Assembly: GCF_021233055.1 (NCBI RefSeq)
Contig: NZ_CP089538.1
Span: 1,283,501-1,347,500, forward strand
Source: Spirosoma oryzicola
GTDB taxonomy: Bacteria > Bacteroidota > Bacteroidia > Cytophagales > Spirosomataceae
Direction of reading: 5' to 3'
Length of the DNA: 64,000 bases
Shown: one piece after another, positions 1 to 64,000 of the stretch
How positions within the stretch are numbered: the first letter of the stretch is position 1
Layout: every line of letters starts with the position of its first letter
The notes under the pieces: model-generated
Database searches by the model: none
What the model saw: the letters and a program-made list of their open reading frames with translations, nothing else
Told to the model about the DNA's origin: nothing
Made by a program: the position numbers and the translations under genes

Positions 1-495
1 CGCATTTTCGGAGAACTGCCCGGCCTGACCAGTCCAGTAATTGATGATCGAAACCCGATCGTCATTGGCCTGTCCGCTGTAGCAATTGACACCCCAGGAA
101 TTTGACTGGCCAGCCGTGACAAATACCTCACCAACCCCAACCCGATCCATGTTGGTAGACGCTAGTTCGGTATCGCCCGCATAGGCTTTTACCTCCAGGT
201 TGTACCATCCGCCCGTCACACCAGTAAACGTACCCTGAAATACGCCATTGCTGGGCGCATTGTCGAGTACAACCCAGCCGGTAGGGTTACCGCCCTGACG
301 AACCGTTAACTGCGCCCGAATTTGTGTGGCATTGGTTGGGCATTGACCCGTCACGGGCACATTGGCCCGGTTGTCATTATCACGTTGAAGAACGAGTCGG
401 CTCGTTGGAAACGTGATTTCCAGTTGTGCATACAGGTTGGGTAAGAAAAGGAAAAAACAAAGACATGTTTTTAGTGGATAGCGAAAAAAGTACAT
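1..495 (-). CDS. Secreted SGNH-hydrolase-like protein, N-terminal part (runs off window)
   Basis: The reading frame opens at an ATG and stays open for 165 codons to the window edge, so only the N-terminus is present. It begins with a short basic/aromatic stretch and a hydrophobic segment ending in LYAQ, which looks like a signal peptide. A beta-sandwich-like region follows (ITFPTSRLVLQRDNDN, then GGWYNLEVKAYAG), then a GQSN motif resembling block I of SGNH/sialate O-acetylesterase-like hydrolases, with Ser as nucleophile. The same order of motifs occurs in the complete secreted protein encoded near 13.7-16.3 kb, so the two are paralogues. Substrate is unknown; carbohydrate or cell-wall ester hydrolysis is only a family-level guess. 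Confidence 0.75.
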   Translation of the reverse strand, partial: MYFFRYPLKTCLCFFLFLPNLYAQLEITFPTSRLVLQRDNDNRANVPVTGQCPTNATQIRAQLTVRQGGNPTGWVVLDNAPSNGVFQGTFTGVTGGWYNLEVKAYAGDTELASTNMDRVGVGEVFVTAGQSNSWGVNCYSGQANDDRVSIINYWTGQAGQFSENA

Positions 496-829
496 GATTA
501 ATGGATAGTGTGGTTACCTAATAGCGAACATAGTGAATATAATCAATGCAAAGCAGAATGCATCTTTCTATTCATAGGATCTCTCTACTTGCTGTGACCC
601 AAAAAATGCGAAAACTGTTGCTTAATACGGATCAATTAGTTGCAAAAAACAGGAATGGCGGGTGCTATTGAAAGATGAATTGAGCCTATATCAGTTGATT
701 ACGAGAACGTTAGTGGATGCCGTGGAGATCCGTGATGGGCATAACGAAACAGTCTCTCTGTCCACCGTTACGCTAAGACGGTGGACAGAGAGACTGTACG
801 AGAAGTCCTGACAAACTTGTTGTCGATGG
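496..829. other. Intergenic region
   Basis: AT-rich stretch between the start of the SGNH-like gene and the end of the LolC/E-like gene. The only clear structure is the long hairpin listed separately at 750-796. I see no credible small gene. Confidence 0.6.
750..796 (-). terminator. Perfect 19-bp hairpin after LolC/E-like gene
   Basis: CAGTCTCTCTGTCCACCGT is followed after 9 bases by its exact reverse complement. It lies 34 bp beyond the stop codon of the minus-strand permease gene. There is no clear T-run on either side, so it may be a transcript-end or processing hairpin rather than a textbook intrinsic terminator. Confidence 0.6.
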
Positions 830-2056
830 CTATTTTTTGAAAGCCAGTGCCTTTACTGGTCTGATGCGGCTGATAATAAACGTCGGCATCCAGAGTACAA
901 CAGCAATCAACAGAAGCGTTGCTGCATTCAGGGCCAGAATAGTTGACCAGTCCCAGACAATCGGGACATAATTCATGAAGTAATTTTTCGGATCGAGCGG
1001 GATTAGCTTAAACCGGTCCTGAATAAAGCAAAGGCCAAGGCCGACGGCATTGCCAATGAGTAAGCCCCAGCCGACCATATTTAGACCGACGAATAAAAAC
1101 ATTCGTCGGATAATTGAATCGGGACTACCCAGGGCTTTCAGAAGACCAATCATGGGCGTTCGTTCCATCATCAGTACCAGCAATACCGACACCATATTGA
1201 AGGACGCCACAAAGGTGATCAGGGCTAGCAGAATGACCATGTTGCGGTCGAGAAGCACCATCCAGTCGAAGAGCGGGCGGTACTGATCGGTTACGCGCGT
1301 GAGCCGCATGTCGGGCGTCATCACGTCGAAAATCGTGTTGGCCGTGGCATCCAGCCGGTTAAAATCGTTGACGAAGATCTCGTAACTACCGACCGAGTCG
1401 GGACCCCATTTGTTCAGGCGTTGAATAAGCCGGATGTCTCCCAGAGCAATAGTCTTGTCTACCTCTTCCAGCCCCGTTTCATAAATGCCGACCACCGTCA
1501 TTTTGCGGGCGCGTGGCGGATTGCCCAAAAAATACAGCGGAATGCTTTCGCCCACGTTGACTTTCAACTGATTGGCCATGTACTGACTGATCAGTAATTG
1601 GGTAGAACCCGTTCCGGTGTCGGCACCAACGGTTGGTACCGTGCCCGCTACGAGCGAACCATTGAACAGATTCCAGTTGTAATCGCGTCCTACACCTTTC
1701 AGAATAACGCCGGTCAGTTCGTCACTGGTCTTTAAAATTCCGGCTTTCAGCGCAACGCCCTGAATATGCTGCACACCAGGAGTCTGGGTACTATCCTGAT
1801 AAAGTTTTGTGTCGAGGGATAAAGGCGTTTCCTGGTAGGAATTATTGTTCGTGAATTTACTAACCTGTAAATGCGCCCCGAACAGAAAAATTTTCTGCTG
1901 AATGGTGTTCTTAAAGCCAAATAGCACCGAAAAGGCGACAATCAGGATGGCTAGGCCAAGGGCGATGCTGATGATGCCAACGCGGGTGACAGTAGCCGAG
2001 AAACTACCCTCGGGTGCATGACGGACCTTGCGGGCCAGAAAAATGGGGACGTTCAA
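830..2056 (-). CDS. ABC transporter permease, LolC/LolE (FtsX/MacB) family
   Basis: The 408-residue protein has the four-helix layout of lipoprotein-releasing permeases: one membrane segment near residues 25-50, a large periplasmic domain of about 220 residues, then three segments near 275-300, 315-345 and 370-400. The C-terminal half contains the FtsX-type stretch around MMERTPMIGLLKALGS. In the family these permeases extract lipoproteins from the inner membrane for transfer to the outer membrane, powered by a separate LolD-type ATPase. No ATPase gene is adjacent here, which is usual in Bacteroidota. The start (MNVPIFLARKVR) fits homologues, which begin with a short cytoplasmic helix. Assignment to LolC/E rather than a generic MacB-type permease rests on overall similarity. 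Confidence 0.85.
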   Translation of the reverse strand: MNVPIFLARKVRHAPEGSFSATVTRVGIISIALGLAILIVAFSVLFGFKNTIQQKIFLFGAHLQVSKFTNNNSYQETPLSLDTKLYQDSTQTPGVQHIQGVALKAGILKTSDELTGVILKGVGRDYNWNLFNGSLVAGTVPTVGADTGTGSTQLLISQYMANQLKVNVGESIPLYFLGNPPRARKMTVVGIYETGLEEVDKTIALGDIRLIQRLNKWGPDSVGSYEIFVNDFNRLDATANTIFDVMTPDMRLTRVTDQYRPLFDWMVLLDRNMVILLALITFVASFNMVSVLLVLMMERTPMIGLLKALGSPDSIIRRMFLFVGLNMVGWGLLIGNAVGLGLCFIQDRFKLIPLDPKNYFMNYVPIVWDWSTILALNAATLLLIAVVLWMPTFIISRIRPVKALAFKK

Positions 2057-2423
2057 AACGGGTTTCTGTTTAGAGTTTGTGCGGTTGCCCGCCGGGGTTT
2101 ACGGATGCCTGTAAGCAGTTAACAGTGTTAACGGAAGCAGGAAAGCCGTTTCTGACCCGTGCCAACGAGTACGTTACCGATTAATAAGACGCTATTTTAA
2201 TGAATAGTTTTGGTGCTCAATGTAACTACAAAGCTAACGGACAAGTCGATGAACTGTCACAAAAATTGAGCAGGAATCTTCGCCGGTTGGATTCGAAACG
2301 CCTTGCTATCCCAAAGGAAGCCTTGAAACAGCGTACTTGCCTAAGTGTCTTTCCTGCTACTGCCTGTTTTTATTGATGGGCAAAAAGTATGAGTTTTGCA
2401 TATCTTGCTCTTAACGCACAACT
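2057..2423. other. Divergent intergenic region
   Basis: 367 bp between the divergent LolC/E-like and NamZ-like genes. It should hold both promoters, but I found no TTTG-N19-TAnnTTTG match good enough to list, and no small gene. Confidence 0.5.
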
Positions 2424-3608
2424 ATGATTTCGTTACGTAATCTGTTCTTCTTTGCCTGTTGTCTGGTCGTTTTTGCCTGCCAGGGTCAAACGAATCAAAA
2501 AGCGCCCGGCTCATCGGATATTCAAACCGGAGCTGACCAAATGGCGCTTTATCTGCCCGCCTTACAAGGCAAACGCGTGGGTATGGTTGTCAATCATACA
2601 TCGCGGATTGGTAAAACCCATCTGGTCGATAGCTTGATTGCACGCGGGGTGACTGTGAAAACCATCTTTGCGCCGGAGCATGGATTTCGGGGAGAGGCCA
2701 CCGATGGCGAAAAAATCAGCAACAGCCGTGACCCGCGCACCGGCGTTTTTATAACGTCTTTATACGGTCGGAACAACAAGCCAACGCCCGCTCAAATGGA
2801 TTCGCTGGATGTTGTCATCTTCGATATTCAGGACGTAGGAACGCGGTTTTACACGTACATCAGCACCATGCATTACGTTATGGAAGCCTGCGCCGAAAAC
2901 AATAAACCGCTGATTATTCTTGATCGCCCTAACCCAAACGGCCACTACATCGACGGTCCGGTGCTTGATCCGAAGTTTAAGTCGTTTGTGGGTATGCATC
3001 CGATCCCGGTGGTTCACGGCCTGACCGTTGGTGAGCTGGCGCGGATGATCAACGGGGAAGGCTGGCTGGCCGGTCGGAAAACGTGTCCGCTGACCGTAGT
3101 GCCCGTCAAAAACTACACACACCAGACGCCCTATGTACTGCCGGTTCGGCCTTCGCCCAATCTGCCCAATCAACAGGCTGTGTTGTTGTATCCATCGCTT
3201 TGTTTTTTCGAAGGAACGGTCGTGAGTGTAGGCCGGGGAACGGACAAGCAGTTTCAAGTGATTGGCTCGCCCTACACCAAGTACGGACCTTACACGTTTA
3301 CACCGGTTGACAAGCCCGGCGCGATCAATCCGCCGATGGAAGGACAACTTTGTTACGGGATAGACTTATCGACAGTTGCCATCTCGAAGAAGGAAATGAT
3401 GCTTAATTATTTCTTTGACTTCTTCAAAGGGGCTAGTGATAAAAGTAAGTTTTTCCTGGCCAACAACGGTATCGACCGCCTGGCGGGTACTGACCAGCTA
3501 CGGTTGCAGATGATCGCAGGCGTGTCCGAAGCCAAGATCCGGGCAAGCTGGCGACCGGCGCTGGGCGCTTACAAGATAACCCGCGCCAAGTATTTGTTAT
3601 ATCCATAA
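2424..3608 (+). CDS. NamZ-like exo-beta-N-acetylmuramidase (DUF1343), lipoprotein
   Basis: The 394-residue protein starts with a lipoprotein signal: a hydrophobic core, then VFAC with Cys19 as the likely lipidated residue. The body carries hallmark DUF1343 segments: [79 protein letters not shown] and [14 protein letters not shown]1343 protein of Tannerella was shown to be an exo-acting beta-N-acetylmuramidase (NamZ, GH171), so a role in peptidoglycan salvage is likely. Length is normal for the family. It stands alone, followed by an inverted-repeat region before guaA. Family assignment is firm; activity is inferred. Confidence 0.9.
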
Positions 3609-3630
3609 ATTTTTTTGACAGGGTTTACAC

Positions 3631-3693
3631 GATTGACAGGATGATCAGCCGGGCCACCGGGCGGATTTTTGGCTTCAGCTCATCTTGTCAATC
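3631..3693. repeat. Imperfect inverted repeat of the 'ttgacaggat' type
   Basis: GATTGACAGGATGA at 3631-3644 pairs with TCATCTTGTCAATC at 3680-3693, with one G-T wobble. Further copies of the motif family lie just outside (TTGACAGG near 3615, CCTGTCAG near 3693, and CTTGTTCATCCTGTCC near 3750-3766). It sits between the NamZ-like gene and the guaA promoter. It may terminate the upstream transcript or be one copy of a dispersed intergenic palindrome. Confidence 0.6.
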
Positions 3694-3807
3694 CTGTCAG
3701 GCAATACACATTAGAGACGTAGTATTTCTGAGCTGTAGAATCCTGTTCATCTTGTTCATCCTGTCCGAAAAGAATACTTTCGGTAAAGGTTGTCTCAAAA
3801 AATGCCC

Positions 3808-3815
3808 TAACTTTG
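3808..3815 (+). promoter_or_regulatory. guaA -7 promoter box
   Basis: TAACTTTG exactly matches the Bacteroidota -7 consensus TAnnTTTG. It lies 17 bp before the guaA ATG, giving a very short leader. A clear -33 TTTG at the ideal 19-bp spacing is lacking; GTTG occurs 15 bp upstream. Confidence 0.6.
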
Positions 3816-3832
3816 CATTTTGGAGACCCCTC

Positions 3833-5365
3833 ATGGCCACTGAACAGATTCTTATTCTGGATTTTGGTTCACAGTACACCCAACTTATTGCCCGCCGGGT
3901 GCGTGAACTGAACGTTTACTGCGAAATCCATCCGTACAATCACATTCCAACGATTACCCCCAATATCAAGGGCATCATTCTTTCGGGAAGTCCATCGTCT
4001 GTCCGCGACGCCGATGCGCCCGAAGTTCATCTAGCGGCCTTCCGCCACAAAATGCCGGTCCTTGGCGTATGCTACGGGGCTCAGTTGCTGGCTCATACGA
4101 GCGGTGGCGAGGTGCAGGCGTCTGCGATTCGGGAGTATGGCCGGGCTAAACTAGGCACCGTCAACACCGACAACACGCTGATGCAGGGCATCGACCCGCA
4201 TTCGCAGGTTTGGATGTCGCACGCTGACACGATCACCAACGTTCCTGATAACTTTAATATCATTGCCTCAACCGATACCGTTCGCGTAGCGGCTTTTCAG
4301 GTTGAAGGTGAAGAAACGTACGGCATTCAATTTCACCCCGAAGTGACGCATTCGCTCCAGGGAAAAATCTTGCTTCAAAACTTCGTTGTTGACATTTGCG
4401 GCTGTTCGCAAGACTGGACAGCGGAGTCATTCGTCGAAACGACGGTCGCTCAGTTGAAAGAAAAAATCGGTAACGATAAGGTCGTGCTGGGACTATCCGG
4501 CGGGGTCGATTCGTCCGTAGCGGCTGTACTGATTCATCAGGCGATTGGAGCTAATCTGTATTGCATCTTCGTCGATAATGGCGTATTGCGGAAAGACGAG
4601 TTCGCTGGCGTATTGGAATCGTACAAAACGCTCGGCTTGAACGTCAAAGGTGTTGATGCGAAAGATCAGTTTTACACGGCTCTCGCTGGCCTGACCGATC
4701 CCGAAGCCAAACGGAAAGCTATCGGCAAAACGTTTATCGACGTATTTGACCACGAAGCGCACTTGATCGAAGGTGTATCGTGGTTAGGGCAGGGTACTAT
4801 TTATCCCGACGTCATTGAGTCGGTTTCGGTAAAAGGACCTTCGGCAACGATCAAATCGCACCACAACGTAGGCGGTTTACCCGATTTCATGAAGCTGAAA
4901 GTGGTAGAGCCGCTCAATACGCTCTTTAAAGACGAGGTTCGGGCCGTAGGGCGGACGATGGGTTTGCCGGAGTACATTCTGGGACGCCATCCATTCCCCG
5001 GTCCCGGTCTGGCTATTCGTATCCTGGGTGACATTACTCCCGAGAAAGTTGAGATTCTTCAGCAGGTGGACGCCCTGTTTATCGACGGTCTGAAGCGTGA
5101 AGGACTGTACGACAAGGTTTGGCAGGCGGGTGCTATCCTGCTGCCGGTGCAGTCGGTTGGCGTTATGGGTGATGAGCGTACGTACGAACGCGTCGTTGCT
5201 CTCCGGGCTGTAACGAGTGTGGATGGGATGACCGCCGATTGGGCGCACCTACCGTATGAGTTCCTCGCCGATATTTCGAACGAAATTATCAACCGGGTTA
5301 AAGGCGTTAACCGGGTTGTTTACGATATCTCTTCGAAACCACCCGCTACTATTGAGTGGGAATAA
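3833..5365 (+). CDS. guaA: GMP synthase (glutamine-hydrolysing)
   Basis: The product converts XMP to GMP using ATP and glutamine in purine biosynthesis. The 510-residue protein has a class I glutamine amidotransferase domain (residues 1-190, catalytic Cys80 in VLGVCYGAQ, later HPEV), an ATP-pyrophosphatase domain with the SGGVDSS P-loop near 225, and a C-terminal dimerisation domain ([16 protein letters not shown], ending TIEWE). The frame is open for 64 more codons upstream, but the start at MATEQILIL is chosen because GMP synthases begin here and a perfect -7 box lies within the extension. A terminator follows. It stands as a single-gene unit; purC is 29 kb away. Confidence 0.98.
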
Positions 5366-5811
5366 TACCGTTTCTTAGACGATCAGATGATAACAGAATG
5401 CCCGGTGCGAGAGTACCGGGCGTTTGTGTTTTAAAGGTTTTTCAAAAAGGTATTTCGAGCGCTAATTCGTTTGGTCAATGAACGTATGAGTCGAAGAATC
5501 AGTCGCTAATCGGTTTTTTAATCGATAATTAGTCTAAATAATGTAAATTGCAACCGTAATTTGCGGTTGACCTATTCGGTACTGCCTTCGAAAAGCGACA
5601 ACTCAGGTAGCGGATTTCGATAAGTACAAAAGAAATAGGCTGGTTATTTACAGGCTGAAAGAGTTTGAGTAGCAGCCGCATCCAAGAATAGGCACTGGTA
5701 AGCGCCAACGAAACGGTGTTGTCGCAGGCAGATGATTCGGGGGCGTGTCACGCTGTTTGCGACAACAAACCGATTGGTAAATAAACTTTATAACGGCTGA
5801 ATGAGTCGACG
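5366..5811. other. Intergenic region with small inverted repeats
   Basis: After the guaA terminator there is no gene. CAACCG/CGGTTG (5551-5569) is a small palindrome. GTTGTCGCA at 5718-5726 is repeated inverted as TGCGACAAC at 5758-5766, about 45 bp before the PepSY gene. The latter could be an operator or a leader hairpin for that gene; nothing identifies a regulator. Confidence 0.45.
5400..5436 (+). terminator. guaA terminator
   Basis: GCCCGGT and ACCGGGC form a 7-bp GC-rich stem with an 8-base loop, followed by a T-rich tail (GTTTGTGTTTT), 34 bp after the guaA stop. Confidence 0.75.
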
Positions 5812-6981
5812 ATGACGGTAAAAAAACTGGTTGGAAAGCTGCACCTCTGGCTCGGCATGGCGTCCGGGCTGATTGTATTTGTCATTAGCCTCACGGGATG
5901 TATTCTTGCTTTTGAGCAGGAGATCAAAAATGCTACCGAGCCTTACCGGTTTATTCAGACTCCGGCCAATGGAAAGTTGTTACCGCCGTCGGTACTCAAA
6001 GCAAAGGCAGAAGCCGCGCTGCCGCGTAAGACCGCCAATGGTGTTTTGTACGAAGCCGCCGGGCGAAGTGCTACCGTTGGCTTCTATAATTTCGACCCGG
6101 AGTTTTATTACGTGGTGTACATCAACCCCTACACGGGTGAAATTCTGAAAGTATGGGATGAGGACGAAGACTTTTTCCATTTCATCCTGCACGGACATTA
6201 CTATTTATGGTTACCCGAAAAGGTGGGTCAGCCTGTAGTGGCATCGGCTACGCTTATTTTCCTGGTGTTACTGATTAGTGGCCTAGTGCTTTGGTGGCCC
6301 AAGAACAAAAGTGCGGCTAAACAGCGATTCAACGTCAAGTGGAACGCTGCTTGGCGTCGGAAGAATTACGATCTGCACAACGTATTGGGTTTTTACGTGA
6401 TGGTTGTCGGGCTGGTTTTTGCGGTAACTGGTTTGGTGTGGGGGTTTCAGTGGTTTTCGAAAGCGATGTACCGCGCTACGGGCGGGACTGGATCGGCTGA
6501 GTATATCATACCACCTTCTGACTCGACCGCTACACCAGTTGTATCGTCGGTGGCTACCGGAGTGGACCGTATCTGGTTGAAACTACGCCGGGAAAATCCA
6601 ACGCAGCAAGGCATAAATCTGTCTTTCCCCAAACTGCCCAATGAGTCTATTTATTCGTATGTCAACTATCGACCGGGCACGTATTACAAAGTAGACTACC
6701 ATTACTTCGATCAGCGTACTTTAAAAGAACTATCGGTTGACAGTCCCTACAGCGGTAACTACGCCGATGCTACGTTTGCTAACAAGTTCCGGCGCATGAA
6801 TTATGATCTTCACATTGGCGCAATTTGGGGGTTGCCGGGTAAAATTCTGGCGTTTTGTGCAAGCCTGATCTGCGCTAGTCTGCCCGTAACAGGCTTCCTG
6901 GTCTGGTGGGGACGGCGAACCAAAAAACGCCCCGTCAAACGGGTTGTTGCCAGGCCGGTAGCCGTTGGTAGTCAGCTGTGA
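5812..6981 (+). CDS. PepSY-associated TM protein (PiuB-like)
   Basis: The 389-residue membrane protein begins with the characteristic PepSY-TM stretch KLHLWLGMASGLIVFVISLTG. Helices follow near residues 10-35, 140-165, 190-215 and 340-370, and PepSY-like periplasmic segments lie between them (for example YVVYINPYTGEILKVWDEDEDF and the FFHFILHGHYY/LHNVLGFY histidine-containing helices). Relatives are often encoded near TonB-dependent siderophore receptors and are linked to iron uptake or ferric-siderophore reduction. No receptor is adjacent here. A 9-bp inverted repeat lies just upstream. Family is clear; iron function is inferred only from the family. Confidence 0.88.
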   Translation: MTVKKLVGKLHLWLGMASGLIVFVISLTGCILAFEQEIKNATEPYRFIQTPANGKLLPPSVLKAKAEAALPRKTANGVLYEAAGRSATVGFYNFDPEFYYVVYINPYTGEILKVWDEDEDFFHFILHGHYYLWLPEKVGQPVVASATLIFLVLLISGLVLWWPKNKSAAKQRFNVKWNAAWRRKNYDLHNVLGFYVMVVGLVFAVTGLVWGFQWFSKAMYRATGGTGSAEYIIPPSDSTATPVVSSVATGVDRIWLKLRRENPTQQGINLSFPKLPNESIYSYVNYRPGTYYKVDYHYFDQRTLKELSVDSPYSGNYADATFANKFRRMNYDLHIGAIWGLPGKILAFCASLICASLPVTGFLVWWGRRTKKRPVKRVVARPVAVGSQL

Positions 6982-7067
6982 GAAAGTGGTTGAAAAATTA
7001 CGGGCCTGTTCAGAAATTAACCTTAAATTTTCTCAACTTTAGCTCTTACTTCTAACCGTTTTCTACA

Positions 7068-7601
7068 ATGACAACAAAGTACATTAGCCGAGTAATGATG
7101 CTGGCCCTGGCAGGCGTCTTACTAACAATGGTTTCGTGGGCACAAGGCGACAAAGCCAATCGTCCCAGTCCACCTGCTACAGCCAGCGGAAAAATAAAAG
7201 ACGCCACAATTACCATCAACTACGGCAGTCCATCGGTCAAAGGGCGTCAGGTCTGGGACCCTAGCGGTACACTGGCTCCTTATGGCAAAGTATGGCGGGC
7301 CGGTGCCAACGAAGCCACTACTTTCGAAACAGATAAAGCCATCAAGGTAGAGGGCAAAGAGCTACCCGCCGGTAAGTATGGCTTTTTCGCGATTCCCGGC
7401 GAAAAGGAGTGGACCATTATTTTCAATAAAGTAGCGAACCAGTGGGGCGCTTTCAAATACGATCAGGCTCAGGATCAGTTGCGCGTAACAGCCAAGCCGA
7501 AAAAATCGGCCCAAATGAATGAACGGCTGGCATACGACGTAACGAATCAGGCGGTCGTGCTAAAATGGGAGAATGTAGAGGTTCCAATTGCTGTTCAGTA
7601 A
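7068..7601 (+). CDS. DUF2911 family secreted protein
   Basis: The 177-residue protein has a signal peptide ending around SWAQG, then one DUF2911 domain with its typical segments: ITINYGSPSVKGRQVW, YGKVWRAGANEATTFETDKA, LPAGKYGFFAIPGEKEWTIIFNK, and QWGAFKYD near the middle. The family is abundant in Bacteroidota, exported, and without a known biochemical role. The start is supported by the basic N-terminus and signal peptide. A strong terminator follows, so it is probably a single-gene unit. Confidence 0.88.
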   Translation: MTTKYISRVMMLALAGVLLTMVSWAQGDKANRPSPPATASGKIKDATITINYGSPSVKGRQVWDPSGTLAPYGKVWRAGANEATTFETDKAIKVEGKELPAGKYGFFAIPGEKEWTIIFNKVANQWGAFKYDQAQDQLRVTAKPKKSAQMNERLAYDVTNQAVVLKWENVEVPIAVQ

Positions 7602-7617
7602 CTCGTTCGTTTTATTC

Positions 7618-7662
7618 AAGCCCCCAACGTCATTGGCCTAGTCAATCGTTGGGGGCTTTCGT
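7618..7662 (+). terminator. Terminator after DUF2911 gene
   Basis: AAGCCCCCAACG pairs perfectly with CGTTGGGGGCTT (12 bp) around a 17-base loop, ending in TTTC. It also lies between convergent genes and could act on both strands. Confidence 0.85.
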
Positions 7663-7679
7663 ATGTGAGGAGTTGACTA

Positions 7680-9293
7680 TTAGGCGATGGGCTCGTCAAG
7701 GATTAGCTCTTTGTCAAGGCCGCACCGCTCCATAAACTCGTTTGTAAACACCGCTCGTGTAGGCGCATCCAGTAAGTGTTGACGGGCCACTATCCAGTCG
7801 TCAACGGCTTTATTGCCGTACTGCCGCCGAACGCGGTCTCCGTCTAGGTTGAAGTTGACTTTGCCCCAATGTTGGGTATAGGGTATGTCCAACGTTTCAA
7901 GACGGGTCCAGATTCGTTGGAGAAATTGCCTTGTTAATGAAGATTCAACACCGTCTAACTCCAATACGCAGGTTATCGGAAAGCGCGTGAACCCTAGCGT
8001 TGCGGGCGTTCGTTTCACCCAGCGTAGACCCATAACACCCGGAAAAGCCGACTGCGCATTCATGGCAATGATTTCTTCAAGAACGCGTGGACTATCGTTG
8101 GAATCAATGCCGATTGCCGCGCTTGACGCCTTGCCGCGAACGTTGGTGTTGCCAAAGAAGTCACGCATTGTGCCAACCCAACCATCGGTGTCTTCCAGCG
8201 CCTGTGGGTACAAGGCGTTGACTAGTGCAGGAACCAGTTTGCGGGGTGTAAGCCGATCTAACAGGGTTTGGATTAATCCCATCGTATCGTCGCCGTAAAT
8301 AAAGCCCGGCTTTGGAGGAGGGGGGGCTGCGGCAATGGGCTTTGTCCGATGTTTATACAGAATTCGAACAAAGGGGCCACGCGTTGCATCGGCTCCGGAT
8401 GGATCGAACTGGTGTGGGTTAACAATGAGTTGAAAATGATACGGTTTTGCATCGGCTGTTGCGGCAGGCAGGCGAAGTATAGTGGCGATTCCGGAAAAAT
8501 CGCAATCGGTCATCGCTTTTTTCAGACCGTCAGTATAGGCTACGCTCTTAGCACTGTACGATTTTAGCCAGAACAAATCGTCTGTTTCGAGCATGATGCC
8601 GTGCACAAAACCGAATGACCCGAAGCTGACCACTGCCGCATTGAACAGGTCATCGTCACGAATGACTTCCGTTACGGCCAGCAGATCGGTAAATGGCTTT
8701 CCGGCTACGGGATAGGACTGACGCTCAAGCCAAACGTGCTTGTTAGGGCCGCAAACAATATGCAAGCCGACAATGGCGTCGTGCACTGCACCGTAGTCAA
8801 AAGCTGCCCCGTGCGTACCGGTCGCTGTTGCTCCGGCAATAGTTTGCCCATTGCTGGCACCCGAAGCGCGGATTGACTTGTTCCGGGCTTCCAGCAATTG
8901 CTCCAGAATATGAACCGTTGTGCCGCATTCGGTGAAAAAGAGATTATCCGCTGATTGGCCCGCAGCCAGGTAGGCCGGCGCGACGGATGTGTTTCGAATC
9001 GCAAAAGTTTGCATAAGCGCGTCGGTATCGACCATGCCTCCATTGGTAACACCAACCTTAGCGAACGACCAGTTCTTGCCGATGGCGCGGAGTCGAATCT
9101 TATTGTCAATCGCGTGTTTGATCAGCCACTGAAAGTTAGCTGTCGTCTGCCGGTATTCGGACTTGCTGTCGGGCAGTCCACTCGGAATGGTTAGTTTGAA
9201 GGAAGCACCCGCTGTAAGTGGCTGCGTAAAATTTTCGTGGCGATTCGTCACCTCAGACACCACAAGTTGTTGAAGACCATTGGGTAATCTCAT
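7680..9293 (-). CDS. FAD-linked oxidase (VAO / sugar-lactone oxidase type)
   Basis: The 537-residue protein has an N-terminal PCMH-type FAD-binding domain with RLRAIGKNWSFAKVG, a DTDAL segment and the FAD-binding stretch TIAGATATGTHGAAFDYGAVHDAIVGL near residues 155-180. A C-terminal substrate domain contains a conserved HWGKVN motif near residue 480, as in alditol and aldonolactone oxidases. A polyhydroxylated sugar or lactone substrate is plausible but not shown. The frame is open 41 codons further upstream, but that extension overlaps the Bor-like lipoprotein gene, so the start at MRLPNGLQQ is preferred. It runs 22 bp downstream of that lipoprotein gene in the same direction, so they may be co-transcribed. 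Confidence 0.82.
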   Translation of the reverse strand: MRLPNGLQQLVVSEVTNRHENFTQPLTAGASFKLTIPSGLPDSKSEYRQTTANFQWLIKHAIDNKIRLRAIGKNWSFAKVGVTNGGMVDTDALMQTFAIRNTSVAPAYLAAGQSADNLFFTECGTTVHILEQLLEARNKSIRASGASNGQTIAGATATGTHGAAFDYGAVHDAIVGLHIVCGPNKHVWLERQSYPVAGKPFTDLLAVTEVIRDDDLFNAAVVSFGSFGFVHGIMLETDDLFWLKSYSAKSVAYTDGLKKAMTDCDFSGIATILRLPAATADAKPYHFQLIVNPHQFDPSGADATRGPFVRILYKHRTKPIAAAPPPPKPGFIYGDDTMGLIQTLLDRLTPRKLVPALVNALYPQALEDTDGWVGTMRDFFGNTNVRGKASSAAIGIDSNDSPRVLEEIIAMNAQSAFPGVMGLRWVKRTPATLGFTRFPITCVLELDGVESSLTRQFLQRIWTRLETLDIPYTQHWGKVNFNLDGDRVRRQYGNKAVDDWIVARQHLLDAPTRAVFTNEFMERCGLDKELILDEPIA

Positions 9294-9315
9294 CGTTCTG
9301 AATGGGTTAGTACGG

Positions 9316-9681
9316 TTAGATCGAGTCAGTCTTAGGAACGTAGGGTGCACAACACCAGGTAACCTGTCGTTTGTTGACAATGCCCAGCGTAACAGTTGAA
9401 AGCAGGTAGTGCGCAAACGTAGATTTAACCGTTACCCCGTTGAGGTGATTAGACCGTTGATCGCAGGGTGGTTTGATGTCGGTTGGTTGCTTTAGACCCC
9501 AGAAAAAAGCTGTTATGGTTTTCTGCGTGTACGTGACATTCGCTGGTGTATCACAGTCAGACTCCGTAGCTACCCGCGTAGTTATACAACCTGGCAAAAC
9601 AGGCGCTATCAGCAACAGGACTAGCCCTGTAGACAGACGACGTATTCGATTGTCTGATCGGAATAATAAAGTTGTTTTCAT
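9316..9681 (-). CDS. Bor-like lipoprotein
   Basis: The 121-residue protein has a basic N-terminus, a hydrophobic segment and a lipobox (VLPGC) placing the lipidated Cys near residue 31. The mature part reads like a distant member of the Bor family of small outer-membrane lipoproteins: a KTITAFFWGL segment, a Cys followed by about 20 residues, then a hydrophobic FAHYLLSTVTLGIV stretch and a terminal Cys pair. Classic Bor proteins carry an F-xx-GLLGFITLGIYTP motif and a final Cys in the same places. This match is by eye and weak. Gene order suggests co-transcription with the FAD-linked oxidase downstream. Confidence 0.6.
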   Translation of the reverse strand: MKTTLLFRSDNRIRRLSTGLVLLLIAPVLPGCITTRVATESDCDTPANVTYTQKTITAFFWGLKQPTDIKPPCDQRSNHLNGVTVKSTFAHYLLSTVTLGIVNKRQVTWCCAPYVPKTDSI

Positions 9682-9770
9682 CGAGAGGCAGGGTTGAATA
9701 AAGAATTGGTCGGAAAAGAAGAAAATAGCGTAACATATTGGTTAAGTCCTTGAGGGAACGGTAAAAACAA

Positions 9771-9809
9771 AACGACGAAGCCCTCACCAGTTGGGAGGGC
9801 TTCGTCGTT
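9771..9809. terminator. Bidirectional terminator hairpin
   Basis: AACGACGAAGCCCTC pairs perfectly with GAGGGCTTCGTCGTT (15 bp, 9-base loop). On the minus strand the stem is followed by TTGTTTTT, so it best serves the YtxH gene ending at 9837. Confidence 0.85.
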
Positions 9810-9836
9810 TTACTGCCTTATGTAGAGTGGATGAAT

Positions 9837-10187
9837 CTAGCTAATTTTCAGCGCGTCTTCGGCTTTGTTAATGCCCGATTTCGCTGCGTCTGCGGCATCA
9901 TCTACTTTATTGTTGTAAGCGTTTTTGTTCTGATTGTAGGATGAGTTTGCCTCTTCCTTATATTGGTCGAACTTCTGATCCGCCTGATTTTTGTATTGAT
10001 CTACTTTGTCTTGAGCGGTACCAACCAGATTATCGATTTGCGATTTTACCTGAGCAACGCCTTCGTCCCACTGGTTTTGCAGATCGTTAACTTGCTGAGA
10101 TAGCTTGTCGCGGGTTTCTTTACCACTGCGGGGAGCCGTCAGATAACCGATGGCAAGTCCTGTTAATACTCCTTTTAAAAAACTCAT
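9837..10187 (-). CDS. YtxH domain small protein
   Basis: The 116-residue protein starts with the YtxH signature: a short glycine-rich membrane segment (FLKGVLTGLAIGYLTAPRSGKETRDKL), then a long, highly charged helical tail rich in Lys, Asp, Gln and Asn with coiled-coil character (DKVDQYKNQADQKFDQYKEEA). Family members are general-stress or envelope-associated small proteins without known activity. The start codon is the only one that includes the hydrophobic segment. It is flanked by terminator hairpins on both sides, so it is monocistronic. Confidence 0.85.
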   Translation of the reverse strand: MSFLKGVLTGLAIGYLTAPRSGKETRDKLSQQVNDLQNQWDEGVAQVKSQIDNLVGTAQDKVDQYKNQADQKFDQYKEEANSSYNQNKNAYNNKVDDAADAAKSGINKAEDALKIS

Positions 10188-10403
10188 GATCTTGGTTGTT
10201 TTAGATTGTTCTGGGATTGCTTATCGTGTATAAAAACTATGCCAAGAAGACTATTTTAGTGATAAGTGTTTGATTTTTAGAATTTTAAAGGCTGCCGTGT
10301 TTTGCTCATAGAAAGTTGTTCGTAAAGATCATGAGTAGTTTATTCCACAAGATAGTAGCTATTGATGGGCGCGGACTAGGCACGGTAGTACAAACATAAA
10401 AAA

Positions 10404-10437
10404 TGCCGGTTAGCTACTGATACGTAACTAACCGGCA
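10404..10437 (-). terminator. glmM terminator
   Basis: TGCCGGTTAG pairs with CTAACCGGCA. On the minus strand it is followed by TTTTTTATGTTT. It lies 22 bp past the glmM stop. Confidence 0.9.
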
Positions 10438-10458
10438 AGAAAAAAGCTCGGCAGGTAA

Positions 10459-11853
10459 TTAACGGTTTTCGTTGATTACTTCCCGAATGTCATTAATAAT
10501 CTTACCCGCTAAATGATCGGCAGTTGCGAGGGTATCAGATTCCGAGTAGATGCGAATGATAGGCTCTGTATTTGACTTGCGTAGGTGCACCCATTCTTTG
10601 TCAAATTCGATCTTAACCCCGTCGATGGTGTTGATTGGATTCCTGGCGTATTTAGCCTGAATTCGTTCCAATACCGCATCGACGTTAATGTCGGGCGTCA
10701 GTTCGATCTTGTTTTTCGAGATGTAATAATTTGGGTAGGTACGGCGCAGCATTGACGCCGACTTGCCAAATTTGGCCAGATGAGTCAGGAACAGCGCAAT
10801 GCCAACCAACGCGTCGCGACCGTAATGAATGTCAGGATAGATAATTCCACCATTCCCTTCGCCACCGATAACAGCGTCATTTTCCTTCATCATCTCAACC
10901 ACGTTGACCTCGCCAACCGCCGAAGCAAAATGCTGACCGCCATGCTTACGGGTTATGTCGCGTAGGGCTACTGTGCTCGATAGATTCGATACGGTGTTGC
11001 CGGGCTTGCTTTTAAGAACATAGTCCGATACGGCAACCAACGTGTACTCCTCGCCAAAAGGTGAGCCGTCTTCGCAGATCAGGGCTAACCGATCTACATC
11101 GGGATCGACAACAATTCCAAGATCCGCGTTGCCTTTCTCCATCTCCTTGATGATATCGCGCAGGTTTTCGGGGAGCGGTTCGGGGTTGTGCGCAAAATGA
11201 CCCGTTGGTTCGCAGTGCAACCGGGTGATTTTCTCAACGCCCAGCGCTTCCAGCAGCATTGGTACCGCAATACCACCGGTCGAATTAACGGCATCGACAA
11301 CAATCCGGAAGTTACGGGCAGCAATAGCGGCACGGTCGACCAGAGGAAGCGCTAGAATCAGATCAATATGCTTTTGTAGCCAGGTTGTATCAGTGCGATA
11401 CTGTCCTAGTTTACGTACCTCGGCAAAATCAATGGCCTCAGCTTCGGCAATGGCCAGTACTTCGGCCCCGTCCGTTGCGGAGATGAACTCACCCGCTTCA
11501 TTCAGCAGCTTAAGCGCATTCCACTGGATCGGGTTATGGCTAGCCGTTAAAATAATGCCGCCCGCAGCGCCTTCGGCCGGTACAGCAAGCTCAACGGTTG
11601 GCGTGGTTGACAGGCCCAGATCGATTACGTCAAGTCCTAATCCCTGTAACGTCGCCGTTACCAGCTTCGACACCATTTCGCCCGATAGTCGGCCATCGCG
11701 GCCTATCACCACGGTTTTTTTCTCCGTGTTGCGTTGCCGGAGCCACTGCCCGAAAGCAGCCGCAAATTTAACCACATCCAAAGGCGTCAGTCCGTTTCCG
11801 CTGCGCCCCCCAATCGTTCCTCGTATCCCGGAAATAGACTTAATTAATGCCAC
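10459..11853 (-). CDS. glmM: Phosphoglucosamine mutase (phosphohexomutase family)
   Basis: The enzyme would interconvert glucosamine-6-phosphate and glucosamine-1-phosphate for UDP-GlcNAc and cell-wall synthesis. The 464-residue protein has all four family loops: the catalytic phosphoserine in TASHNP (Ser105), the metal site DPDVDR near 245, the sugar loop GEGNGG near 333 and the phosphate loop RKSNTEP near 422. The GEGNGG loop favours GlmM over phosphomannomutase, but related Bacteroidota enzymes can be bifunctional. A -7 box just upstream and a strong terminator mark a single-gene unit. Confidence 0.88.
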   Translation of the reverse strand: MALIKSISGIRGTIGGRSGNGLTPLDVVKFAAAFGQWLRQRNTEKKTVVIGRDGRLSGEMVSKLVTATLQGLGLDVIDLGLSTTPTVELAVPAEGAAGGIILTASHNPIQWNALKLLNEAGEFISATDGAEVLAIAEAEAIDFAEVRKLGQYRTDTTWLQKHIDLILALPLVDRAAIAARNFRIVVDAVNSTGGIAVPMLLEALGVEKITRLHCEPTGHFAHNPEPLPENLRDIIKEMEKGNADLGIVVDPDVDRLALICEDGSPFGEEYTLVAVSDYVLKSKPGNTVSNLSSTVALRDITRKHGGQHFASAVGEVNVVEMMKENDAVIGGEGNGGIIYPDIHYGRDALVGIALFLTHLAKFGKSASMLRRTYPNYYISKNKIELTPDINVDAVLERIQAKYARNPINTIDGVKIEFDKEWVHLRKSNTEPIIRIYSESDTLATADHLAGKIINDIREVINENR

Positions 11854-11885
11854 GTGAAGGGTCTGCTAAAATTCTGAAAAGTCCG

Positions 11886-11893
11886 CAAAGATA
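11886..11893 (-). promoter_or_regulatory. glmM -7 promoter box
   Basis: Read on the minus strand this is TATCTTTG, a perfect TAnnTTTG match, 33 bp before the glmM start codon. The -33 region is only T-rich (ATTTTCCC) at the expected spacing. Confidence 0.55.
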
Positions 11894-11963
11894 GGTTGCT
11901 TGGCGCAAGGGAAAATGATCTAAGCCGGAAAAACTTTGTGGTCCCGTTTCTTTCTTCATACGT

Positions 11964-12794
11964 TCAGGCGAATACCAATTCGGCACGTAAGTGTGAATTA
12001 GCCTGGCCAATAAACGTACCACTGATCGGAGCGGCTAGTTCGGGCTTAGCCGTTGAGGTTAAAAAGATATGTCGATTGCTTACCACCGATCCTTCCGTTG
12101 GGTCAAAACCACGCCATCCAGCACCCGGTAAGTACACTTCAGCCCAGGCATGTAGCTGGTGCTCTTGCTGGGGGTTGCCGAACAAATAACCGCTCACAAA
12201 TCGGGCTGCAATGCCCAGGCTTCGGCAGGCTGCCATAAAAAGCGTGGTATAATCCCGGCAGGAACCTTTACGGAGCGTCAGCGTTTGTTCGGGCGGAAAT
12301 GGTGCGCCTACTTCCCGGATCTCATACGTAAACTCCCGAATCGCCTGATTGAGCGCTATTAGAAAATTGATCGTCTGCCAGCCCGCCTTAGCCGCCAGCT
12401 GTTTGGCCCAGTCTTCAATGCGGTGCGTTACGCCAGTTCGTTCCAGATAAGGCTGCAACAGGTCCTGCTCGTATTTGGGGTAGCGGAACGGTACCCGCTG
12501 CGTCTCGAACGGAAACAGCACAAAGTCGAACGAGTTAAACTCGTCGGATTGGAGCGTGATTTCGGCCGTAACCTGTAGGCGGTTGGTCGGGTGGCTAAAG
12601 TAAGCCAGTTGCTGCACATTGCCCTCCACATCAACGTTCCGGACCGCTCGCGACGGCTTGGGCTCAATGGTCAGGCTGTAGTCGAGCAAACGCTGGTAAG
12701 GGTACGTCCGGGGGTAGAGATACAGCGTTTGCGGGCCGAGGGCAACCGGGATGTCATAAGTATACTCAGATTCGTGCCGGACGTGAAGATGCAT
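11964..12794 (-). CDS. Transglutaminase-like protease-fold protein (Bact_transglu_N + TGc)
   Basis: The 276-residue protein has an N-terminal beta domain typical of bacterial transglutaminase-like proteins (MHLHVRHESEYTYDIPVALGPQTLYLYPR) and a papain-like core. The core has Cys in RKGSCRDYTTLF, His in LHAWAEVYLPGAGW and Asp in GFDPTEG, a complete catalytic triad. The frame opens 24 codons earlier, but that extension runs through a 12-bp hairpin and lacks family similarity, so the inner ATG is chosen. It follows an Anbu peptidase gene in the same direction. Proteins of this type are known partners in Anbu gene clusters, with a proposed peptide-bond cleaving or forming role. Confidence 0.85.
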   Translation of the reverse strand: MHLHVRHESEYTYDIPVALGPQTLYLYPRTYPYQRLLDYSLTIEPKPSRAVRNVDVEGNVQQLAYFSHPTNRLQVTAEITLQSDEFNSFDFVLFPFETQRVPFRYPKYEQDLLQPYLERTGVTHRIEDWAKQLAAKAGWQTINFLIALNQAIREFTYEIREVGAPFPPEQTLTLRKGSCRDYTTLFMAACRSLGIAARFVSGYLFGNPQQEHQLHAWAEVYLPGAGWRGFDPTEGSVVSNRHIFLTSTAKPELAAPISGTFIGQANSHLRAELVFA

Positions 12795-12829
12795 AGGATA
12801 AAAGCAATTGATGGTGTAGCCTGTATACT

Positions 12830-12861
12830 GTTTTTGACGGCAGACACCCGCCGTCAAAAAC
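12830..12861. terminator. Hairpin between Anbu and transglutaminase genes
   Basis: GTTTTTGACGGC pairs perfectly with GCCGTCAAAAAC (12 bp, 8-base loop), beginning 2 bp after the Anbu stop. Its T-runs lie inside the stem, so it may terminate partially or stabilise the 3' end of the Anbu mRNA while allowing read-through. Confidence 0.65.
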
Positions 12862-12862
12862 A

Positions 12863-13603
12863 TCACACATTTTTGACCGAACGTACTTTATCAAAGATTG
12901 GGTTCATCCAATCACTGGGCAATTTTCGGACTGAGTTGCTTAACAAAGCGCTCCACTGGTGAGACACCTCGTCCATATCTTCTTTCTCCAGGCGGTATTC
13001 CGTCATGTGAAAGCTGTCCTTTGGGTAAATGACGACATCCAGCGGGTAATCAACATCGTTGGCGCTGACGCGGGTGGCATCAAAAGCCAGAAAACCAATC
13101 TTCAGCGCTTCCTGTAAGTTGGTTTCGTAGGATAAGTTTCTGAATAGCAATGGTTTGCCGTAGCCCGAATTACCAATTATTTTAAACGGAGAGCCCTGGT
13201 CAACTTCAACCCAATTTCCTTCAGGGTACAGCATGAAGAGTTTGTGCTCTTCGTCATCTTCCAGCTGACCGCCGACAATCGCATTCAAATTGAAGTTTAA
13301 GCCGCTGGCTACAATGGATGCCTTGTCTTCCTGAGCCACCCGTTTGACCTGTTCGCCAAATGCGTTGACCGCTTTGTAGAGTTTGTTAAAGGAGCGGTCC
13401 TGCTCCGAAATTACTTCTTTAAAGTAAGTAATGGCTTTATCGCGTACGGAACGAAGTCCCGAAGTCATGATGAACAACGAGTGATTTTCAACTTCGTGGA
13501 CCGAAATCTTTCGATTAGAAGACACCTCCGAACCAGAGGTCAACCGTCTATCGGCGATGGCAACGAGACCTGACGCGACTTTAATTCCTAAACAATAAGT
13601 CAT
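12863..13603 (-). CDS. Anbu, ancestral proteasome beta-subunit-like peptidase
   Basis: The 246-residue protein begins MTYCLGIKVASGLVAIADRRLTSG, the N-terminal signature of Anbu (COG3484), with Thr2 as the expected N-terminal nucleophile after Met removal and an Asp in ADRR. The Ntn-hydrolase sandwich continues with ENHSLFIMTSGLRSVRDKAITYF, FNLNAIVGGQLEDDEEHKLFMLYPEGNWV and GNSGYGKPLL segments. Anbu forms open ring or helical assemblies; its physiological substrate is unsettled. In many bacteria it clusters with transglutaminase-like, alpha-E and ATP-grasp genes. Here only the transglutaminase partner is adjacent. The start is fixed by the Thr2 requirement. Confidence 0.9.
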   Translation of the reverse strand: MTYCLGIKVASGLVAIADRRLTSGSEVSSNRKISVHEVENHSLFIMTSGLRSVRDKAITYFKEVISEQDRSFNKLYKAVNAFGEQVKRVAQEDKASIVASGLNFNLNAIVGGQLEDDEEHKLFMLYPEGNWVEVDQGSPFKIIGNSGYGKPLLFRNLSYETNLQEALKIGFLAFDATRVSANDVDYPLDVVIYPKDSFHMTEYRLEKEDMDEVSHQWSALLSNSVRKLPSDWMNPIFDKVRSVKNV

Positions 13604-13637
13604 TCTGCACAGTGGGAAAAGCAGGTACTAAACCCAA

Positions 13638-13645
13638 CAAATATA
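13638..13645 (-). promoter_or_regulatory. Anbu -7 promoter box
   Basis: On the minus strand this reads TATATTTG, a perfect TAnnTTTG match, 35 bp before the Anbu start. No -33 TTTG stands at the ideal spacing. Confidence 0.5.
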
Positions 13646-13698
13646 CGGGTTGACACCAGTTTTGTTTGACGTATAGACTGGTTTTCTATAAAACTGGC

Positions 13699-16302
13699 TT
13701 ATTTATTTGGGGTACGGTTCTCGGAAGAGCGAGTATCGTTGCCGTTTACTTTACGCAGGTCTGGCTCCGACTGTGATTCATCAATTGGGCTAGAAATGCT
13801 CGCTATCCGGCCTCCTGACGCGCTGGTCGAACGCAAATCGGCCCTGGCGGTGTCATCTTCGCCATTGGTTGTGCCATTGCCGGGGGTGCTGTCCGGATCG
13901 GGCTGGTCTGCGGCCAGGATTTGAGCCGCATTGGTGAGCGTACCCTTGCCTGTGACCGTGGCCCTAAAGGATAAACTGGCGGTTTGACCAGCGGCTAACT
14001 GACTGATAACACCCGTCACGGCGGTGCCACTGGCGATCATACCTGTGCTGGATGAGAGAAATTGCAAACCGGCGGGCAGATCGTTTCTGATTCTGATATT
14101 GGTAGCATTCAACCCTCCCTGGTTGAAAACTTTAAGGGTAATGGTTACGGGCTGTCCCTGGCTGGCGTAACGCTGACTAAGCTCCATCGTCAAACTCAGG
14201 TCCGCCTTGCTGGAGTCGGGTGCGGGTTGATTGCCCTGAACAGTCGGTAAAGCCTTCTGGTTCGGGTTGGGTGACGCGAACAACGAAAGCGTATTTGCTG
14301 CCGAAAGAGTCCGTAGATCAACCATTGCCGCATCATCTTCGCCATCGGCAGTACCAGAATTAGGTTCGCTGTCGGGATCTAACCGGCTTTGAGCCGTCAG
14401 CTGAGCTGCGTTGAGGTAATTACCTGCTGTCGTCAGCCGCGCGACATAGCGACGGGTGATTGATTGGCCGGGGGCAATATTCGACAGGTTGCCGGTAACA
14501 ATGTTATTGGTCGCTGTCAAGTTAGCCGATGACACAAATACCAGGTTGCTTGGTAAGCGATTCTGCATGGTTACGGCTCCGGCGTCGCAGGCCCCTTCGT
14601 TGCGGACGGTTAGCGAAAACGTGACGGTGTCGCCTACGGACACGATGCGACGGCTGACGGATAGGGATAGCGCCAGATCAGTCATCGCATTATTGATGTA
14701 GACAGTGGCGGCATCGGACTGACACCCGTATACACTGTTGACCGCTCTCAGCGAGTACATTCCTGCCGAGTTGGCCTGAATGGAATGGCTTATTTCGGAT
14801 GTATTCCAAAGGTTATCACCCTCGTAACTTGATGTTAGTGTGACGCTTCCTGGTTGGCACAATGAGGTTGAACCGCTGGTGGTGATGGATGGGACCGCTG
14901 GCTTAACCGTGTTGGGAACCGTAACTGCGGGCGGGAAAACTACTTTTTTCTGGGAGTCACGGAGTCGGGCCGAGTACGTACCAGCGCCAACGGTCAAACT
15001 CTGACTGGTCGTGCCTGTATTCCAGGTGTATTCGTAGCCGCTTGGCTGGGTTAGTGTCAGTCGATTGTTTGTAGCGCAGGCAATGCTCACGAGCGGCTGA
15101 CTTTCGGCTGGATAAGGCTGAATGGACTGTAAATAAGCATTCGTTATGGCATCGGCCCAGAGCTTTCCTACTTTCGGTTGTCCCAGGGGAGAATAGTGAA
15201 TACCATCTGGACGGTCGTCTAGCGAGTTGACATTATCGAGGTCAGGCCCTTGATAAGTCTTATAGTTATCTCGGTTAATAACCTGAAGCTGAGCTTGCCG
15301 GACGTTTTCAAAACGGCCACCGACGTAAGAGGATAGGGCGATGATAAACGATAGATTCGGTTTGCCAAACTCCTGTCGCACCTTGTCGATGACGCCGTAA
15401 TGATGGGTGACAATCAGGTCCGTAGGATTGCCCCGGTCGTTCTCGCCATGCTGAAGAAGAATTGCCCGAATACCCGTTGACGGAACGTACAGATTCATCA
15501 GATTCCGCATATTAACGTATGGCATTCGAAGGGAGTACTTGATAAAACCATGCTCAAAAGGGATATCGTAGGCTGCTTTGTACGTCTGTTCCATGTTGCT
15601 TCCGCCAAATCCAGCATTGTAGATCAGAACGGGTACATTAATGCGCTGCACCAGCAGATCGCCCATGCGTCCCCAGAACCACGCCATTTTCGCAAAAGGA
15701 GATATACCCGTAAAAGTGGCTAACTGACTAAAATTCAGACCGGGTAAGTAGCGGTTATCAGCAGTGCCCTCGTACTGCTGAAACTCTGGGCTGGTCTGGT
15801 CAAGCGATACCACCGTTACGCGGTCATCAACGGCTCCTTCCATGGTGGGACAACGGTCTGTACCGTCGACGTAACAACTGGAGCCTTGGGCGTTTGAATG
15901 GCCAAGAATAGCAAACACTTCGCCAACGCCAAACCGATCAACCACGTCCGTAGCTACGACCTTCCTGTTGCTAATACCCCGAACTTCAAGTTGATACCAC
16001 CCGCCTGTGACGGTTAGTTTGCCGCTAAACTGGCCATTGAGTGGATTTGTCTGAAGGGTTGACCAGCTTGTTGTAGTGCCTTGGCCGGCGGTGCGAACAA
16101 CAGCACGCACTTCTACAGAGTCGAGGTCCTGAGCATAACTACCCACGATCTGCACGGTTGCTTTGTTGTTGTTATCACGCTGGACAATCATCCGACTTAC
16201 GGGATAAGTAACGTCGATTTGAGCCGAAACTCGCGGTAGACTTACAGCCAATAACACAGCTGTTAGCCCTGTTTTGAGGAGTAACTGTACTAGTAATCTC
16301 AT
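13699..16302 (-). CDS. Secreted SGNH-like esterase with two DUF11 domains
   Basis: The 867-residue protein has a signal peptide ending VSAQ (about residue 28) and a beta-sandwich N-domain. An SGNH-hydrolase-like domain follows, with Ser136 in GHSNAQG, a QHGENDRG motif near 290 and DGIHY near 370 supplying the Asp/His. Next come an Ig-like Cys-containing segment (about 395-535) and two DUF11 adhesion-type repeats (about 545-660 and 700-815), each ending in a PDSxP...GEDD motif. The C-terminus is polar with no obvious T9SS sorting domain. It probably acts on surface glycans or esters, and the DUF11 units likely serve as stalk or anchor. It is a paralogue of the truncated gene at the window start. 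Confidence 0.8.
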   Translation of the reverse strand: MRLLVQLLLKTGLTAVLLAVSLPRVSAQIDVTYPVSRMIVQRDNNNKATVQIVGSYAQDLDSVEVRAVVRTAGQGTTTSWSTLQTNPLNGQFSGKLTVTGGWYQLEVRGISNRKVVATDVVDRFGVGEVFAILGHSNAQGSSCYVDGTDRCPTMEGAVDDRVTVVSLDQTSPEFQQYEGTADNRYLPGLNFSQLATFTGISPFAKMAWFWGRMGDLLVQRINVPVLIYNAGFGGSNMEQTYKAAYDIPFEHGFIKYSLRMPYVNMRNLMNLYVPSTGIRAILLQHGENDRGNPTDLIVTHHYGVIDKVRQEFGKPNLSFIIALSSYVGGRFENVRQAQLQVINRDNYKTYQGPDLDNVNSLDDRPDGIHYSPLGQPKVGKLWADAITNAYLQSIQPYPAESQPLVSIACATNNRLTLTQPSGYEYTWNTGTTSQSLTVGAGTYSARLRDSQKKVVFPPAVTVPNTVKPAVPSITTSGSTSLCQPGSVTLTSSYEGDNLWNTSEISHSIQANSAGMYSLRAVNSVYGCQSDAATVYINNAMTDLALSLSVSRRIVSVGDTVTFSLTVRNEGACDAGAVTMQNRLPSNLVFVSSANLTATNNIVTGNLSNIAPGQSITRRYVARLTTAGNYLNAAQLTAQSRLDPDSEPNSGTADGEDDAAMVDLRTLSAANTLSLFASPNPNQKALPTVQGNQPAPDSSKADLSLTMELSQRYASQGQPVTITLKVFNQGGLNATNIRIRNDLPAGLQFLSSSTGMIASGTAVTGVISQLAAGQTASLSFRATVTGKGTLTNAAQILAADQPDPDSTPGNGTTNGEDDTARADLRSTSASGGRIASISSPIDESQSEPDLRKVNGNDTRSSENRTPNK

Positions 16303-16654
16303 GATGGATAAAGCAATGCGTAGCTTAAATAAACAGCGAACGTTTAATCAGTTCTGTACAAGGAGTTACAACTAATAACTTATTGTACAGAAAATAGAGT
16401 AAAAAGAAACCTGATTATTTCTACTTGCAAGGCAAATATAGTATTATTAATGAAATTAGGATAATACAAAGTTACTGATAATCGATATTTTAATCCTTAT
16501 CTATAGTGAATATAGAATTATAGGGAAGCAGACCTCAGAGAAATAACGTGCGCTTGTATACTTACTATAGAATGGTACTGGAGCGGTGAGCTAAATTAAA
16601 CACGGAGATACTGACATTCAGTGCCATTCTGCGATTAGTTTTCGATTAAATCGA
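16303..16654. other. AT-rich divergent intergenic region
   Basis: Region between the divergent SGNH/DUF11 gene and the small acidic protein gene. It is markedly AT-rich with no convincing small gene. The plus-strand promoter at its right edge is listed separately. Confidence 0.5.
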
Positions 16655-16685
16655 TTTGTTTTGGCCGAAGGTTTGTGTTACTTTG
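16655..16685 (+). promoter_or_regulatory. Bacteroidota-type promoter
   Basis: TTTG (16655-16658), then exactly 19 bp, then TTACTTTG (16678-16685), one mismatch from TTTG-N19-TAnnTTTG. It lies 36 bp before the ATG of the acidic protein gene and excludes the longer upstream start. Confidence 0.7.
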
Positions 16686-16721
16686 TCAGTAAGAAGGTAT
16701 TCACCCCTTCGCCGATTCGCA

Positions 16722-17216
16722 ATGAACTTTGACGACGAGGACGACGACGACAGCTTCATGGACTGGGACGGTTTCGATGAGGACTATGACCCCGAGGAGG
16801 CCCGCGCCGAAATGGAGGCCGAGAACCGGCGTATCAAGAACCTACCCATCTTACGCAAGGCTAACGAACTCATGGAGTTAACCCAAGCCATTGTAGAAAC
16901 AATTAACAAAGAAGATGATGTCCTGATGATGCACGAGCAGATGCTGGCCAATGCGATGATGCTGGCTCCCAAAATCGTTGGTGCGGAAGGGGGCGACCTG
17001 TATACATTACGCATGGAAAATGCGGTCATTATTAAAATGCACGCCCGTGAGCTGCTGGCTCAGACATCCTATTGCAAAGCAGAAAAGCTCGCTACGCCTG
17101 CCTATCTGAATTTACTGAGAGACGAAATTGAGCAGTTTCGCTTGTTATTCGTCGAATGGGTAAACGGGTTCGATAAAGACAACGATGCGCCCGACGATTG
17201 GGGCCTGTTTTATTAG
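16722..17216 (+). CDS. Conserved-looking acidic cytoplasmic protein, unknown function
   Basis: The 164-residue protein has no signal peptide and opens with a strikingly acidic stretch (MNFDDEDDDDSFMDWDGFDEDYDPEEARAEME). A predicted all-helical body follows, including LRKANELMELTQAIVETI and a C-terminal helix ending DDWGLFY. I do not recognise a named family. Internal Met-rich and Leu-rich helices suggest a protein-protein interaction module. The start at the inner ATG is chosen because a near-consensus promoter overlaps the longer extension. It has its own terminator, so it is a single-gene unit. Confidence 0.8.
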   Translation: MNFDDEDDDDSFMDWDGFDEDYDPEEARAEMEAENRRIKNLPILRKANELMELTQAIVETINKEDDVLMMHEQMLANAMMLAPKIVGAEGGDLYTLRMENAVIIKMHARELLAQTSYCKAEKLATPAYLNLLRDEIEQFRLLFVEWVNGFDKDNDAPDDWGLFY

Positions 17217-17226
17217 TCAGCAAGCA

Positions 17227-17260
17227 AACCCGGTTCTACATGACCGGGTTTTGTTTTTAT
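17227..17260 (+). terminator. Terminator after acidic protein gene
   Basis: AACCCGGT pairs with ACCGGGTT (8 bp, 8-base loop), followed by TTGTTTTTAT, 10 bp after the stop. Confidence 0.88.
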
Positions 17261-17433
17261 AGCGGACCGGCTCAGCTATACGACCGAGGGAATGAAAAAT
17301 TCGTACGAGCTGATTAAACAGCATAGCCGTTGTGTAAAAAAATAAGGCTCAAAAGGGCACCAATGGCCTAAAACAAGATATACCTAGTAGAAAATCAGCG
17401 GGTTGATGCTTAGAATAGGGTAACTTTACTCTA

Positions 17434-20019
17434 GTGGCTAAATCTACTTGGTTCATGGCATTTCGTTTACCGTTACTTCGTTGGTCCTCTCGTTGGTTAT
17501 TCGTTATCATCTGGCTTTTATTGGTAACCAGTGCTGGTCAATCCATAAAAGCAGCTGACCGTTCGCTCGTATTGTTCAGCAACGAAGGCAGTCGGGCGGG
17601 TACGGCCAAACACACAGTAGACCCTGTTTTGTCCATTACACCCGCATCGGCTACCATCTGTGCCGGAGGAAGCGTTGCATTGACGCTAGTGGGTTGCCCA
17701 ACCGGTGGAACGGTGCGATGGTCGAACAACCAAACAGGACCAAGTATCAATGTTAAGCCAAGTCAGACAACGGACTATACGGCCACTTGTACCGTAACGG
17801 GCGCTCAGGGAAGCACCACAACGGCGTCGCGGTCGGTCAATGTGCAGCAGCCCATAACAATTACGGCTGGCCCTTCGTCCACATCAACCTGTACCGGATC
17901 GACCGTATCGTTTTCCGTGGCCGCAACGGGGTCCGGAATCACCTACACCTGGTTGCGCAATGGGGCTTCATTTGCCACAACATCAACGCCCGAAGTATCC
18001 ATCGCGAATGTGACCCAGGCACAGGCCGGAGCATACACAGTTGCCTTAAGCAATCGCTGTAATACGGTAACAAGCCCGGCGGCTCAGCTGACTGTATCGG
18101 CAAATCCAGGGTTGACCCTCAATACGTCTATTTCACCAGTCAAATGTGCCGGAACGAGCACCGGCGAGATTTTTGCGAGAACGACCGGCGGCACGGGGCC
18201 ACAACAGTTCCAACTGGACGGAAAGTCAACCCAGACATCGAATGTATTCTCCAATCTAAAAGCAGGGACTTATGTGCTTTCGGTCAAGGATATCGTTGGT
18301 TGCGCAGCGCAAACAACCGTCGAAATCAAAGAGCCTACCTCTTTGTCGTTAACGGCGAAAGCGGTCAATGCGAAGTGTTCGGGCGGATCGGATGGAGGAG
18401 TAGTTGTCGCTGCGAAAGGGGGAAACACACCGTATCAGTTTCAGATCAATGGGGGTCCTTTGCAAACAGGTGAAACATTTTTCGATCTGAAAGACAAAAC
18501 AAGTTATGTTGTTACAGCGGTCGATGGAACGGGTTGTACCACCTCACAAACTGCTGTAATTGGTGCTCCTCCCGCCTTTGCCATTCAGGCAGCTATCGGA
18601 TCAACGAAGTGCGTGGGGTCTACCGACGGTACAATCAACGTGTCGGCTACGGGGGGAACAGGTGCTTATCAGTATCAGATTGGAACCGGTGCTTTTCAGA
18701 CCGGAACGTTGTTTACGGGGCTTACGGCCAACACCTACACCGTCACGGTAAAAGATGCTATCGGTTGCTTGGGAACGCAGGCGATCACCGTAACGCAACC
18801 GCTCGCTTTATCGTTAACGGCTGCCGTTACGCCCGTCAATTGTTTTGGGGATAACAGTGGAGCGATTACGCTAACACCGAAGGGCGGAACAGGTGCGGTA
18901 AACTACCAATTGACATCATCCCGAACGCCCCAGACGAGTAACGTATTCAAAAGTCTGGCGCTGGGTAATTACACTGTTTTAGGTACCGATGCAAACGGCT
19001 GTACGGCTCTTTTGCCGGTGACGATTGGGAAGGCGGAACCAGTCAAAGCACAAGCTTCTGCTGTTGCGGCTACCTGCTGCGTATGTCCGACGGGTCAAGT
19101 GACGCTGACAAGTGGGGGAGGCACAGGGACTGGACGGCAATTTCAGTTAGTTGGACGACCGTATCAGGCCAGTAATCAGTTCACTGGATTAGCACCCGGT
19201 ACGTATCAATTCCTGGTGGCCGATGAAGTAGGCTGTGTTGATTCAGTGTTTGCCGTGGTTAGCGATGCCGCATCATTATCTCTAGCACCGGGACGTATAA
19301 AAGATGTGGCCTGTACGGGTGGACGCGACGGCGAAGCGGCAGTAGACATCAAAGGCGGTAAAAAGCCGTTTACGTTCTATTGGCAAACGGATAATCTGGA
19401 TACGCTTAAGGCCCGGACTCAGGCGCAGACAGGACTAGCTGAAGGAACGTATACGGTCAGTGTGCTGGATAGCAATCGGTGCACCACTACAACTACGTTT
19501 GTTACCGTAAAGGCCTCGGCTCCAGTGCCGCCAAAACCCATCATCACCCAAACCAGTACGTTGCTTTCGGTGGTCGAGGTAACAGGTGTTCAGTGGTATG
19601 TCCAGACTGATACCAGCGCGGGCAAACCCGTACCCAACGCTACGTCTTCGTCACTAATGCCTCCGCAAACGGGTCGCTACTACGTAATTGTCACGCAGAA
19701 TGGGTGTACGTCTCCGCCGTCCGATTTTGTTACGTTCGTGCTGACGGCTATAGCCGAACCGGTAGGCGATCTGGCGGTGCGGGTAGTACCTAACCCCGTT
19801 ACGGACCGACTCCGACTCGAAATCGAACAGACGCAGCGGCAGTCGGTACACGTGCAATTGCTGGACGTATCGGGACGGCCCGTTCGACAGTATCAGATAC
19901 CGGCCTTTACGGGCAAGAAGCAAGCCGAATGGCCGCTGGCAGATGTTTCGCGAGGACATTATTTGCTGAAAGCGCAGGCCGGAGTCCGTCAGTCCGTCAT
20001 CAGAGTACTCGTTGAATAG
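17434..20019 (+). CDS. Large secreted Ig/SprB-repeat protein with T9SS sorting domain
   Basis: The protein of about 860 residues begins with a signal peptide. Translation could start at the GTG given here or at an ATG seven codons later (MAFRLPLLRW); the latter is equally plausible. Two Ig-like domains follow (about 65-140 and 142-225). Then come six SprB-like repeats of about 75-80 residues, each with C-x-G-x-x-x-G near the start, a GGTG...YQ core and a terminal D-x-x-GC. The C-terminus, about 80 residues (VVPNPVTDRLRLEIE to VLVE), has the form of a type A T9SS sorting domain. SprB-type proteins act in gliding and adhesion; that role here is inferred from repeat type only. Confidence 0.85.
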   Translation: MAKSTWFMAFRLPLLRWSSRWLFVIIWLLLVTSAGQSIKAADRSLVLFSNEGSRAGTAKHTVDPVLSITPASATICAGGSVALTLVGCPTGGTVRWSNNQTGPSINVKPSQTTDYTATCTVTGAQGSTTTASRSVNVQQPITITAGPSSTSTCTGSTVSFSVAATGSGITYTWLRNGASFATTSTPEVSIANVTQAQAGAYTVALSNRCNTVTSPAAQLTVSANPGLTLNTSISPVKCAGTSTGEIFARTTGGTGPQQFQLDGKSTQTSNVFSNLKAGTYVLSVKDIVGCAAQTTVEIKEPTSLSLTAKAVNAKCSGGSDGGVVVAAKGGNTPYQFQINGGPLQTGETFFDLKDKTSYVVTAVDGTGCTTSQTAVIGAPPAFAIQAAIGSTKCVGSTDGTINVSATGGTGAYQYQIGTGAFQTGTLFTGLTANTYTVTVKDAIGCLGTQAITVTQPLALSLTAAVTPVNCFGDNSGAITLTPKGGTGAVNYQLTSSRTPQTSNVFKSLALGNYTVLGTDANGCTALLPVTIGKAEPVKAQASAVAATCCVCPTGQVTLTSGGGTGTGRQFQLVGRPYQASNQFTGLAPGTYQFLVADEVGCVDSVFAVVSDAASLSLAPGRIKDVACTGGRDGEAAVDIKGGKKPFTFYWQTDNLDTLKARTQAQTGLAEGTYTVSVLDSNRCTTTTTFVTVKASAPVPPKPIITQTSTLLSVVEVTGVQWYVQTDTSAGKPVPNATSSSLMPPQTGRYYVIVTQNGCTSPPSDFVTFVLTAIAEPVGDLAVRVVPNPVTDRLRLEIEQTQRQSVHVQLLDVSGRPVRQYQIPAFTGKKQAEWPLADVSRGHYLLKAQAGVRQSVIRVLVE

Positions 20020-20030
20020 TACATAAAAAA

Positions 20031-20061
20031 TGCGCTTCACGGTCAAAGGCCATGAAGCGCA
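20031..20061 (-). terminator. Terminator of S9 peptidase gene
   Basis: TGCGCTTCA pairs with TGAAGCGCA (9 bp). On the minus strand it is followed by TTTTTTATG. It lies between convergent genes, and its T-run fits the minus-strand transcript. Confidence 0.85.
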
Positions 20062-20079
20062 TGAAGTCGAGGGGAAAAA

Positions 20080-22515
20080 TTACAACCGTTCTTCGAACAG
20101 CTTCAAAATCCGCTTGTATTCATCCATCCAGCTCGTTGGCTCCACAAAGCCGTGATCTTCCATCGGGTAAGCGGCCACTTCCCAATTCTCCTTTCTAAGT
20201 TCGATCAGCCGTTGCATGAGCCGGACCGTGTCCTGAAAATGCACGTTTACGTCGACCATGCCGTGACAGATCAGCAGGTAACCTTTCAAGCCTTCGGCGA
20301 AGTAAATGGGCGAAGACTGGTTGTAAGCCAGCGAGTCGGACTGCGGTTCGTTCAGGATGTTGGCGGTGTAAGGGTGGTTATAAGCCGCCCAGTCCGTTAC
20401 AGGCCGAAGCGCTGCACCCGCTTTGAACACATCGGGTGTCGTGAACATCGCCATCAGCGTAATAAAGCCGCCGTAAGAACCGCCGTAAATACCAATCCGG
20501 TTCGCATCGACACCCTGCGTCTGAACCAGCCATTTTGCGGCATCGACATGGTCGGTTAAATCTTTGCCGCCCATATGCCGGTAGATACCCGTACGCCAGT
20601 CGCGGCCATAACCCGAACTGGCCCGGTAGTCGATGTCAAGTACCGTATAGCCTTTATCGACAAGCAGATTGTGAAACATGTACTCGCGGAAGTATTGACT
20701 CCACCATTTGTGCGCATTTTGCAGGTACCCGGCCCCGTGCACGAAAACAACGCTTTTGCCTGACGGCTTCTCGGGTTTGTACAAACGGGCGTAAATAGTC
20801 TGGCCGTCGCGGGCGGGTATCGTTACAAGGGAGGGTTCCCGCCAGGAATAGCTTTTGAAAGTATCGGTTGTCGAACTAGTCAGTTTCAGGGGCGTCTTCT
20901 GGGAAGCTTTCAGGTCCACTACGTACAGCTCCCAGGGCTTATTCGTAGCCGAATAGCGGATCGCCATGCGGGTTTCGTCGGGTGATAATGTCACCTCATT
21001 CGCGCCCGTCATCGTGGTCAGCCGAACACGTTCCCCGCCATTCACCGACATGCGGTAATAGTGCTGCTCGCCCGGATGCACTTCGTTGGTTTGAATGAAA
21101 AAGTGCGTTTTGTCTTTCGCCATCAGCACTTGCTGTACTTCAAACTTACCCGAGGTAAGCTGTTTTTTCGGGCCACCGGTTAGTGCGTTGAGGCTGTAAA
21201 GGTGCGAATAGCCGTCGGCCTCTGATTGAAACCAGAGCGTTTGGTTATCGGCCAGAAAGCCCATGTTGCCCGGCGTATTAGCCGAACCGATTCCGGGGCC
21301 ACCGATCCAGGCTTCGTCGTGTTGGCGGTCCAGCAGCGTGAGTTTGAGCGTTTCCGGGTCAAAGCGCATAATCCAGCGGTCCTTGTTATCCTGCGACCGG
21401 ACGACAACAACGCCTATCTTACCATCGTCTGACCAAACGGGACCGCTGATCGTAACCGGGCGTGGCTTTTTGGCGGTGTCGGCTTTGGCTTTTGACCCCG
21501 TTTTTAAGTATTCGGGTTTATCGTTGATACCCGGAATACCGTTGACACTTACCGCCCGAACGGTATCTTTAGCGACATCGTACACAAAAAACTCCTGAGT
21601 AGGCAAAGGTGCCCCCACCTTGGTACGCGCCCGGATTTCTTCCGTATAGCCCGACTCTGTAACGTAGTTCGGTACCTGCGCATTCTTGGTGTTCGACGGG
21701 GTTTTGGATAGCCGGTAGGTTACAAAGCGATTATCGGGGCTAACCTGCGGATTGGCTAGCTGCTTATCGTCAAGGTAGATTTCTTTGGGGCGCTTGGGTA
21801 AGTCCGCTTTGCTGATGCGGTCGGCCTCGTCTTTCTTTTCCTTCCGTTCTTTCAGCACCGTCGAGAGCCGCAGCTGGTCCTGTTTCAGAAATTTCTCTTC
21901 GTCCGTTGGCTTCGGATCTGCTTTTTTGGTGCCTGGCCGGAAATCGGTCAATTGGGTGAGTTCACCCGTTTGTAAGTTGATGCTGAACAAGTTATTCGTT
22001 CTTCGGAAAATGACCCGTTGCTCATCGCCCGAAAAGACTGGGTTGCTTTCCGCTTCAACGGTATTCGTCAGCTGACGGATTTTGCCCGTTTTTACATCAA
22101 GCCAAAAAATATCATCCTGCCGTTCGAAAAGCCGTTGCGTACGGGCCCGGTTGAAGGCCGCTATGGGTTCGGTGGGTAACAAACGTCGTTCTGCCGGAGC
22201 GACTTTCTGCGGTTGCGAAGCCGCAATCGTTTTCCCGCCTGTAAACGTCACTTTATAGAGCGAATCGCTTTTGTTTTTGTCGGGATTCCAGTTGAAATAA
22301 AGTGTTTTAGAATCGTCGGACCAGTACGGATTTGAGGGCGAGGTGCCAATCCAGCTTTTAGGGTCCTGCATGATGGTCTCAACCGTTAATTGAGTCCTAA
22401 CGGTGGGTATGTCTGTTTTAGGAGCGGGCTGGGCAAAGACACTCGCTGATGTGAATGCCAGTACTAACGTTCGAAAAACAGACGAACCGCCGGGATGAAG
22501 AGTAGTTTTTTTCAT
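20080..22515 (-). CDS. S9 family prolyl oligopeptidase / DPP-like peptidase
   Basis: The 811-residue secreted protein has a signal peptide ending SVFAQ. An N-terminal beta-propeller follows (repeated SxDxxxxxFRR, WSDDGKIGVVV and SPDETRMAIRY blades over roughly residues 40-555). The C-terminal alpha/beta-hydrolase has the nucleophile elbow GGSYGG, the Asp in MVDVNVHFQD and the His in MEDHGF, so the catalytic triad is complete. Such enzymes remove dipeptides or cut short peptides in the periplasm. The domain order matches dipeptidyl-peptidase IV/acylaminoacyl-peptidase relatives; exact specificity cannot be read. It is a single gene with its own terminator. Confidence 0.9.
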   Translation of the reverse strand: MKKTTLHPGGSSVFRTLVLAFTSASVFAQPAPKTDIPTVRTQLTVETIMQDPKSWIGTSPSNPYWSDDSKTLYFNWNPDKNKSDSLYKVTFTGGKTIAASQPQKVAPAERRLLPTEPIAAFNRARTQRLFERQDDIFWLDVKTGKIRQLTNTVEAESNPVFSGDEQRVIFRRTNNLFSINLQTGELTQLTDFRPGTKKADPKPTDEEKFLKQDQLRLSTVLKERKEKKDEADRISKADLPKRPKEIYLDDKQLANPQVSPDNRFVTYRLSKTPSNTKNAQVPNYVTESGYTEEIRARTKVGAPLPTQEFFVYDVAKDTVRAVSVNGIPGINDKPEYLKTGSKAKADTAKKPRPVTISGPVWSDDGKIGVVVVRSQDNKDRWIMRFDPETLKLTLLDRQHDEAWIGGPGIGSANTPGNMGFLADNQTLWFQSEADGYSHLYSLNALTGGPKKQLTSGKFEVQQVLMAKDKTHFFIQTNEVHPGEQHYYRMSVNGGERVRLTTMTGANEVTLSPDETRMAIRYSATNKPWELYVVDLKASQKTPLKLTSSTTDTFKSYSWREPSLVTIPARDGQTIYARLYKPEKPSGKSVVFVHGAGYLQNAHKWWSQYFREYMFHNLLVDKGYTVLDIDYRASSGYGRDWRTGIYRHMGGKDLTDHVDAAKWLVQTQGVDANRIGIYGGSYGGFITLMAMFTTPDVFKAGAALRPVTDWAAYNHPYTANILNEPQSDSLAYNQSSPIYFAEGLKGYLLICHGMVDVNVHFQDTVRLMQRLIELRKENWEVAAYPMEDHGFVEPTSWMDEYKRILKLFEERL

Positions 22516-22735
22516 ATAAATGCATGATTCAAGTTGCAGGGCTCAAATTACCCACAAACCCGTTATCGACGTAATCTATCCAGAAAAGAGAATAGAGAAA
22601 TGCAACAAGCCGGGCTGGCAAACTTCACCGAATGGTAGCTGGTTATATGAATAACTTTTTATTATTAGGGCCAGCCTACCAATCTGTACTTTCCTAAAAG
22701 ATGGTATATTGCCCAACGAAACCCTGCCTGGTTCA

Positions 22736-23023
22736 ATGCAATACGTTGTTCACGCTTACGATTACACAACTGCCGATGCCTTCGATCGGCGCATGGCTGT
22801 TCGGCCTGCTCACCTCGCTTATGTCCGCGAATTAAAAGCAAAAGGCCAATTTATTTTTGGTGGCGCTCTGCTCAACCCTGCGGGAAAAATGATCGGCTCA
22901 ATGTTGCTGCTCGATCTGGAAACGGAAGAGCAACTAACGGATTACCTCCAATCGGACCCGTACATTGTTGAGGGCGTTTGGGAAAAAGTCGATGCGAAAC
23001 CTTTTCGGAAAGCGGACGTCTAA
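22736..23023 (+). CDS. YciI-like protein
   Basis: The 95-residue protein fits the YCII family in length and pattern: MQYVVHAYDYTTADAFDRRMAVRPAHLAYVRELKAKG, then FIFGGAL and GSMLLLDLETEEQLTDYLQSDPYI. It has the conserved His in RPAHL and an Asp in SDPY, proposed to form an active-site pair. Activity of YciI proteins is mostly unknown. The ATG at MQYVV is preferred over an upstream TTG, because YCII proteins start directly with this first strand. It lies 85 bp before a HAD phosphatase gene in the same direction and may share its transcript. Confidence 0.88.
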   Translation: MQYVVHAYDYTTADAFDRRMAVRPAHLAYVRELKAKGQFIFGGALLNPAGKMIGSMLLLDLETEEQLTDYLQSDPYIVEGVWEKVDAKPFRKADV

Positions 23024-23107
23024 AACCTCCGGTGCCCATTTACAGTTCAATCGTTGGCTACTGCCGGACTGTATGGACAGTTTAGTACAAACTACTGAAG
23101 ACTTATT

Positions 23108-23797
23108 TTGATACAAGCAGCAATATTCGATATGGATGGGTTGCTGGTGGATTCTGAACCCCACTGGCGCGCTATGGAACGTGAAGTGTTTGCCACCGTC
23201 GGCTTATACCTGACTGACGATGAATGCAAACAAACGACGGGCTTACCGATTCCAGACGTTGTAAATTATTGGTACACAAAAGCTCCGTGGTCGGATGAAG
23301 CTACGGCCGGACGAACCAAAGCTGAGCTAGGCAATGCGATCACGAGCGGGGTGCATGAACGAATTGCCCAATTTGCGGAACCCATGCCGGGCGCTATAGA
23401 GACCCTGGAGTTGTTTGCTCAACGGGGCATTCCAACAGCTATTGCTTCGGCTTCACCGATGAGCTTGATTGAGGTCGTGGTTGATCGGCTCCGTATCCGC
23501 ACTTACCTGACGCTTTGGCATTCGGCTACTCTGGAACTGCGCAATAAACCAGCGCCGGACGTATATCTGGGTACGGCTCGCAAACTCGGCGTCGATCCGG
23601 CAAATTGCCTTGCTTTTGAAGATTCCGGCAGTGGACTAACGTCGGCGCATACGGCTGGTATGAACACGGTTGCGGTACCCGCAGCGTTTGAGTTTGAGCA
23701 TCCTAAATTCGCGATTGCTGACTTGATCATACCCTCATTGACCGATTTTTCGCCTGAACTACTGGCTGCGCTGCAAAAGAAAAAATTTCATTCCTGA
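23108..23797 (+). CDS. HAD-superfamily hydrolase (beta-phosphoglucomutase/HxpB-like phosphatase)
   Basis: The 229-residue protein has HAD motif I FDMDGLLVDSE, motif II in AIASASP, a Lys in RNKPAPDVYL and motif IV FEDSGSGLTSA, all intact. A helical cap lies between residues 18 and 85, as in sugar-phosphate phosphatases such as HxpB/YniC. The start must be the TTG (MIQAAIFDMDG), because no ATG or GTG precedes motif I at a sensible distance. Likely substrates are hexose or 2-deoxyhexose phosphates; this is inferred from the family. It sits between YciI and PhzF genes in the same direction, with 83-bp gaps. Confidence 0.88.
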   Translation: MIQAAIFDMDGLLVDSEPHWRAMEREVFATVGLYLTDDECKQTTGLPIPDVVNYWYTKAPWSDEATAGRTKAELGNAITSGVHERIAQFAEPMPGAIETLELFAQRGIPTAIASASPMSLIEVVVDRLRIRTYLTLWHSATLELRNKPAPDVYLGTARKLGVDPANCLAFEDSGSGLTSAHTAGMNTVAVPAAFEFEHPKFAIADLIIPSLTDFSPELLAALQKKKFHS

Positions 23798-23880
23798 ACG
23801 TCCTAAACCTGTAACCTGGTCGGACCCGATCAGTCTGGCAACTGGCTGATTGCCGTCAATGGCCTTTTCCGTTAATACCT

Positions 23881-24678
23881 ATGCGTATTTATCAACTTGA
23901 TGCGTTTACTGATCAGCTTTTCTCCGGAAACCCGGCTGCGGTTATTCCGCTGACGGAGTGGCTACCTGACGAGCAGATGCAACGGATTGCATCCGAGAAT
24001 AACTTGGCCGAAACCGCTTTCTACGTCAAAACGGAGGGCGACGCCAACTACCATATTCGTTGGTTTACCCCGACGGTAGAAGTTGATCTGTGCGGTCATG
24101 CGACCTTAGCTACGGGTTATGTTGTGTTTTTTCTGGAACAGAAGCCAGAAACGGATCAACTTTATTTTGAATCGCGCAGTGGTTCGTTGAAGGTATGCCG
24201 GAGTGAAGGTGGCTGGCTAACCCTTGATTTCCCGGCGGATGTTGTGCAAAAAGCGAATGTACAGCCGCCCGCACTGCTGTCGAGTCTCAACGAAAAGCCG
24301 TTGGAGGTCTACAAGGGAAAAACCGACTATATGCTTGTCTTTAAAGATCAGGCCCAAATCGAAGCACTGGACCCTGATTTTCGCGAAATGAGCACCGTTC
24401 CGGCGCGTGGTATTATTGTAACGGCTCCCGGTGATACCGATTCAGGCGTTGATTTTGTCTCCCGCTTTTTTGGTCCGCAGTCAGGCATTGACGAAGATCC
24501 TGTGACGGGTTCTGCACACACGACGCTTGTGCCGTATTGGGCAGAAAAGCTTGGTAAAACGCAATTTGTCGCTCGTCAGTTGTCGAAGCGGGGCGGGGAA
24601 CTGCGCTGTAAGCTGAACGACGAGCGGGTTGATATTTCCGGAAAAGTGCAACTATACATGACCGGCGAAATAATGTAA
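23881..24678 (+). CDS. PhzF family isomerase/epimerase
   Basis: The 265-residue protein begins with the PhzF hallmark IYQLDAFTDQLFSGNPAAVIPL. It carries the conserved catalytic Glu44 in ENNLAETAF, the WFTPTVEVDLCGHATLA block and the second-domain block FFGPQSGIDEDPVTGSAHTTLVPYW. Two mirrored diaminopimelate-epimerase-like halves are evident from these paired motifs. No phenazine genes are nearby, so, as for most family members, the substrate is unknown. Last of three same-strand genes (YciI, HAD, PhzF). It converges on the amidase gene with 48 bp between stops and no strong hairpin there. Confidence 0.92.
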   Translation: MRIYQLDAFTDQLFSGNPAAVIPLTEWLPDEQMQRIASENNLAETAFYVKTEGDANYHIRWFTPTVEVDLCGHATLATGYVVFFLEQKPETDQLYFESRSGSLKVCRSEGGWLTLDFPADVVQKANVQPPALLSSLNEKPLEVYKGKTDYMLVFKDQAQIEALDPDFREMSTVPARGIIVTAPGDTDSGVDFVSRFFGPQSGIDEDPVTGSAHTTLVPYWAEKLGKTQFVARQLSKRGGELRCKLNDERVDISGKVQLYMTGEIM

Positions 24679-24726
24679 TTGCTGGCTACGCAGGGTAGTG
24701 GCTTGTATGGATGGTATCGCCGGAAG

Positions 24727-25965
24727 CTAGCGGCTGTCTTTAACAAACCGCTTCAACCCTCGTCGGATTGCCTTAGCCATTCGCTGGCGAAAACGGTCAT
24801 CAAGAATGAGGTTTTCGTCGGCTACATTACTCAGAAACGGTCCTTCGACCAAGGCGTTCGGGTAATCGGTTGGGGTGTTGAAGAAAAAATTAAAGTGCCC
24901 GACGTTCCCAAACTCAGCCGTTCCCGTTTTTCGTAGTTCAAGCAATAGGGCCTGGCTCAATGGCCGAAAACCTACGTGTTTGTAATACGTGCTGACACCG
25001 CGTACGGCCGCATTTGCCGACGAATTGAAATGAATGCTGACCAGCAGATTGGGTAACGCCTGACGCATAGCCAGAATACGCGCTGTTGGCCCGATCAGCG
25101 TGTCGCCTGAACGCGTCATCACTACCCGTACTCCTTTGCGCCTGAGTAACGATTGTAATCGGTTTGCGACATCGAGGGTCAGTTCTTTTTCCAAACGTCC
25201 GGATTGTTTTCCGTTAGCCCCGGTGTTCGAACCACCGTGCCCGGCATCGACCGCGATAGTCAGGCCGCGAAGTTTACGTTTATCGGGTGGCCTTCGTACC
25301 CGGATGATCAATGTGTTCCGCTGGTAATAGATAGAGTAACCCCAGGATTGGGCATGTTTAAGATCAATAAAAATCCGGACGGTTTCATCGGTAACCTGTT
25401 CAAACCAGACGTTTCGAATCTCGCGTGCTGATGCTAGTTGCGTAATCCAGTTTGTATTAACCGTCAGGCCAAACACATCCACAACAAGCCTTGAAGGGTT
25501 GAGTTGCTGCTGGCTGCGATAGGGGAAACGAGCCGGCAAACGGATCGCTATATAATCAAAGATTCCTGAACCCGCTTTTACGGAATCGCCGTAGACTGTC
25601 CAGTTGCCGGTAAGTGATCCTTTGGGGTAGGAGCGGAGTGTGTCGATGGCTACCTGCTCCGTCGGCACAAAAGCCGATAGCGTAGGAGAGAGCCCAATGC
25701 GCCAGAACTTGTGAGTTGAATCCTGCGTCGACCAGGTTAGACCGTTTACGGCTATTACAACACCCGAATCAAGTGTTTCCATGCGTGCCCCACCCAGCCG
25801 GTCAGTGCCCAGACCGTAATACAACGGTGTTAATTTGCTGCGTGTATAGCCCGTCAACGTGGTATCCCGGATGATGGTTATCTGCGACTGACCAACGCTA
25901 ATTCGTGCGAAAAGAAGGCAGTTGAACAAGAGCAGGAGGCTAAGTCGACGATATAATCCGCACAT
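24727..25965 (-). CDS. N-acetylmuramoyl-L-alanine amidase (Amidase_3)
   Basis: The 412-residue protein has a signal peptide ending around RISVGQ. An AMIN-like beta domain (about residues 125-225) should target it to septal peptidoglycan. The C-terminal zinc amidase domain begins at LTIAVDAGHGGSNTG. The expected ligands and catalytic residues are visible: His in AGHGG, Glu in RLEKELTLD, His in SIHFNSS and Glu in VEGPFLSN. It cleaves the bond between N-acetylmuramate and the stem peptide in cell separation. The start shares a 74-bp divergent region with the small Cys/Lys-rich gene. Confidence 0.9.
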   Translation of the reverse strand: MCGLYRRLSLLLLFNCLLFARISVGQSQITIIRDTTLTGYTRSKLTPLYYGLGTDRLGGARMETLDSGVVIAVNGLTWSTQDSTHKFWRIGLSPTLSAFVPTEQVAIDTLRSYPKGSLTGNWTVYGDSVKAGSGIFDYIAIRLPARFPYRSQQQLNPSRLVVDVFGLTVNTNWITQLASAREIRNVWFEQVTDETVRIFIDLKHAQSWGYSIYYQRNTLIIRVRRPPDKRKLRGLTIAVDAGHGGSNTGANGKQSGRLEKELTLDVANRLQSLLRRKGVRVVMTRSGDTLIGPTARILAMRQALPNLLVSIHFNSSANAAVRGVSTYYKHVGFRPLSQALLLELRKTGTAEFGNVGHFNFFFNTPTDYPNALVEGPFLSNVADENLILDDRFRQRMAKAIRRGLKRFVKDSR

Positions 25966-25987
25966 TTCAGCAATAATTGAATTTTAA

Positions 25988-26018
25988 TTTGTAATCAATC
26001 TAAACAAGCGTATCTTTG
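25988..26018 (+). promoter_or_regulatory. Perfect Bacteroidota promoter before Cys/Lys-rich gene
   Basis: TTTG (25988-25991), exactly 19 bp, then TATCTTTG (26011-26018): a full match to TTTG-N19-TAnnTTTG. It points rightward, 21 bp before the ATG of the 51-codon gene. Confidence 0.85.
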
Positions 26019-26039
26019 TTATGAAAACAATCAGTATCA

Positions 26040-26195
26040 ATGACTGCCGAATTTCCTTTTTCTGAATCGATAGTTGCTCTGAACGATTCAAAACAAATTA
26101 TTCAGTCGAATCCCTTTGCTGGTCAGGAGTGTATTCTGAAAAAGTGCTGCAAGAAGTACAAAAAGGGAAAGCGCTGCAAGAAGTGCCCGGATTGA
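26040..26195 (+). CDS. Small Cys/Lys-rich protein (51 aa)
   Basis: A 51-residue frame starts with ATG directly behind a perfect promoter. The N-terminal half is ordinary (MTAEFPFSESIVALNDSKQ). The C-terminal half has five Cys among many Lys: CILKKCCKKYKKGKRCKKCP. The arrangement C-x4-CC-x8-C-x2-C suggests a small metal-binding knuckle or a nucleic-acid-binding tail. I recall similar KCCKKYKKGKRCKKCP tails in small Bacteroidota hypothetical proteins but cannot verify it here. It precedes a GNAT acetyltransferase gene by 48 bp in the same direction and probably shares its promoter. Function unknown. Confidence 0.75.
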   Translation: MTAEFPFSESIVALNDSKQIIQSNPFAGQECILKKCCKKYKKGKRCKKCPD

Positions 26196-26243
26196 TCGGC
26201 TTATTTTCTTGGGCGGGTCAGGTCTTTCTACCATCTTCGCCGG

Positions 26244-26696
26244 ATGGAACTCCAATACCAACTAATCAATGGCTTGCCCCCACAGGAACAGCTATCAGCG
26301 CTGCTGGATTTGCTCGCGGTTGTCTTTGTAAACCAGTCGCAGGCTGAAACGCGCGCTGACCTCGATTACCAACTGACTCGAACGGGGGTTCAAATCCTGC
26401 TGGCGAGCGACAACGAGCGCTTGGTAGGATGTAAGCTCGGCTACGAGCGTAAACCGGGCCACTACTACAGTTGGTTAGGTTGCGTCCATCCTGACTACCG
26501 AGGGCGAGGTATTGCCGCTGAACTCATGTGCCGACAACACGATTGGTGCCGGGAACAAGGCTATCATACCGTGCGGACGCAAACCTATAATCAATGGCGC
26601 GAAATGCTGATTCTTAATTTACGATTCGGCTTTGCTATCGTTGGAACCGTTCAGGGAAAACGTGGATTAACCATCGTTCTGGAAAAAGCGATTTAA
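26244..26696 (+). CDS. GNAT family N-acetyltransferase
   Basis: The 150-residue protein has the GNAT acetyl-CoA-binding motif A, VHPDYRGRGIAAELM (about residues 82-96), after the typical beta-4 strand YYSWLGC. The C-terminal part contains RTQTYNQWREMLILNLRFGFAIVGT, which matches motif B of ribosomal-protein or small-molecule acetyltransferases. Substrate cannot be read. It probably forms a two-gene unit with the preceding Cys/Lys-rich small protein. An overlapping frame starting about 115 bp earlier shows no domain and is not listed. Confidence 0.88.
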   Translation: MELQYQLINGLPPQEQLSALLDLLAVVFVNQSQAETRADLDYQLTRTGVQILLASDNERLVGCKLGYERKPGHYYSWLGCVHPDYRGRGIAAELMCRQHDWCREQGYHTVRTQTYNQWREMLILNLRFGFAIVGTVQGKRGLTIVLEKAI

Positions 26697-26813
26697 ACGG
26701 TTAGTAAAGAGTCTTTTCAGTTCGCAGCCATTGTCGTTTGCTCAGATTCATCTTTTTAGTTCTCCCTCTCTATTCAGGAACCGATTGACGTGCTTTCTTG
26801 TCATTGAGGTAGC

Positions 26814-27950
26814 ATGCATCTGTATCTTCATATCCCTTTCTGCAAGCAAGCCTGCCACTATTGCGACTTCCATTTCAGCACGAATCTAAGTCAGAAGTCA
26901 GCTTTGGTAGAGGCTATCTGCGCAGAAATCAAGCTTCAAAAAGAATATCTTTCGTCAAAAACGCTCCAAACCGTCTACTTTGGGGGAGGAACGCCGTCTT
27001 TGCTGACAGAAGCGGAGTTAGCTCGTATTTTTGAGACCATTCATAACGAATTTAGCGTTTCACCAACGGCTGAAATTACGCTAGAAGCCAATCCTGACGA
27101 CTTACAGGACCAGAAACTCCAGGTTCTTCGTCGGTACGTCAATCGACTGAGTATTGGCCTTCAAACCTTTGATGAGCCAACGCTTCGGTGGATGAACCGG
27201 GCGCATACGGCAGCCGAAGCCGAAACCTGTGTCTGGCGGGCGAGAGAAGCGGGTTTTGAGAACATGAGCGTGGACCTGATCTATGGCATTCCTGATCCGA
27301 CAACCACTGATCAACCAGCAACGCTCTGGCAAACGGACTTACAAAAAATGCTGGCACTTGATGTACCGCATTTGTCGGCTTACGCCCTGACGATTGAACC
27401 CGACACAGCGTTTGGGCGCTGGAAGCAAAAAGGAAAACTTCCGGCGGTTGACGAAAATCTAGCTGCTGAGCAGTTTGAGGAACTGACAAAAGTGCTTACG
27501 ACTGCGGGCTACGAACACTACGAAATCTCGAATTTTGCCAAGCCCGGTCAGTACGCCCGGCATAATACGGCCTACTGGCAACGGAAACCTTATCTGGGGG
27601 TTGGGCCGAGCGCTCACTCCTACACTGGTTTCAGCCGACAGTACAACATTGCCAATAATGCGCGCTATGTAACTGCTTTACAAAACGGGGAGGTGCCTGC
27701 AACGGTCGAAACGCTGACGATAGCCGATCAGGTCAATGAGTATTTGTTGACGGGGCTCCGAACGAAATGGGGCTGCTCGCTGACTGAGCTCGATACCTTA
27801 CTCGGCGGTGATTTTTCGCAAACGCAGTCCAGCGATCTGGCGGCTATGTACGCATCGGGCTGGCTTGTTCGCGACAACGATCAGTTGCGGTTGACCGAGG
27901 CCGGAAAATTATTTGCCGACCGGGTAGCCGCTTCCTTATTTGTGGAATAA
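26814..27950 (+). CDS. hemW: Radical SAM heme chaperone HemW
   Basis: The 378-residue protein begins MHLYLHIPFCKQACHYCDFHF, with the radical-SAM Cys triad at 10, 14 and 17 (CxxxCxxC) and the HemW-type residues after it. YFGGGTPSLL, ANPDDL, RLSIGLQTFDEPTLRWMNRAH, VDLIYGIP and the C-terminal HemN-like segment HNTAYWQRKPYLGVGPSAHSY are all present. HemW inserts heme into respiratory enzymes and is often mis-annotated as oxygen-independent coproporphyrinogen oxidase; the short length and missing N-terminal extension support HemW. A single ATG is available. DUF2279 follows 68 bp later. Confidence 0.93.
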   Translation: MHLYLHIPFCKQACHYCDFHFSTNLSQKSALVEAICAEIKLQKEYLSSKTLQTVYFGGGTPSLLTEAELARIFETIHNEFSVSPTAEITLEANPDDLQDQKLQVLRRYVNRLSIGLQTFDEPTLRWMNRAHTAAEAETCVWRAREAGFENMSVDLIYGIPDPTTTDQPATLWQTDLQKMLALDVPHLSAYALTIEPDTAFGRWKQKGKLPAVDENLAAEQFEELTKVLTTAGYEHYEISNFAKPGQYARHNTAYWQRKPYLGVGPSAHSYTGFSRQYNIANNARYVTALQNGEVPATVETLTIADQVNEYLLTGLRTKWGCSLTELDTLLGGDFSQTQSSDLAAMYASGWLVRDNDQLRLTEAGKLFADRVAASLFVE

Positions 27951-28007
27951 AGCAGTTCGGTACGTACTAACTGCTGTCGGTTATTCTGCCGAGCCAGCGT
28001 TTTTCGG

Positions 28008-28015
28008 TATTTTTG
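28008..28015 (+). promoter_or_regulatory. -7 box before DUF2279 gene
   Basis: TATTTTTG, a perfect TAnnTTTG match, with TCTG 19 bp upstream as a weak -33 element. It is only 3 bp before the first ATG, which would fit better with initiation at the second ATG (28031). Confidence 0.45.
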
Positions 28016-28018
28016 GGC

Positions 28019-28972
28019 ATGAAACACCGGATGAAGGGAGCCGTTTGTGTCTGTTTATTAATAAGTATACTGGCTCAGTCGGTGCAGGCTCAGCCGCTAC
28101 CACCGGTGGGAGCAGCACCCGTTGCAGGTGATCCGCAGGGCATTCGTCAGGGCCGGTTCATTGGCGTTGTTGTTGGAACAGCTGCGTTTTATACCGTTAC
28201 CCTGCTGTTGTTGCGCAAGCAATGGTACAAGAAAAAAGTCCCCTTCCATTCCTTTAATGACAATCGGGAGTGGCTGCAAATGGACAAGATTGGCCACGCT
28301 GCTACCGCCTATGGCATGAGTCGTGGGGGCTATGAGCTAATGCGCTGGAGCGGGGTTAATGAACAAGCCAGTATTCTGACGGGCGGGCTGTTGGCACTTT
28401 TGTTTCAAACAACAATCGAAGTGTTTGATGGTCATTCGGAAGGCTGGGGATTTTCAAAAGGAGATATGGTCGCCAACGTTGCCGGTACAGCGCTGTTTAT
28501 GGGACAGCAATACAGCGCCGGACAGCAGGTCGTGAGTTTGAAATACGGTTTTCGGAAAACTATTTTCCCCCCTTATCGGCCTAACATATTGGGCAGTACC
28601 ACCGGTGTGCAAATGCTGAAAGATTATAATGGACAACAATACTGGCTGTCGGTGAACGTAGCATCGGTATTGCCGGTTGGGCCGTCGTTTCCGCGTTGGT
28701 TGAATCTGGACTTCGGTTATAGCGGTAGTGGTATGATTGGTGGGCACGCTAACCCGCCGGTAGTTGATAAAGAAGGGAGGGAAGTCAAGTTTGAACGATA
28801 CCGGCAGTTCTTTATCTCGCCCGACGCTGATTTGTCAAGAATCGACGCCTTCAGCCCATCGTTGCAGCGCTTCATCGGTACAGCTCAGTTTTTCAAAATT
28901 CCGGCTCCGTCGCTGGAGTACAATCGCGTAAAAGGGCTACGGTTTCATCCGCTCATTCTCCCCAAAGAATAG
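28019..28972 (+). CDS. DUF2279 family secreted/lipoprotein-like protein
   Basis: The protein of about 317 residues has a signal peptide ending SVQAQ. The DUF2279 region follows: WLQMDKIGHAATAYGMSRGGYELMRWSG, then EVFDGHSEGWGFSKGDMVANVAGTALFMGQQ, with two hydrophobic helices among them. The C-terminal part is beta-rich (PYRPNILGSTTGVQMLKDYNGQQYWLSVNV). The family is periplasmic and outer-membrane associated in Bacteroidota and has no known activity. Either the first ATG or one four codons later could start translation; the nearby -7 box slightly favours the second. A strong bidirectional terminator follows. Confidence 0.85.
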   Translation: MKHRMKGAVCVCLLISILAQSVQAQPLPPVGAAPVAGDPQGIRQGRFIGVVVGTAAFYTVTLLLLRKQWYKKKVPFHSFNDNREWLQMDKIGHAATAYGMSRGGYELMRWSGVNEQASILTGGLLALLFQTTIEVFDGHSEGWGFSKGDMVANVAGTALFMGQQYSAGQQVVSLKYGFRKTIFPPYRPNILGSTTGVQMLKDYNGQQYWLSVNVASVLPVGPSFPRWLNLDFGYSGSGMIGGHANPPVVDKEGREVKFERYRQFFISPDADLSRIDAFSPSLQRFIGTAQFFKIPAPSLEYNRVKGLRFHPLILPKE

Positions 28973-28986
28973 CCGCTACGTCCATA

Positions 28987-29046
28987 AAAAAACGTCAGCC
29001 CGAATCCGCAGCAATAAGCTCCTACGGATTCGGGCTGACGTTTTTT
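28987..29046. terminator. Bidirectional terminator
   Basis: CGTCAGCCCGAATCCG pairs perfectly with CGGATTCGGGCTGACG (16 bp), flanked by A6 and T6, between convergent genes. It serves both DUF2279 and the outer-membrane protein gene. Confidence 0.93.
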
Positions 29047-29058
29047 GTGAAGCGTCAA

Positions 29059-29652
29059 TTAACGACGGCCACCGCCGATATCGAAGCCTACTTTGATGCC
29101 CAGGTAAGAGTTTTCGCTGGTGATTGTCGTAGTCGTGTTGCCCAGTCTGTTCTGGGTCGTTGGAGCCGCATTGTATTCAACAGCCGCTACGAAGTGCCCG
29201 GCTTTGATACCACCCCGGACCATACCACCAAATTTCGTGTCGTTTACGAACGTAACGTTTGAGTTCGTTTGCCCGTCATTGATGACTACCGTTCCTGCCG
29301 AACCGATGCTATAAAAACCGACACCAACGCCCAGGAAAGGACGAATACCGCCCGTGCCAAACAGGTAGTTACCCGTCAGCAAATAAGAACTAAAAGCGCC
29401 TACATCACCCGTGGCTGTATTTCCATTATACACAACACCACGTGCTACAACCGCTGCTTCAAGCCGCAGACCAAGATCGAAGTTATCGCTAAGGCCGTAT
29501 TTAGGTTCAACGGCAAACAGAACACCACCCGATGCCGCTGAATTCAGCGGCTTTGCGTAACCGACTGACAGGTTGACCTTGAAGGGTTTGAACTCCTGAG
29601 CTGATGCGGAGAAACCGGCCAGAACAAACAGAACGAATAAGATGCGTTTCAT
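29059..29652 (-). CDS. Outer-membrane beta-barrel protein (small porin-like)
   Basis: The 197-residue protein has a clear signal peptide (MKRILFVLFVLAGFSASAQ). Alternating hydrophobic/polar beta strands follow, such as FKVNLSVGYAKPL, FDLGLRLEAAVVARG and FVAAVEYNAAP, and it ends with a strand YLGIKVGFDIGGGRR. This fits the outer-membrane beta-barrel domain family common in Bacteroidota (OmpW/OmpX-like, eight strands). No ligand or transport function is apparent. Terminators lie on both sides, so it is monocistronic. Confidence 0.8.
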   Translation of the reverse strand: MKRILFVLFVLAGFSASAQEFKPFKVNLSVGYAKPLNSAASGGVLFAVEPKYGLSDNFDLGLRLEAAVVARGVVYNGNTATGDVGAFSSYLLTGNYLFGTGGIRPFLGVGVGFYSIGSAGTVVINDGQTNSNVTFVNDTKFGGMVRGGIKAGHFVAAVEYNAAPTTQNRLGNTTTTITSENSYLGIKVGFDIGGGRR

Positions 29653-29783
29653 AGGATTAACTGTTAAAAGAATGAATAGTGAAATTGTAATTATTGTGTG
29701 GAAACAGTAACTGCAAAAAATTAATAGTGTTTAACTGCTGTCATATGATGCGAGTGCATTTGTGAAAAAAAGTAGATAAAGAC

Positions 29784-29815
29784 AAAAAGCCCTGACTTGA
29801 TTATCAGGGCTTTTT
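29784..29815 (-). terminator. Terminator of HtrA-like gene
   Basis: AAAAAGCCCTGA pairs with TCAGGGCTTTTT (12 bp, 8-base loop). It sits 27 bp beyond the minus-strand protease stop, and the stem contains T-runs on both strands. Confidence 0.88.
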
Positions 29816-29841
29816 TGATCAATTAATCGATAGATAATTTT

Positions 29842-30876
29842 TTATTTGAGCTCGCCTGGAATGACCATTATTCCTTTCTGGCGATTGTCGCGGAGAACGG
29901 TCAACTGAACACGACGCCCGATGGTATCATCGGTCAGCAGCCGGTGCAGATCATCGACCGTAGCCACCGACTGACCATTGAATCCAACGATAATATCGCC
30001 CTGGTGCAACTCCTCGTTACCCGCAACGCCATCCGCTTCCACACTCGCGACCATCACACCGGTTCTGGCTGTAAGCTGGTTATACTGTTTGATGCGCTCC
30101 GTTAGGTTGATGAGTTGACCGGCAATACCCAGGTAACCGCGTCGAACACGACCGTCTATGATCAGCTTACCGGCAACAAGCGCTGCAACATTGGAGGAAA
30201 CCGCGAAACAGATACCCTGAGCGGGTAAGATCACGGCGGTATTGACCCCGATAACATCGCCGTTCGAATTAACCAACGGACCGCCCGAATTGCCAGGGTT
30301 TAATGCGGCATCGGTCTGAATAACATCATCGATCAGTCGCCCCGATTCCGAACGGAGCGTCCGGCCTAACGCACTGACGACACCCGCCGTCAGCGAATAC
30401 TGAAAACCGTAAGGATTACCAATCGCAATGGCAATCTGCCCCACCTGGACCTGTTTGGAATCGGCAAAGCGGATTGCTTTCAGCCCATCGGCGTACAGCT
30501 TGATAACGGCAATATCGGTCGAAGGATCGCGACCAATAAGCGTAGCGTCAAACTCCCGTCCGTCAGACAGGGCGACCTCTATTTTGGTCGCTCCGGCAAC
30601 AACGTGGTTGTTTGTGATGATGTAGCCATCGGTCGAAATAATAAAGCCAGAGCCCGTGCCACCATCCTTGTTGTCGGGTCGGCGCGTCGGCGGAGCGCTT
30701 TGACTATTGCCTGATGGGCGGCCACTGACTTTGATCTGTACAACCGACGCGCTCACCTTCTTGGCTACGTTGACGACCGTATTCGAGTAAGCGTCCAGCA
30801 AAGGCGCATCCTGACCCCCTGCTTCTCCGCCAGCTTGAGAAATCGCATCAGAAAAAGTCACAAATTGTGTATGCAT
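29842..30876 (-). CDS. HtrA/DegP-like S1C serine protease with one PDZ domain
   Basis: The 344-residue protein has a trypsin-like domain with His91 (TNNHVV), Asp121 (STDIAVIKL) and Ser197 (NPGNSGGP), followed by one PDZ domain (about 255-340). Its typical role is degrading damaged proteins. The chosen start (MHTQFVTFSDAISQ) gives no signal peptide or membrane anchor. The longer frame, 32 codons more, gives no convincing signal either. HtrA relatives are normally exported, so a cytoplasmic location or an unrecognised start is possible. Confidence 0.88.
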   Translation of the reverse strand: MHTQFVTFSDAISQAGGEAGGQDAPLLDAYSNTVVNVAKKVSASVVQIKVSGRPSGNSQSAPPTRRPDNKDGGTGSGFIISTDGYIITNNHVVAGATKIEVALSDGREFDATLIGRDPSTDIAVIKLYADGLKAIRFADSKQVQVGQIAIAIGNPYGFQYSLTAGVVSALGRTLRSESGRLIDDVIQTDAALNPGNSGGPLVNSNGDVIGVNTAVILPAQGICFAVSSNVAALVAGKLIIDGRVRRGYLGIAGQLINLTERIKQYNQLTARTGVMVASVEADGVAGNEELHQGDIIVGFNGQSVATVDDLHRLLTDDTIGRRVQLTVLRDNRQKGIMVIPGELK

Positions 30877-31066
30877 ACGATTTACGATGTAGGTGAAGCC
30901 AGAAGCGCAGCACGATCTGTTCCAGGATACTTCCTTGGCCCATTCTCTATGATTAGTCCGACAATCTGGCACTAGAATGGCTTCTGTACGTTACTTTTGC
31001 TCATATAGGTTAATCCTATAGTTTTATTAGATCTAGGGTTTGGTATTAAATCAGACAATTTGGCAC

Positions 31067-31243
31067 ATGAACTTTGATGACTATTTAGCTCAGAAAAAAA
31101 TTGATGCAGAGCGCTTTAGGGGAACGGAACCCAATCGGTATGACGAATGGCAAAAGGAATTTTGCCAGATGCATCCTGACAGTTTTACCGTTCAGAAGAA
31201 ATTCTTATTGAACGATACTCGCCGAAAGTATCTTGTTCGTTAA
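31067..31243 (+). CDS. Small conserved-looking protein, unknown function
   Basis: The 58-residue soluble protein (MNFDDYLAQKKIDAERFRGTEPNRYDEWQKEF...) is charged and helical, with no signal or domain I recognise. The ordered composition and clean start, with no competing frame, suggest a genuine gene. The ATG is preferred over a TTG nine codons upstream. It lies between the HtrA-like gene (divergent) and DUF4332 (same direction, 84 bp on), so it may be co-transcribed with the latter. Confidence 0.65.
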   Translation: MNFDDYLAQKKIDAERFRGTEPNRYDEWQKEFCQMHPDSFTVQKKFLLNDTRRKYLVR

Positions 31244-31327
31244 TGATGTATCTTGTTTTGCCTAAAACGTATAGACAGATTGAAGGTCAGTCTGAAATCC
31301 AACTGTTAATTTTTTCAATTTTTTGTT

Positions 31328-31735
31328 ATGAGCATCACATTAGGAGAGCTTCGCGGTACTACTGACGCTATGGTATATGCCTTGAAGGGACAAGGGCTAG
31401 GCGATAGCGATGCTTTTCTGGAAGCGACCAAAACCCCACACGACCGTAAAGCGTTAGCCTCTGTCACGGGTATTGATCAAAAATTATTGTTGCACCTGGC
31501 TAACCGGGCCGATTTGGCGCGTGTTAAAGGAATCGGTCGCGTTTACAGCGATCTGATGGAGGAAGCGGGCGTGGATACCATTGTGGAGCTAGCCCAGCGT
31601 TCGGCCATCAACTTACACGCTAAGCTAATTGAAATCAACAGCAAACGGCAGTTTACGCAACGTCCACCGTCGGTAGAGCAGGTAACACATTTTGTGGAGC
31701 AGGCAAAGAGTTTGCCTAGAGTGCTGGAATACTAG
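31328..31735 (+). CDS. DUF4332 (helix-hairpin-helix-like) protein
   Basis: The 135-residue protein shows two HhH-like segments: TGIDQKLLLHLANRADLARVKGIGRVYSDLMEEAGVDTI, and the preceding LEATKTPHDRKALASVTG. This is the DUF4332 pattern, related to DNA-binding helix-hairpin-helix domains. KGIGRVYSDLMEEAGVDT is especially typical. The role is unknown; a nucleic-acid interaction is inferred from the fold only. An inverted repeat follows before the convergent cdaA gene. Confidence 0.85.
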   Translation: MSITLGELRGTTDAMVYALKGQGLGDSDAFLEATKTPHDRKALASVTGIDQKLLLHLANRADLARVKGIGRVYSDLMEEAGVDTIVELAQRSAINLHAKLIEINSKRQFTQRPPSVEQVTHFVEQAKSLPRVLEY

Positions 31736-31789
31736 GAATCGCGCTTAATAAGGGGTTAAGCGAATTATCCTTCACGATAACGTATAGTG

Positions 31790-31830
31790 TGGCGGGTGCA
31801 GGAGTCAGATAGGACGTACAGCACCCGCCA
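31790..31830. terminator. Hairpin between convergent DUF4332 and cdaA
   Basis: TGGCGGGTGC pairs with GCACCCGCCA (10 bp, 21-base loop). It ends 3 bp from the cdaA stop. T-runs are absent, so strength is uncertain. Confidence 0.6.
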
Positions 31831-31833
31831 TTG

Positions 31834-32652
31834 TTATAATTGATAGGCTTTCCGGCCCGGTTCGCGTAGGTACCGGCTCAACCGTTCTTCCAGTTCTGAC
31901 AGGGTCAGGTTAGTAAATAATTCACCGTTTAAGGCGAGCGTAAGCCGTCCACTTTCTTCCGAAACGGCGATAATAGCCGCGTCAGTAGCTTCACTCATGC
32001 CCAATGCCGCCCGGTGACGAAAGCCCAGGGTAGAGGGTAACTCGTCATCGTCCGAAACCGGCAGAATACAACGAGCGGATTGTATGCGTCCATCACTGAT
32101 AATTACAGCTCCGTCGTGGAGTGGACTGTATTGGCTGAAAATTGCCAGCAGTAGCGGCTTCGACACTTCCGCATCGATGGATTCGCCGGATTGAACGAAT
32201 TTTTCCAGGTCATCATTTTTGCGGATAACGATCAATCCACCCGAAAACTCGGCACTTAGCGTTTTGCAGGCATCCAGAACAGGCCGAAGCGCGGTAATGA
32301 ACTCGGGAGCGGGTGGCTGGCGAAGTACCCATCGGCGAAGCCATCGGCTGTTGGCAACGTTAGTCGACTTACCAATAAGCAGTAAAAAACGCCGGATTTC
32401 CTGCTGGAAGATAATGATCAGGGCCAACGCGCCGACGCTGATAAAGTACTCCAGGATGGTCGTCAGCAGGTTTAAGCCAAGGGCTTTAACGAGCAGGTAA
32501 GCAAAATAAACCAGTAGGTATCCAACGAACACCCGACTCGCTACGCTACCACGGACCAGGTTATAGATTTGATAAATAAGTAGGGCAACTAGTGAGATAT
32601 CGAGCAGGTCGAGCCAGCCGACATCTAAAAAGCCTAAGCGAAAGGCCAGCAT
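31834..32652 (-). CDS. cdaA: Diadenylate cyclase CdaA (DAC domain)
   Basis: The 272-residue protein makes c-di-AMP from two ATP. Three membrane helices occupy roughly residues 12-80. The DAC domain has the catalytic DGA motif (PLHDGAVIISDGRI) and RHR motif (LGFRHRAALGMSEATDAAIIAVSEESG), both intact. The size and N-terminal helices match CdaA (DacA) rather than DisA. In Firmicutes cdaA lies beside cdaR and glmM; here glmM is 20 kb away and no cdaR is visible. The start is the ATG after which the first helix begins (MLAFRLGFLDVGWLDLLDI). Confidence 0.92.
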   Translation of the reverse strand: MLAFRLGFLDVGWLDLLDISLVALLIYQIYNLVRGSVASRVFVGYLLVYFAYLLVKALGLNLLTTILEYFISVGALALIIIFQQEIRRFLLLIGKSTNVANSRWLRRWVLRQPPAPEFITALRPVLDACKTLSAEFSGGLIVIRKNDDLEKFVQSGESIDAEVSKPLLLAIFSQYSPLHDGAVIISDGRIQSARCILPVSDDDELPSTLGFRHRAALGMSEATDAAIIAVSEESGRLTLALNGELFTNLTLSELEERLSRYLREPGRKAYQL

Positions 32653-32798
32653 GTACGAAAAAGGTAATGGTTTGGCCTTAAAGATACTCAGATTATGATG
32701 CGTTGTCTACTCAATCAGCACAAAACGATTCTTCGGGTCTTTCTTGACCTACTGGCCCCGATTGGCTAAGAAAAATACAATGTAGGCGTTGGTAAATC

Positions 32799-33839
32799 TT
32801 ACAAAGTCGGATTAGCCCAGCTTTCAATTTCCATCGTTTCGCCCTCAGTAGCGATATACGTCTCCGGAAATACGGGTCTGGCTTCGCCTAGAAACAAATC
32901 ATACTGTTTGTAGCGTGACGAAAAATGCCCGATCAGCAACCGGCCAACCTTCGCCTGGGCGGCAATGGTAGCGGCCTGTTTGGCCGTCGAGTGATAAACT
33001 TCCGCGGCTCGCTGGGCATTGTCTTCCATGAACGTTGCTTCGTGGTACAGCAGATCGACGCCTTGCAGCTGCGGAACCAGGTCTTCAATATAGCGCGTAT
33101 CAGAGCAGAAGGCGTAGGAACGGGCGGGCGACCCCGGCTCAGTCACATCATCGGCTGCGTGAATGACCTGTCTCTCTGCGTTCAGGATGTCGTGGCCATC
33201 TTTAAGTTGCTTCAGGTAATTTACCGGAATGTCATCGGGGAGTCGTTGCCGGATCAGCTTCCGGGGGTGAGGCTTTTCCCGAAACAAATAACCCGAGCAG
33301 TCGATCCGGTGCTGAAGTGGAATCGACTCCACCGTCAACTGCGGGTGATCGAGCAGTAGGGTTGGCGTCTCGGGATCAACGGCCTGAAAGTGCAACCGAT
33401 AGCCGAGCCGCGAATCCGACATCCGAAAGATGGTAGTCAGGATTTCGTCCAGGCCGCGCGGACCGAACAGAAACAGATCTTCCGTCCGTCCCCCCAGATT
33501 CAGCGTGGATAGGAGTGGAGCTAACCCAAAATAATGATCGCCGTGGAGATGGCTGATAAAGATGTAGCGAAGCCGCCCCGACCGTATCTTTTGCTCGATC
33601 AATCGGAGCTGCGTCCCTTCACCGCAGTCAATAAGCATGTAGTCGTTCCCTACCGTCAGCAGCTGGGCTGTTGGATGGTACCGTAACGAAGGAGTTGCCG
33701 AACCAGCCCCTAGTATGGTAAGGGCAAACAGGGGGCTGGTTGGGCGGTGGTGGTGTTCACTTTCGTGACCAGGAATAGTACTGTTAATCGGCGTCCCGGC
33801 TGATGCTTCCCCCTGCGTCATACTCATCGTCTTCCTCAC
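32799..33839 (-). CDS. rnz: Ribonuclease Z
   Basis: The metallo-beta-lactamase-fold tRNA 3'-processing endonuclease has LTILGAGSATP, the zinc motif SHLHGDHYFGL, PSR-type segments and downstream His/Asp ligands (LYHEATFMEDNAQRAAEVYHSTAKQAA, LLIGHFSSRY). The frame as drawn overlaps the end of the upstream STAS gene by 56 bp and starts with about 40 residues that homologues usually lack (enzymes typically start just before LTILG). No ATG lies closer to that point, so translational coupling or a non-ATG start near 33,740 is possible. It forms a two-gene unit with the STAS gene. Confidence 0.9.
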   Translation of the reverse strand: MRKTMSMTQGEASAGTPINSTIPGHESEHHHRPTSPLFALTILGAGSATPSLRYHPTAQLLTVGNDYMLIDCGEGTQLRLIEQKIRSGRLRYIFISHLHGDHYFGLAPLLSTLNLGGRTEDLFLFGPRGLDEILTTIFRMSDSRLGYRLHFQAVDPETPTLLLDHPQLTVESIPLQHRIDCSGYLFREKPHPRKLIRQRLPDDIPVNYLKQLKDGHDILNAERQVIHAADDVTEPGSPARSYAFCSDTRYIEDLVPQLQGVDLLYHEATFMEDNAQRAAEVYHSTAKQAATIAAQAKVGRLLIGHFSSRYKQYDLFLGEARPVFPETYIATEGETMEIESWANPTL

Positions 33840-34200
33840 TGCGAAAATCGTTCTCCAATTCGTTCATAAACACCGCATCGATCGCTTCTTCTACCGTAGG
33901 CAGAATGTTCAGATCGCTGATGTTAGCCGTGTCCAGAAACTCAATCAATTCATCATTCTTGGTAACTAACACCAGTAAGCCCAGTTCGTTAGAACATTGC
34001 CGGTTTATTTTTCGAATGGTACTAACACCTGCCTGGTCAACCGTTTGTACCGAAGCCATGTCGACAATTATATTGCTGTAGCCAGACCGGAACAAGGAGC
34101 GGCTAAGCGTCTCGAAGTCAGTAGGAACGTCACCACCGAGCTCACTTTCGGCTAACCGGATCAGGGCGTACTGCTCGTTTTTTTCAATCGTGTAATTCAT
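33784..34200 (-). CDS. STAS-domain protein (anti-sigma-antagonist-like)
   Basis: The 138-residue protein has a STAS fold (about residues 1-110: NIIVDMASVQTVDQAGVSTIRKINRQC, LGLLVLVTKNDELIEFLDTANI) and an acidic disordered tail (NDFRSEEDDEYDAGG). In classical anti-sigma antagonists the motif is DSSG with a phosphorylatable Ser. Here it is DQAG, so partner-switch phosphorylation at that position cannot occur. It overlaps the rnz gene by 56 bp, implying translational coupling. Partner unknown. Confidence 0.8.
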   Translation of the reverse strand: MNYTIEKNEQYALIRLAESELGGDVPTDFETLSRSLFRSGYSNIIVDMASVQTVDQAGVSTIRKINRQCSNELGLLVLVTKNDELIEFLDTANISDLNILPTVEEAIDAVFMNELENDFRSEEDDEYDAGGSISRDAD

Positions 34201-34338
34201 GAACGTTAATGCTTTCAGGCGTTTGGATTTATGAGGATGTTTAGAAAAGCGGTTGCTTGCCGCACCTGAATGAAGCGAAGCAGCGCCAAAAAAAGCCGAA
34301 ATGGCCGAGCGGGCAACTTAGTCTAGTAAATCGACAAA

Positions 34339-35280
34339 TCAAACGGAAAGTGATTTACGAACATTCGTTTCAATACGGTTCAATGGATCAACAGTGGCAT
34401 CGGCAGGCTGGAAACGTTGTCCCGTCACGGTTTCGAACAACTCGATGTAACGAGCGGAGATCTGCTCAACCCACTCGTCTGACATCGCCGGTACGGTTTG
34501 CCCTGTCTTGCCCTGAAAACCATTGGCAATAAGCCACTCGCGTACAAACTCTTTAGACAGTTGCTTTTGGGGTTGATTAGCTTGCAGATTCGATTCGTAC
34601 GAGTCGGCGTAGAAATAACGTGATGAATCGGGCGTATGCACTTCGTCAATAAGAATGACCTTTCTGTCGAGGTTGCCGAATTCGTATTTCGTATCGACCA
34701 AAATCAATCCGCGCTTGGCGGCCATCGCCGTACCCCGCTCAAAAAGCGCCAGAGCATAGCGCTCCAGCTGAACGTATTCCGCTTCGTTGACAATACCCTG
34801 GCTAAGAATTTCTTCCCGGCTGATGTCTTCGTCATGGCCTTCGTGAGCTTTAGTCGACGGCGTGATGATCGGATTGGGGAGACGGTCGTTTTCGCGTAGG
34901 CCGTCGGGCAAGGACACGCCACACAATGTGCGGTGACCATCCCGGTATTGCCGCCACGCATGACCCGCCAGATAACCCCGCACCACCATCTCAACGGCGT
35001 ACGGTTCACATTTCAGACCGACGCTTACGTTTGGGTCGGGCGTGTCTAGCAACCAGTTTGGAACAATATCCGCCGTTGCGCCCAAAAAATAAGCGGCTGT
35101 TTGATTCAGAACCTGGCCCTTGTAAGGAATCGGGCGTGGCAGAACCACATCGAAAGCCGAAATCCGGTCGGAGGCAATCATCACTAATTTGTCGGGGAAG
35201 GAGTATACATCCCGTACTTTACCCCGGTAAAAACCCGTCTGACCGGGGAACTGAAAGTTTGTTTCCTGAATTGCGTTCAT
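34339..35280 (-). CDS. purC: SAICAR synthase (phosphoribosylaminoimidazole-succinocarboxamide synthase)
   Basis: The 313-residue protein joins aspartate to CAIR in purine biosynthesis. Visible motifs: [50 protein letters not shown] and [14 protein letters not shown]. The length and insertions match the approximately 300-residue SAICAR synthases of yeast/Bacteroidota type rather than the shorter 240-residue E. coli form. The start at MNAIQETNF is the natural one. It stands alone with a 21-bp hairpin just upstream, which belongs to the neighbouring thiolase. Confidence 0.96.
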
Positions 35281-35294
35281 CTATCTAGGTTTGG

Positions 35295-35344
35295 CGTTTC
35301 TAGGGTTGTAGCCTGCGTCATCACAGGCTACAACCCTAGAAACG
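35295..35344 (-). terminator. Perfect 21-bp hairpin after thiolase gene
   Basis: A 21-base arm (35295-35315, beginning CGTTTCTAGGG) pairs perfectly with 35324-35344 around an 8-base loop. It begins 1 bp past the thiolase stop and ends 14 bp before purC starts. The very long stem and the lack of a T-run make it an unusual transcript end. Confidence 0.75.
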
Positions 35345-35345
35345 A

Positions 35346-36521
35346 TTACAATTTTTCGAGTACAATTGCCGAAGCGCCCCCACCGCCGTTGCAGATACCC
35401 GCAACGCCGATTTGACCACTTTTTTGCTGAAGCACGTTCGTAAGCGTGGTTACAATCCGTGCGCCCGACGCGCCCAGTGGGTGACCAATCGATACGGCTC
35501 CCCCGAACACGTTTAGCTTCTCCTGGGGTACGTGCAGAATTTCGCTAAAGGCCAGCGGAACAACCGCAAACGCTTCGTTAACCTCAAAATAATCGACATC
35601 GCTGGTTTGTAAACCAGCCCGTTGAAGGGCCAGCGGAACCGCTTTGGTCGGGGCCGTTGTAAACCACTGAGGCTCCTGTTCGGCATCGGCATAAGCCAGA
35701 ATGCGGGCCAGTGGTTTTAGGCCGAGTTCATCCGCTTTCTGACGGCTCATAATCACCAGTGCCGAAGCGCCATCGCTGATCGGTGACGAGCTGGCGGCTG
35801 TTACCGTTCCCGTCGGACTGAAGGCAGGCTTAAGCGTGGGGATTTTGTCGTACCTGACATTTGTATACTCTTCGTCGGCAGTTACCGTGACCGTTCCTTT
35901 ACGGTCTGTAACATCGACCGGAATAATTTCAGCGCTGAACTGACCGCCCTGTGTACTGGCTTCGGATCGGCGGTATGACTGTACGGTAAAGGTGTCCTGA
36001 GACTCGCGACTGATCGCGTATTTTTGGGCCGTTTGATCGGCAAACACGCCCATCGCGCATTGATCATAAACATCGACCAGACCGTCGCGGGCTAAACCAT
36101 CCACCAGCTCGGCATTTCCATATTTATAACCAAATCGAGCTTTAGGAACGTAATACGGCGTGTTGGACATGCTTTCCATCCCACCGGCCACCACGACATC
36201 AGCCAGCCCAAGCTGAATCATCTGCGCTGCCAGCATAATTGCTTTCGTTCCCGATGCGCATACCTTATTGATGGTGGTACAGGGGATTGTGGCTGGTAGT
36301 CCGGCTTTTAAGGCCGCTTGTTTGGCAGGTGCCTGACCGACGTTGGCCGAAACAACATTACCCATGTATACTTCCTGAACCTGGTCGGCCGAAACACCCG
36401 CGCGGGTCAAGGCACCCCGGATGGCTGCTGCACCCAGATCAGTTGCCGACAAAGTGGACAGAACTCCGCCGAATGAGCCAATCGGCGTCCGGACAGCAGA
36501 AATAATTACGACTTCATTCAT
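35346..36521 (-). CDS. Acetyl-CoA acetyltransferase (thiolase)
   Basis: The 391-residue thiolase II-type enzyme has the acyl-acceptor Cys88 (NKVCASGTKA), the His in GHPLGASGARI near 348 and the second Cys in ICNGGGGAS near 378. SAVRTPIGSFGG opens the protein. It would condense two acetyl-CoA to acetoacetyl-CoA or run the reverse. The length and GGGGAS end point to acetyl-CoA C-acetyltransferase (atoB-like) rather than the fadA type. Not clustered with other fatty-acid genes here. TTTG-N19-TAGCTATT upstream is a weak promoter candidate. Confidence 0.93.
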   Translation of the reverse strand: MNEVVIISAVRTPIGSFGGVLSTLSATDLGAAAIRGALTRAGVSADQVQEVYMGNVVSANVGQAPAKQAALKAGLPATIPCTTINKVCASGTKAIMLAAQMIQLGLADVVVAGGMESMSNTPYYVPKARFGYKYGNAELVDGLARDGLVDVYDQCAMGVFADQTAQKYAISRESQDTFTVQSYRRSEASTQGGQFSAEIIPVDVTDRKGTVTVTADEEYTNVRYDKIPTLKPAFSPTGTVTAASSSPISDGASALVIMSRQKADELGLKPLARILAYADAEQEPQWFTTAPTKAVPLALQRAGLQTSDVDYFEVNEAFAVVPLAFSEILHVPQEKLNVFGGAVSIGHPLGASGARIVTTLTNVLQQKSGQIGVAGICNGGGGASAIVLEKL

Positions 36522-36584
36522 GTTGATAGCGCAAACAGAAATAGCTAGTTATACGTTGAATAACACCAAACGGAGCTACTAAAT

Positions 36585-37280
36585 TTACCAACGACTTCCG
36601 TTTGCCTTCGTTTTCTTTGTTGCCTGTCGGGCCGAGCTGGTCAGGGCATAAGGAAGATCATCTTCCTGCATCGCATCAAGCAACTGAAGGGCTTGCTCTT
36701 CGCTAAGATCCAGCCGCTGGAATCGATGCAACAATTCGTCCTGTCGGGCCGAGCGTTCTACCTGTTGTCCTCCAAACGGGCGGGATCTATTGAGTAACTC
36801 TTCTTCTTTGTCCGTTGCTTTCTGCCGTCTGGTTGGATCGGGAATTTTTCCCGAAAACCGCTTCTTGATTAATTCAAAGTCATACCGGGCGGGTGCATTC
36901 TCTGAATCTTCCAGCAGGGCTCGTTCAAAAAAAACAAGCGCAGTAGCACTGTCCTGCTGAAGACAGGCGATCACACCGAGCTGGGTCGCGGCTACCGTTC
37001 GTAGATCAGGTCGATCTGAGCGAAGCAGCACCTCATATTGAGAACGAGCTTTCCCGTATCGCTTAAGGTGGAAATAGGTGTGCCCAAGATTCAGTCGAAC
37101 CCCCGGATCAATGGTTGTTGTGATGCGGCTCAAATTGGCGTAAAGGTGCATGGCACGCGTATAGTCGCCCGCTTTGTAAGCGGCTTCGGCTTCTAACCTA
37201 GCTTCATTATTTCGCGAAATCTGGTTTAAGGAGCGGGGAGTATCCCACCAAAGCCAGACAGCTATGAATAAATAAATCAT
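36585..37280 (-). CDS. TPR protein, BatC-like
   Basis: The 231-residue protein starts with a single membrane segment, IYLFIAVWLWW. Two to three tetratricopeptide repeats follow (AEAAYKAGDYTRAMHLYANL, LGHTYFHLKRYGKARSQYEVLL, ATALVFFERALLEDSENAPARYDFELIKK). The C-terminal tail is basic and probably disordered (RRQKATDKEEELLNRSRPFGGQQ). It follows a VWA protein gene by 51 bp, the order seen in Bat (Bacteroides aerotolerance) operons. The rest of the operon (BatA, BatD, BatE, MoxR ATPase) is not in this window. Confidence 0.8.
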   Translation of the reverse strand: MIYLFIAVWLWWDTPRSLNQISRNNEARLEAEAAYKAGDYTRAMHLYANLSRITTTIDPGVRLNLGHTYFHLKRYGKARSQYEVLLRSDRPDLRTVAATQLGVIACLQQDSATALVFFERALLEDSENAPARYDFELIKKRFSGKIPDPTRRQKATDKEEELLNRSRPFGGQQVERSARQDELLHRFQRLDLSEEQALQLLDAMQEDDLPYALTSSARQATKKTKANGSRW

Positions 37281-37331
37281 ACGTCAATAACGCATCCGTT
37301 GCCAAAAATAAGGTGAAACTTTGAGATGCGC

Positions 37332-38294
37332 TCAAAGTCGGAACGTTCTTACTGTTATAACAAGGTCAAATGCCAGCAGGACAAGCGCAGCTATCAAAAA
37401 GTAATAGTACTTATTGGTTGAAGCGGCCACACTGTTTTGATCGAAACGTACACCCTGTTGCGCCAGAAGTGTGCTCGCTAATTCACGGAGGTATTGACCA
37501 TTTGCATCGGCTTCGATATAATGTCCATGCCCATCAAGAGCCAGTTCCTGAAGAAATCCTCTGTTTAGTTGACTTCGCACAATCTGTTGGCTTTCGTCGC
37601 GTATAAAATCGCGTCCTTCACGGATCGAGGAACCCGTCTCTGTACCTACGCCTACGGTGATAAGCGGCAGGCCAGCGGTCTGAAGGCTGGAAAGCTCAGT
37701 GCGATTGCAGGAGCCAAAATTCTCTCCGTCACTGAACAGCACGAGCGCTTTGGCATTGAGCCGGGTCGACGAATCTGTCAGAAATTTCTGGCGGGCCAAT
37801 TCGATCGCTGTGCATAGGTCGGTGCCCCCGGCATTAGCCTTATTGGTACGGATGTCGCGTACGAAACGCTTGATGGCATCATGGTCAGCGGTAAGCGGTG
37901 ACAACACGAACGACTCGTTGGAGGCAAGAATCAACCCAAACCGATCAGTGGCTAGTGTATCGCAGAGCTGTTGAATGTCATATTTCACTCGTTCAAGTCG
38001 CGACGGTACCGCATCGGTTGCATCCATGGAGCGGGATACATCGATCAATAGGTACACATCTCGTCCGGTCATCGTTGCGCTTTGTTCAACTTCTCCAAAT
38101 GAGGGGCCCAGCAAAGCAATGAGTAGCAGAGTTAGGTAGCTGCTGCGCAAAAAAAACTTTGGAATGACACCCCAGGCGGACGTATTTAATTGACGCGCCA
38201 GCCGAAATGTACGGAGAATGTACAGCCCGTACAGAGCAACAAACAGGACAATTAAAAAAAAATCAGTGCTTGAAAACGAATAAAGCCAGTTCAT
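37332..38294 (-). CDS. VWA-domain membrane protein, BatA/BatB-like
   Basis: The 320-residue protein has two N-terminal membrane helices (about 8-28 and 48-65), a von Willebrand A domain (about 85-280) and a C-terminal helix. The metal-ion-dependent adhesion site is intact: DVSRSMDATD, then the Thr in GGTDL and the Asp in FSDGENF. This is the architecture of BatA/BatB in Bacteroidota aerotolerance loci. The inner ATG (MNWLYSF) is preferred, since the longer frame adds eight residues with no membrane anchor. A BatC-like TPR gene follows. Confidence 0.85.
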   Translation of the reverse strand: MNWLYSFSSTDFFLIVLFVALYGLYILRTFRLARQLNTSAWGVIPKFFLRSSYLTLLLIALLGPSFGEVEQSATMTGRDVYLLIDVSRSMDATDAVPSRLERVKYDIQQLCDTLATDRFGLILASNESFVLSPLTADHDAIKRFVRDIRTNKANAGGTDLCTAIELARQKFLTDSSTRLNAKALVLFSDGENFGSCNRTELSSLQTAGLPLITVGVGTETGSSIREGRDFIRDESQQIVRSQLNRGFLQELALDGHGHYIEADANGQYLRELASTLLAQQGVRFDQNSVAASTNKYYYFLIAALVLLAFDLVITVRTFRL

Positions 38295-38462
38295 GAAAAG
38301 CGGTGATGTGCCTGACAATGACGAAGTTCCTCCGCAAGTGTCAATCTAAGGAGCGACGAAATTACGACTTATTGAAAAAATTTTCTTCATGATCGCTTGC
38401 AGTGAACAAATAATCCTGCTACCTTTGTGTCCCAATCATTCAGGTAATGAATGAGCGGCTAC

Positions 38463-38549
38463 GGAGAGATGCCTGAGAGGCCGAAAGGAACAGTTTGCTA
38501 AACTGTCGTACTGGTAACGGTACCGAGGGTTCGAATCCCTCTCTCTCCG
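38463..38549 (+). tRNA. tRNA-Ser (GCT)
   Basis: 87-nt cloverleaf: acceptor GGAGAGA/TCTCTCC, anticodon loop with GCT (TTTGCTAAA), long class II variable arm (TACTGGTAACGGTA) and T-loop GGTTCGAATCC. CCA is not encoded, as is common in Bacteroidota. Confidence 0.95.
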
Positions 38550-38610
38550 CAGGAGCAATTAACGAAAGAAATTCGCGTTCAGCGAAGATCATCAGCAAAA
38601 GCTCGTTCTT

Positions 38611-38684
38611 CGGGGTGTAGCGTAGCCCGGTATCGCGCCTGCTTTGGGAGCAGGAGGTCGTAGGTTCGAATCCTGCCACCCCGA
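38611..38684 (+). tRNA. tRNA-Pro (TGG)
   Basis: 74-nt cloverleaf: acceptor CGGGGTG/CACCCCG, D-arm GCGTAGCCCGGT, anticodon TGG (CTTTGGGAG) and T-loop GGTTCGAATCC. Confidence 0.95.
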
Positions 38685-38688
38685 CACT

Positions 38689-38770
38689 AAAAGTTTATAG
38701 TTTTTGAGTTTTATAGTTTTCAGTTGGTTATGTTAACTGTAAACTTTTCAACCGAAAGCTATAAACTTTT
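38689..38770. repeat. Inverted repeat between tRNA-Pro and tRNA-Arg
   Basis: AAAAGTTTATAG at 38689-38700 is repeated as CTATAAACTTTT at 38759-38770, with related TTTATAGTTTT and AAACTTTTC units between. It could fold the tRNA spacer, or act as processing or terminator signals. AT-rich and weakly supported. Confidence 0.5.
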
Positions 38771-38778
38771 TTTTATTT

Positions 38779-38852
38779 GGTCCCGTAGCTCAGCTGGATA
38801 GAGCATCTGCCTTCTAAGCAGACGGTCAAGCGTTCGAATCGCTTCGGGGTCA
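38779..38852 (+). tRNA. tRNA-Arg (TCT)
   Basis: 74-nt cloverleaf: acceptor GGTCCCG/CGGGGTC, D-arm GCTCAGCTGGATAGAGC, anticodon TCT (CTTCTAA) and T-loop CGTTCGAATCG. Confidence 0.95.
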
Positions 38853-38930
38853 CGTTGATTATAAGCCGGTTAGCTTCGTTGCTGATTGGCTTTTTTATTT
38901 TAGGTCTTACTCGCTTCTAACGCTCCATTG

Positions 38931-39974
38931 CTACTTGTCGGCAGTTGTGCTCGATGGATCTTCCTCGGTGATTGTAAAGGAAATGGCTCTGCTGTTGGGC
39001 GTGACTTCCTGATGCGTCCACTCACTGTATCGACGGGTAAACGCGGCTCCGTAGTAGAAAATTAGGGACGCATAAAAAATAAAGAGCAGTACTAAAATGA
39101 TTGCTCCCGATTGCCCGTACATCGACGCGACCGGACTGTTGATTAGTAAGCGATTTAAAACGCTCTCGCCCGCTTTGAAAAGAACACTGGTGAATAGCGC
39201 ACCCAGCCAGACGGATTGCCAGGGTATACGTATGTCAGGTAGAAACTTGAGCAGGCTGGCAAACCAAACGACGCGGATAAGTATCGAGACCGAATAATGC
39301 CCCAAACCTGTCAGTTCGTTGTAGTAGGATAGTGAGGAAAGCGACAAACTGTTGCCCGTCACCGTCATCAACTGCTCGACGGCTACCGATAAGCTAAGCA
39401 ACAAGCCTGATCCAATGATAATGGCTAAAGCAACCAGTTTATCGACCAGTGTGTACAATACGTTGCGGCCGGGTTTCGATTTAATGTTCCAGAGCTGGTT
39501 GAGCGAATTTTTTAAGATGGCAAACAACGTCGTTGATGCTACAAACAACAGCACAAAGCCAAGAATCGTTAGCAGCGGGTCTGGTTTAGGCTGCTGAAGG
39601 CGTTGCGAAATGTCTTCCAGTTGACTAGCGCTTTTATGACCAAACAATTCGGCTAACTCCTCAATTAGCGCACCGCTGATGTACTGATAGCGTTTGTTGA
39701 AAAGCTGACTAAATACACTGCTAAGGATAATAACGATAGGAGGCAAGGCGAAAAAGGCAAAGAAAGCGGTGGCTCCTGCCATACGAATCGGGTCATTAGC
39801 CCGCAACGTATCGAACGCTTGTTTCAAAAGCTGGAAGGCCGAAATCGCTTTTTTCACAGGGGAACAGTCTGGGTGTATAAAGACAACCCGCTGCTTAGGT
39901 CTAGAGTTTATTGCGGACTTGTTAAATAGATGCAGTCCGCTGTTTGGTACTGACACAAATAAGCCAGGTATCAA
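38931..39974 (-). CDS. YihY/UPF0761 family inner-membrane protein
   Basis: The protein of about 347 residues has six membrane segments starting with GATAFFAFFALPPIVIILSS (about residue 70), plus LLTILGFVLLFVASTTLFAIL and a C-terminal GAIILVLLFIFYASLIFYYGAAFTRRY. This matches the YihY/BrkB family, whose role is unknown (once misannotated as RNase BN). The first ATG lies inside the terminator hairpin of the upstream small gene, so the true start may be an inner GTG (39956) or later. It is followed by the tRNA-Arg gene, which is on the opposite strand. Confidence 0.82.
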   Translation of the reverse strand: MIPGLFVSVPNSGLHLFNKSAINSRPKQRVVFIHPDCSPVKKAISAFQLLKQAFDTLRANDPIRMAGATAFFAFFALPPIVIILSSVFSQLFNKRYQYISGALIEELAELFGHKSASQLEDISQRLQQPKPDPLLTILGFVLLFVASTTLFAILKNSLNQLWNIKSKPGRNVLYTLVDKLVALAIIIGSGLLLSLSVAVEQLMTVTGNSLSLSSLSYYNELTGLGHYSVSILIRVVWFASLLKFLPDIRIPWQSVWLGALFTSVLFKAGESVLNRLLINSPVASMYGQSGAIILVLLFIFYASLIFYYGAAFTRRYSEWTHQEVTPNSRAISFTITEEDPSSTTADK

Positions 39975-39990
39975 CTGATGCCTGGCTTAC
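39961..39990 (-). terminator. Terminator hairpin, upstream copy of a duplicated 3' module
   Basis: TAAGCCAGG pairs with CCTGGCTTA, extended by TATC/GATG. On the minus strand it is followed by TTTGTGT. It lies beyond the end of the small basic-protein gene and overlaps the putative YihY start. Confidence 0.7.
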
Positions 39991-40045
39991 CTTACCTTGA
40001 CTATTTCATGCACTTCCTTAACTACTGATATGCGTAGATAGCAGC

Positions 40046-40061
40046 AATCGTGAGGATTCGG
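40046..40061 (-). repeat. 16-bp repeat in 3' module, copy 1
   Basis: AATCGTGAGGATTCGG, identical to copy 2 at 40386. It lies 18 bp past the stop of the small basic-protein gene, with a TAAGCC hairpin about 56 bp further on. Confidence 0.7.
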
Positions 40062-40079
40062 CGCGTCAGCATTCTTGGC

Positions 40080-40265
40080 TTAGTTGACACCCCATTTTAC
40101 TTTAATCTTTCGGATCTCGTCGAGAATAAAACGGATACGATAATCAAGGGAAGCCACCCGCCTTTTTATTGACTGCTGACGCTCCACGATTGCCTTTAGT
40201 CTGGATGCTGCCAGCCTGGTTTTTTCCTGCATAATCTGTTGCGGAATGGTCAGTCTGTTTTTCAT
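40080..40265 (-). CDS. Small basic coiled-coil protein
   Basis: The 61-residue protein starting MKNRLTIPQQIMQEKTRLAASRLKAIVERQQSIKRRV is strongly basic and wholly helical by pattern, with heptad-like hydrophobics. The longer frame adds 15 residues with no similarity and runs into the duplicated hairpin module. Function unknown; it could be a small helical nucleic-acid- or membrane-associated protein. It sits between the TonB-dependent receptor and the YihY gene in the same direction, each separated by a hairpin. Confidence 0.5.
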   Translation of the reverse strand: MKNRLTIPQQIMQEKTRLAASRLKAIVERQQSIKRRVASLDYRIRFILDEIRKIKVKWGVN

Positions 40266-40296
40266 GGCTTTTGTAAAGGTTAGTCGATAAAACAAA

Positions 40297-40325
40297 TAAG
40301 CCGGACCCAATATGGGCCCGGCTTA
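40297..40325 (-). terminator. Terminator hairpin of TonB-receptor gene, second copy of duplicated module
   Basis: TAAGCCGG pairs with CCGGCTTA, then CCC with GGG across one A/C mismatch. The outer stem (TAAGCC/GGCTTA) is the same as in the copy at 39961, but the inner bases differ in a pairing-preserving way. Confidence 0.75.
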
Positions 40326-40385
40326 CCTAGTTCTAAATCTATCAAATGTACCTGCTATTAACACCAGCAAGCCGAATAAGATGTG

Positions 40386-40401
40386 AATCGTGAGGATTCG
40401 G
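40386..40401 (-). repeat. 16-bp repeat in 3' module, copy 2
   Basis: AATCGTGAGGATTCGG, identical to copy 1 at 40046. It contains a GAATC/GATTC palindrome around GTGAG, and lies about 50 bp past the TonB-receptor stop. Confidence 0.7.
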
Positions 40402-40451
40402 TACACATGCGCAGTAACTTCATCCGCAACGATGCGTTAGCGAATCATCCT

Positions 40452-43400
40452 TTAGAAGCTGTAACGCGCTCCAATCTGGACCTGGAAGGGGTCGCCCGAG
40501 GGGGTTACGACACCCGTATTGTTGACACGGTACGTGAACTGCTGCGTTGTCTGGCTGAAACCGGGTACGGCTGCCGTACTGCCCGAAGCCGGAACACCAA
40601 GGGCGTAGAGGGACTGTGTACCCAGCGAGCGGTTGATACCCCAGTCTTTGTTCAGGAAGTTAGCAAAGTTGAAGATGTCAGCTGAGACCTCAACTGCGTG
40701 GTTTTTATGCAGTCTGAACCGCTTAAGCGCCCGTATATCGAATACGCCGTAGAAGCCGTTGATCCCGCCGTTCCGTTCCGCAATCCGACCCGAATAGGCG
40801 TTGATGTAATTTTTCAGACTTTGGCTGGCCGCACCGCTTTCCAATAATGTTTGCAGACCCGACCGTACGTTTGCCGGTACGCCTTCGCTGTTGCGGTCAA
40901 AGACGAACGCCAGATCGTTGGTAGCTACGAAATCAGCGTTGGTGTTAGCACCCGACAGCAACGAATATCGTGTACCACCGATGCCTGAGTAACGAACGCC
41001 CAGGGTAATACCAAAGAATGAAGGCAGCGTACCGTAGAACACAACTTTGTGCCGGAAATGGTTGTCCGAATAGGTCATTCGGCTCAGGTTGCGCGGATCG
41101 TCTTTAACCGGCAGCGACAGCGTTGCGGTGTTTGCTACGTTACCGTTGTACGATGTATTGTCGTGGGTATCGTTCCAGGTGTAGCTGGCCGTAACTTCGC
41201 CATCGCGGAAATATTGCCAGGTAGCATCCGCCACAACCGCAAACTGATTGACGCGTCCTTCGCTGTTCAACTCCAGTACCCGACCCAGTTTCTTGCTGAT
41301 ACGGCCCTGCTGCCAGTCACCCACACCACTCGATGGCATGCTCGCGAGGGGTACGTACACCCCCCGGTTGTCTTCGTTGGCGAGTCGGAAAAATGGATCG
41401 GTTACCATGTTCCGGTCAACGTACATGTAGTTGTTCCGACCCAGCGACATGTAGCCCGCAATACCGACTCGTAACTTTTCGGTCAGGAAGTGTGTGTACG
41501 ATAGGTTTGCTTTGTAAAGCATCGGGATCTTTGCGTTTGGCCCCGTCATGTTGATGGTTGGCACCTGGAAAGCCGTCAGCGTTGGAATGTTGGCCGCACT
41601 CTGCCGGTAGGCTGTAAAATCAGGTGTTGGTACGTCAGCACCCCGCACGTCAACCGTAGCAAAATGCTTTCCGTCGAAGGTCAGGTTGTTGATCAGCATG
41701 TAGTTGTTAATGTCCGAGGCAAACACTCCCGCACCGAAGCGAACAAAATCTTTATGCTGCTCATTCACGTCCCAGTTAAACTGCAAGCGAGGCTGTACGA
41801 TAAACGATTTGATCTGATTGTCGGTCCGTAGGTTTAGTTCGTCGAACACCAGTTGGTTAAACTGCGCTTTCGGATAGTGTGCGTAGTCGAAGCGTAAACC
41901 TGCCGTCATTTCCAGACCCCGTGCCAACTGGGTACTCAACTGACCATAAACACCGGCGTTGATGGTGTTTCCAACCACCGTGGGGTCCGCTACCAGAGGC
42001 ACCTCCCGATAGTACCGGTACGGTTGCAGCGCGTTGAATTTGTCGAGCGACGACGTACTTCCATCAACGTTATAGTGGAACCGGCCATTCACCTCACTGC
42101 CGTACAGCGAACGAGCGTGGGTGTACATCAGGTCCAGTCCGAACGTGTATTGAATTCGGTCGGTATTGTAGTACAGGTTGTCGACCAGTTGCACGACATT
42201 GTTGGTAAAGCCTTCCTGCGCGAAGCGGTGACCACCCATCTGGATGTTGGTTGAGAGCGTGCGTCCATCGACCGTCGAAACCACGTTTTCTACGATGTTA
42301 CGTGGAATGTTGGCGGCTGGCAGCTGATCGCCGGGACCGCTTTTCTGGTAGGTGTAGAGGTGCTGAAGTTTTAGCTCGTTGGTTATTTTGGGCGTAAACG
42401 TCGTGCGGAGCGTCGCCAGCAAGCTGTTGTCGATGTTGTAGTCGTTCCCGTACGATTCGTAGATGTTGATGGCCGTATTGTCCGCCAGACCCAACTTGTT
42501 GCGGTCATTGGTGTAGTTGTTCCGGATGGTCAGCAGGTTGTTCTGGTTGATCTGCCAGTCGATACGAGCGAAGGCGGCATCCGAACCCCGGTTTTTGTCG
42601 AACGTACCGTACTGAGGGGTGTTCGATACGCCGTATTTGCTGCGGGCGATGTCAACGAAGCGGTCGAGTGTGGTGCGGGTTACGTTGAAGCGGCTTTCGT
42701 CGAGGGATGTTTGCACATCAGCGATGATCAACGGACGCGAATCCTGCTGGTGGTCCCAGACAACGAAGTAGTGAAGTTTGTCTTTGATGATCGGTCCGCC
42801 CAGCGAGAAGCCGAACTGATTGGTCGAGAACTTATTGTTCCGCAGGTTACCGCGAATGTCGTACTTGCTCGATAGCCAGTTGGCACGGGTGTAGTTGAAA
42901 ACGCTACCGGTCAGTTTGTTCGTGCCCGATTTGGTCACGGCGCTGACGATACCACCCCCGGCGCGGCCATAAACCACGTCATACTGGTTGGTGATGACCT
43001 TAAATTCCCGAACGGCTTCAATCGAGATCGAGTAGGGGGCACCGCTACGGCTGGTCGTTGCACCCGCCGAGGTTGGGTTTTTGGCCGTCATCCCGTCGAT
43101 GGTATAGTTCGTCGATGAGCCGATCTGCCCCGATAGGTTACCGTTATTGCCACTTAAGGGCGACAGGTTAACGAGCGAGGTAAAGTTACGGCCATTGACT
43201 GGCATGGTGATAAGCGTTTTGGCCGTGATTGCCGTGGCTGCACCCAGGTTGTCCGTCTTGTTTTTCAGACCCGATGCTACCACCTGTACGACTTCCAGAT
43301 CCTGACCCGTTTCCTGCATAGTCAGGTTAATCCGAATCGCGTCTCCCTGGTTGACCATGTAGCCAGTCCGGCGCTGTTCGCCCAGCCCAACCGCCGTAGA

Positions 43401-43646
43401 CCAGATGGTGTAAGGTCCGCCCAGCGGCAGCTCTTTAAGCTGGTATTCACCCTGCGCGTTGGTGACAGTACCGGTCGAAAAGCCCGTCGATTCGTTGCGG
43501 ACTCGAACGGTAGCACCCGGTAGCGGGGATTTCTGATTGTCGGTAATTACTCCCGAAATGGAAGCCTGGGTTGTTTGAGCGACTAGGTTACGACTAGCCA
43601 AACAACTCACGAGAAAGAGAATTGTAGTAAGTAGATACGTTTTCAT
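40452..43646 (-). CDS. TonB-dependent receptor, Oar-like with CarboxypepD-reg domain
   Basis: The 1064-residue outer-membrane protein has a signal peptide ending RNLVAQ and an N-terminal carboxypeptidase-like regulatory domain (ASISGVITDNQKSPLPGATVRVRN, about residues 25-110). A plug follows with TLITMPVNGRNFTSLVNL and the IEAVREFKVITNQYDVVYGRAGGGIVSAVTKSGTN stretch, then a 22-strand barrel ending RYSF. It belongs to the Oar/'TonB-dependent, plug' group used for large or unknown substrates; there is no SusD-like partner. The start at MKTYLL is chosen because the longer frame adds a sequence unlike a signal. A duplicated hairpin module follows the stop. Confidence 0.9.
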   Translation of the reverse strand: MKTYLLTTILFLVSCLASRNLVAQTTQASISGVITDNQKSPLPGATVRVRNESTGFSTGTVTNAQGEYQLKELPLGGPYTIWSTAVGLGEQRRTGYMVNQGDAIRINLTMQETGQDLEVVQVVASGLKNKTDNLGAATAITAKTLITMPVNGRNFTSLVNLSPLSGNNGNLSGQIGSSTNYTIDGMTAKNPTSAGATTSRSGAPYSISIEAVREFKVITNQYDVVYGRAGGGIVSAVTKSGTNKLTGSVFNYTRANWLSSKYDIRGNLRNNKFSTNQFGFSLGGPIIKDKLHYFVVWDHQQDSRPLIIADVQTSLDESRFNVTRTTLDRFVDIARSKYGVSNTPQYGTFDKNRGSDAAFARIDWQINQNNLLTIRNNYTNDRNKLGLADNTAINIYESYGNDYNIDNSLLATLRTTFTPKITNELKLQHLYTYQKSGPGDQLPAANIPRNIVENVVSTVDGRTLSTNIQMGGHRFAQEGFTNNVVQLVDNLYYNTDRIQYTFGLDLMYTHARSLYGSEVNGRFHYNVDGSTSSLDKFNALQPYRYYREVPLVADPTVVGNTINAGVYGQLSTQLARGLEMTAGLRFDYAHYPKAQFNQLVFDELNLRTDNQIKSFIVQPRLQFNWDVNEQHKDFVRFGAGVFASDINNYMLINNLTFDGKHFATVDVRGADVPTPDFTAYRQSAANIPTLTAFQVPTINMTGPNAKIPMLYKANLSYTHFLTEKLRVGIAGYMSLGRNNYMYVDRNMVTDPFFRLANEDNRGVYVPLASMPSSGVGDWQQGRISKKLGRVLELNSEGRVNQFAVVADATWQYFRDGEVTASYTWNDTHDNTSYNGNVANTATLSLPVKDDPRNLSRMTYSDNHFRHKVVFYGTLPSFFGITLGVRYSGIGGTRYSLLSGANTNADFVATNDLAFVFDRNSEGVPANVRSGLQTLLESGAASQSLKNYINAYSGRIAERNGGINGFYGVFDIRALKRFRLHKNHAVEVSADIFNFANFLNKDWGINRSLGTQSLYALGVPASGSTAAVPGFSQTTQQFTYRVNNTGVVTPSGDPFQVQIGARYSF

Positions 43647-43860
43647 GAAGAGGAAGCGTAAAATTTCCTGCTGCAAAGAGAGCGTACCTACTTTACTTCG
43701 ACGTTACCGATCTGTTACCAATTTGTGACCTTTGTTGCCCAATAATGAAGCAATTGTGTCGGATATGTGAAGAGAGCTATGCCTAAACTAACGGTTTGTA
43801 CATAACTCATGCAAAACCCACGGCAAATGATTTGCGGTGCTACTTTTTCGGCTAAATGTA

Positions 43861-46800
43861 CTATTGGCTTAATGTTAAGCGAGCGCCGGCCATCCACGTT
43901 AATTTGACCGGCTGTTCATAGAAAATACTACGAATTGTTGCCTGGTAGGTTGGTGGAAGCGTTACCGCGTGTTTCAGCCGTACCACATCCGAAGCCATAG
44001 GCAGACGGCCACACGACCAGATAGCAACCTCGTTCCAGTAGCCGCTCCGAAGCGTGTACATCTGGTCGCAGGCAGCTTTTGTCTGAAACGTAGACGAGTT
44101 CGAAAAGGCAGAGCTTTCAGTCGGCGAACAAATACTTCTGATTTGCCACTCATACTGCGTGGAGTTGGCTAGTCCGCTTAGCGTATAAGTACCAGAATTT
44201 CCGATGGAGAGGTTACTGACGATTGTCCAGTCTGCTGAGCCTACCACCCGCCAGCGGATCTCCGCCCGCGTGTCGGTAGTTCCGCCGTAAAAATACCAGC
44301 TAAACGTTGCCGAGTTTTCGGTAATCGTATGCGTATACAATGAACTGGGAACAGAGCAGGGTACCGTTGAAAAGGTAGCCGTTGCCGAATAGTCCGAATA
44401 CTGGTTGTCCTGACAATGCGTTCGTAACTGCCATTCATAATTCGTACCTGTTGCAAGATCCGTAAGAGTTATAGCACTGCCCGTCAGATTATCGCGCGAT
44501 ATCCAGTCTGCTGAGCCTACCCGACGGTAGCGTAGATCGTAACGGACATCGATTCCCGTCGGATTCCAGTTCAGACTGGCACTTGTTACTGTAATCGTAC
44601 CAGTGTACATATTGTCTGGCATTCGGCATCGGGTGGTAAAAGCAGGCCCCGACACAAAGGCGGTGTTGTTCGACGGTGAGCACGTTGTTTTGATCTGCCA
44701 TTCATACGTGGTGTTATTTGCTAAGCCGGTTACGTTATAGCTACCGTTGGAAAGCGAAGCCGTCAGGCTACTAACCGTCGTCCAGTCAGGATTGCCCATG
44801 GCCCGGTACCGTATCTCGTAGGTAGTTCCTGCTTCGTTCTCTACGTACCAGTATAACTGTGCCGACGAAGAGGTCACGAAGGAAGCGTAAAGGCCACCTG
44901 TGAACGGGACATTGCATTGCGTTGTAAATGTAGCGACTGCCGAATAATCGGATTGGGTACTGGACGAACACCGGTGACTGACACGCCATTCGTAGGTGCT
45001 ATTAGTCTGTAAACCCGTCAGCGAAAAGAACGTAGAAGGCTGGTTACTGACAGTGGTCCAGTCGGTGCTTCCCGAAGGCCGGTACTGAATGTCATAGGTA
45101 CTGTTTGATTCGGAACTTCCGTTTATGTACCACGATAACGCAGCGCCGGTGGCCGTTGCTCTACTGTATAGGCTTGCAGGAACCAGACAGCGCGTCGTGA
45201 AGTAGCTCGACGGCGAAAAATCAGACTGGTCTGCTGCCGAGCAAATACTTTTGACCTGCCATTCGTATTGCGTATCGTTTGCCAAGCCCGTAAACGTATA
45301 GTCAGTCGTAGTCAATCCTGAAATCACCTTCCAGTCTGCGGTTCCTACCGGACGGTAGCGAATCTCTGATTGACGACCGACTTCGTAATAGTTCAGATAC
45401 CAGGTCACATAAGCGGATGCCGATACTACATAAGGTGCTGTCAGTGAGTAAGGAGGCAGGCAGGATAAGGTCGAGAAGGTCTGAAGGGCAATAAAATCAG
45501 TACTGACCGTTGGTGAGCAGACGCTTTGAACCTGCCATTCGTAGGCCGTCGAAGGGGATAAACCAGTGAGCGAATAAGACGTGGCTGTTAGGCTGTTGAC
45601 CGTTGTCCAGTCAGGGGTTCCGGCTGCCCGCCAGCGTAGAGTATACGTTTGGTTAGGAGCTGTGCCATTCCAGTAGATGTTGGCTGATGTGCGTGATGAA
45701 TACGCACTCGGGAAGGTTGGCTGCAAACAGGGGATAGTAAAACGAACCGGCCCTTCATATCGGTCACTGCCCGTGGCGCGGACCCGCCATTCGTAGGTAG
45801 CGTTGCTGGCCAATCCATAGAGAATGGTCGTATTGGATGGTATACCGGGTTTACTGGTCCAGTCGGCGTCACCAACGGCCCGCCATTGCACTTCGTAAGT
45901 GATACCGGTTCCTAAAGCAGGCCAGGTCAGTTGTGCGCTATTACCGACGAGGGTTGTCGTCAGACCAGCACTGACCACAATGTCAATGGTTGAGCTAAGG
46001 CTGCCCGTAGTTGTATTCGAAGGACGTATCCGGTAGTAGTATCGAGTTTGCAGGGTTGTTTTTGAATCAACGAAAGTGGTTGTGTTGGGACCTACTCCGC
46101 CAACGGGAACAAAGCTCCCATTTGGTGATGTGGAGCGTTCGATAAAAAAGCCCATCTCATTGTCCGAATTATCCTGCCAGGTCAAGGTAATAATAGTACC
46201 GCTCAGGCTGGCGATCAGGTTACTGGGTGCTGTAACGTTGCTCGGTGGCGCATTAAGGGAGTAGTTCGTGTGGCTTTGGCGAAGGGCCAGAGCCGCCTGC
46301 ATCCGGTCGAACTGCCCCGCCGTAAAATCGTGCGTACAGGGATAATAATACGACATGATGTTTGTTATGGATGGCGAATAAGGTTCTCCATTCGCATCGC
46401 GGGCCGTACTGTTGGGATCGTATTGCGGACAACCGTTTACGTAAATTGTTGATGCTCCTGCCTTGTTATAGGGGTCAGCGGGCGTATCGCAGATTAAATC
46501 GCCGTCTGTCGTGCAGTTGGCCCCGGCTCCCCGCGTAACCAGCTCGGTAGTTGTACCACTCCCTAGCGTACCATTTCCTGGATTTTGACCAAAGGTGTGA
46601 ATAAGGCTAAAGTTATGCCCTAACTCGTGGGGAATCAACTGGTTGCCTAAGTATTCGAGAGAACCGGAATTGCTAGCTACGATAAACGAACGAGTAGAGA
46701 AGAGGGCGTCGTACGGATAATAAGCATAGCCACCCAAACCTGGATTAGCAAAGCTATTGACATAGTACTGATTCATGGCGTTGGGCGCGTCACGGCCATC

Positions 46801-47217
46801 AACCGACGAACCCTCCGGGTACGGAAAATTAGAATACAAGCCATCGTTGTCAATGTAATCGGGGCTGGTGCCGGAAAAATAAAATTGAATACCGTAACCG
46901 TTTGACAGGTAATAGCTATTAGTAATGGCCATGACCTGATTCAGATTGGCCAGACTGAACCCTTCGGTTCCATTGCTCTTCCGAAAAATGTGAGGGCGAA
47001 TGGGAACGTAGGTAATTGCTGTAAAGGCGGCTCCCGATGCTCGTTTGCGTTCGAGTGCCAGATTCGCCTGCTTTACCAGCGCACGAGCTTGCTCTACAGT
47101 TAAATCGGTTGTACCGCATGTGGGCAGCTGTGGACGCGACTGGGCCCACAGCTGGTTGCTGACAAGCCATGAGAATAAAAGCAGAAAGGTTAAAAGCGAG
47201 GTAAAATGTTTATGCAT
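43861..47217 (-). CDS. Secreted zinc metalloprotease with FN3 repeats
   Basis: The 1118-residue protein has a signal peptide (ending LWAQ) and a metzincin domain with HELGHNFSLIH: His197, Glu198, His201 and His207. The usual Gly is replaced by Ser, and the Met-turn is NIMSYYYP near 310. Eight fibronectin type III-like repeats follow (about 330-1040). The later ones share a YRxxGxxDWTTV motif near the start, LTGLxxxTxYEWQV in the middle and a terminal Cys. The C-terminal region, about 70 residues (SGYWNEVAIWSCGRLP), resembles a G8-type domain. It probably degrades extracellular or host proteins. Confidence 0.85.
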   Translation of the reverse strand: MHKHFTSLLTFLLLFSWLVSNQLWAQSRPQLPTCGTTDLTVEQARALVKQANLALERKRASGAAFTAITYVPIRPHIFRKSNGTEGFSLANLNQVMAITNSYYLSNGYGIQFYFSGTSPDYIDNDGLYSNFPYPEGSSVDGRDAPNAMNQYYVNSFANPGLGGYAYYPYDALFSTRSFIVASNSGSLEYLGNQLIPHELGHNFSLIHTFGQNPGNGTLGSGTTTELVTRGAGANCTTDGDLICDTPADPYNKAGASTIYVNGCPQYDPNSTARDANGEPYSPSITNIMSYYYPCTHDFTAGQFDRMQAALALRQSHTNYSLNAPPSNVTAPSNLIASLSGTIITLTWQDNSDNEMGFFIERSTSPNGSFVPVGGVGPNTTTFVDSKTTLQTRYYYRIRPSNTTTGSLSSTIDIVVSAGLTTTLVGNSAQLTWPALGTGITYEVQWRAVGDADWTSKPGIPSNTTILYGLASNATYEWRVRATGSDRYEGPVRFTIPCLQPTFPSAYSSRTSANIYWNGTAPNQTYTLRWRAAGTPDWTTVNSLTATSYSLTGLSPSTAYEWQVQSVCSPTVSTDFIALQTFSTLSCLPPYSLTAPYVVSASAYVTWYLNYYEVGRQSEIRYRPVGTADWKVISGLTTTDYTFTGLANDTQYEWQVKSICSAADQSDFSPSSYFTTRCLVPASLYSRATATGAALSWYINGSSESNSTYDIQYRPSGSTDWTTVSNQPSTFFSLTGLQTNSTYEWRVSHRCSSSTQSDYSAVATFTTQCNVPFTGGLYASFVTSSSAQLYWYVENEAGTTYEIRYRAMGNPDWTTVSSLTASLSNGSYNVTGLANNTTYEWQIKTTCSPSNNTAFVSGPAFTTRCRMPDNMYTGTITVTSASLNWNPTGIDVRYDLRYRRVGSADWISRDNLTGSAITLTDLATGTNYEWQLRTHCQDNQYSDYSATATFSTVPCSVPSSLYTHTITENSATFSWYFYGGTTDTRAEIRWRVVGSADWTIVSNLSIGNSGTYTLSGLANSTQYEWQIRSICSPTESSAFSNSSTFQTKAACDQMYTLRSGYWNEVAIWSCGRLPMASDVVRLKHAVTLPPTYQATIRSIFYEQPVKLTWMAGARLTLSQ

Positions 47218-47589
47218 ACAGTAAGGCGTAAGGAATAAGTTAATAGGCCAAGTTTGGGTGGAAAACTAGATAAAAGAACGAAAAAATTGTGTGTAATTGA
47301 GTGCACAGTTCCGTAAATGTAAACAGACGTCGGCACTTTTTAAGCCATTGGTAAGAAGACTTCACAGATATAAACAAAACCAAAGTAACCCCGCTTGCTT
47401 TAGAGCATAGCAGAGGAACTCGGGCGTCGGCTCTGAGTTAATTTGTATAATAAGAACTGGAGTGACCTTGCGGCCAACTGGAGGAAATAAGGAGATAAAA
47501 GATAGACGTAATTCAGTTCAACTAGCGAATTTCGGAGCTAAGCGCATCGTTTGCCGAAGTAAAGAGTACCGTTGTCTGCTCGTCCGTTA
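47218..47589. other. AT-rich intergenic region
   Basis: No gene or clear structure seen. An overlapping frame at the right edge (about 47.5-47.8 kb) has no domain. Confidence 0.45.
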
Positions 47590-48102
47590 CTAGGGGTATC
47601 GACTGAACCAGAAGCTTTGTTTGTAAGCCGCAGCGCCAGGAGCAATCGGAGTAGGGTAAAAATCATTGGGCAGGCCCGAATCCATTCGGAAGCTGTGACC
47701 TTGCTGCTCATCAGGGGCCGCGATTTCAGTACGCCAGGCTGGTTTTGGCGTGATACCTTGTTTGGTACTGGGCGTGGCAAAGCGCACTGGTGAAATCAGT
47801 GTGTCTAGATCAGAGGCAAGCCGATAAGATACGATCGTCTGGCCGTCAGCTTGCTTTACCCGTTCCTCCACGACAACGAAAGCGCCCGACGAAGCAGATT
47901 GGGCGATAGCCTGATTAACCGTGAGAAGAAGCAGTGCGACAACCAATGATTTAGGTACCGACAGACGAACTGATTCGATTAAGCAGGATCTATTTACGAC
48001 TCTAATTACAAATGCGATAGATGCGGCATAGCGATCTGCATTTACGCAACGTTTCAGCGCTTTGCTCACGCTATAGAACGGAATAGACAGATGATAGAGC
48101 AT
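47590..48102 (-). CDS. Hypothetical protein, possible secreted remnant
   Basis: A 170-residue frame. The first 48 residues are basic with no domain, then a signal-like hydrophobic stretch (SLVVALLLLTVNQAIAQ) and an unstructured C-terminal half ending FWFSRYP. The signal-like stretch lies unusually deep, with no ATG, GTG or TTG just before it in a standard position. The true start may be elsewhere, or the gene may be degenerate. Two adjacent stop codons follow. No family recognised. Confidence 0.4.
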   Translation of the reverse strand: MLYHLSIPFYSVSKALKRCVNADRYAASIAFVIRVVNRSCLIESVRLSVPKSLVVALLLLTVNQAIAQSASSGAFVVVEERVKQADGQTIVSYRLASDLDTLISPVRFATPSTKQGITPKPAWRTEIAAPDEQQGHSFRMDSGLPNDFYPTPIAPGAAAYKQSFWFSRYP

Positions 48103-48709
48103 AGTAAAAAACGGTTCGATACTATGGCTGAATTGCTTTGCGCCGTTTCGTATGCTGTACGACTGCTAAGCCTAAACGGCATAATGATTCAGTACTTTCC
48201 GTTTGGAACTATAGTGAGCAACGATAATGAAGGAAGAGTTGTTAGAGGCTGCGCGTTAGTCAGCGAGTTGTTAATTAGAAAAATAATTGGTCAATGGTTC
48301 ATTCATAGCGGGTTACGCAGGGTAAGTCCGCATGTGAATAGTTTTACCGTTGGGTCGGTAATCTGCTGATGTTTACTGTTAGGTGGTGGTATACCATATG
48401 ATCCTGATCTTGACGAGTAGTGTAAAACAATGTAATTATTGTTGACTAGTAGCGTCGGAGGTAATTTATCGCTGAAAGTCGCTAAACTAGTAGTATCCAG
48501 AAGAGCGAGAAAATTGGATAAGACAGCCTTGTACTCGACAAGAGTATCTACGATTTATTGAGTGGAACCGTATTTGTATCGATAAAATAACGGGCAGGGA
48601 AGTAATCGCGTGAACGTTGTTTCGACCACGGCAAGGATAATTTATTTGGAGAAGCGTAGATGCGGTCGCTAATACGAAAAGCTAAACGAAAGGAGTGTAT
48701 AAGTACTAG
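48103..48709. other. Gene-poor AT-rich stretch
   Basis: No credible gene; a 92-codon frame here has no domain or start context. AT-rich, with scattered TAnnTTTG-like boxes but none paired with TTTG at 19 bp. Confidence 0.45.
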
Positions 48710-48988
48710 TTATTCAGTGCCAGAATTTCTCGCTAGTCTAAGGTACTCGTTGGCCGTCTGTGCGGTCTCGGTCAAATAATCGACAATTACTTCATAGTGA
48801 TCAATGACCGTTTCCACCGTGAATTTTTGGGTCGGAATGCGTAGTGTGATCAGGTGTTCAGGAAGTACGGCTCTGAGCATTGGCGTGAGCGTGACAAACA
48901 CAAGTTCTCCTTGTACGGTACATTCATCGGTAAATGGCAGCTTCTGTACGCGGATAAGGTCACGGGATAGGTAAGGATTATAAGCCAT
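48710..48988 (-). CDS. Hypothetical protein (92 aa)
   Basis: The 92-residue soluble protein (MAYNPYLSRDLIRVQKLPFTDECTVQGELVFVTLTPMLRAVLPEHLITLRIP...) has a mixed alpha/beta pattern, no signal peptide and no recognised domain. The ordered composition, with Leu/Val strands and a helical end (EYLRLARNSGTE), suggests a real gene rather than chance. It stands alone in an AT-rich region. Confidence 0.55.
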   Translation of the reverse strand: MAYNPYLSRDLIRVQKLPFTDECTVQGELVFVTLTPMLRAVLPEHLITLRIPTQKFTVETVIDHYEVIVDYLTETAQTANEYLRLARNSGTE

Positions 48989-49465
48989 AATCAGTTAAAT
49001 ACGGTTCGGTATTTGATTGATACTGAAGAACTGACGTTAAAATAGATATTATGTCACCAAATTGCCGAATAATAAATTAGCGGATAAAAAAGTAATAAGG
49101 ATCAGATACTCGATAAACTACTATGTAAGGCTATATACGTTGCGAGGCTATTTGTTGCATCAGGCGTCGAACAATGTAGTCTATATTTTCTATAAGTATA
49201 CAATTTTAGTGGATTCTAGGTCTTACGCCTGACCGTGTAAGAATCCGTTGAACCTGCAAAGCCTGCCACCGGGCTCTGGATAAACCTGTTCAGCAACGAA
49301 CATCCGCTATTCGCTTTGCCACACCATCAACACGTAAACGAATAACTACTCATTATCCTTGTTTTCGTTCTTAAGCAGTAGACCTGCTTAGGTTGGAGAC
49401 AAACTAGTCAGTGTGCCTTATATTCGAACGCGAAAGCGATCACTCAGCCAATCTGCTCAACTGTA
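48989..49465. other. Intergenic region upstream of GH43 gene
   Basis: 477 bp, AT-rich on its left half. TAAGCAG/CTGCTTA (49372-49390) forms a 7-bp hairpin about 75 bp before the GH43 start and may lie in its leader. No promoter consensus identified. Confidence 0.45.
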
Positions 49466-51028
49466 ATGCGATTTATTTGCGCCATTCTCGTCGCTCTATC
49501 AACTACGCTGCATTGCGTGGCCCAGCCGACTCAGCCACCGGGTACCACCCTTACATACCGAAATCCGGTCATTGCGGGTGACTTCGCCGATCCCTCCGTT
49601 ATTCGCGTGGGTAACACCTACTACGCAGTCGGAACGTCATCGGAGTGGGGACCGGCATACCCTATCTACACCTCCACTGATCTGGTCAACTGGACGCATG
49701 TCGGGTCTGTTTTCAATACGATACCGGACTGGACGATGGGCAGTTTTTGGGCACCGGAGCTTTTCTTCCGGAACGGTACTTTTTACGTGTACTACACGGC
49801 CCGTCGAAAATCCGATAAGCATTCATACATCGGTGTCGCCAGCACCCGCGACATTCGGCAGGGGTTTACCGATCATGGTTTACTGCTGGAATGGACGACC
49901 GAAGCGATCGATGCTTTTGTGCTTGAAGAAGATGGTAAACTGTACATCACCTGGAAAGCCTACGGGCTGGATAAAGGAAAGGATATTGAAATTCTGGGAG
50001 CGGAACTGGCTGCGGACGGACTGAAGGTGACTGGAAAGGCATTTTCAATGCTGAAAGCTGAGCGGAACAACTGGGAAGGGGGTGGGGCCGAAGGACAGGC
50101 AATTGTTAAACGAGGCCGTTACTATTACATGACGTATTCGGGAAATTCCTGTTGCGGAGCGGGTTGCAATTATCAGGTTGGGGTGGCCCGCGCGGAAAAA
50201 TTGCAGGGTCCCTGGGTCAAATACACGGGAAATCCGGTGTTGGTGAGCGATCAAACCTGGAAATGTCCCGGACATGGAACAATCGTGACTACGCCGGATA
50301 ATCGCTATTTTTATCTGCATCATGCCTACAACGGCGTCGATTTTACGCAAACGGGCCGTCAGGGGGTGCTCAGCGAACTGGTTTGGGACGACAAAACCCA
50401 GTGGCCTACGTTCCGGTACGGGACGACAACGCCCGCTCAGGCGGAATCGCCGGGCAAAACGAAGCAACAGCAGCCCGACCTGACCGCGAATTTTGGTGAA
50501 AAGTCAAACGATATACCCTGGGTGTGGGATGTCAGCTCACCCAAACCGGTCTTTTCGGTCCATGACAATCAATTGCATCTGACGAATAGGCAGTCTGGAC
50601 CGATGGGTAGTTTTCTGGGGCTGGTTATCAAAAAAGGAACGTACACGTTTGCTGCTGATGTGACTCCCCAGGCGGATGTGCTTCAGAGCATATGTTTGTA
50701 CGGAGATGCCAGTAACGCCCTGGGACTTGGCGTGCGCAAAGGATCGCTTGAGCTTTGGCAGATCAAAGACGGAACACGGACGGTGTTGGAGAGTAAGTCA
50801 ATTCCTGATGACGTCCCTTCCGTCAACGTGCAGTTGAAAAGCCGGTTCGGGCAGTTCTACGAATTTAGCTGGAAGACTAAAGAAGCGCAGCCGCAATTAC
50901 TGACCAAAACGCCACTGGATGGCTCGTATCTGCCCCGCTGGGACCGGGCTCCCCGCATCGGCATCAGCGTTTCTGGAGCGGCCAATAGCAGCAGCACGAT
51001 TCGATCCGTCGAGATGAAATACGAGTAA
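49466..51028 (+). CDS. Secreted GH43 glycoside hydrolase
   Basis: The 520-residue protein has a signal peptide ending HCVAQ. A five-blade GH43 propeller has the catalytic Asp in VIAGDFADPSVI, the second Asp in TEAIDAFVL and the catalytic Glu in NNWEGGGAEGQAIV. A C-terminal beta-sandwich (about residues 340-520) resembles the concanavalin-A-like domain of beta-xylosidases. Likely targets are arabinan or xylan side chains. It stands alone without SusC/SusD genes, so it is not in a polysaccharide utilisation locus here. A long hairpin follows. Confidence 0.9.
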   Translation: MRFICAILVALSTTLHCVAQPTQPPGTTLTYRNPVIAGDFADPSVIRVGNTYYAVGTSSEWGPAYPIYTSTDLVNWTHVGSVFNTIPDWTMGSFWAPELFFRNGTFYVYYTARRKSDKHSYIGVASTRDIRQGFTDHGLLLEWTTEAIDAFVLEEDGKLYITWKAYGLDKGKDIEILGAELAADGLKVTGKAFSMLKAERNNWEGGGAEGQAIVKRGRYYYMTYSGNSCCGAGCNYQVGVARAEKLQGPWVKYTGNPVLVSDQTWKCPGHGTIVTTPDNRYFYLHHAYNGVDFTQTGRQGVLSELVWDDKTQWPTFRYGTTTPAQAESPGKTKQQQPDLTANFGEKSNDIPWVWDVSSPKPVFSVHDNQLHLTNRQSGPMGSFLGLVIKKGTYTFAADVTPQADVLQSICLYGDASNALGLGVRKGSLELWQIKDGTRTVLESKSIPDDVPSVNVQLKSRFGQFYEFSWKTKEAQPQLLTKTPLDGSYLPRWDRAPRIGISVSGAANSSSTIRSVEMKYE

Positions 51029-51097
51029 GGTTCTCGTTGGGCTCAGAAATCAGGTCTGTATCATTATCGTGCCGTCCGACTCTCAAACCAGACGGTG

Positions 51098-51157
51098 GTG
51101 AAGCGTGATGTCGGTTTTTCAAACCGGGCAGGCGACCCCGCCGACATCACGCTTCAC
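51098..51157. terminator. Bidirectional hairpin between GH43 and RND adaptor genes
   Basis: GTGAAGCGTGATGTCGG pairs perfectly with CCGACATCACGCTTCAC (17 bp). T5 is in the loop, and no external T-run is clear. Confidence 0.75.
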
Positions 51158-51179
51158 CGTCTATGGGCATTTGTAGCCT

Positions 51180-52373
51180 TTATTCGTTCTTCTTTCGTTC
51201 GGCTTCCAGCGCCAGCACGTTATTGTTGGCAATTTTCAGACCGGCGGTGGGTAATTTGCCAACCGGGCGTACCTCTATGAACTGATCGCCCTGATTGACA
51301 ATCTCTACCTTCTGCTTTCTGAACGGAATTGTATCGGCTCCCGATTGGGTTGTTACAAACACAAACTTGCCATCGCCGTCATCCAGCAGAGCCGTGCGCG
51401 GCAGGGTATGTTCACTGATGCGCTCGCCGGTACCGATGATACGTGCCTGTACGTTCATGTCAGCCGCCAGTAGTTCATCTTTAGGTCGGGTAAAACTGAC
51501 GTGCAGCGTAATGGCCCGGTTTTCATCGTTCACCGAGCGGGCAATGTACGTGACGCGGCCCTTCACTGGTGCAATGGAGCGGTTGACAAATTGCAACTCA
51601 ACGGGCTGGCCTTCGCGAACGTAATCGGCATCTTTTTCGTAGACGAATACATTGGCTTCGATGCGGTTGGGATTGATGATTTCGGCCAGCAGCGTCTGCG
51701 GTTCGACCAACGCACCCAAGCTCTCGTGAAATTTGGAGACATAGCCATCAATCGGTGAACGAATGATGAGGCCCGATGTGAGACTTACCTGACGCTGTTG
51801 AATGATGTTGGATGTACCCACGCCAATAATCGTCAGTTTGTCTTTCAACGCCAGTTCGCGGGCGCGGGCTGCTTTCAGTTTGGCGTCAGCCGACTGGAAT
51901 TGGGCCAATACGCCAATGTTGCTTTTGCGGAGTTCATCCTGCCGTTTGTACTCCGCTTCCAGAAACTCTACATCGGCATGGGCAGCTGCATAGTCGTTTT
52001 GCAGTTCCAGCAGTTCGAAGCTTGACAGACGAACAATCGGCTGCCCCTTACGCACGGGCTGACCCTCGCGAACAAAGATCCGGTCGATCTTGCCCGCGAT
52101 GTGGCTGCTGACTTCCGCGCGGCTGTCGGGCAACAGCCGAATAACGCCATTTGCGTAAATGATTGGTTTCAGCGCCCGCTTTTCGAAATCGACCAGATCG
52201 ATATTGACCGTTTTCAACTGATTGGCAGTCAGTCGCACTGTATCGGTACTCGTAACGACCGTTGTTTTTTTCGACTCGGTAGCCTGATCTTTTCCGTCAG
52301 AGTCACCGCAGGAGGTTAGCCCGCCGAGCAGTGGAAGGAATCCAATATAGATGATGATAGGGTTGCGTTTCAT
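51180..52373 (-). CDS. RND efflux periplasmic adaptor (CzcB/CusB-like), lipoprotein
   Basis: The 397-residue lipoprotein has lipobox GLTSC, with the lipidated Cys near residue 22. It has the fold of a membrane-fusion protein: lipoyl-like hairpin (VSSHIAGKIDRIFVREGQPVRKGQPIVRLSS, about 95-140), a coiled-coil helical hairpin and a beta-barrel domain. The start at MKRNPII lies 1 bp after the stop of the upstream TolC-like gene, so they are co-transcribed. An additional 49 upstream codons are antisense to that gene and rejected. It should link the inner-membrane pump and outer-membrane channel of a metal efflux complex. Confidence 0.9.
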   Translation of the reverse strand: MKRNPIIIYIGFLPLLGGLTSCGDSDGKDQATESKKTTVVTSTDTVRLTANQLKTVNIDLVDFEKRALKPIIYANGVIRLLPDSRAEVSSHIAGKIDRIFVREGQPVRKGQPIVRLSSFELLELQNDYAAAHADVEFLEAEYKRQDELRKSNIGVLAQFQSADAKLKAARARELALKDKLTIIGVGTSNIIQQRQVSLTSGLIIRSPIDGYVSKFHESLGALVEPQTLLAEIINPNRIEANVFVYEKDADYVREGQPVELQFVNRSIAPVKGRVTYIARSVNDENRAITLHVSFTRPKDELLAADMNVQARIIGTGERISEHTLPRTALLDDGDGKFVFVTTQSGADTIPFRKQKVEIVNQGDQFIEVRPVGKLPTAGLKIANNNVLALEAERKKNE

Positions 52374-52374
52374 G

Positions 52375-53583
52375 TTATTCGCCTTTGATATAGTGCAACG
52401 TGATGACAGCTTGATTGAAGGAAAGCAGGGCGTCGAGATAACCCTGTCGGATTTTAAAGGCCTGCTGTACGTTGAGCAGGTAATCGTAATAGCCGATGCT
52501 TCCCAGGCGGTAGCCATCACTAGCCGCTTTAATGATCTCTTCAGCCTGCGGTAACCCCGTCACCGTATAGTAATCCAACGCTTCCTGATACTGTAGGTAG
52601 TCGGCAATCGCTTTGTCGTAGTCGCCCCGAAGCTCGTACTGGTTCAAGGTAATCTGACTTTTGGCAATGGCTACGTCAGTCTGGGCGGCATTGATCCGCG
52701 ACCGGGCTACCCAACCCCAAACCGGCAGTGAAAGGCCAAACCGGAATCGGTACAGAAGTGGTGATTCTGGCCCACCCTGGTTCAGATACCCAACGATGAT
52801 ATTAGGTAACCGGCGCTTTTTTTCCAGCTTCAACAACGACTCGCTCAACTGCTGATTCTGCTCATAGAAGCTTGTTTGCGGATTACGAATAAAGGTGCTG
52901 TCGGATGCCAGTAGCGGAGCAAGCTTACTATCGGGAGCGAAATTCATTCGCTGAAACGGCCCGGTAACACGCAGGCTTGTATCGTTGGGCGTTCCAATGA
53001 GCAAGCCCAACTGAATCCGGCTGCTGCGAACGCGGGCGCGGGTCTGATCCAGCTGATAATTCAGCTCCTGCTGCTGCGAACGCGCGTTGAGCACCTCGAT
53101 GCGTGAAATCTGACCAACACGCTGGCGGGTCTCGGTTACTTTGGTGAATACCAGCAACAAACTATCCTGACGTCGGTAATTGGTGATGCTTTCGCGCAGA
53201 TAAAGTAAATTGTTGTAGACGGTCCGCACGTTATAGCGCAACGTGTTCGTCGTGATGCCTTTCTCCCGCTGGCTCAGCTTGACTTGCTGCTCCTGCACGA
53301 TCCGCTGATTTTTATACACCGTTGGCAGCGACACGGGCAGCAAAACACCGGGCTGGAATCGGGTCGTGGTTGGTGCTTCGAAAATAAGTTCGGGACCCGA
53401 CAGGCTCAGCGCGCCCGGAATCAGCGCTCGTTGTTTATCGATCCGAAGGTTTGCCACGTTTACCTGCGGGTTATCGCTGTTAGCGCGGGCGAGCGCTTCG
53501 GGCAGTGTAATAACATGGTACGATTGAGCCGAAGCCGATATCGCTCCGAAAGTTACACCCAGTAGTGTCAATAGGTATCTCAT
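52375..53583 (-). CDS. TolC-family outer-membrane efflux channel (CzcC/CusC-like)
   Basis: The 402-residue protein has a signal peptide ending ISASAQ and two OEP repeats of coiled-coil helices (TLPEALARANSDNPQVNVANLRIDKQRALIPGALS and a second unit in the C-terminal half), typical of TolC proteins. It overlaps the RND pump stop by 4 bp (ATGA) and precedes the adaptor gene by 1 bp. Together they form a pump-channel-adaptor operon. Substrate is inferred from the CzcA-like pump. Confidence 0.88.
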   Translation of the reverse strand: MRYLLTLLGVTFGAISASAQSYHVITLPEALARANSDNPQVNVANLRIDKQRALIPGALSLSGPELIFEAPTTTRFQPGVLLPVSLPTVYKNQRIVQEQQVKLSQREKGITTNTLRYNVRTVYNNLLYLRESITNYRRQDSLLLVFTKVTETRQRVGQISRIEVLNARSQQQELNYQLDQTRARVRSSRIQLGLLIGTPNDTSLRVTGPFQRMNFAPDSKLAPLLASDSTFIRNPQTSFYEQNQQLSESLLKLEKKRRLPNIIVGYLNQGGPESPLLYRFRFGLSLPVWGWVARSRINAAQTDVAIAKSQITLNQYELRGDYDKAIADYLQYQEALDYYTVTGLPQAEEIIKAASDGYRLGSIGYYDYLLNVQQAFKIRQGYLDALLSFNQAVITLHYIKGE

Positions 53584-56500
53584 GCTACGTTCACCTCCTT
53601 TTCTGTTTCTTTCGGTTGTTGCGTTTTTGGTGAAAACAAGGCGTACAAAACGGGTAATACAATCAGTGTCAGTACGGTTGCGGTTAGTAGTCCGCCGATT
53701 ACGACCGTTGCCAGTGGCTTCTGAACTTCGGCTCCTACGCTGGTAGACAAGGCCATCGGCATGAAACCAAGGGCTGCTACGAAGGATGTCATGAGCACGG
53801 GACGCAGGCGCTCCTGTAGGCCCCGCAACACCCGCTCGTTGGGGTCGGTGACGCCTTCGTCGGCCAGCGCATTGAAGTGACTGACCAGCAGAATACCGTT
53901 CAATACGGCTACGCCGAACAGGGCAATGAAGCCGACACCCGCTGAAATACTGAAGTTCATACTTCGCAGGAGCAGGGAGAAAATTCCGCCTACTGCCGAC
54001 AAAGGCACCACGGCGTAGATGAGCAGACTATCCCGGAAGTTGCCGAACGTCAGGTAAAGCAAGCCGAAGATGACCAGCAGCGATACCGGCAGTACCAGGG
54101 CCAGCCGATCTTTAGCGCGGCTGAAGTTTTCGAATTCGCCCCCGTAGGTGATTGAGTAATCATCCGGCAGTTTAACCCGCTGGCCGACGGCTTTCATCAC
54201 GTCGTTGACTACCGATTCCAGATCACGCTCCCGAACGTTAAACCCGATGTTGACAACCCGTTTCATATCGACGTGTGTAATTTCGGAGGGGCCAACATTT
54301 TCGCTGATTTCGGCCAGCTCGCGCAGCGGAATCGGATTGTTATTCTGATCGTTGACGAGCAGGTTTTCGATGGCTTCGGGACGTACCCGGTCAGCACCCG
54401 CCAGGCGGAACGTCAGATCAAAGCGTTTGTCACCTTCGTACACGACACCCGCCGTGGCCCCGCCAAAGGCCATCTGAATGGCCCGGTTGATTTGCTCGAC
54501 TTTGATACCGTGGACCGCCAGTCGTTGGCGGTCGTATTTGATATTGAGCTGGGGCAAACCAAACACTTTGCTCGCCTTCACATCAACGGCACCCGGAACC
54601 TGCCGAATCACCTGAATGATGGAACGCATCTTGGCAACCAGTGTATCCAGGTTGTCGCCGTAAAGCTGAGCTACTACGTCGGTACGGGCGCCGTTCATCA
54701 TGTCGTTCACGCGGCTTTCAATGGGCTGCGTGATGGCGTAAATGGGTCCCGGAAACTGAGCCATGAATTTATTGACCTCAACGGCTAAGTCTTCCTGCGT
54801 AGCGGCTTTCTTCCAGGTGTGCTTGTCCGTCAGGGACAGGTAAAGCTCCTGCGATTCGAGCGGAAGTGGATCGACTTTTACTTCGGAGGTGCCGATCTTG
54901 GAAACGACCCCTTTGATTTCGTCAGGAAACGCTTTGAGCAGGGATTCCTGAAATGTGCGGCTTAGTCGGATGGATTCGGTCAGGGGGGTACCGGTCGGTA
55001 AATCCATGTCGATCATCATATCGCCTTCCTGCAACTTGGGAATGAACTCGCCACCAATGCGGGTAAAGCCGATAATGCCCGCTACAAGAATACCGGCGGC
55101 TACGCCAACCACGACCAGCTTGGCGCGCAATCCCGCCACGAGTACCGGGCGAAGTAACCGATAAAAAAACTGGACAATTTTTTCGGAGAAACCGTGATCA
55201 TGGAGCGACTTGGGCGGGCGTAACAACAGCGCGCTCATCATTGGCACATAGGTAATAGACAGGAGCAGCGCGCCCAGAATGGCGAAACCAACCGTTTTGG
55301 CCATTGGCGAAAACATCTTTCCTTCAACACCTTCCAGCGTCAGAATGGGAAAATACACGATCAGGATAATCAGTCCGCCAAAGACTACCGACCGTTTAAC
55401 GTCGGAGGTAGAGGCAATGACTACCTCCTGGCGGTCTTTGTACGTCAGCCTGCTGGCTGTCCCATCCGCTCTTGTTTTTTCTTCCTGCCGACGGGCCATG
55501 GCAACCGCCAGAAACAAGACTGCCGACTCGACAACGATGATAGCCGGATCGACCAGCAGACCAAAGTCGATCGCACCCAGACTCATGATGTTGCCGACCA
55601 GATCGAACTGACGCATCCAGATAAAGGCAAACAGCATCGCCAATGGAATGACCGATGCCGCCAGCAAACTCGCCCGCCAGTTGCCGAGTAAAACTAGGAT
55701 TACAATGACGACAATGGCCGCTCCTTCGATGAGGTTATGCGCTACCGTTTCGATGGCAGCACTCACGATTTTGGAACGATCCAGGAACGGTTCGATGATC
55801 AAACCGTCGGGTAGTCCGGCCTGAATCTCGGCGAATTTGTCTTTTAGCCGTCCAATCACCTCATTGCCGTTAGCGCCTTTCATCATCAGGATGGAGCCGC
55901 CCGCTACTTCACCCGTTCCATTCTGACTCAGCGCCCCGAAACGAAGTGCGTGACCCATTTCTACGTCGGCCACATCGCGGACCAGCACGGGCGCATTGCC
56001 GTTTTTACGGACCACTGTCTGAGCAATTTCGTCGAGGTTATTGACCAGCCCGATGCCACGAATGGTGTAGGCTTTATTATCTTTTTCAATGTAGGCCCCG
56101 CCCGTGTTGCCATTCCCCTGCGAAAGAGCTGCGTACAGATCATCGACCGTCACGCCGAGCGCCCGCATCCGGTCCGGTTTGAGCTTGGCCTGGTATTCTT
56201 TGCTGTAGCCGCCGTACCCACTTACGTCCGCAACGCCCGGCATTCCCAGCAGTTTGCGCCGGATGTACCAGTCCTGTAAGGTTCGTATTTCGGTCAGCGT
56301 ATACCGTGGATGATCAGGGTCTTCGGGGCGAATGACGTACTGGTAAATTTCGCCCAGACCCGTAGAGACGGGACCGAGTACGGGTGTACCTGCCCCCTCT
56401 GGGATGTCGGCTTTTACCCCTTCGAGCCGTTCGAACACCTGCTGACGAGCCCAGTAGATGTCAGTCTCGTCGGTAAAGATCAGTTTGAGAACCGACGAGC

Positions 56501-56765
56501 CGAATTTTGATACCGACCGGGCTTCGATCAGGCCGGGGATGTTAGCCATCGCCATTTCGAGGGGCGTGGTAATGAATTTCTCGATTTCGAGCGACGACAG
56601 GTTTGGCGAGTTCGTAATCACGTCTACCTGCTGATTCGTCACATCGGGAACGGCATCAATGGGCAGATTTTTCAGTGAATACGTACCATAACCGATCAGG
56701 CCAAGCAGTAGCAGGCCTAGTGTCCAGGGGCTCCGGACGCTGTAGGCAATCAAGCGATCAATCAT
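53580..56765 (-). CDS. Heavy-metal RND transporter (CzcA/CusA family)
   Basis: The 1061-residue proton-driven pump has twelve predicted membrane helices and two large periplasmic loops. It opens with the HME-RND signature RSPWTLGLLLLGLIGYGTYSLKNLPIDAVPDVTNQQVDVIT. The conserved proton-relay helix reads IDFGLLVDPAIIVVES, keeping the two Asp and the Glu of the family (DFGLxVDxxxxxxE). Candidate metal ligands cannot be assigned by eye, so Zn/Co/Cd versus Cu/Ag remains open. First gene of the three-gene efflux operon. A triple CTTAGA array lies 89 bp before the start. Confidence 0.92.
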   Translation of the reverse strand: MIDRLIAYSVRSPWTLGLLLLGLIGYGTYSLKNLPIDAVPDVTNQQVDVITNSPNLSSLEIEKFITTPLEMAMANIPGLIEARSVSKFGSSVLKLIFTDETDIYWARQQVFERLEGVKADIPEGAGTPVLGPVSTGLGEIYQYVIRPEDPDHPRYTLTEIRTLQDWYIRRKLLGMPGVADVSGYGGYSKEYQAKLKPDRMRALGVTVDDLYAALSQGNGNTGGAYIEKDNKAYTIRGIGLVNNLDEIAQTVVRKNGNAPVLVRDVADVEMGHALRFGALSQNGTGEVAGGSILMMKGANGNEVIGRLKDKFAEIQAGLPDGLIIEPFLDRSKIVSAAIETVAHNLIEGAAIVVIVILVLLGNWRASLLAASVIPLAMLFAFIWMRQFDLVGNIMSLGAIDFGLLVDPAIIVVESAVLFLAVAMARRQEEKTRADGTASRLTYKDRQEVVIASTSDVKRSVVFGGLIILIVYFPILTLEGVEGKMFSPMAKTVGFAILGALLLSITYVPMMSALLLRPPKSLHDHGFSEKIVQFFYRLLRPVLVAGLRAKLVVVGVAAGILVAGIIGFTRIGGEFIPKLQEGDMMIDMDLPTGTPLTESIRLSRTFQESLLKAFPDEIKGVVSKIGTSEVKVDPLPLESQELYLSLTDKHTWKKAATQEDLAVEVNKFMAQFPGPIYAITQPIESRVNDMMNGARTDVVAQLYGDNLDTLVAKMRSIIQVIRQVPGAVDVKASKVFGLPQLNIKYDRQRLAVHGIKVEQINRAIQMAFGGATAGVVYEGDKRFDLTFRLAGADRVRPEAIENLLVNDQNNNPIPLRELAEISENVGPSEITHVDMKRVVNIGFNVRERDLESVVNDVMKAVGQRVKLPDDYSITYGGEFENFSRAKDRLALVLPVSLLVIFGLLYLTFGNFRDSLLIYAVVPLSAVGGIFSLLLRSMNFSISAGVGFIALFGVAVLNGILLVSHFNALADEGVTDPNERVLRGLQERLRPVLMTSFVAALGFMPMALSTSVGAEVQKPLATVVIGGLLTATVLTLIVLPVLYALFSPKTQQPKETEKEVNVA

Positions 56766-56853
56766 GTATGTATAAGGTAGATAAGTACTGTCGAATCAGC
56801 CTCCGTTACGAGATTAATTCGTTGGCAAATTGGCGCGTAGGAATAAAGAGGAG

Positions 56854-56881
56854 CTTAGAAAATTCTTAGAATTCGCTTAGA
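56854..56881 (-). promoter_or_regulatory. Triple CTTAGA operator before RND operon
   Basis: CTTAGA at 56854, 56865 and 56876, an exact 11-bp period. It lies 89 bp before the CzcA/CusA-like start. It shares an 18-bp identical stretch (CTTAGAATTCGCTTAGAA) with the array at 57083. Confidence 0.8.
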
Positions 56882-56908
56882 AGATTTTGGGAGGAATCCG
56901 ATCCGCTG

Positions 56909-56951
56909 AAAACACAAAAACGCTACCGAAGATCAGGGCTTCAGTAGCGTT
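56909..56951 (-). terminator. Terminator (minus strand)
   Basis: AACGCTAC and GTAGCGTT (8 bp), extended by GAAG/CTTC across one mismatch. On the minus strand it is followed by TTTTTGTGTTTT. It ends the coiled-coil gene or a short RNA from the array at 57083. Confidence 0.8.
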
Positions 56952-57082
56952 ATCTCTCGCTAATACTATGAAAAAAGGTACTCTTGGGTAAACCAGGACG
57001 GTACGAACCGGATACCAACGGTAATCGAACAAACCAGATTTATAAACGCATTGGCAAATAGCAGGGAAAAACTGAGAGCCGC

Positions 57083-57110
57083 CTTAGACTCTGCTTAGAA
57101 TTCGCTTAGA
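57083..57110 (-). promoter_or_regulatory. Triple CTTAGA operator at end of coiled-coil gene
   Basis: CTTAGA at 57083, 57094 and 57105 (11-bp period). The last copy overlaps the stop codon of the coiled-coil gene. Downstream on the minus strand lie a terminator and then the RND operon. Confidence 0.78.
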
Positions 57111-58032
57111 AAAAAAGGAAACTATCGCGGAATAGAAATTCGACGGAGCCTAAATACGCGTCTTTTGTAAACACGGACGCTCGGTATTTGCCCGGTTTGA
57201 TAGGTCCGTTGGGAGTAAGGGTAAAGGAAATTCGTTGCGGATTACGGCTGAAGTTCACCGTTTGGGTAGCGTGAACGGGAATCACTTCATTGACATCGGA
57301 CAGCACAACGGTGGTGCTTCGCAAAGGAGCCATCATCGCATTGTGCTGACTGTCGGTCAGGCTTAGAAACAAATCATGCGTACCCGCTATCTGGAGCTCG
57401 GCAGGTATATCGAGCGAAACCGTCAAGTCGTGGACTTTTTTGGCTTTGGCCGTTTGCTTATGGTTTGACTTAGTTGCTTCAACCAGAAAAGCATCGCCCG
57501 TAATGGTTGAGATGGGAACCTTGGTTGACAGGCTTGTGGTCAGATTTTCTACCTTTTTCTGTAAGTCTTTGTTCTGGCTGAGTAGCAACTGGTTCGAATT
57601 GCTTAACCAGCCGATTTTATCCCGCATGGCTTCAAGTTGATTTTCCAGACTGTCGCGGTTGCTGGTAAGGGTGGTAAGCTGGTCGTTGAGTTGTCGAATC
57701 GTACGGCCTTGACGACTCGACTGTTGACGGTATCGCCCAATTTCAGCCGTACGTTTATTCACCACATGGTGTAAATCCGTTATGTGATTGTCGAGCGATG
57801 CGCCGTTGTCTGTTGCGGTTTCGAGCTGACTTTCCATACTACGAATATCGCCCTCCAATCGAAGCTTGACCGACAGGAGCGAGTCGGCTCTCAGTTCGTT
57901 AAAATCATTCAGTTTTGTTAACCGCCAGCTTTTTGTCCAGTAATAAGCGCCCGTAGCCAATAAGAAAAGCATCAGCGCTGTTACCAGGCTTGTGGTCAGT
58001 TTGGTTTGCTGTTCAGTAGTTTCCGTTGCCAT
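57106..58032 (-). CDS. Membrane-anchored coiled-coil protein, unknown function
   Basis: The 308-residue protein has one membrane helix near residues 14-33 (TSLVTALMLFLLATGAYYW). A long coiled coil (about 45-170) is rich in Leu/Gln/Asn heptads: LRLEGDIRSMESQLE, IRQLNDQLTTLTSNRDSLENQLEAM. A C-terminal beta-sandwich-like domain (about 185-308) holds LTVSLDIPAELQIAGTHDLFLSLTDSQ and ends FRDSFLFF. The layout suggests an envelope spacer or scaffold; no named family recognised. The gene is flanked on both sides by CTTAGA arrays, placing it in the metal/ion module. Confidence 0.8.
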   Translation of the reverse strand: MATETTEQQTKLTTSLVTALMLFLLATGAYYWTKSWRLTKLNDFNELRADSLLSVKLRLEGDIRSMESQLETATDNGASLDNHITDLHHVVNKRTAEIGRYRQQSSRQGRTIRQLNDQLTTLTSNRDSLENQLEAMRDKIGWLSNSNQLLLSQNKDLQKKVENLTTSLSTKVPISTITGDAFLVEATKSNHKQTAKAKKVHDLTVSLDIPAELQIAGTHDLFLSLTDSQHNAMMAPLRSTTVVLSDVNEVIPVHATQTVNFSRNPQRISFTLTPNGPIKPGKYRASVFTKDAYLGSVEFLFRDSFLFF

Positions 58033-58087
58033 AGCGATTTGTCTGTTTATTGATAGTACAAACCTGCTAGTTAGCTGTTACAGTGGG

Positions 58088-58115
58088 CTTAAAGACTGCT
58101 TAGAATTTGCTTAGA
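58088..58115 (-). promoter_or_regulatory. CTTAGA operator in divergent region
   Basis: CTTAAA at 58088, then CTTAGA at 58099 and 58110, an exact 11-bp period. It lies between the divergent coiled-coil gene (56 bp away) and the ClC gene (71 bp away), and may control either or both. Confidence 0.78.
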
Positions 58116-58185
58116 ATCCAATGTACGGTCAACTAGATGACCAATTCGGGCGTTAATTGCGGAAACGATTGTAGTTCACGAACAA

Positions 58186-59586
58186 ATGGCCGATAAACCT
58201 TCCCGATATGCGCAGGTGCTGGCCTGGCTGGATCAACACATTATTAAACGGCTGTACACCGAACGTGTCCGGCGAGTCATTTTACAAAGTTTACCTTTTT
58301 GGGTAGCATCCTTACTGACGGGCCTGGTGGCCGTAGGGTACGAAGAGTTGTTCGTTTGGGCTGAGGAAACCAGCTTTACCTGGATGCACCGGCAACCACT
58401 CCTGGTTTTTGCGGTGACGCCCATTGCCTTCGTCATTGCCTGGTTGCTTGTTGCTAAACTGGCTCCTGCGGCACGGGGCAGCGGTATTCCTCAGGTAATG
58501 GCAGGCATTGAACTGTCGAAGCCAACAGCCTACGGTCATACGGGCTATCTGCTGAGCTTACGCGTTGCCGTTGTAAAAGTCCTGAGCAGTGCCGTCCTGC
58601 TGATTGGTGGTGGAGTCATTGGCCGTGAAGGACCAACTATCCAGATTTCGGCGGCTATTTTTCGGGCCATCAATCGACTGCAACCCGCTGGCTGGCCACA
58701 GTTGTCACGGCAGATTGCACTCGTTACGGGCGGGGCCGCTGGTCTGGCCGCTGCGTTCAATACGCCACTGGGCGGTATTGTTTTCGTTGTAGAAGAACTA
58801 ACGCAGACGCACATCACCCGCTTCCGAACGGCGGTTTTTACGGCGGTTATCATCGCCGGTATGACAGCGCAGGCAATTCAGGGGCCGTATTTGTACCTGG
58901 GATTTCCCCGCGTCAGCGCTTCGACGGGGTGGTTTCTGGGTATTGTGGTGTTCGTCGCTATGTTTTGCGGATTGGCGGGCGCTCTCTTTGCGAAAACGTT
59001 GCTGTGGGTGAATGGGTACCGTCGGCGGTTTAAGACGATGCCTCAGCAGGCGGCCTGGGTTGCTGGGTGCGGTCTGGTTCTGGCGGGTCTGGCTTTTTGG
59101 GTGGGTACCGATGCCATCGGAACGGGAAAACCCATTATCAATCGGCTCTTATTTCAGAATGATCACCTGACACCGTGGTACCTTTTTCCGGTGCGCTTTG
59201 CTGGTATGGCGCTGAGCTACAGTGGGGGAGCCGCAGGCGGTGTGTTTGCTACCTCGCTGAGTGCGGGAGCTATTCTGGGCGATGCCCTGTCGCGGCTGGT
59301 AAACGTAACACCCAGCGATACAAATCTGGTGATCCTGGTTAGCATGGTCAGTTTTCTGACGGGGGTGGTGCGTTCACCGTTTACGGCGGCCATTCTGGTG
59401 CTTGAAATGACAGATCGCCATTCGGCTATTTTTCAGCTCTTGCTCGGTGGCCTGATGGCCCAGGGTGCTGCCTCATTGATTGACCCGGTTTCGTTCTACG
59501 AGCACCTGAAAGAAGGCTTTGTCCGGGAAGCAATGGCGCAGCCGGTTACAAGAGAAAACCGCTCAGAATCTTCAAGGACAGAGTAA
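58186..59586 (+). CDS. ClC-type chloride channel/antiporter
   Basis: The 466-residue protein has the ClC signatures GSGIP (98-102) and GREGP (146-150, gating Glu148) and the antiparallel helix architecture. In the third signature the common GxFxP Pro is replaced: GGVFATSLSAGA, so the selectivity region is slightly atypical. It should move Cl- (antiport or channel) across the inner membrane, affecting acid tolerance and membrane potential. Divergent from the coiled-coil gene with a CTTAGA array between. Confidence 0.92.
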   Translation: MADKPSRYAQVLAWLDQHIIKRLYTERVRRVILQSLPFWVASLLTGLVAVGYEELFVWAEETSFTWMHRQPLLVFAVTPIAFVIAWLLVAKLAPAARGSGIPQVMAGIELSKPTAYGHTGYLLSLRVAVVKVLSSAVLLIGGGVIGREGPTIQISAAIFRAINRLQPAGWPQLSRQIALVTGGAAGLAAAFNTPLGGIVFVVEELTQTHITRFRTAVFTAVIIAGMTAQAIQGPYLYLGFPRVSASTGWFLGIVVFVAMFCGLAGALFAKTLLWVNGYRRRFKTMPQQAAWVAGCGLVLAGLAFWVGTDAIGTGKPIINRLLFQNDHLTPWYLFPVRFAGMALSYSGGAAGGVFATSLSAGAILGDALSRLVNVTPSDTNLVILVSMVSFLTGVVRSPFTAAILVLEMTDRHSAIFQLLLGGLMAQGAASLIDPVSFYEHLKEGFVREAMAQPVTRENRSESSRTE

Positions 59587-59699
59587 ACTATTATTAAAGG
59601 TTCTGTCTATCAATTGGATGCGCTGGTTAACGGGTGATTTTTATACCTTCACGGGTGCATTCGAAATACTTGATTACTATTCCGGAACCTGCTTACGAT

Positions 59700-61094
59700 A
59701 TGATTGCTGATGATAAAAAGACACCGAAAGAGAAGCGACCTGATTTGTTGTCCCAGTTTAAGGTATTCCTGAAAGAACGCTTTAGCCTGGATGAAGACAA
59801 AGATGACGAAGTCGAGGTGATTCAGTCGATTAGCCGGGGCATCGAGTTTCGGGGCATTAATTTGTGGACCTTGATCTTTGCCATCTTTATTGCCTCCATC
59901 GGGCTAAACATCAACTCACCGGCGGTCATTACGGGAGCCTTCCTGATCTCACCGCTCATGGGGCCGATTATGGGTATCGGTATGGGCGTCGGTATCAACG
60001 ATCTGGCGATGATCCAGCGGGCGCTGAAAAACCTGGGGATCGCCGTGTTTATCAGTTTGTTGACGTCAACGGTGTATTTTGTGCTGAGCCCGCTTCATCT
60101 CGCTCAGTCTGAACTACTAGCGCGCACATCGCCCACCGTTTGGGATGCGCTCGTCGCCTTTTTTGGGGGGTTAGCGGGTATCGTTGCCGGGTCGCGTCGG
60201 GAAAAGGTAACGAACGTTATTCCGGGGGTTGCCATTGCTACGGCCTTGATGCCGCCCCTCTGCACAGCCGGTTATGGCATTGCTACCGGAAATTTGTATT
60301 ACTTCGCCGGAGCCTTTTACCTGTTTCTGATCAATGGAATCTGTATCAGTTTAGCTACTTTCCTGATCGTACGATTTTTACGGTATCACCAAAAAGAGTA
60401 CCCGTCACCAGCTACCGAACGGCGCGTGCGGCAAACGATCTGGCTGGCCGTTCTCATCGTAATCATTCCCAGCACGTACCTGGGCTATCAGATCGTTCGC
60501 AAGACGATTTTTGAACAGTCAGCCAAGCGATTTGTGGCTAACGAATGCGACTTTCAGTACCGACAGGTGATCAAATACGATGCTCATTTTAATCGAAAAC
60601 AAAGTCGAATTGAGCTTACGCTGGTGGGAGAACCGTTGCCCGCCGACTCGATTAATCTGCTGACGGCAAAATTACCAATGTATGGGCTGACCGATGCGGA
60701 GCTGGTTGTTCGACAGGGCACATTCAAAGACGCGCCGGTTGATGTTGACGCCATTGCCAACACGGTCACCGAGCAGGTTTTTCGTTACAATCAGGCGTCG
60801 ATTGCGATCAAGGATCAAACGATTGATTCATTACGTCGCTATATCGAACTCAACCAGACCTCACACCTACCGGTTGCCGATTTACGCAATGAATTGAAAA
60901 CGCTTATGCCCGACGTTCAGACGTTTACGGCTGCGCGCTCGCTGGTGTTGAATTCAAACAGCGCGAAGCCCGATACGGTGACGCTGGTCTACGCCAAATT
61001 TTCCCGTAGTCACACAGCCGCTGAGCGTCGGCGTATTGAGAGTTGGTTACGGACGCGCACAAAAAGCAAACGAATCAAGCTGCTGATCGAATAG
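59700..61094 (+). CDS. DUF389 family membrane protein (TIGR00341)
   Basis: The 464-residue protein has a charged N-terminal segment, then seven membrane helices including LWTLIFAIFIASIGLNINSPAVITGAFLISPLMGPIMGIGMGVG (typical DUF389) and IPGVAIATALMPPLCTAGYGIATG. A long soluble C-terminal domain of about 180 residues follows. Frames starting up to 22 codons earlier (GTG) are possible; the ATG at MIADDKK is chosen as the first conventional start. Function unknown. It follows ClC in the same direction (113 bp) and precedes a 40-codon ORF on the other strand. Confidence 0.85.
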   Translation: MIADDKKTPKEKRPDLLSQFKVFLKERFSLDEDKDDEVEVIQSISRGIEFRGINLWTLIFAIFIASIGLNINSPAVITGAFLISPLMGPIMGIGMGVGINDLAMIQRALKNLGIAVFISLLTSTVYFVLSPLHLAQSELLARTSPTVWDALVAFFGGLAGIVAGSRREKVTNVIPGVAIATALMPPLCTAGYGIATGNLYYFAGAFYLFLINGICISLATFLIVRFLRYHQKEYPSPATERRVRQTIWLAVLIVIIPSTYLGYQIVRKTIFEQSAKRFVANECDFQYRQVIKYDAHFNRKQSRIELTLVGEPLPADSINLLTAKLPMYGLTDAELVVRQGTFKDAPVDVDAIANTVTEQVFRYNQASIAIKDQTIDSLRRYIELNQTSHLPVADLRNELKTLMPDVQTFTAARSLVLNSNSAKPDTVTLVYAKFSRSHTAAERRRIESWLRTRTKSKRIKLLIE

Positions 61095-61124
61095 CAACAG
61101 CTACAAAATAAGAGGGCGTAGCAG

Positions 61125-61247
61125 CTACCGTAGTAAGCTAGGCAAGTCGACCAGCCAAACAATTAACAGCGAGAGAAGAAACAAAATACCCATAAAAATC
61201 AGCAACCAGTCTGGTTTTCGGGGTTGATCGTCGTCGAATAGAGGCAC
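61125..61247 (-). CDS. Hidden small membrane peptide (40 aa)
   Basis: A 40-codon frame on the minus strand starts with GTG and ends TAG: VPLFDDDQPRKPDWLLIFMG, then a Leu-rich hydrophobic run (ILFLLSLLIVWLVDL). It is one membrane helix preceded by an acidic/charged N-terminus, a shape common for small bacterial membrane peptides. A stop lies a few codons upstream in frame, so no longer protein is possible. An array of four CTTAGA-like hexamers lies 141 bp before its start. Convergent with DUF389, 30 bp past its stop. It could be a regulatory or pump-associated peptide; expression untested. Confidence 0.55.
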   Translation of the reverse strand: MPLFDDDQPRKPDWLLIFMGILFLLSLLIVWLVDLPSLLR

Positions 61248-61387
61248 GTTTTTGCGTTTGTTTGGAAATGATTAGGCGAAACAAATCGAAGTAGGCGAGT
61301 ACCGCAAGATTCGATCATTAGTAAACGATGTCGCGAATAGCCTTACAAATACGGCTGTTACAGTAGTACCAAAAATCGGTCATGCGA

Positions 61388-61426
61388 CTTAAGATTGCCT
61401 GAAAATTTCCTTAGAATCTGCTTAGA
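61388..61426 (-). promoter_or_regulatory. Four-unit CTTAGA operator
   Basis: CTTAAG at 61388, CTGAAA at 61399, CTTAGA at 61410 and CTTAGA at 61421, an exact 11-bp period. It begins just after the histidine-kinase stop codon and faces the 40-codon membrane-peptide ORF. Confidence 0.72.
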
Positions 61427-61431
61427 GATAC

Positions 61432-62799
61432 TTACTGCCGAGTTAGCAATATGGTAAAGGCAGTAGGCTGTCCTGGAGCAGATGATACGGTTAGTTGCCC
61501 ACCATGCAGGCGCACAATCCGCTCGACTAATGACAAGCCTACACCGTACCCGCTTACATCGGCAGTTTGACGGCTGCGGTAGAACGGCTCGAAAATATAA
61601 GGAATATCAGGGGCCGGAATAGGAGGCCCTTCGTTTAAGACCTGGATCTGAAGCTGATCGTTTCCAGCGTTGATGGCGATAACGGCCTGTCCATCGTCGG
61701 AAAACTTACAGGCGTTTTCAGTGAGATTTTTTAAGGCGGTGCACAGCAGCGTTTTATTGCCCCGAACCGTCAACTGATCGGGGTCGTCGGGTAGTTCGCC
61801 GAGATCGATACGTACCTGATAGCGAGGATTAATAGCGTTTACTTCGGAACGGATGTCCCAGGCGGTTTCATCGATGCGTACCACATCGGTCAGCAGACTA
61901 CCAGCATCGTCCATATTGATCTGCGACAGTTGCAGCAGTTCATGGGTTAGGCTAGCTAAGTTCGTGACATCGTCAAGAACAGACCGCATGGTTTGCTGGT
62001 AAGCTTCCGGGTCGCGCTGGTTCAGCAGGCTGACTTCGAGTTGCGAGCTGATCTGAGTGAGCGGATTTTTTAATTCGTGCGATACATTGGCCACGAACAT
62101 GCGCTGTAGTCGAAACGATTCGGCAACTCGGTCGAGTAGCTGGTTGATGGTTGCCGATAGCCTCCCGATTTCGTCATTATCCTGGCGGATGGGTAGCCGT
62201 TCGTCCCGGTTGTTCGGAAAGATGGCATTGAGGGTCTGGTCAATCCGCTGCATGGGCCGAAGCGCATCCCCGGCAAAAAACCATCCCGAGAAGATCGTGA
62301 TACCAATAGCCAGAAAAAACAAACCGACCATTGCCCAGATCAGTTGCCGCAGAAAAGCGTCACCGTATACGTTTTCGGCGCTTGCTAGCACGACATACAT
62401 ACCCGATGCGGTCATAAATCGAATACCGGAGACGTAGTAAAGACCTTGCCGAAAATCTTTTCTTTTTTTCTGCCGGATGGATTCGATCTGACTGGCCGAA
62501 ACGTCAAGCGAAATGGCGTCGTTGGTTTCGTATATGACCGAATCGCGATTGTCGAATACTTTAATCTTTTGATTTGGAAGCTGATCTTTCCGGATGCGGC
62601 TCAGCTGGTGGATTAGTTGTGCATCCAACCGATGAAGAATAAGCATCTCGCCCAGCGTATTGGCTTTCCGGTCGAGTCGGCGGTAAAAGTCAGAAGCGAT
62701 GAAGTACCAGCAAAAGGCATAGATGCTCACAAAGGCCAATAGCAAAATGGCCGATACGAGTCCCGTAAAACGAATTGCTAGGCGATTCCGAATAGTCAT
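61432..62799 (-). CDS. Sensor histidine kinase (HAMP, HisKA, HATPase)
   Basis: The 455-residue kinase has two membrane helices (about 12-35 and 152-175) around a periplasmic loop of about 115 residues, then a HAMP linker. The HisKA domain has phospho-acceptor His241 in NVSHELKNPLTQ, and the HATPase has an N box near LTENACKFSD and G boxes YGVGLSLVERIV. It lies 34 bp after the response-regulator gene in the same operon. The sensed signal is unknown; CusS-type copper sensing is one candidate given the RND pump. Confidence 0.9.
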   Translation of the reverse strand: MTIRNRLAIRFTGLVSAILLLAFVSIYAFCWYFIASDFYRRLDRKANTLGEMLILHRLDAQLIHQLSRIRKDQLPNQKIKVFDNRDSVIYETNDAISLDVSASQIESIRQKKRKDFRQGLYYVSGIRFMTASGMYVVLASAENVYGDAFLRQLIWAMVGLFFLAIGITIFSGWFFAGDALRPMQRIDQTLNAIFPNNRDERLPIRQDNDEIGRLSATINQLLDRVAESFRLQRMFVANVSHELKNPLTQISSQLEVSLLNQRDPEAYQQTMRSVLDDVTNLASLTHELLQLSQINMDDAGSLLTDVVRIDETAWDIRSEVNAINPRYQVRIDLGELPDDPDQLTVRGNKTLLCTALKNLTENACKFSDDGQAVIAINAGNDQLQIQVLNEGPPIPAPDIPYIFEPFYRSRQTADVSGYGVGLSLVERIVRLHGGQLTVSSAPGQPTAFTILLTRQ

Positions 62800-62833
62800 G
62801 AGCAGGTATCAGCCAGCCGCAATCTTTGGCTGG

Positions 62834-63511
62834 TTATTCTTCTTTAAAAACATAACCCATACCGAACTGGGTATGAATAAGCTTTTTAGGGAAATCCTTA
62901 TCAATTTTTTTGCGCAGGTAATTGATATAAACCTCAACCACGTTAGTCCCCGTATCGAAGTTGAGATCCCAGACGTGTTCGGCAATGTCAGGCTTCGACA
63001 AAACCCGTCCCTGATTGCGCATCAGAAATTCCAGCAGCGCAAATTCACGGGCAGTCAGGTCGATAAGCAGGCCGTCGCGTCGCACGGTTTTGGCGTCCAG
63101 GTTCATCTCAATGCCACCGTACCGCAACGTTTGGGCCGTCATCGAGACCTGCGTGCCGCGCTTTGTCAGGGAGCGGACACGGGCCAGCAGTTCGGCAAAT
63201 TGAAACGGTTTGGTTAGGTATTGATCCGCCCCGGAATCGAAACCCGATATGCGATCATCGACTTCACCCAGCGCGGTCAGCAACAAAATAGGCGTCGTCA
63301 GGCCCTCGGCCCGTAGCTGACGGCACAGTTCAAAACCGTTCAGGCCAGGTAAGATAACGTCGGAGATGATGGCTGCGTAATTGTTTTTTAGGGCCAGCCG
63401 CTTGGCAATCAGTCCGTCGTAGGCGATGTCTACCTCAAACTGACTTTCCTCAAGCCCCTGCCGAATTGCTTGCAGCATTTTAGGTTCATCTTCGATCACT
63501 AAGAGTTTCAT
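62834..63511 (-). CDS. OmpR/PhoB-family response regulator
   Basis: The 225-residue regulator has a receiver domain with Asp51 (IISDVILPGLNGFEL), the Thr/Ser and Lys of the conserved pocket (LLTALGEVDDR, YLTKPF) and a C-terminal winged-helix DNA-binding domain (residues about 130-225, ending YVFKEE). This type binds direct repeats spaced 11 bp, which matches the CTTAGA arrays in this module. First gene of the two-gene unit with the kinase. Confidence 0.92.
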   Translation of the reverse strand: MKLLVIEDEPKMLQAIRQGLEESQFEVDIAYDGLIAKRLALKNNYAAIISDVILPGLNGFELCRQLRAEGLTTPILLLTALGEVDDRISGFDSGADQYLTKPFQFAELLARVRSLTKRGTQVSMTAQTLRYGGIEMNLDAKTVRRDGLLIDLTAREFALLEFLMRNQGRVLSKPDIAEHVWDLNFDTGTNVVEVYINYLRKKIDKDFPKKLIHTQFGMGYVFKEE

Positions 63512-63589
63512 GGTGGGGTAGAGGAGTTAAAAGTAAACAAGCGACTCCGCGTCAACGACTGTAGCTGATTATAGAGAATAAGTCAGAAC

Positions 63590-63631
63590 GCGAGGTCATG
63601 GCTATATAGGTCTAAGCAGCTATGACCTCGC
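63590..63631 (-). terminator. Hairpin after trehalose-phosphatase gene
   Basis: GCGAGGTCATGGCT pairs with AGCTATGACCTCGC (14 bp, one wobble), loop 14 bases including a single TCTAAG. No clear T-run. It lies between the phosphatase and response-regulator genes, both minus strand. Confidence 0.6.
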
Positions 63632-63649
63632 TCCTGGAAATAGTTGCTG

Positions 63650-64000
63650 TTAGTGGTTGATGGCTACTTCGTCGAGTTGTTGCAGCAGCATCTCCACGTC
63701 ACGCTGGCGAGCTAGCCGGTAGCGGGCATTAGTGATTCCAGCCCCAACTTTCAGGGTGTACGCCCAGTTGGGCAACTGACGAAACATATCCTCGTCGGTC
63801 GTGTCGTCGCCCATGCTGACAATGAAATCGTAGTCCGTCTGTTCAAAAAGTTTTTGGGCAATGGTGCCTTTGCTATGCTGCGCTGTTCGCACTTCAATAA
63901 CCTTACTGCCCTGCATAACCGTTAATTTGACTGCCGACGGCGTACTGAGCAATCGTGTCGCCAGTTCAACGGCTTTTGTCTCGATGTCTTCGGCTTTAGC
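63650..64000 (-). CDS. Trehalose-6-phosphate phosphatase, C-terminal part (runs off window)
   Basis: The frame enters from the right edge and is open for all 116 codons present. It carries the HAD motif IV MGDDTTDEDMF and the C-terminal VKLTVMQGSKVIEVRTAQHSKG, which matches OtsB. Whether the N-terminus carries an OtsA domain (a bifunctional TPS/TPP) is outside the window. The enzyme makes trehalose, an osmoprotectant. A hairpin follows the stop. Confidence 0.85.
   Translation of the reverse strand, partial: AKAEDIETKAVELATRLLSTPSAVKLTVMQGSKVIEVRTAQHSKGTIAQKLFEQTDYDFIVSMGDDTTDEDMFRQLPNWAYTLKVGAGITNARYRLARQRDVEMLLQQLDEVAINH

Follow-up and report, generated by a model that had tools for sequence, protein, structure and literature searches.

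The window analysed here, a stretch of 64,000 nucleotides from Spirosoma oryzicola, contains a module in which a two-component pair, a small ORF with a single transmembrane (TM) segment, a coiled-coil-type protein and an RND pump lie on the minus strand, together with four tandem repeat arrays (Table 1). The response regulator belongs to the OmpR/PhoB family, its PF00072 (92.5 bits) and PF00486 (86.4 bits) matches both scoring over cut-off. It can be matched over its whole length with BasR/PmrA chains (E 1.9e-32), a better match among other family members being DrrD (1kgs, E 1.7e-51), and it reaches 155.1 bits with the PmrA model NF007928, whose curated cut-off is 330. The best NCBIfam models for the regulator and the kinase are both heavy-metal models, TIGR01387 (237.5 bits) and TIGR01386 (171.3 bits), with scores below the respective curated cut-offs of 279.2 and 292.55. 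The pump is a CusA/CzcA-family protein (TIGR00914, 1062.9 bits for a curated cut-off of 701.45), and no Pfam family scores above cut-off in the coiled-coil-type protein. The small TM ORF looks shortened or decayed, since the part that resembles the N-terminus of relatives is in frame further upstream but separated from it by a stop codon.

Table 1. Genes, arrays and hairpin of the module (positions in the window)
Feature	Position	Strand	Description
CusA/CzcA-family RND pump (czcA)	53580..56765	-	proposed target of array 1
Array 1	56825..56881	-	half-sites 56876-56881, 56865-56870, 56854-56859, 56843-56848 (degenerate); 14 nt; TTGC
Hairpin	56919..56951	-	13 pairs and T-rich tail, like an intrinsic terminator; lies downstream of array 2
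Array 2	57054..57110	-	half-sites 57105-57110, 57094-57099, 57083-57088, 57072-57077; 14 nt; TTGC
Coiled-coil-type protein	57106..58032	-	hydrophobic N-terminal stretch; proposed target of array 3
Array 3	58059..58115	-	half-sites 58110-58115, 58099-58104, 58088-58093, 58077-58082; 14 nt; TTTG
Small single-TM ORF	61125..61247	-	GTG start, 40 aa, ..KPDWLLIFMGILFLLSLLIVWLVDLPSLLR; uncharacterised
Array 4	61370..61426	-	half-sites 61421-61426, 61410-61415, 61399-61404, 61388-61393; 14 nt; TTTG
Sensor histidine kinase	61432..62799	-	HAMP, HisKA, HATPase_c
OmpR/PhoB-family response regulator	62834..63511	-	receiver and Trans_reg_C; proposed binder

The sequence-only reading had described the arrays as 13 CTTAGA-like half-sites at an 11-bp period, with 18 identical bases shared by arrays 1 and 2. 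A direct sequence check found all 13 where they had been placed, with the correct spacing, and the shared bases (CTTAGAATTCGCTTAGAA) are likewise as described. The exact CTTAGA hexamer accounts for ten of them, the three others being CTTAAA (58088), CTTAAG (61388) and CTGAAA (61399). Additional degenerate half-sites were recognised in array 1 (ATAAAG, 56843), array 2 (CTGAGA, 57072) and array 3 (GTTACA, 58077), and when these are counted each of the four arrays has four half-sites. Read on the minus strand, all four arrays display the same layout, in which a TCTAAG-like half-site recurs four times at 11-bp intervals and TTTG or TTGC follows after 14 nt.

The genome-wide search that had been proposed retrieved only eight exact CTTAGA-N5-CTTAGA pairs in the 7.33-Mb genome, six of which fall within this module (backwards pattern, two). 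For three copies of TCTAA with at least 14 of 15 matches, the window has four start positions at period 11, none at periods 7-10 and 12-15, and none in any of 30 second-order Markov resamplings. With the threshold lowered to 13 of 15, period 11 gives five and period 8 gives one, with one match in 2 of the 30 resamplings. Looser pairs are not in excess, either in the window (three mismatches or fewer, 34 observed and 35.1 expected) or in the whole genome (one mismatch or fewer, 24 versus 29 for the backwards control), and their counts were dropped as a test. The signal is carried only by exact pairs or by three copies in register. In the open-licence literature searched, insofar as its text was accessible, no description of this array motif was found, the titles bearing TCTAAG dealing with other regulators or organisms.

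Conservation was analysed in 29 of 79 loci, those with at least 60% kinase identity (L045-L072 and L082, with L048 and L049 from one genome). These orthologous loci contain 31 three-copy arrays at period 11, spread over 19 loci, compared with one at period 8, none at periods 9, 10, 12, 13 and 14, and 0-2 in 10 resamplings. No three-copy array reaches this threshold in the other ten loci, though the kinase orthologue is present. None of the 31 arrays lies inside a called ORF. The arrays sit within the gene cluster of the kinase and are kept at the same loci in relatives. The sixth half-site position is mostly G (24, 25 and 27 of 31 for half-sites 1, 2 and 3), and the third half-site is often TTTAAG. 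Offset 53 is T in all 31 arrays and TTG occupies offsets 52-54 in 26 of them, the other 19 three-offset bins holding 0-4. A same-strand ORF of at least 60 aa, called mechanically, begins 28-260 nt past the first array base in 28 of the 31.

The TTTG or TTGC past each array resembles the Bacteroidota -7 box and may thus mark a promoter. In Flavobacterium psychrophilum this box is TAnnTTTG at -12 to -5 (PMC9723704). A sigma-70-type scan, whose consensus is not the Bacteroidota one, gave four promoter-like matches for 5.1 expected. All four are on the plus strand, opposite to the proposed transcription, and three are built from array bases.

The arrays also follow the kinase through the genus. 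With one mismatch or fewer, they occur in 29/29 same-genus genomes with the kinase orthologue versus 2/7 without it, two of these seven being only 71-80% complete, and the backwards motif has one match in the 36 genomes. As genomes and loci are related, such counts are not independent. The array position just behind the kinase gene is filled in 20 of the 29 loci and empty in the nine others, despite the kinase orthologue. The small TM gene is present in 20/20 loci with this array, and was not found within 520 nt in the nine loci without it. The initial comparison with PmrA-like direct repeats has thus held up, with head-to-tail half-sites at 11 bp that adjoin an OmpR/PhoB-family pair and track its kinase across the genus.

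The polarity of the arrays suggests their targets. Arrays 3 and 4 are assigned on this basis as candidate operator-promoters of the coiled-coil gene and of the small TM gene, respectively. The coiled-coil gene is conserved in L233 and other loci, and in eight orthologous loci arrays end 51-64 bp ahead of it. A family search with the small TM protein gave 37 matches, of which 30 were retrieved, four of them (L262, L264, L265 and L266) being left unscored for want of a clear PDW-type match. An array precedes all 26 scored genes (0 of 100 shuffles each), with the best fit one register early in L239, L241 and L243. Nine of the 26, all with the array, come from another genus (g105). Array 1 is a candidate operator-promoter of czcA. 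The same array site precedes czcA in the relative G219 (L233). Of six czcA copies with 85% identity or more, two show the link, and in seven orthologous loci the RND pump that follows the equivalent array is a different one.

Co-control of efflux, envelope and ion genes had been proposed. ClC and DUF389 are not the obvious targets, because all four arrays point to minus-strand genes. The notion of a local regulon needs widening. Further arrays precede TPS/TPP, just past the window, and a TPR gene on another contig, so that the predicted regulon reaches past the module to the trehalose and TPR genes. More weakly, an array also precedes a small membrane-protein gene.

The most plausible reading makes array 2 the putative promoter of a TPR gene that is no longer at the site. 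This gene is found at the array 2 site in the relative G219 and is absent there in the window, where a search for its remnants between arrays 2 and 1 yielded nothing better than chance (E 2.4 and 2.6). The stretch bearing the hairpin aligns to the region past the TPR gene in L233; terminator-like matches show no overall excess in the scanned region (6 versus 6.1 in shuffles). Array 2 might instead drive a small RNA some 130 nt long that ends at the hairpin, an unproven alternative against which stand a fold that is not unusual (z -1.32) and the explanation of array 2 as the old TPR promoter.

Tandem OmpR/PhoB-type operators are already known from PmrA, HP1043 and PhoB. The arrays share with them head-to-tail hexamers, an 11-bp period and promoter overlap, the last on the assumption from sequence that TTTG is the promoter. 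The PmrA half-sites are CTTAAT/CCTAAG, head-to-tail (PMC3973317). The PmrA (BasR) box of Salmonella and Klebsiella is thus similar, with hexamers 5 bp apart and close to TCTAAG, bound by a regulator of the same fold family, but it has two half-sites instead of four, and its targets differ. PmrA promoters have a different -7 box from the one proposed here, and PmrA also controls the small membrane peptide PmrR. In the Helicobacter HP1043 (HsrA) system, the repeats TTTAAG-5bp-TTTAAG overlap promoters, according to PMC8345958, which also cites tandem recognition by PhoB. This hexamer is one base off TCTAAG; however, HsrA is described as an orphan, phosphorylation-independent regulator, with two half-sites and no kinase-linked cluster, unlike the kinase-paired regulator and the four half-sites found here. 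The heavy-metal regulators CusR, CopR and CztR resemble the present system in that the best NCBIfam models are theirs and one proposed target is a CusA/CzcA pump, but the predicted regulon here comprises mostly non-metal genes. The repeats here are direct, whereas those of the cus box are inverted. The pho box is similar in layout, with tandem PhoB dimers on 11-bp direct repeats that replace the -35 element, as proposed here, although its half-site, CTGTCAT, is unlike TCTAAG.

The arrays are very probably operator-promoters at which the adjacent OmpR/PhoB-family regulator activates transcription in a PmrA/PhoB-like manner, a scheme in which we infer activation, dimer stoichiometry and signal. 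The signal would lead the kinase to phosphorylate the regulator, two dimers of which would bind head-to-tail to the four half-sites on one face of the DNA. Since the last half-site ends 14 nt ahead of the -7 TTTG, the bound regulator would overlap the -33 region and could activate the promoter from there, as PhoB and PmrA do. Transcription would run in the direction that reads TCTAAG, here the minus strand, and by position the targets in this genome would be the coiled-coil gene, the small TM gene, czcA, TPS/TPP and the off-contig TPR gene.

That the main binder is some other OmpR/PhoB-family regulator, or that several paralogues bind within a shared stress network, is an unlikely alternative. 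Kinases are numerous in this genome (90 candidates at first look), five paralogous kinase genes are followed by TCTAAT-type arrays, and the paralogous regulators have nearly identical recognition helices, so that the sites could be bound, or shared, by a regulator other than the adjacent one. Of seven paralogue-type arrays in this genome, five have TT 14 nt after the last half-site and one more has GTTG there. Across the order, 34 of 194 genomes contain TCTAA arrays (backwards control, 6). The arrays of the orthologous loci nevertheless mostly keep the sixth-position G, and those of the genus go with this kinase orthologue, inside its cluster, which argues for the adjacent regulator. Repression, with half-sites over the -33 region blocking RNA polymerase until the signal comes, appears slightly less plausible still; a position overlapping the promoter fits it as well, but a fixed distance between tandem repeat and -7 box is typical of activators in this family. 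Promoter-overlapping repeats are also called typical of activators in PMC8345958. Chance or low-complexity repeats without function would agree with the loose pair counts, but can practically be dismissed given the excess of three-copy arrays over period and shuffle controls, their positional conservation, the fixed TTTG distance and their intergenic placement.

A copper or zinc signal, two of the conditions that the sequence-only reading had named for RNA-seq, is unsupported, and is weakened by the different pump behind the equivalent array in the seven orthologous loci and by the scores of the pair under the heavy-metal cut-offs. The gene content, with trehalose synthesis, RND efflux, membrane proteins and, in the cluster of relatives, a Na+/H+ antiporter and ClC, makes osmotic/ionic or envelope stress the likeliest inducer, which is our guess.

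Activation by the adjacent regulator would tie one two-component system to trehalose synthesis, efflux and uncharacterised membrane proteins as a named regulon. Two evolutionary events become readable at these sites. One is the retention of an operator although lineages differ in the pump that follows it, and the other is a promoter (array 2) that stays after its gene has left. It is tentatively conceivable that TCTAA[G/T]-N5 arrays with three to six half-sites, at a set distance from the Bacteroidota -7 box, form a general operator code of a Cytophagales regulator clade, often right behind the kinase gene, and that in the present system this place is taken by the promoter of a single-TM protein, itself conserved, which feeds back on the kinase as an MgrB/PmrR-like connector. 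Apart from this wider reading, half-site, period, distance and direction provide a predictive operator rule for a large and little-studied phylum. This rule was derived mainly in the genus of the window, and it held in the nine scored g105 small TM genes, which had not been used in its derivation. As a separate observation, the recognition helices differ in an E/D position, which might explain G versus T half-sites.

A conserved array of half-sites with a period of 11 bp, lying in a defined direction and at a fixed distance from a −7-like box, co-occurs with the kinase gene of the two-component pair. The four CTTAGA arrays described in the sequence-only reading indeed lie where it placed them. 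Read on the minus strand, on which the kinase and regulator genes lie together with czcA and the coiled-coil gene, all four share one layout. Two exact TCTAAG motifs at N5 spacing are followed by a third half-site, which reads TCTAAG, TTTAAG or TTTCAG, and by a fourth that is degenerate; 14 nt further stands TTTG or TTGC. The genome-wide search that this reading had proposed found eight exact CTTAGA-N5-CTTAGA pairs in 7.33 Mb, six of them within the module, vs two for the pattern read backwards. Three-copy arrays with up to three mismatches were found 23 times vs five in the control, overlapping registers being counted separately, and mismatch-tolerant pairs showed no excess over expectation or control. 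The full pattern, again with up to three mismatches, gave 15 matches; since the control gave five, the weakest of them are not trusted. The proposed regulon would reach beyond the module, further arrays lying before the trehalose gene TPS/TPP (contig C1) and a TPR gene (contig C2). Beside arrays 3 and 4, an identical 11-mer, GCTGTTACAGT, with the palindrome CTGTTACAG inside, is found at 58074-58084 and 61354-61364.

Arrays of the window, outlying arrays of its genome and reversed arrays of relatives
Feature	Location	Source or remark
Array 1	window 56825..56881
Array 2	window 57054..57110
Array 3	window 58059..58115
Array 4	window 61370..61426
Outlying array before TPS/TPP	C1:1349408-1349462	genome search
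Outlying array before TPR gene	C2:197197-197251	genome search
Weaker outlying array, no T at offset 53	C2:249817-249871	genome search
Reversed array 5' of regulator gene	L233:14916-14943
Reversed array 5' of regulator gene	L045:9161-9188
Reversed array 5' of regulator gene	L052:9098-9125
Reversed array 5' of regulator gene	L055:9244-9271	protein by own DNA reading

The kinase has its best named matches in Spirosoma. Among the 29 orthologous loci examined, of 79 returned, 31 three-copy TCTAA arrays with period 11 are spread over 19 loci. One array was seen at period 8, none at 9, 10, 12, 13 or 14, and ten resampled controls gave zero to two. None of the 31 lies inside a called ORF, and for 28 a same-strand ORF of at least 60 residues begins no more than 260 nt from the first array base; at L055, one of the other three, our own reading of the DNA places a second small transmembrane (TM) frame downstream. 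TTG occupies offsets 52-54 in 26 arrays and T offset 53 in all 31, these arrays having been found without TTTG in the pattern. In Flavobacterium psychrophilum, the −7 box has the sequence TAnnTTTG and spans −12 to −5 (PMC9723704). Were the arrays to follow this pattern, their last half-site would extend from about −28 to −23 and their third from about −39 to −34, near the −33 region, which would be an activator position. We infer that the local regulator would bind the arrays as tandem dimers, that it would activate transcription once bound and, likewise, that there is a signal to which the pair responds. It should work in like manner to PmrA, HP1043 and PhoB, although it is not a PmrA, and it scores below the cut-off of the heavy-metal regulators.

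Across the genus, 31 of 36 genomes hold arrays (at most one mismatch over a pattern that includes TT at offsets 53-54), the backwards control matching once overall. A kinase orthologue (E ≤1e-90) is present in 29 genomes, in two of these (G205 and G222) as a partial match, and all 29 carry arrays (1-12 matches each). Of the seven kinase-less genomes, five have no array and two have one each (one-sided Fisher 5.6e-5, relatedness ignored).

A small TM gene also goes with the array. In 20 of the 29 orthologous loci, an array lies within 260 nt behind the kinase gene, with 20-22 of 22 positions matching (shuffle maxima 14-17), and in all 20 it is accompanied by a frame of 52-105 residues, counted from the first possible start. 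This frame ends in one hydrophobic segment after PDWL or PDYL in 19 loci and LDWL in L047. No such gene was found within 520 nt in the nine loci lacking this array. A protein search returned 66 relatives, with no Pfam domain given for any and source names, where shown, of hypothetical or uncharacterized protein. In a family-wide search, the gene was found in 33 of 150 genomes, with an array upstream in 26 of 26 scored loci, most of them from the window's genus and overlapping the 29, and nine from genus g105. The latter is probably Larkinella, as the L. rosea protein P0044 and the L. knui protein P0051 match loci L238 and L245. The kinase loci of g105 (L061-L063, L066, L068, L069, L071) lack the gene, so the array accompanies the small TM gene even away from the kinase. 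In the window's copy, a stop codon separates a stretch resembling the relatives' N-terminus from the TM part. Of note, a second conserved single-TM protein (..SYLTSAWFG..PPHYRKL..) is encoded behind the reversed array in relatives; no such array was seen in the window's regulator-TPS/TPP gap (about 140 bp).

By position, the candidate array targets are the coiled-coil gene, the TPR gene, the RND pump, TPS/TPP (NF011071, 946.2 bits) and the small TM gene. Relatives add a divergent TreS-maltokinase gene (TIGR02456, 905 bits), with arrays, and the second of the small TM genes, which lies opposite that of the regulator. The relatives' cluster also holds ClC, a DUF389 gene and a Na+/H+ antiporter, the last absent from the window's cluster. 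Adjoining TPS/TPP, just past the window, is an arginine deiminase-related gene (L143:12615-14111), below the curated cut-off.

Array 2 is best read as a TPR promoter left behind, with a terminator-like hairpin now after it. This reading follows from the gene order in G219 (locus L233), which has the closest czcA (92%): czcA, array, TPR gene, array, coiled-coil gene, array. The window has no TPR gene between arrays 2 and 1, although the stretches flanking this gap can each be aligned with L233 (72.5% over 142 nt, reaching the TPR gene end, and 81.6% over 38 nt at the TPR array). C2 carries a TPR gene that has an array of its own and shares 78% identity with the L233 gene. Among the six czcA copies at least 85% identical, only those of the window and G219 have an array. 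Pump-gene arrays occur in seven other loci (L049, L053, L055, L057-L060), where the RND proteins are just 23-32% identical to the window's. The putative operator is kept while the pump differs between loci, and the pump is thus no guide to the signal.

Five other kinase genes of the genome, all with HAMP, HisKA and HATPase_c domains, are followed by TCTAAT-type arrays of three to six half-sites (six in L144 and L145), no more than about 15 nt behind the kinase stop in L144, L145, L146 and L149 and at about 120 nt in L148. For two more arrays, one at L134 and another in L149, no position behind a kinase gene was established. Fourteen nt after the last half-site, TT is found in five of these seven and GTTG in one more. 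Among the products of the genes downstream are a sulfate permease, an RND pump and an outer-membrane efflux protein. Across the order, 34 of 194 genomes hold TCTAA arrays, a count that includes some plain tandem repeats or repeated elements (e.g., G121, G135, G193), vs six with a backwards-control match. In G193, one identical array is present 13 times on several contigs; five copies start some 20 bases into their contig, a pattern that a mobile element might leave. The L055 contig, labelled Flavobacterium sp. SUN052, bears a cluster of the Spirosoma type, with a kinase 72% identical, which suggests a possible mislabelling or a mixed assembly.
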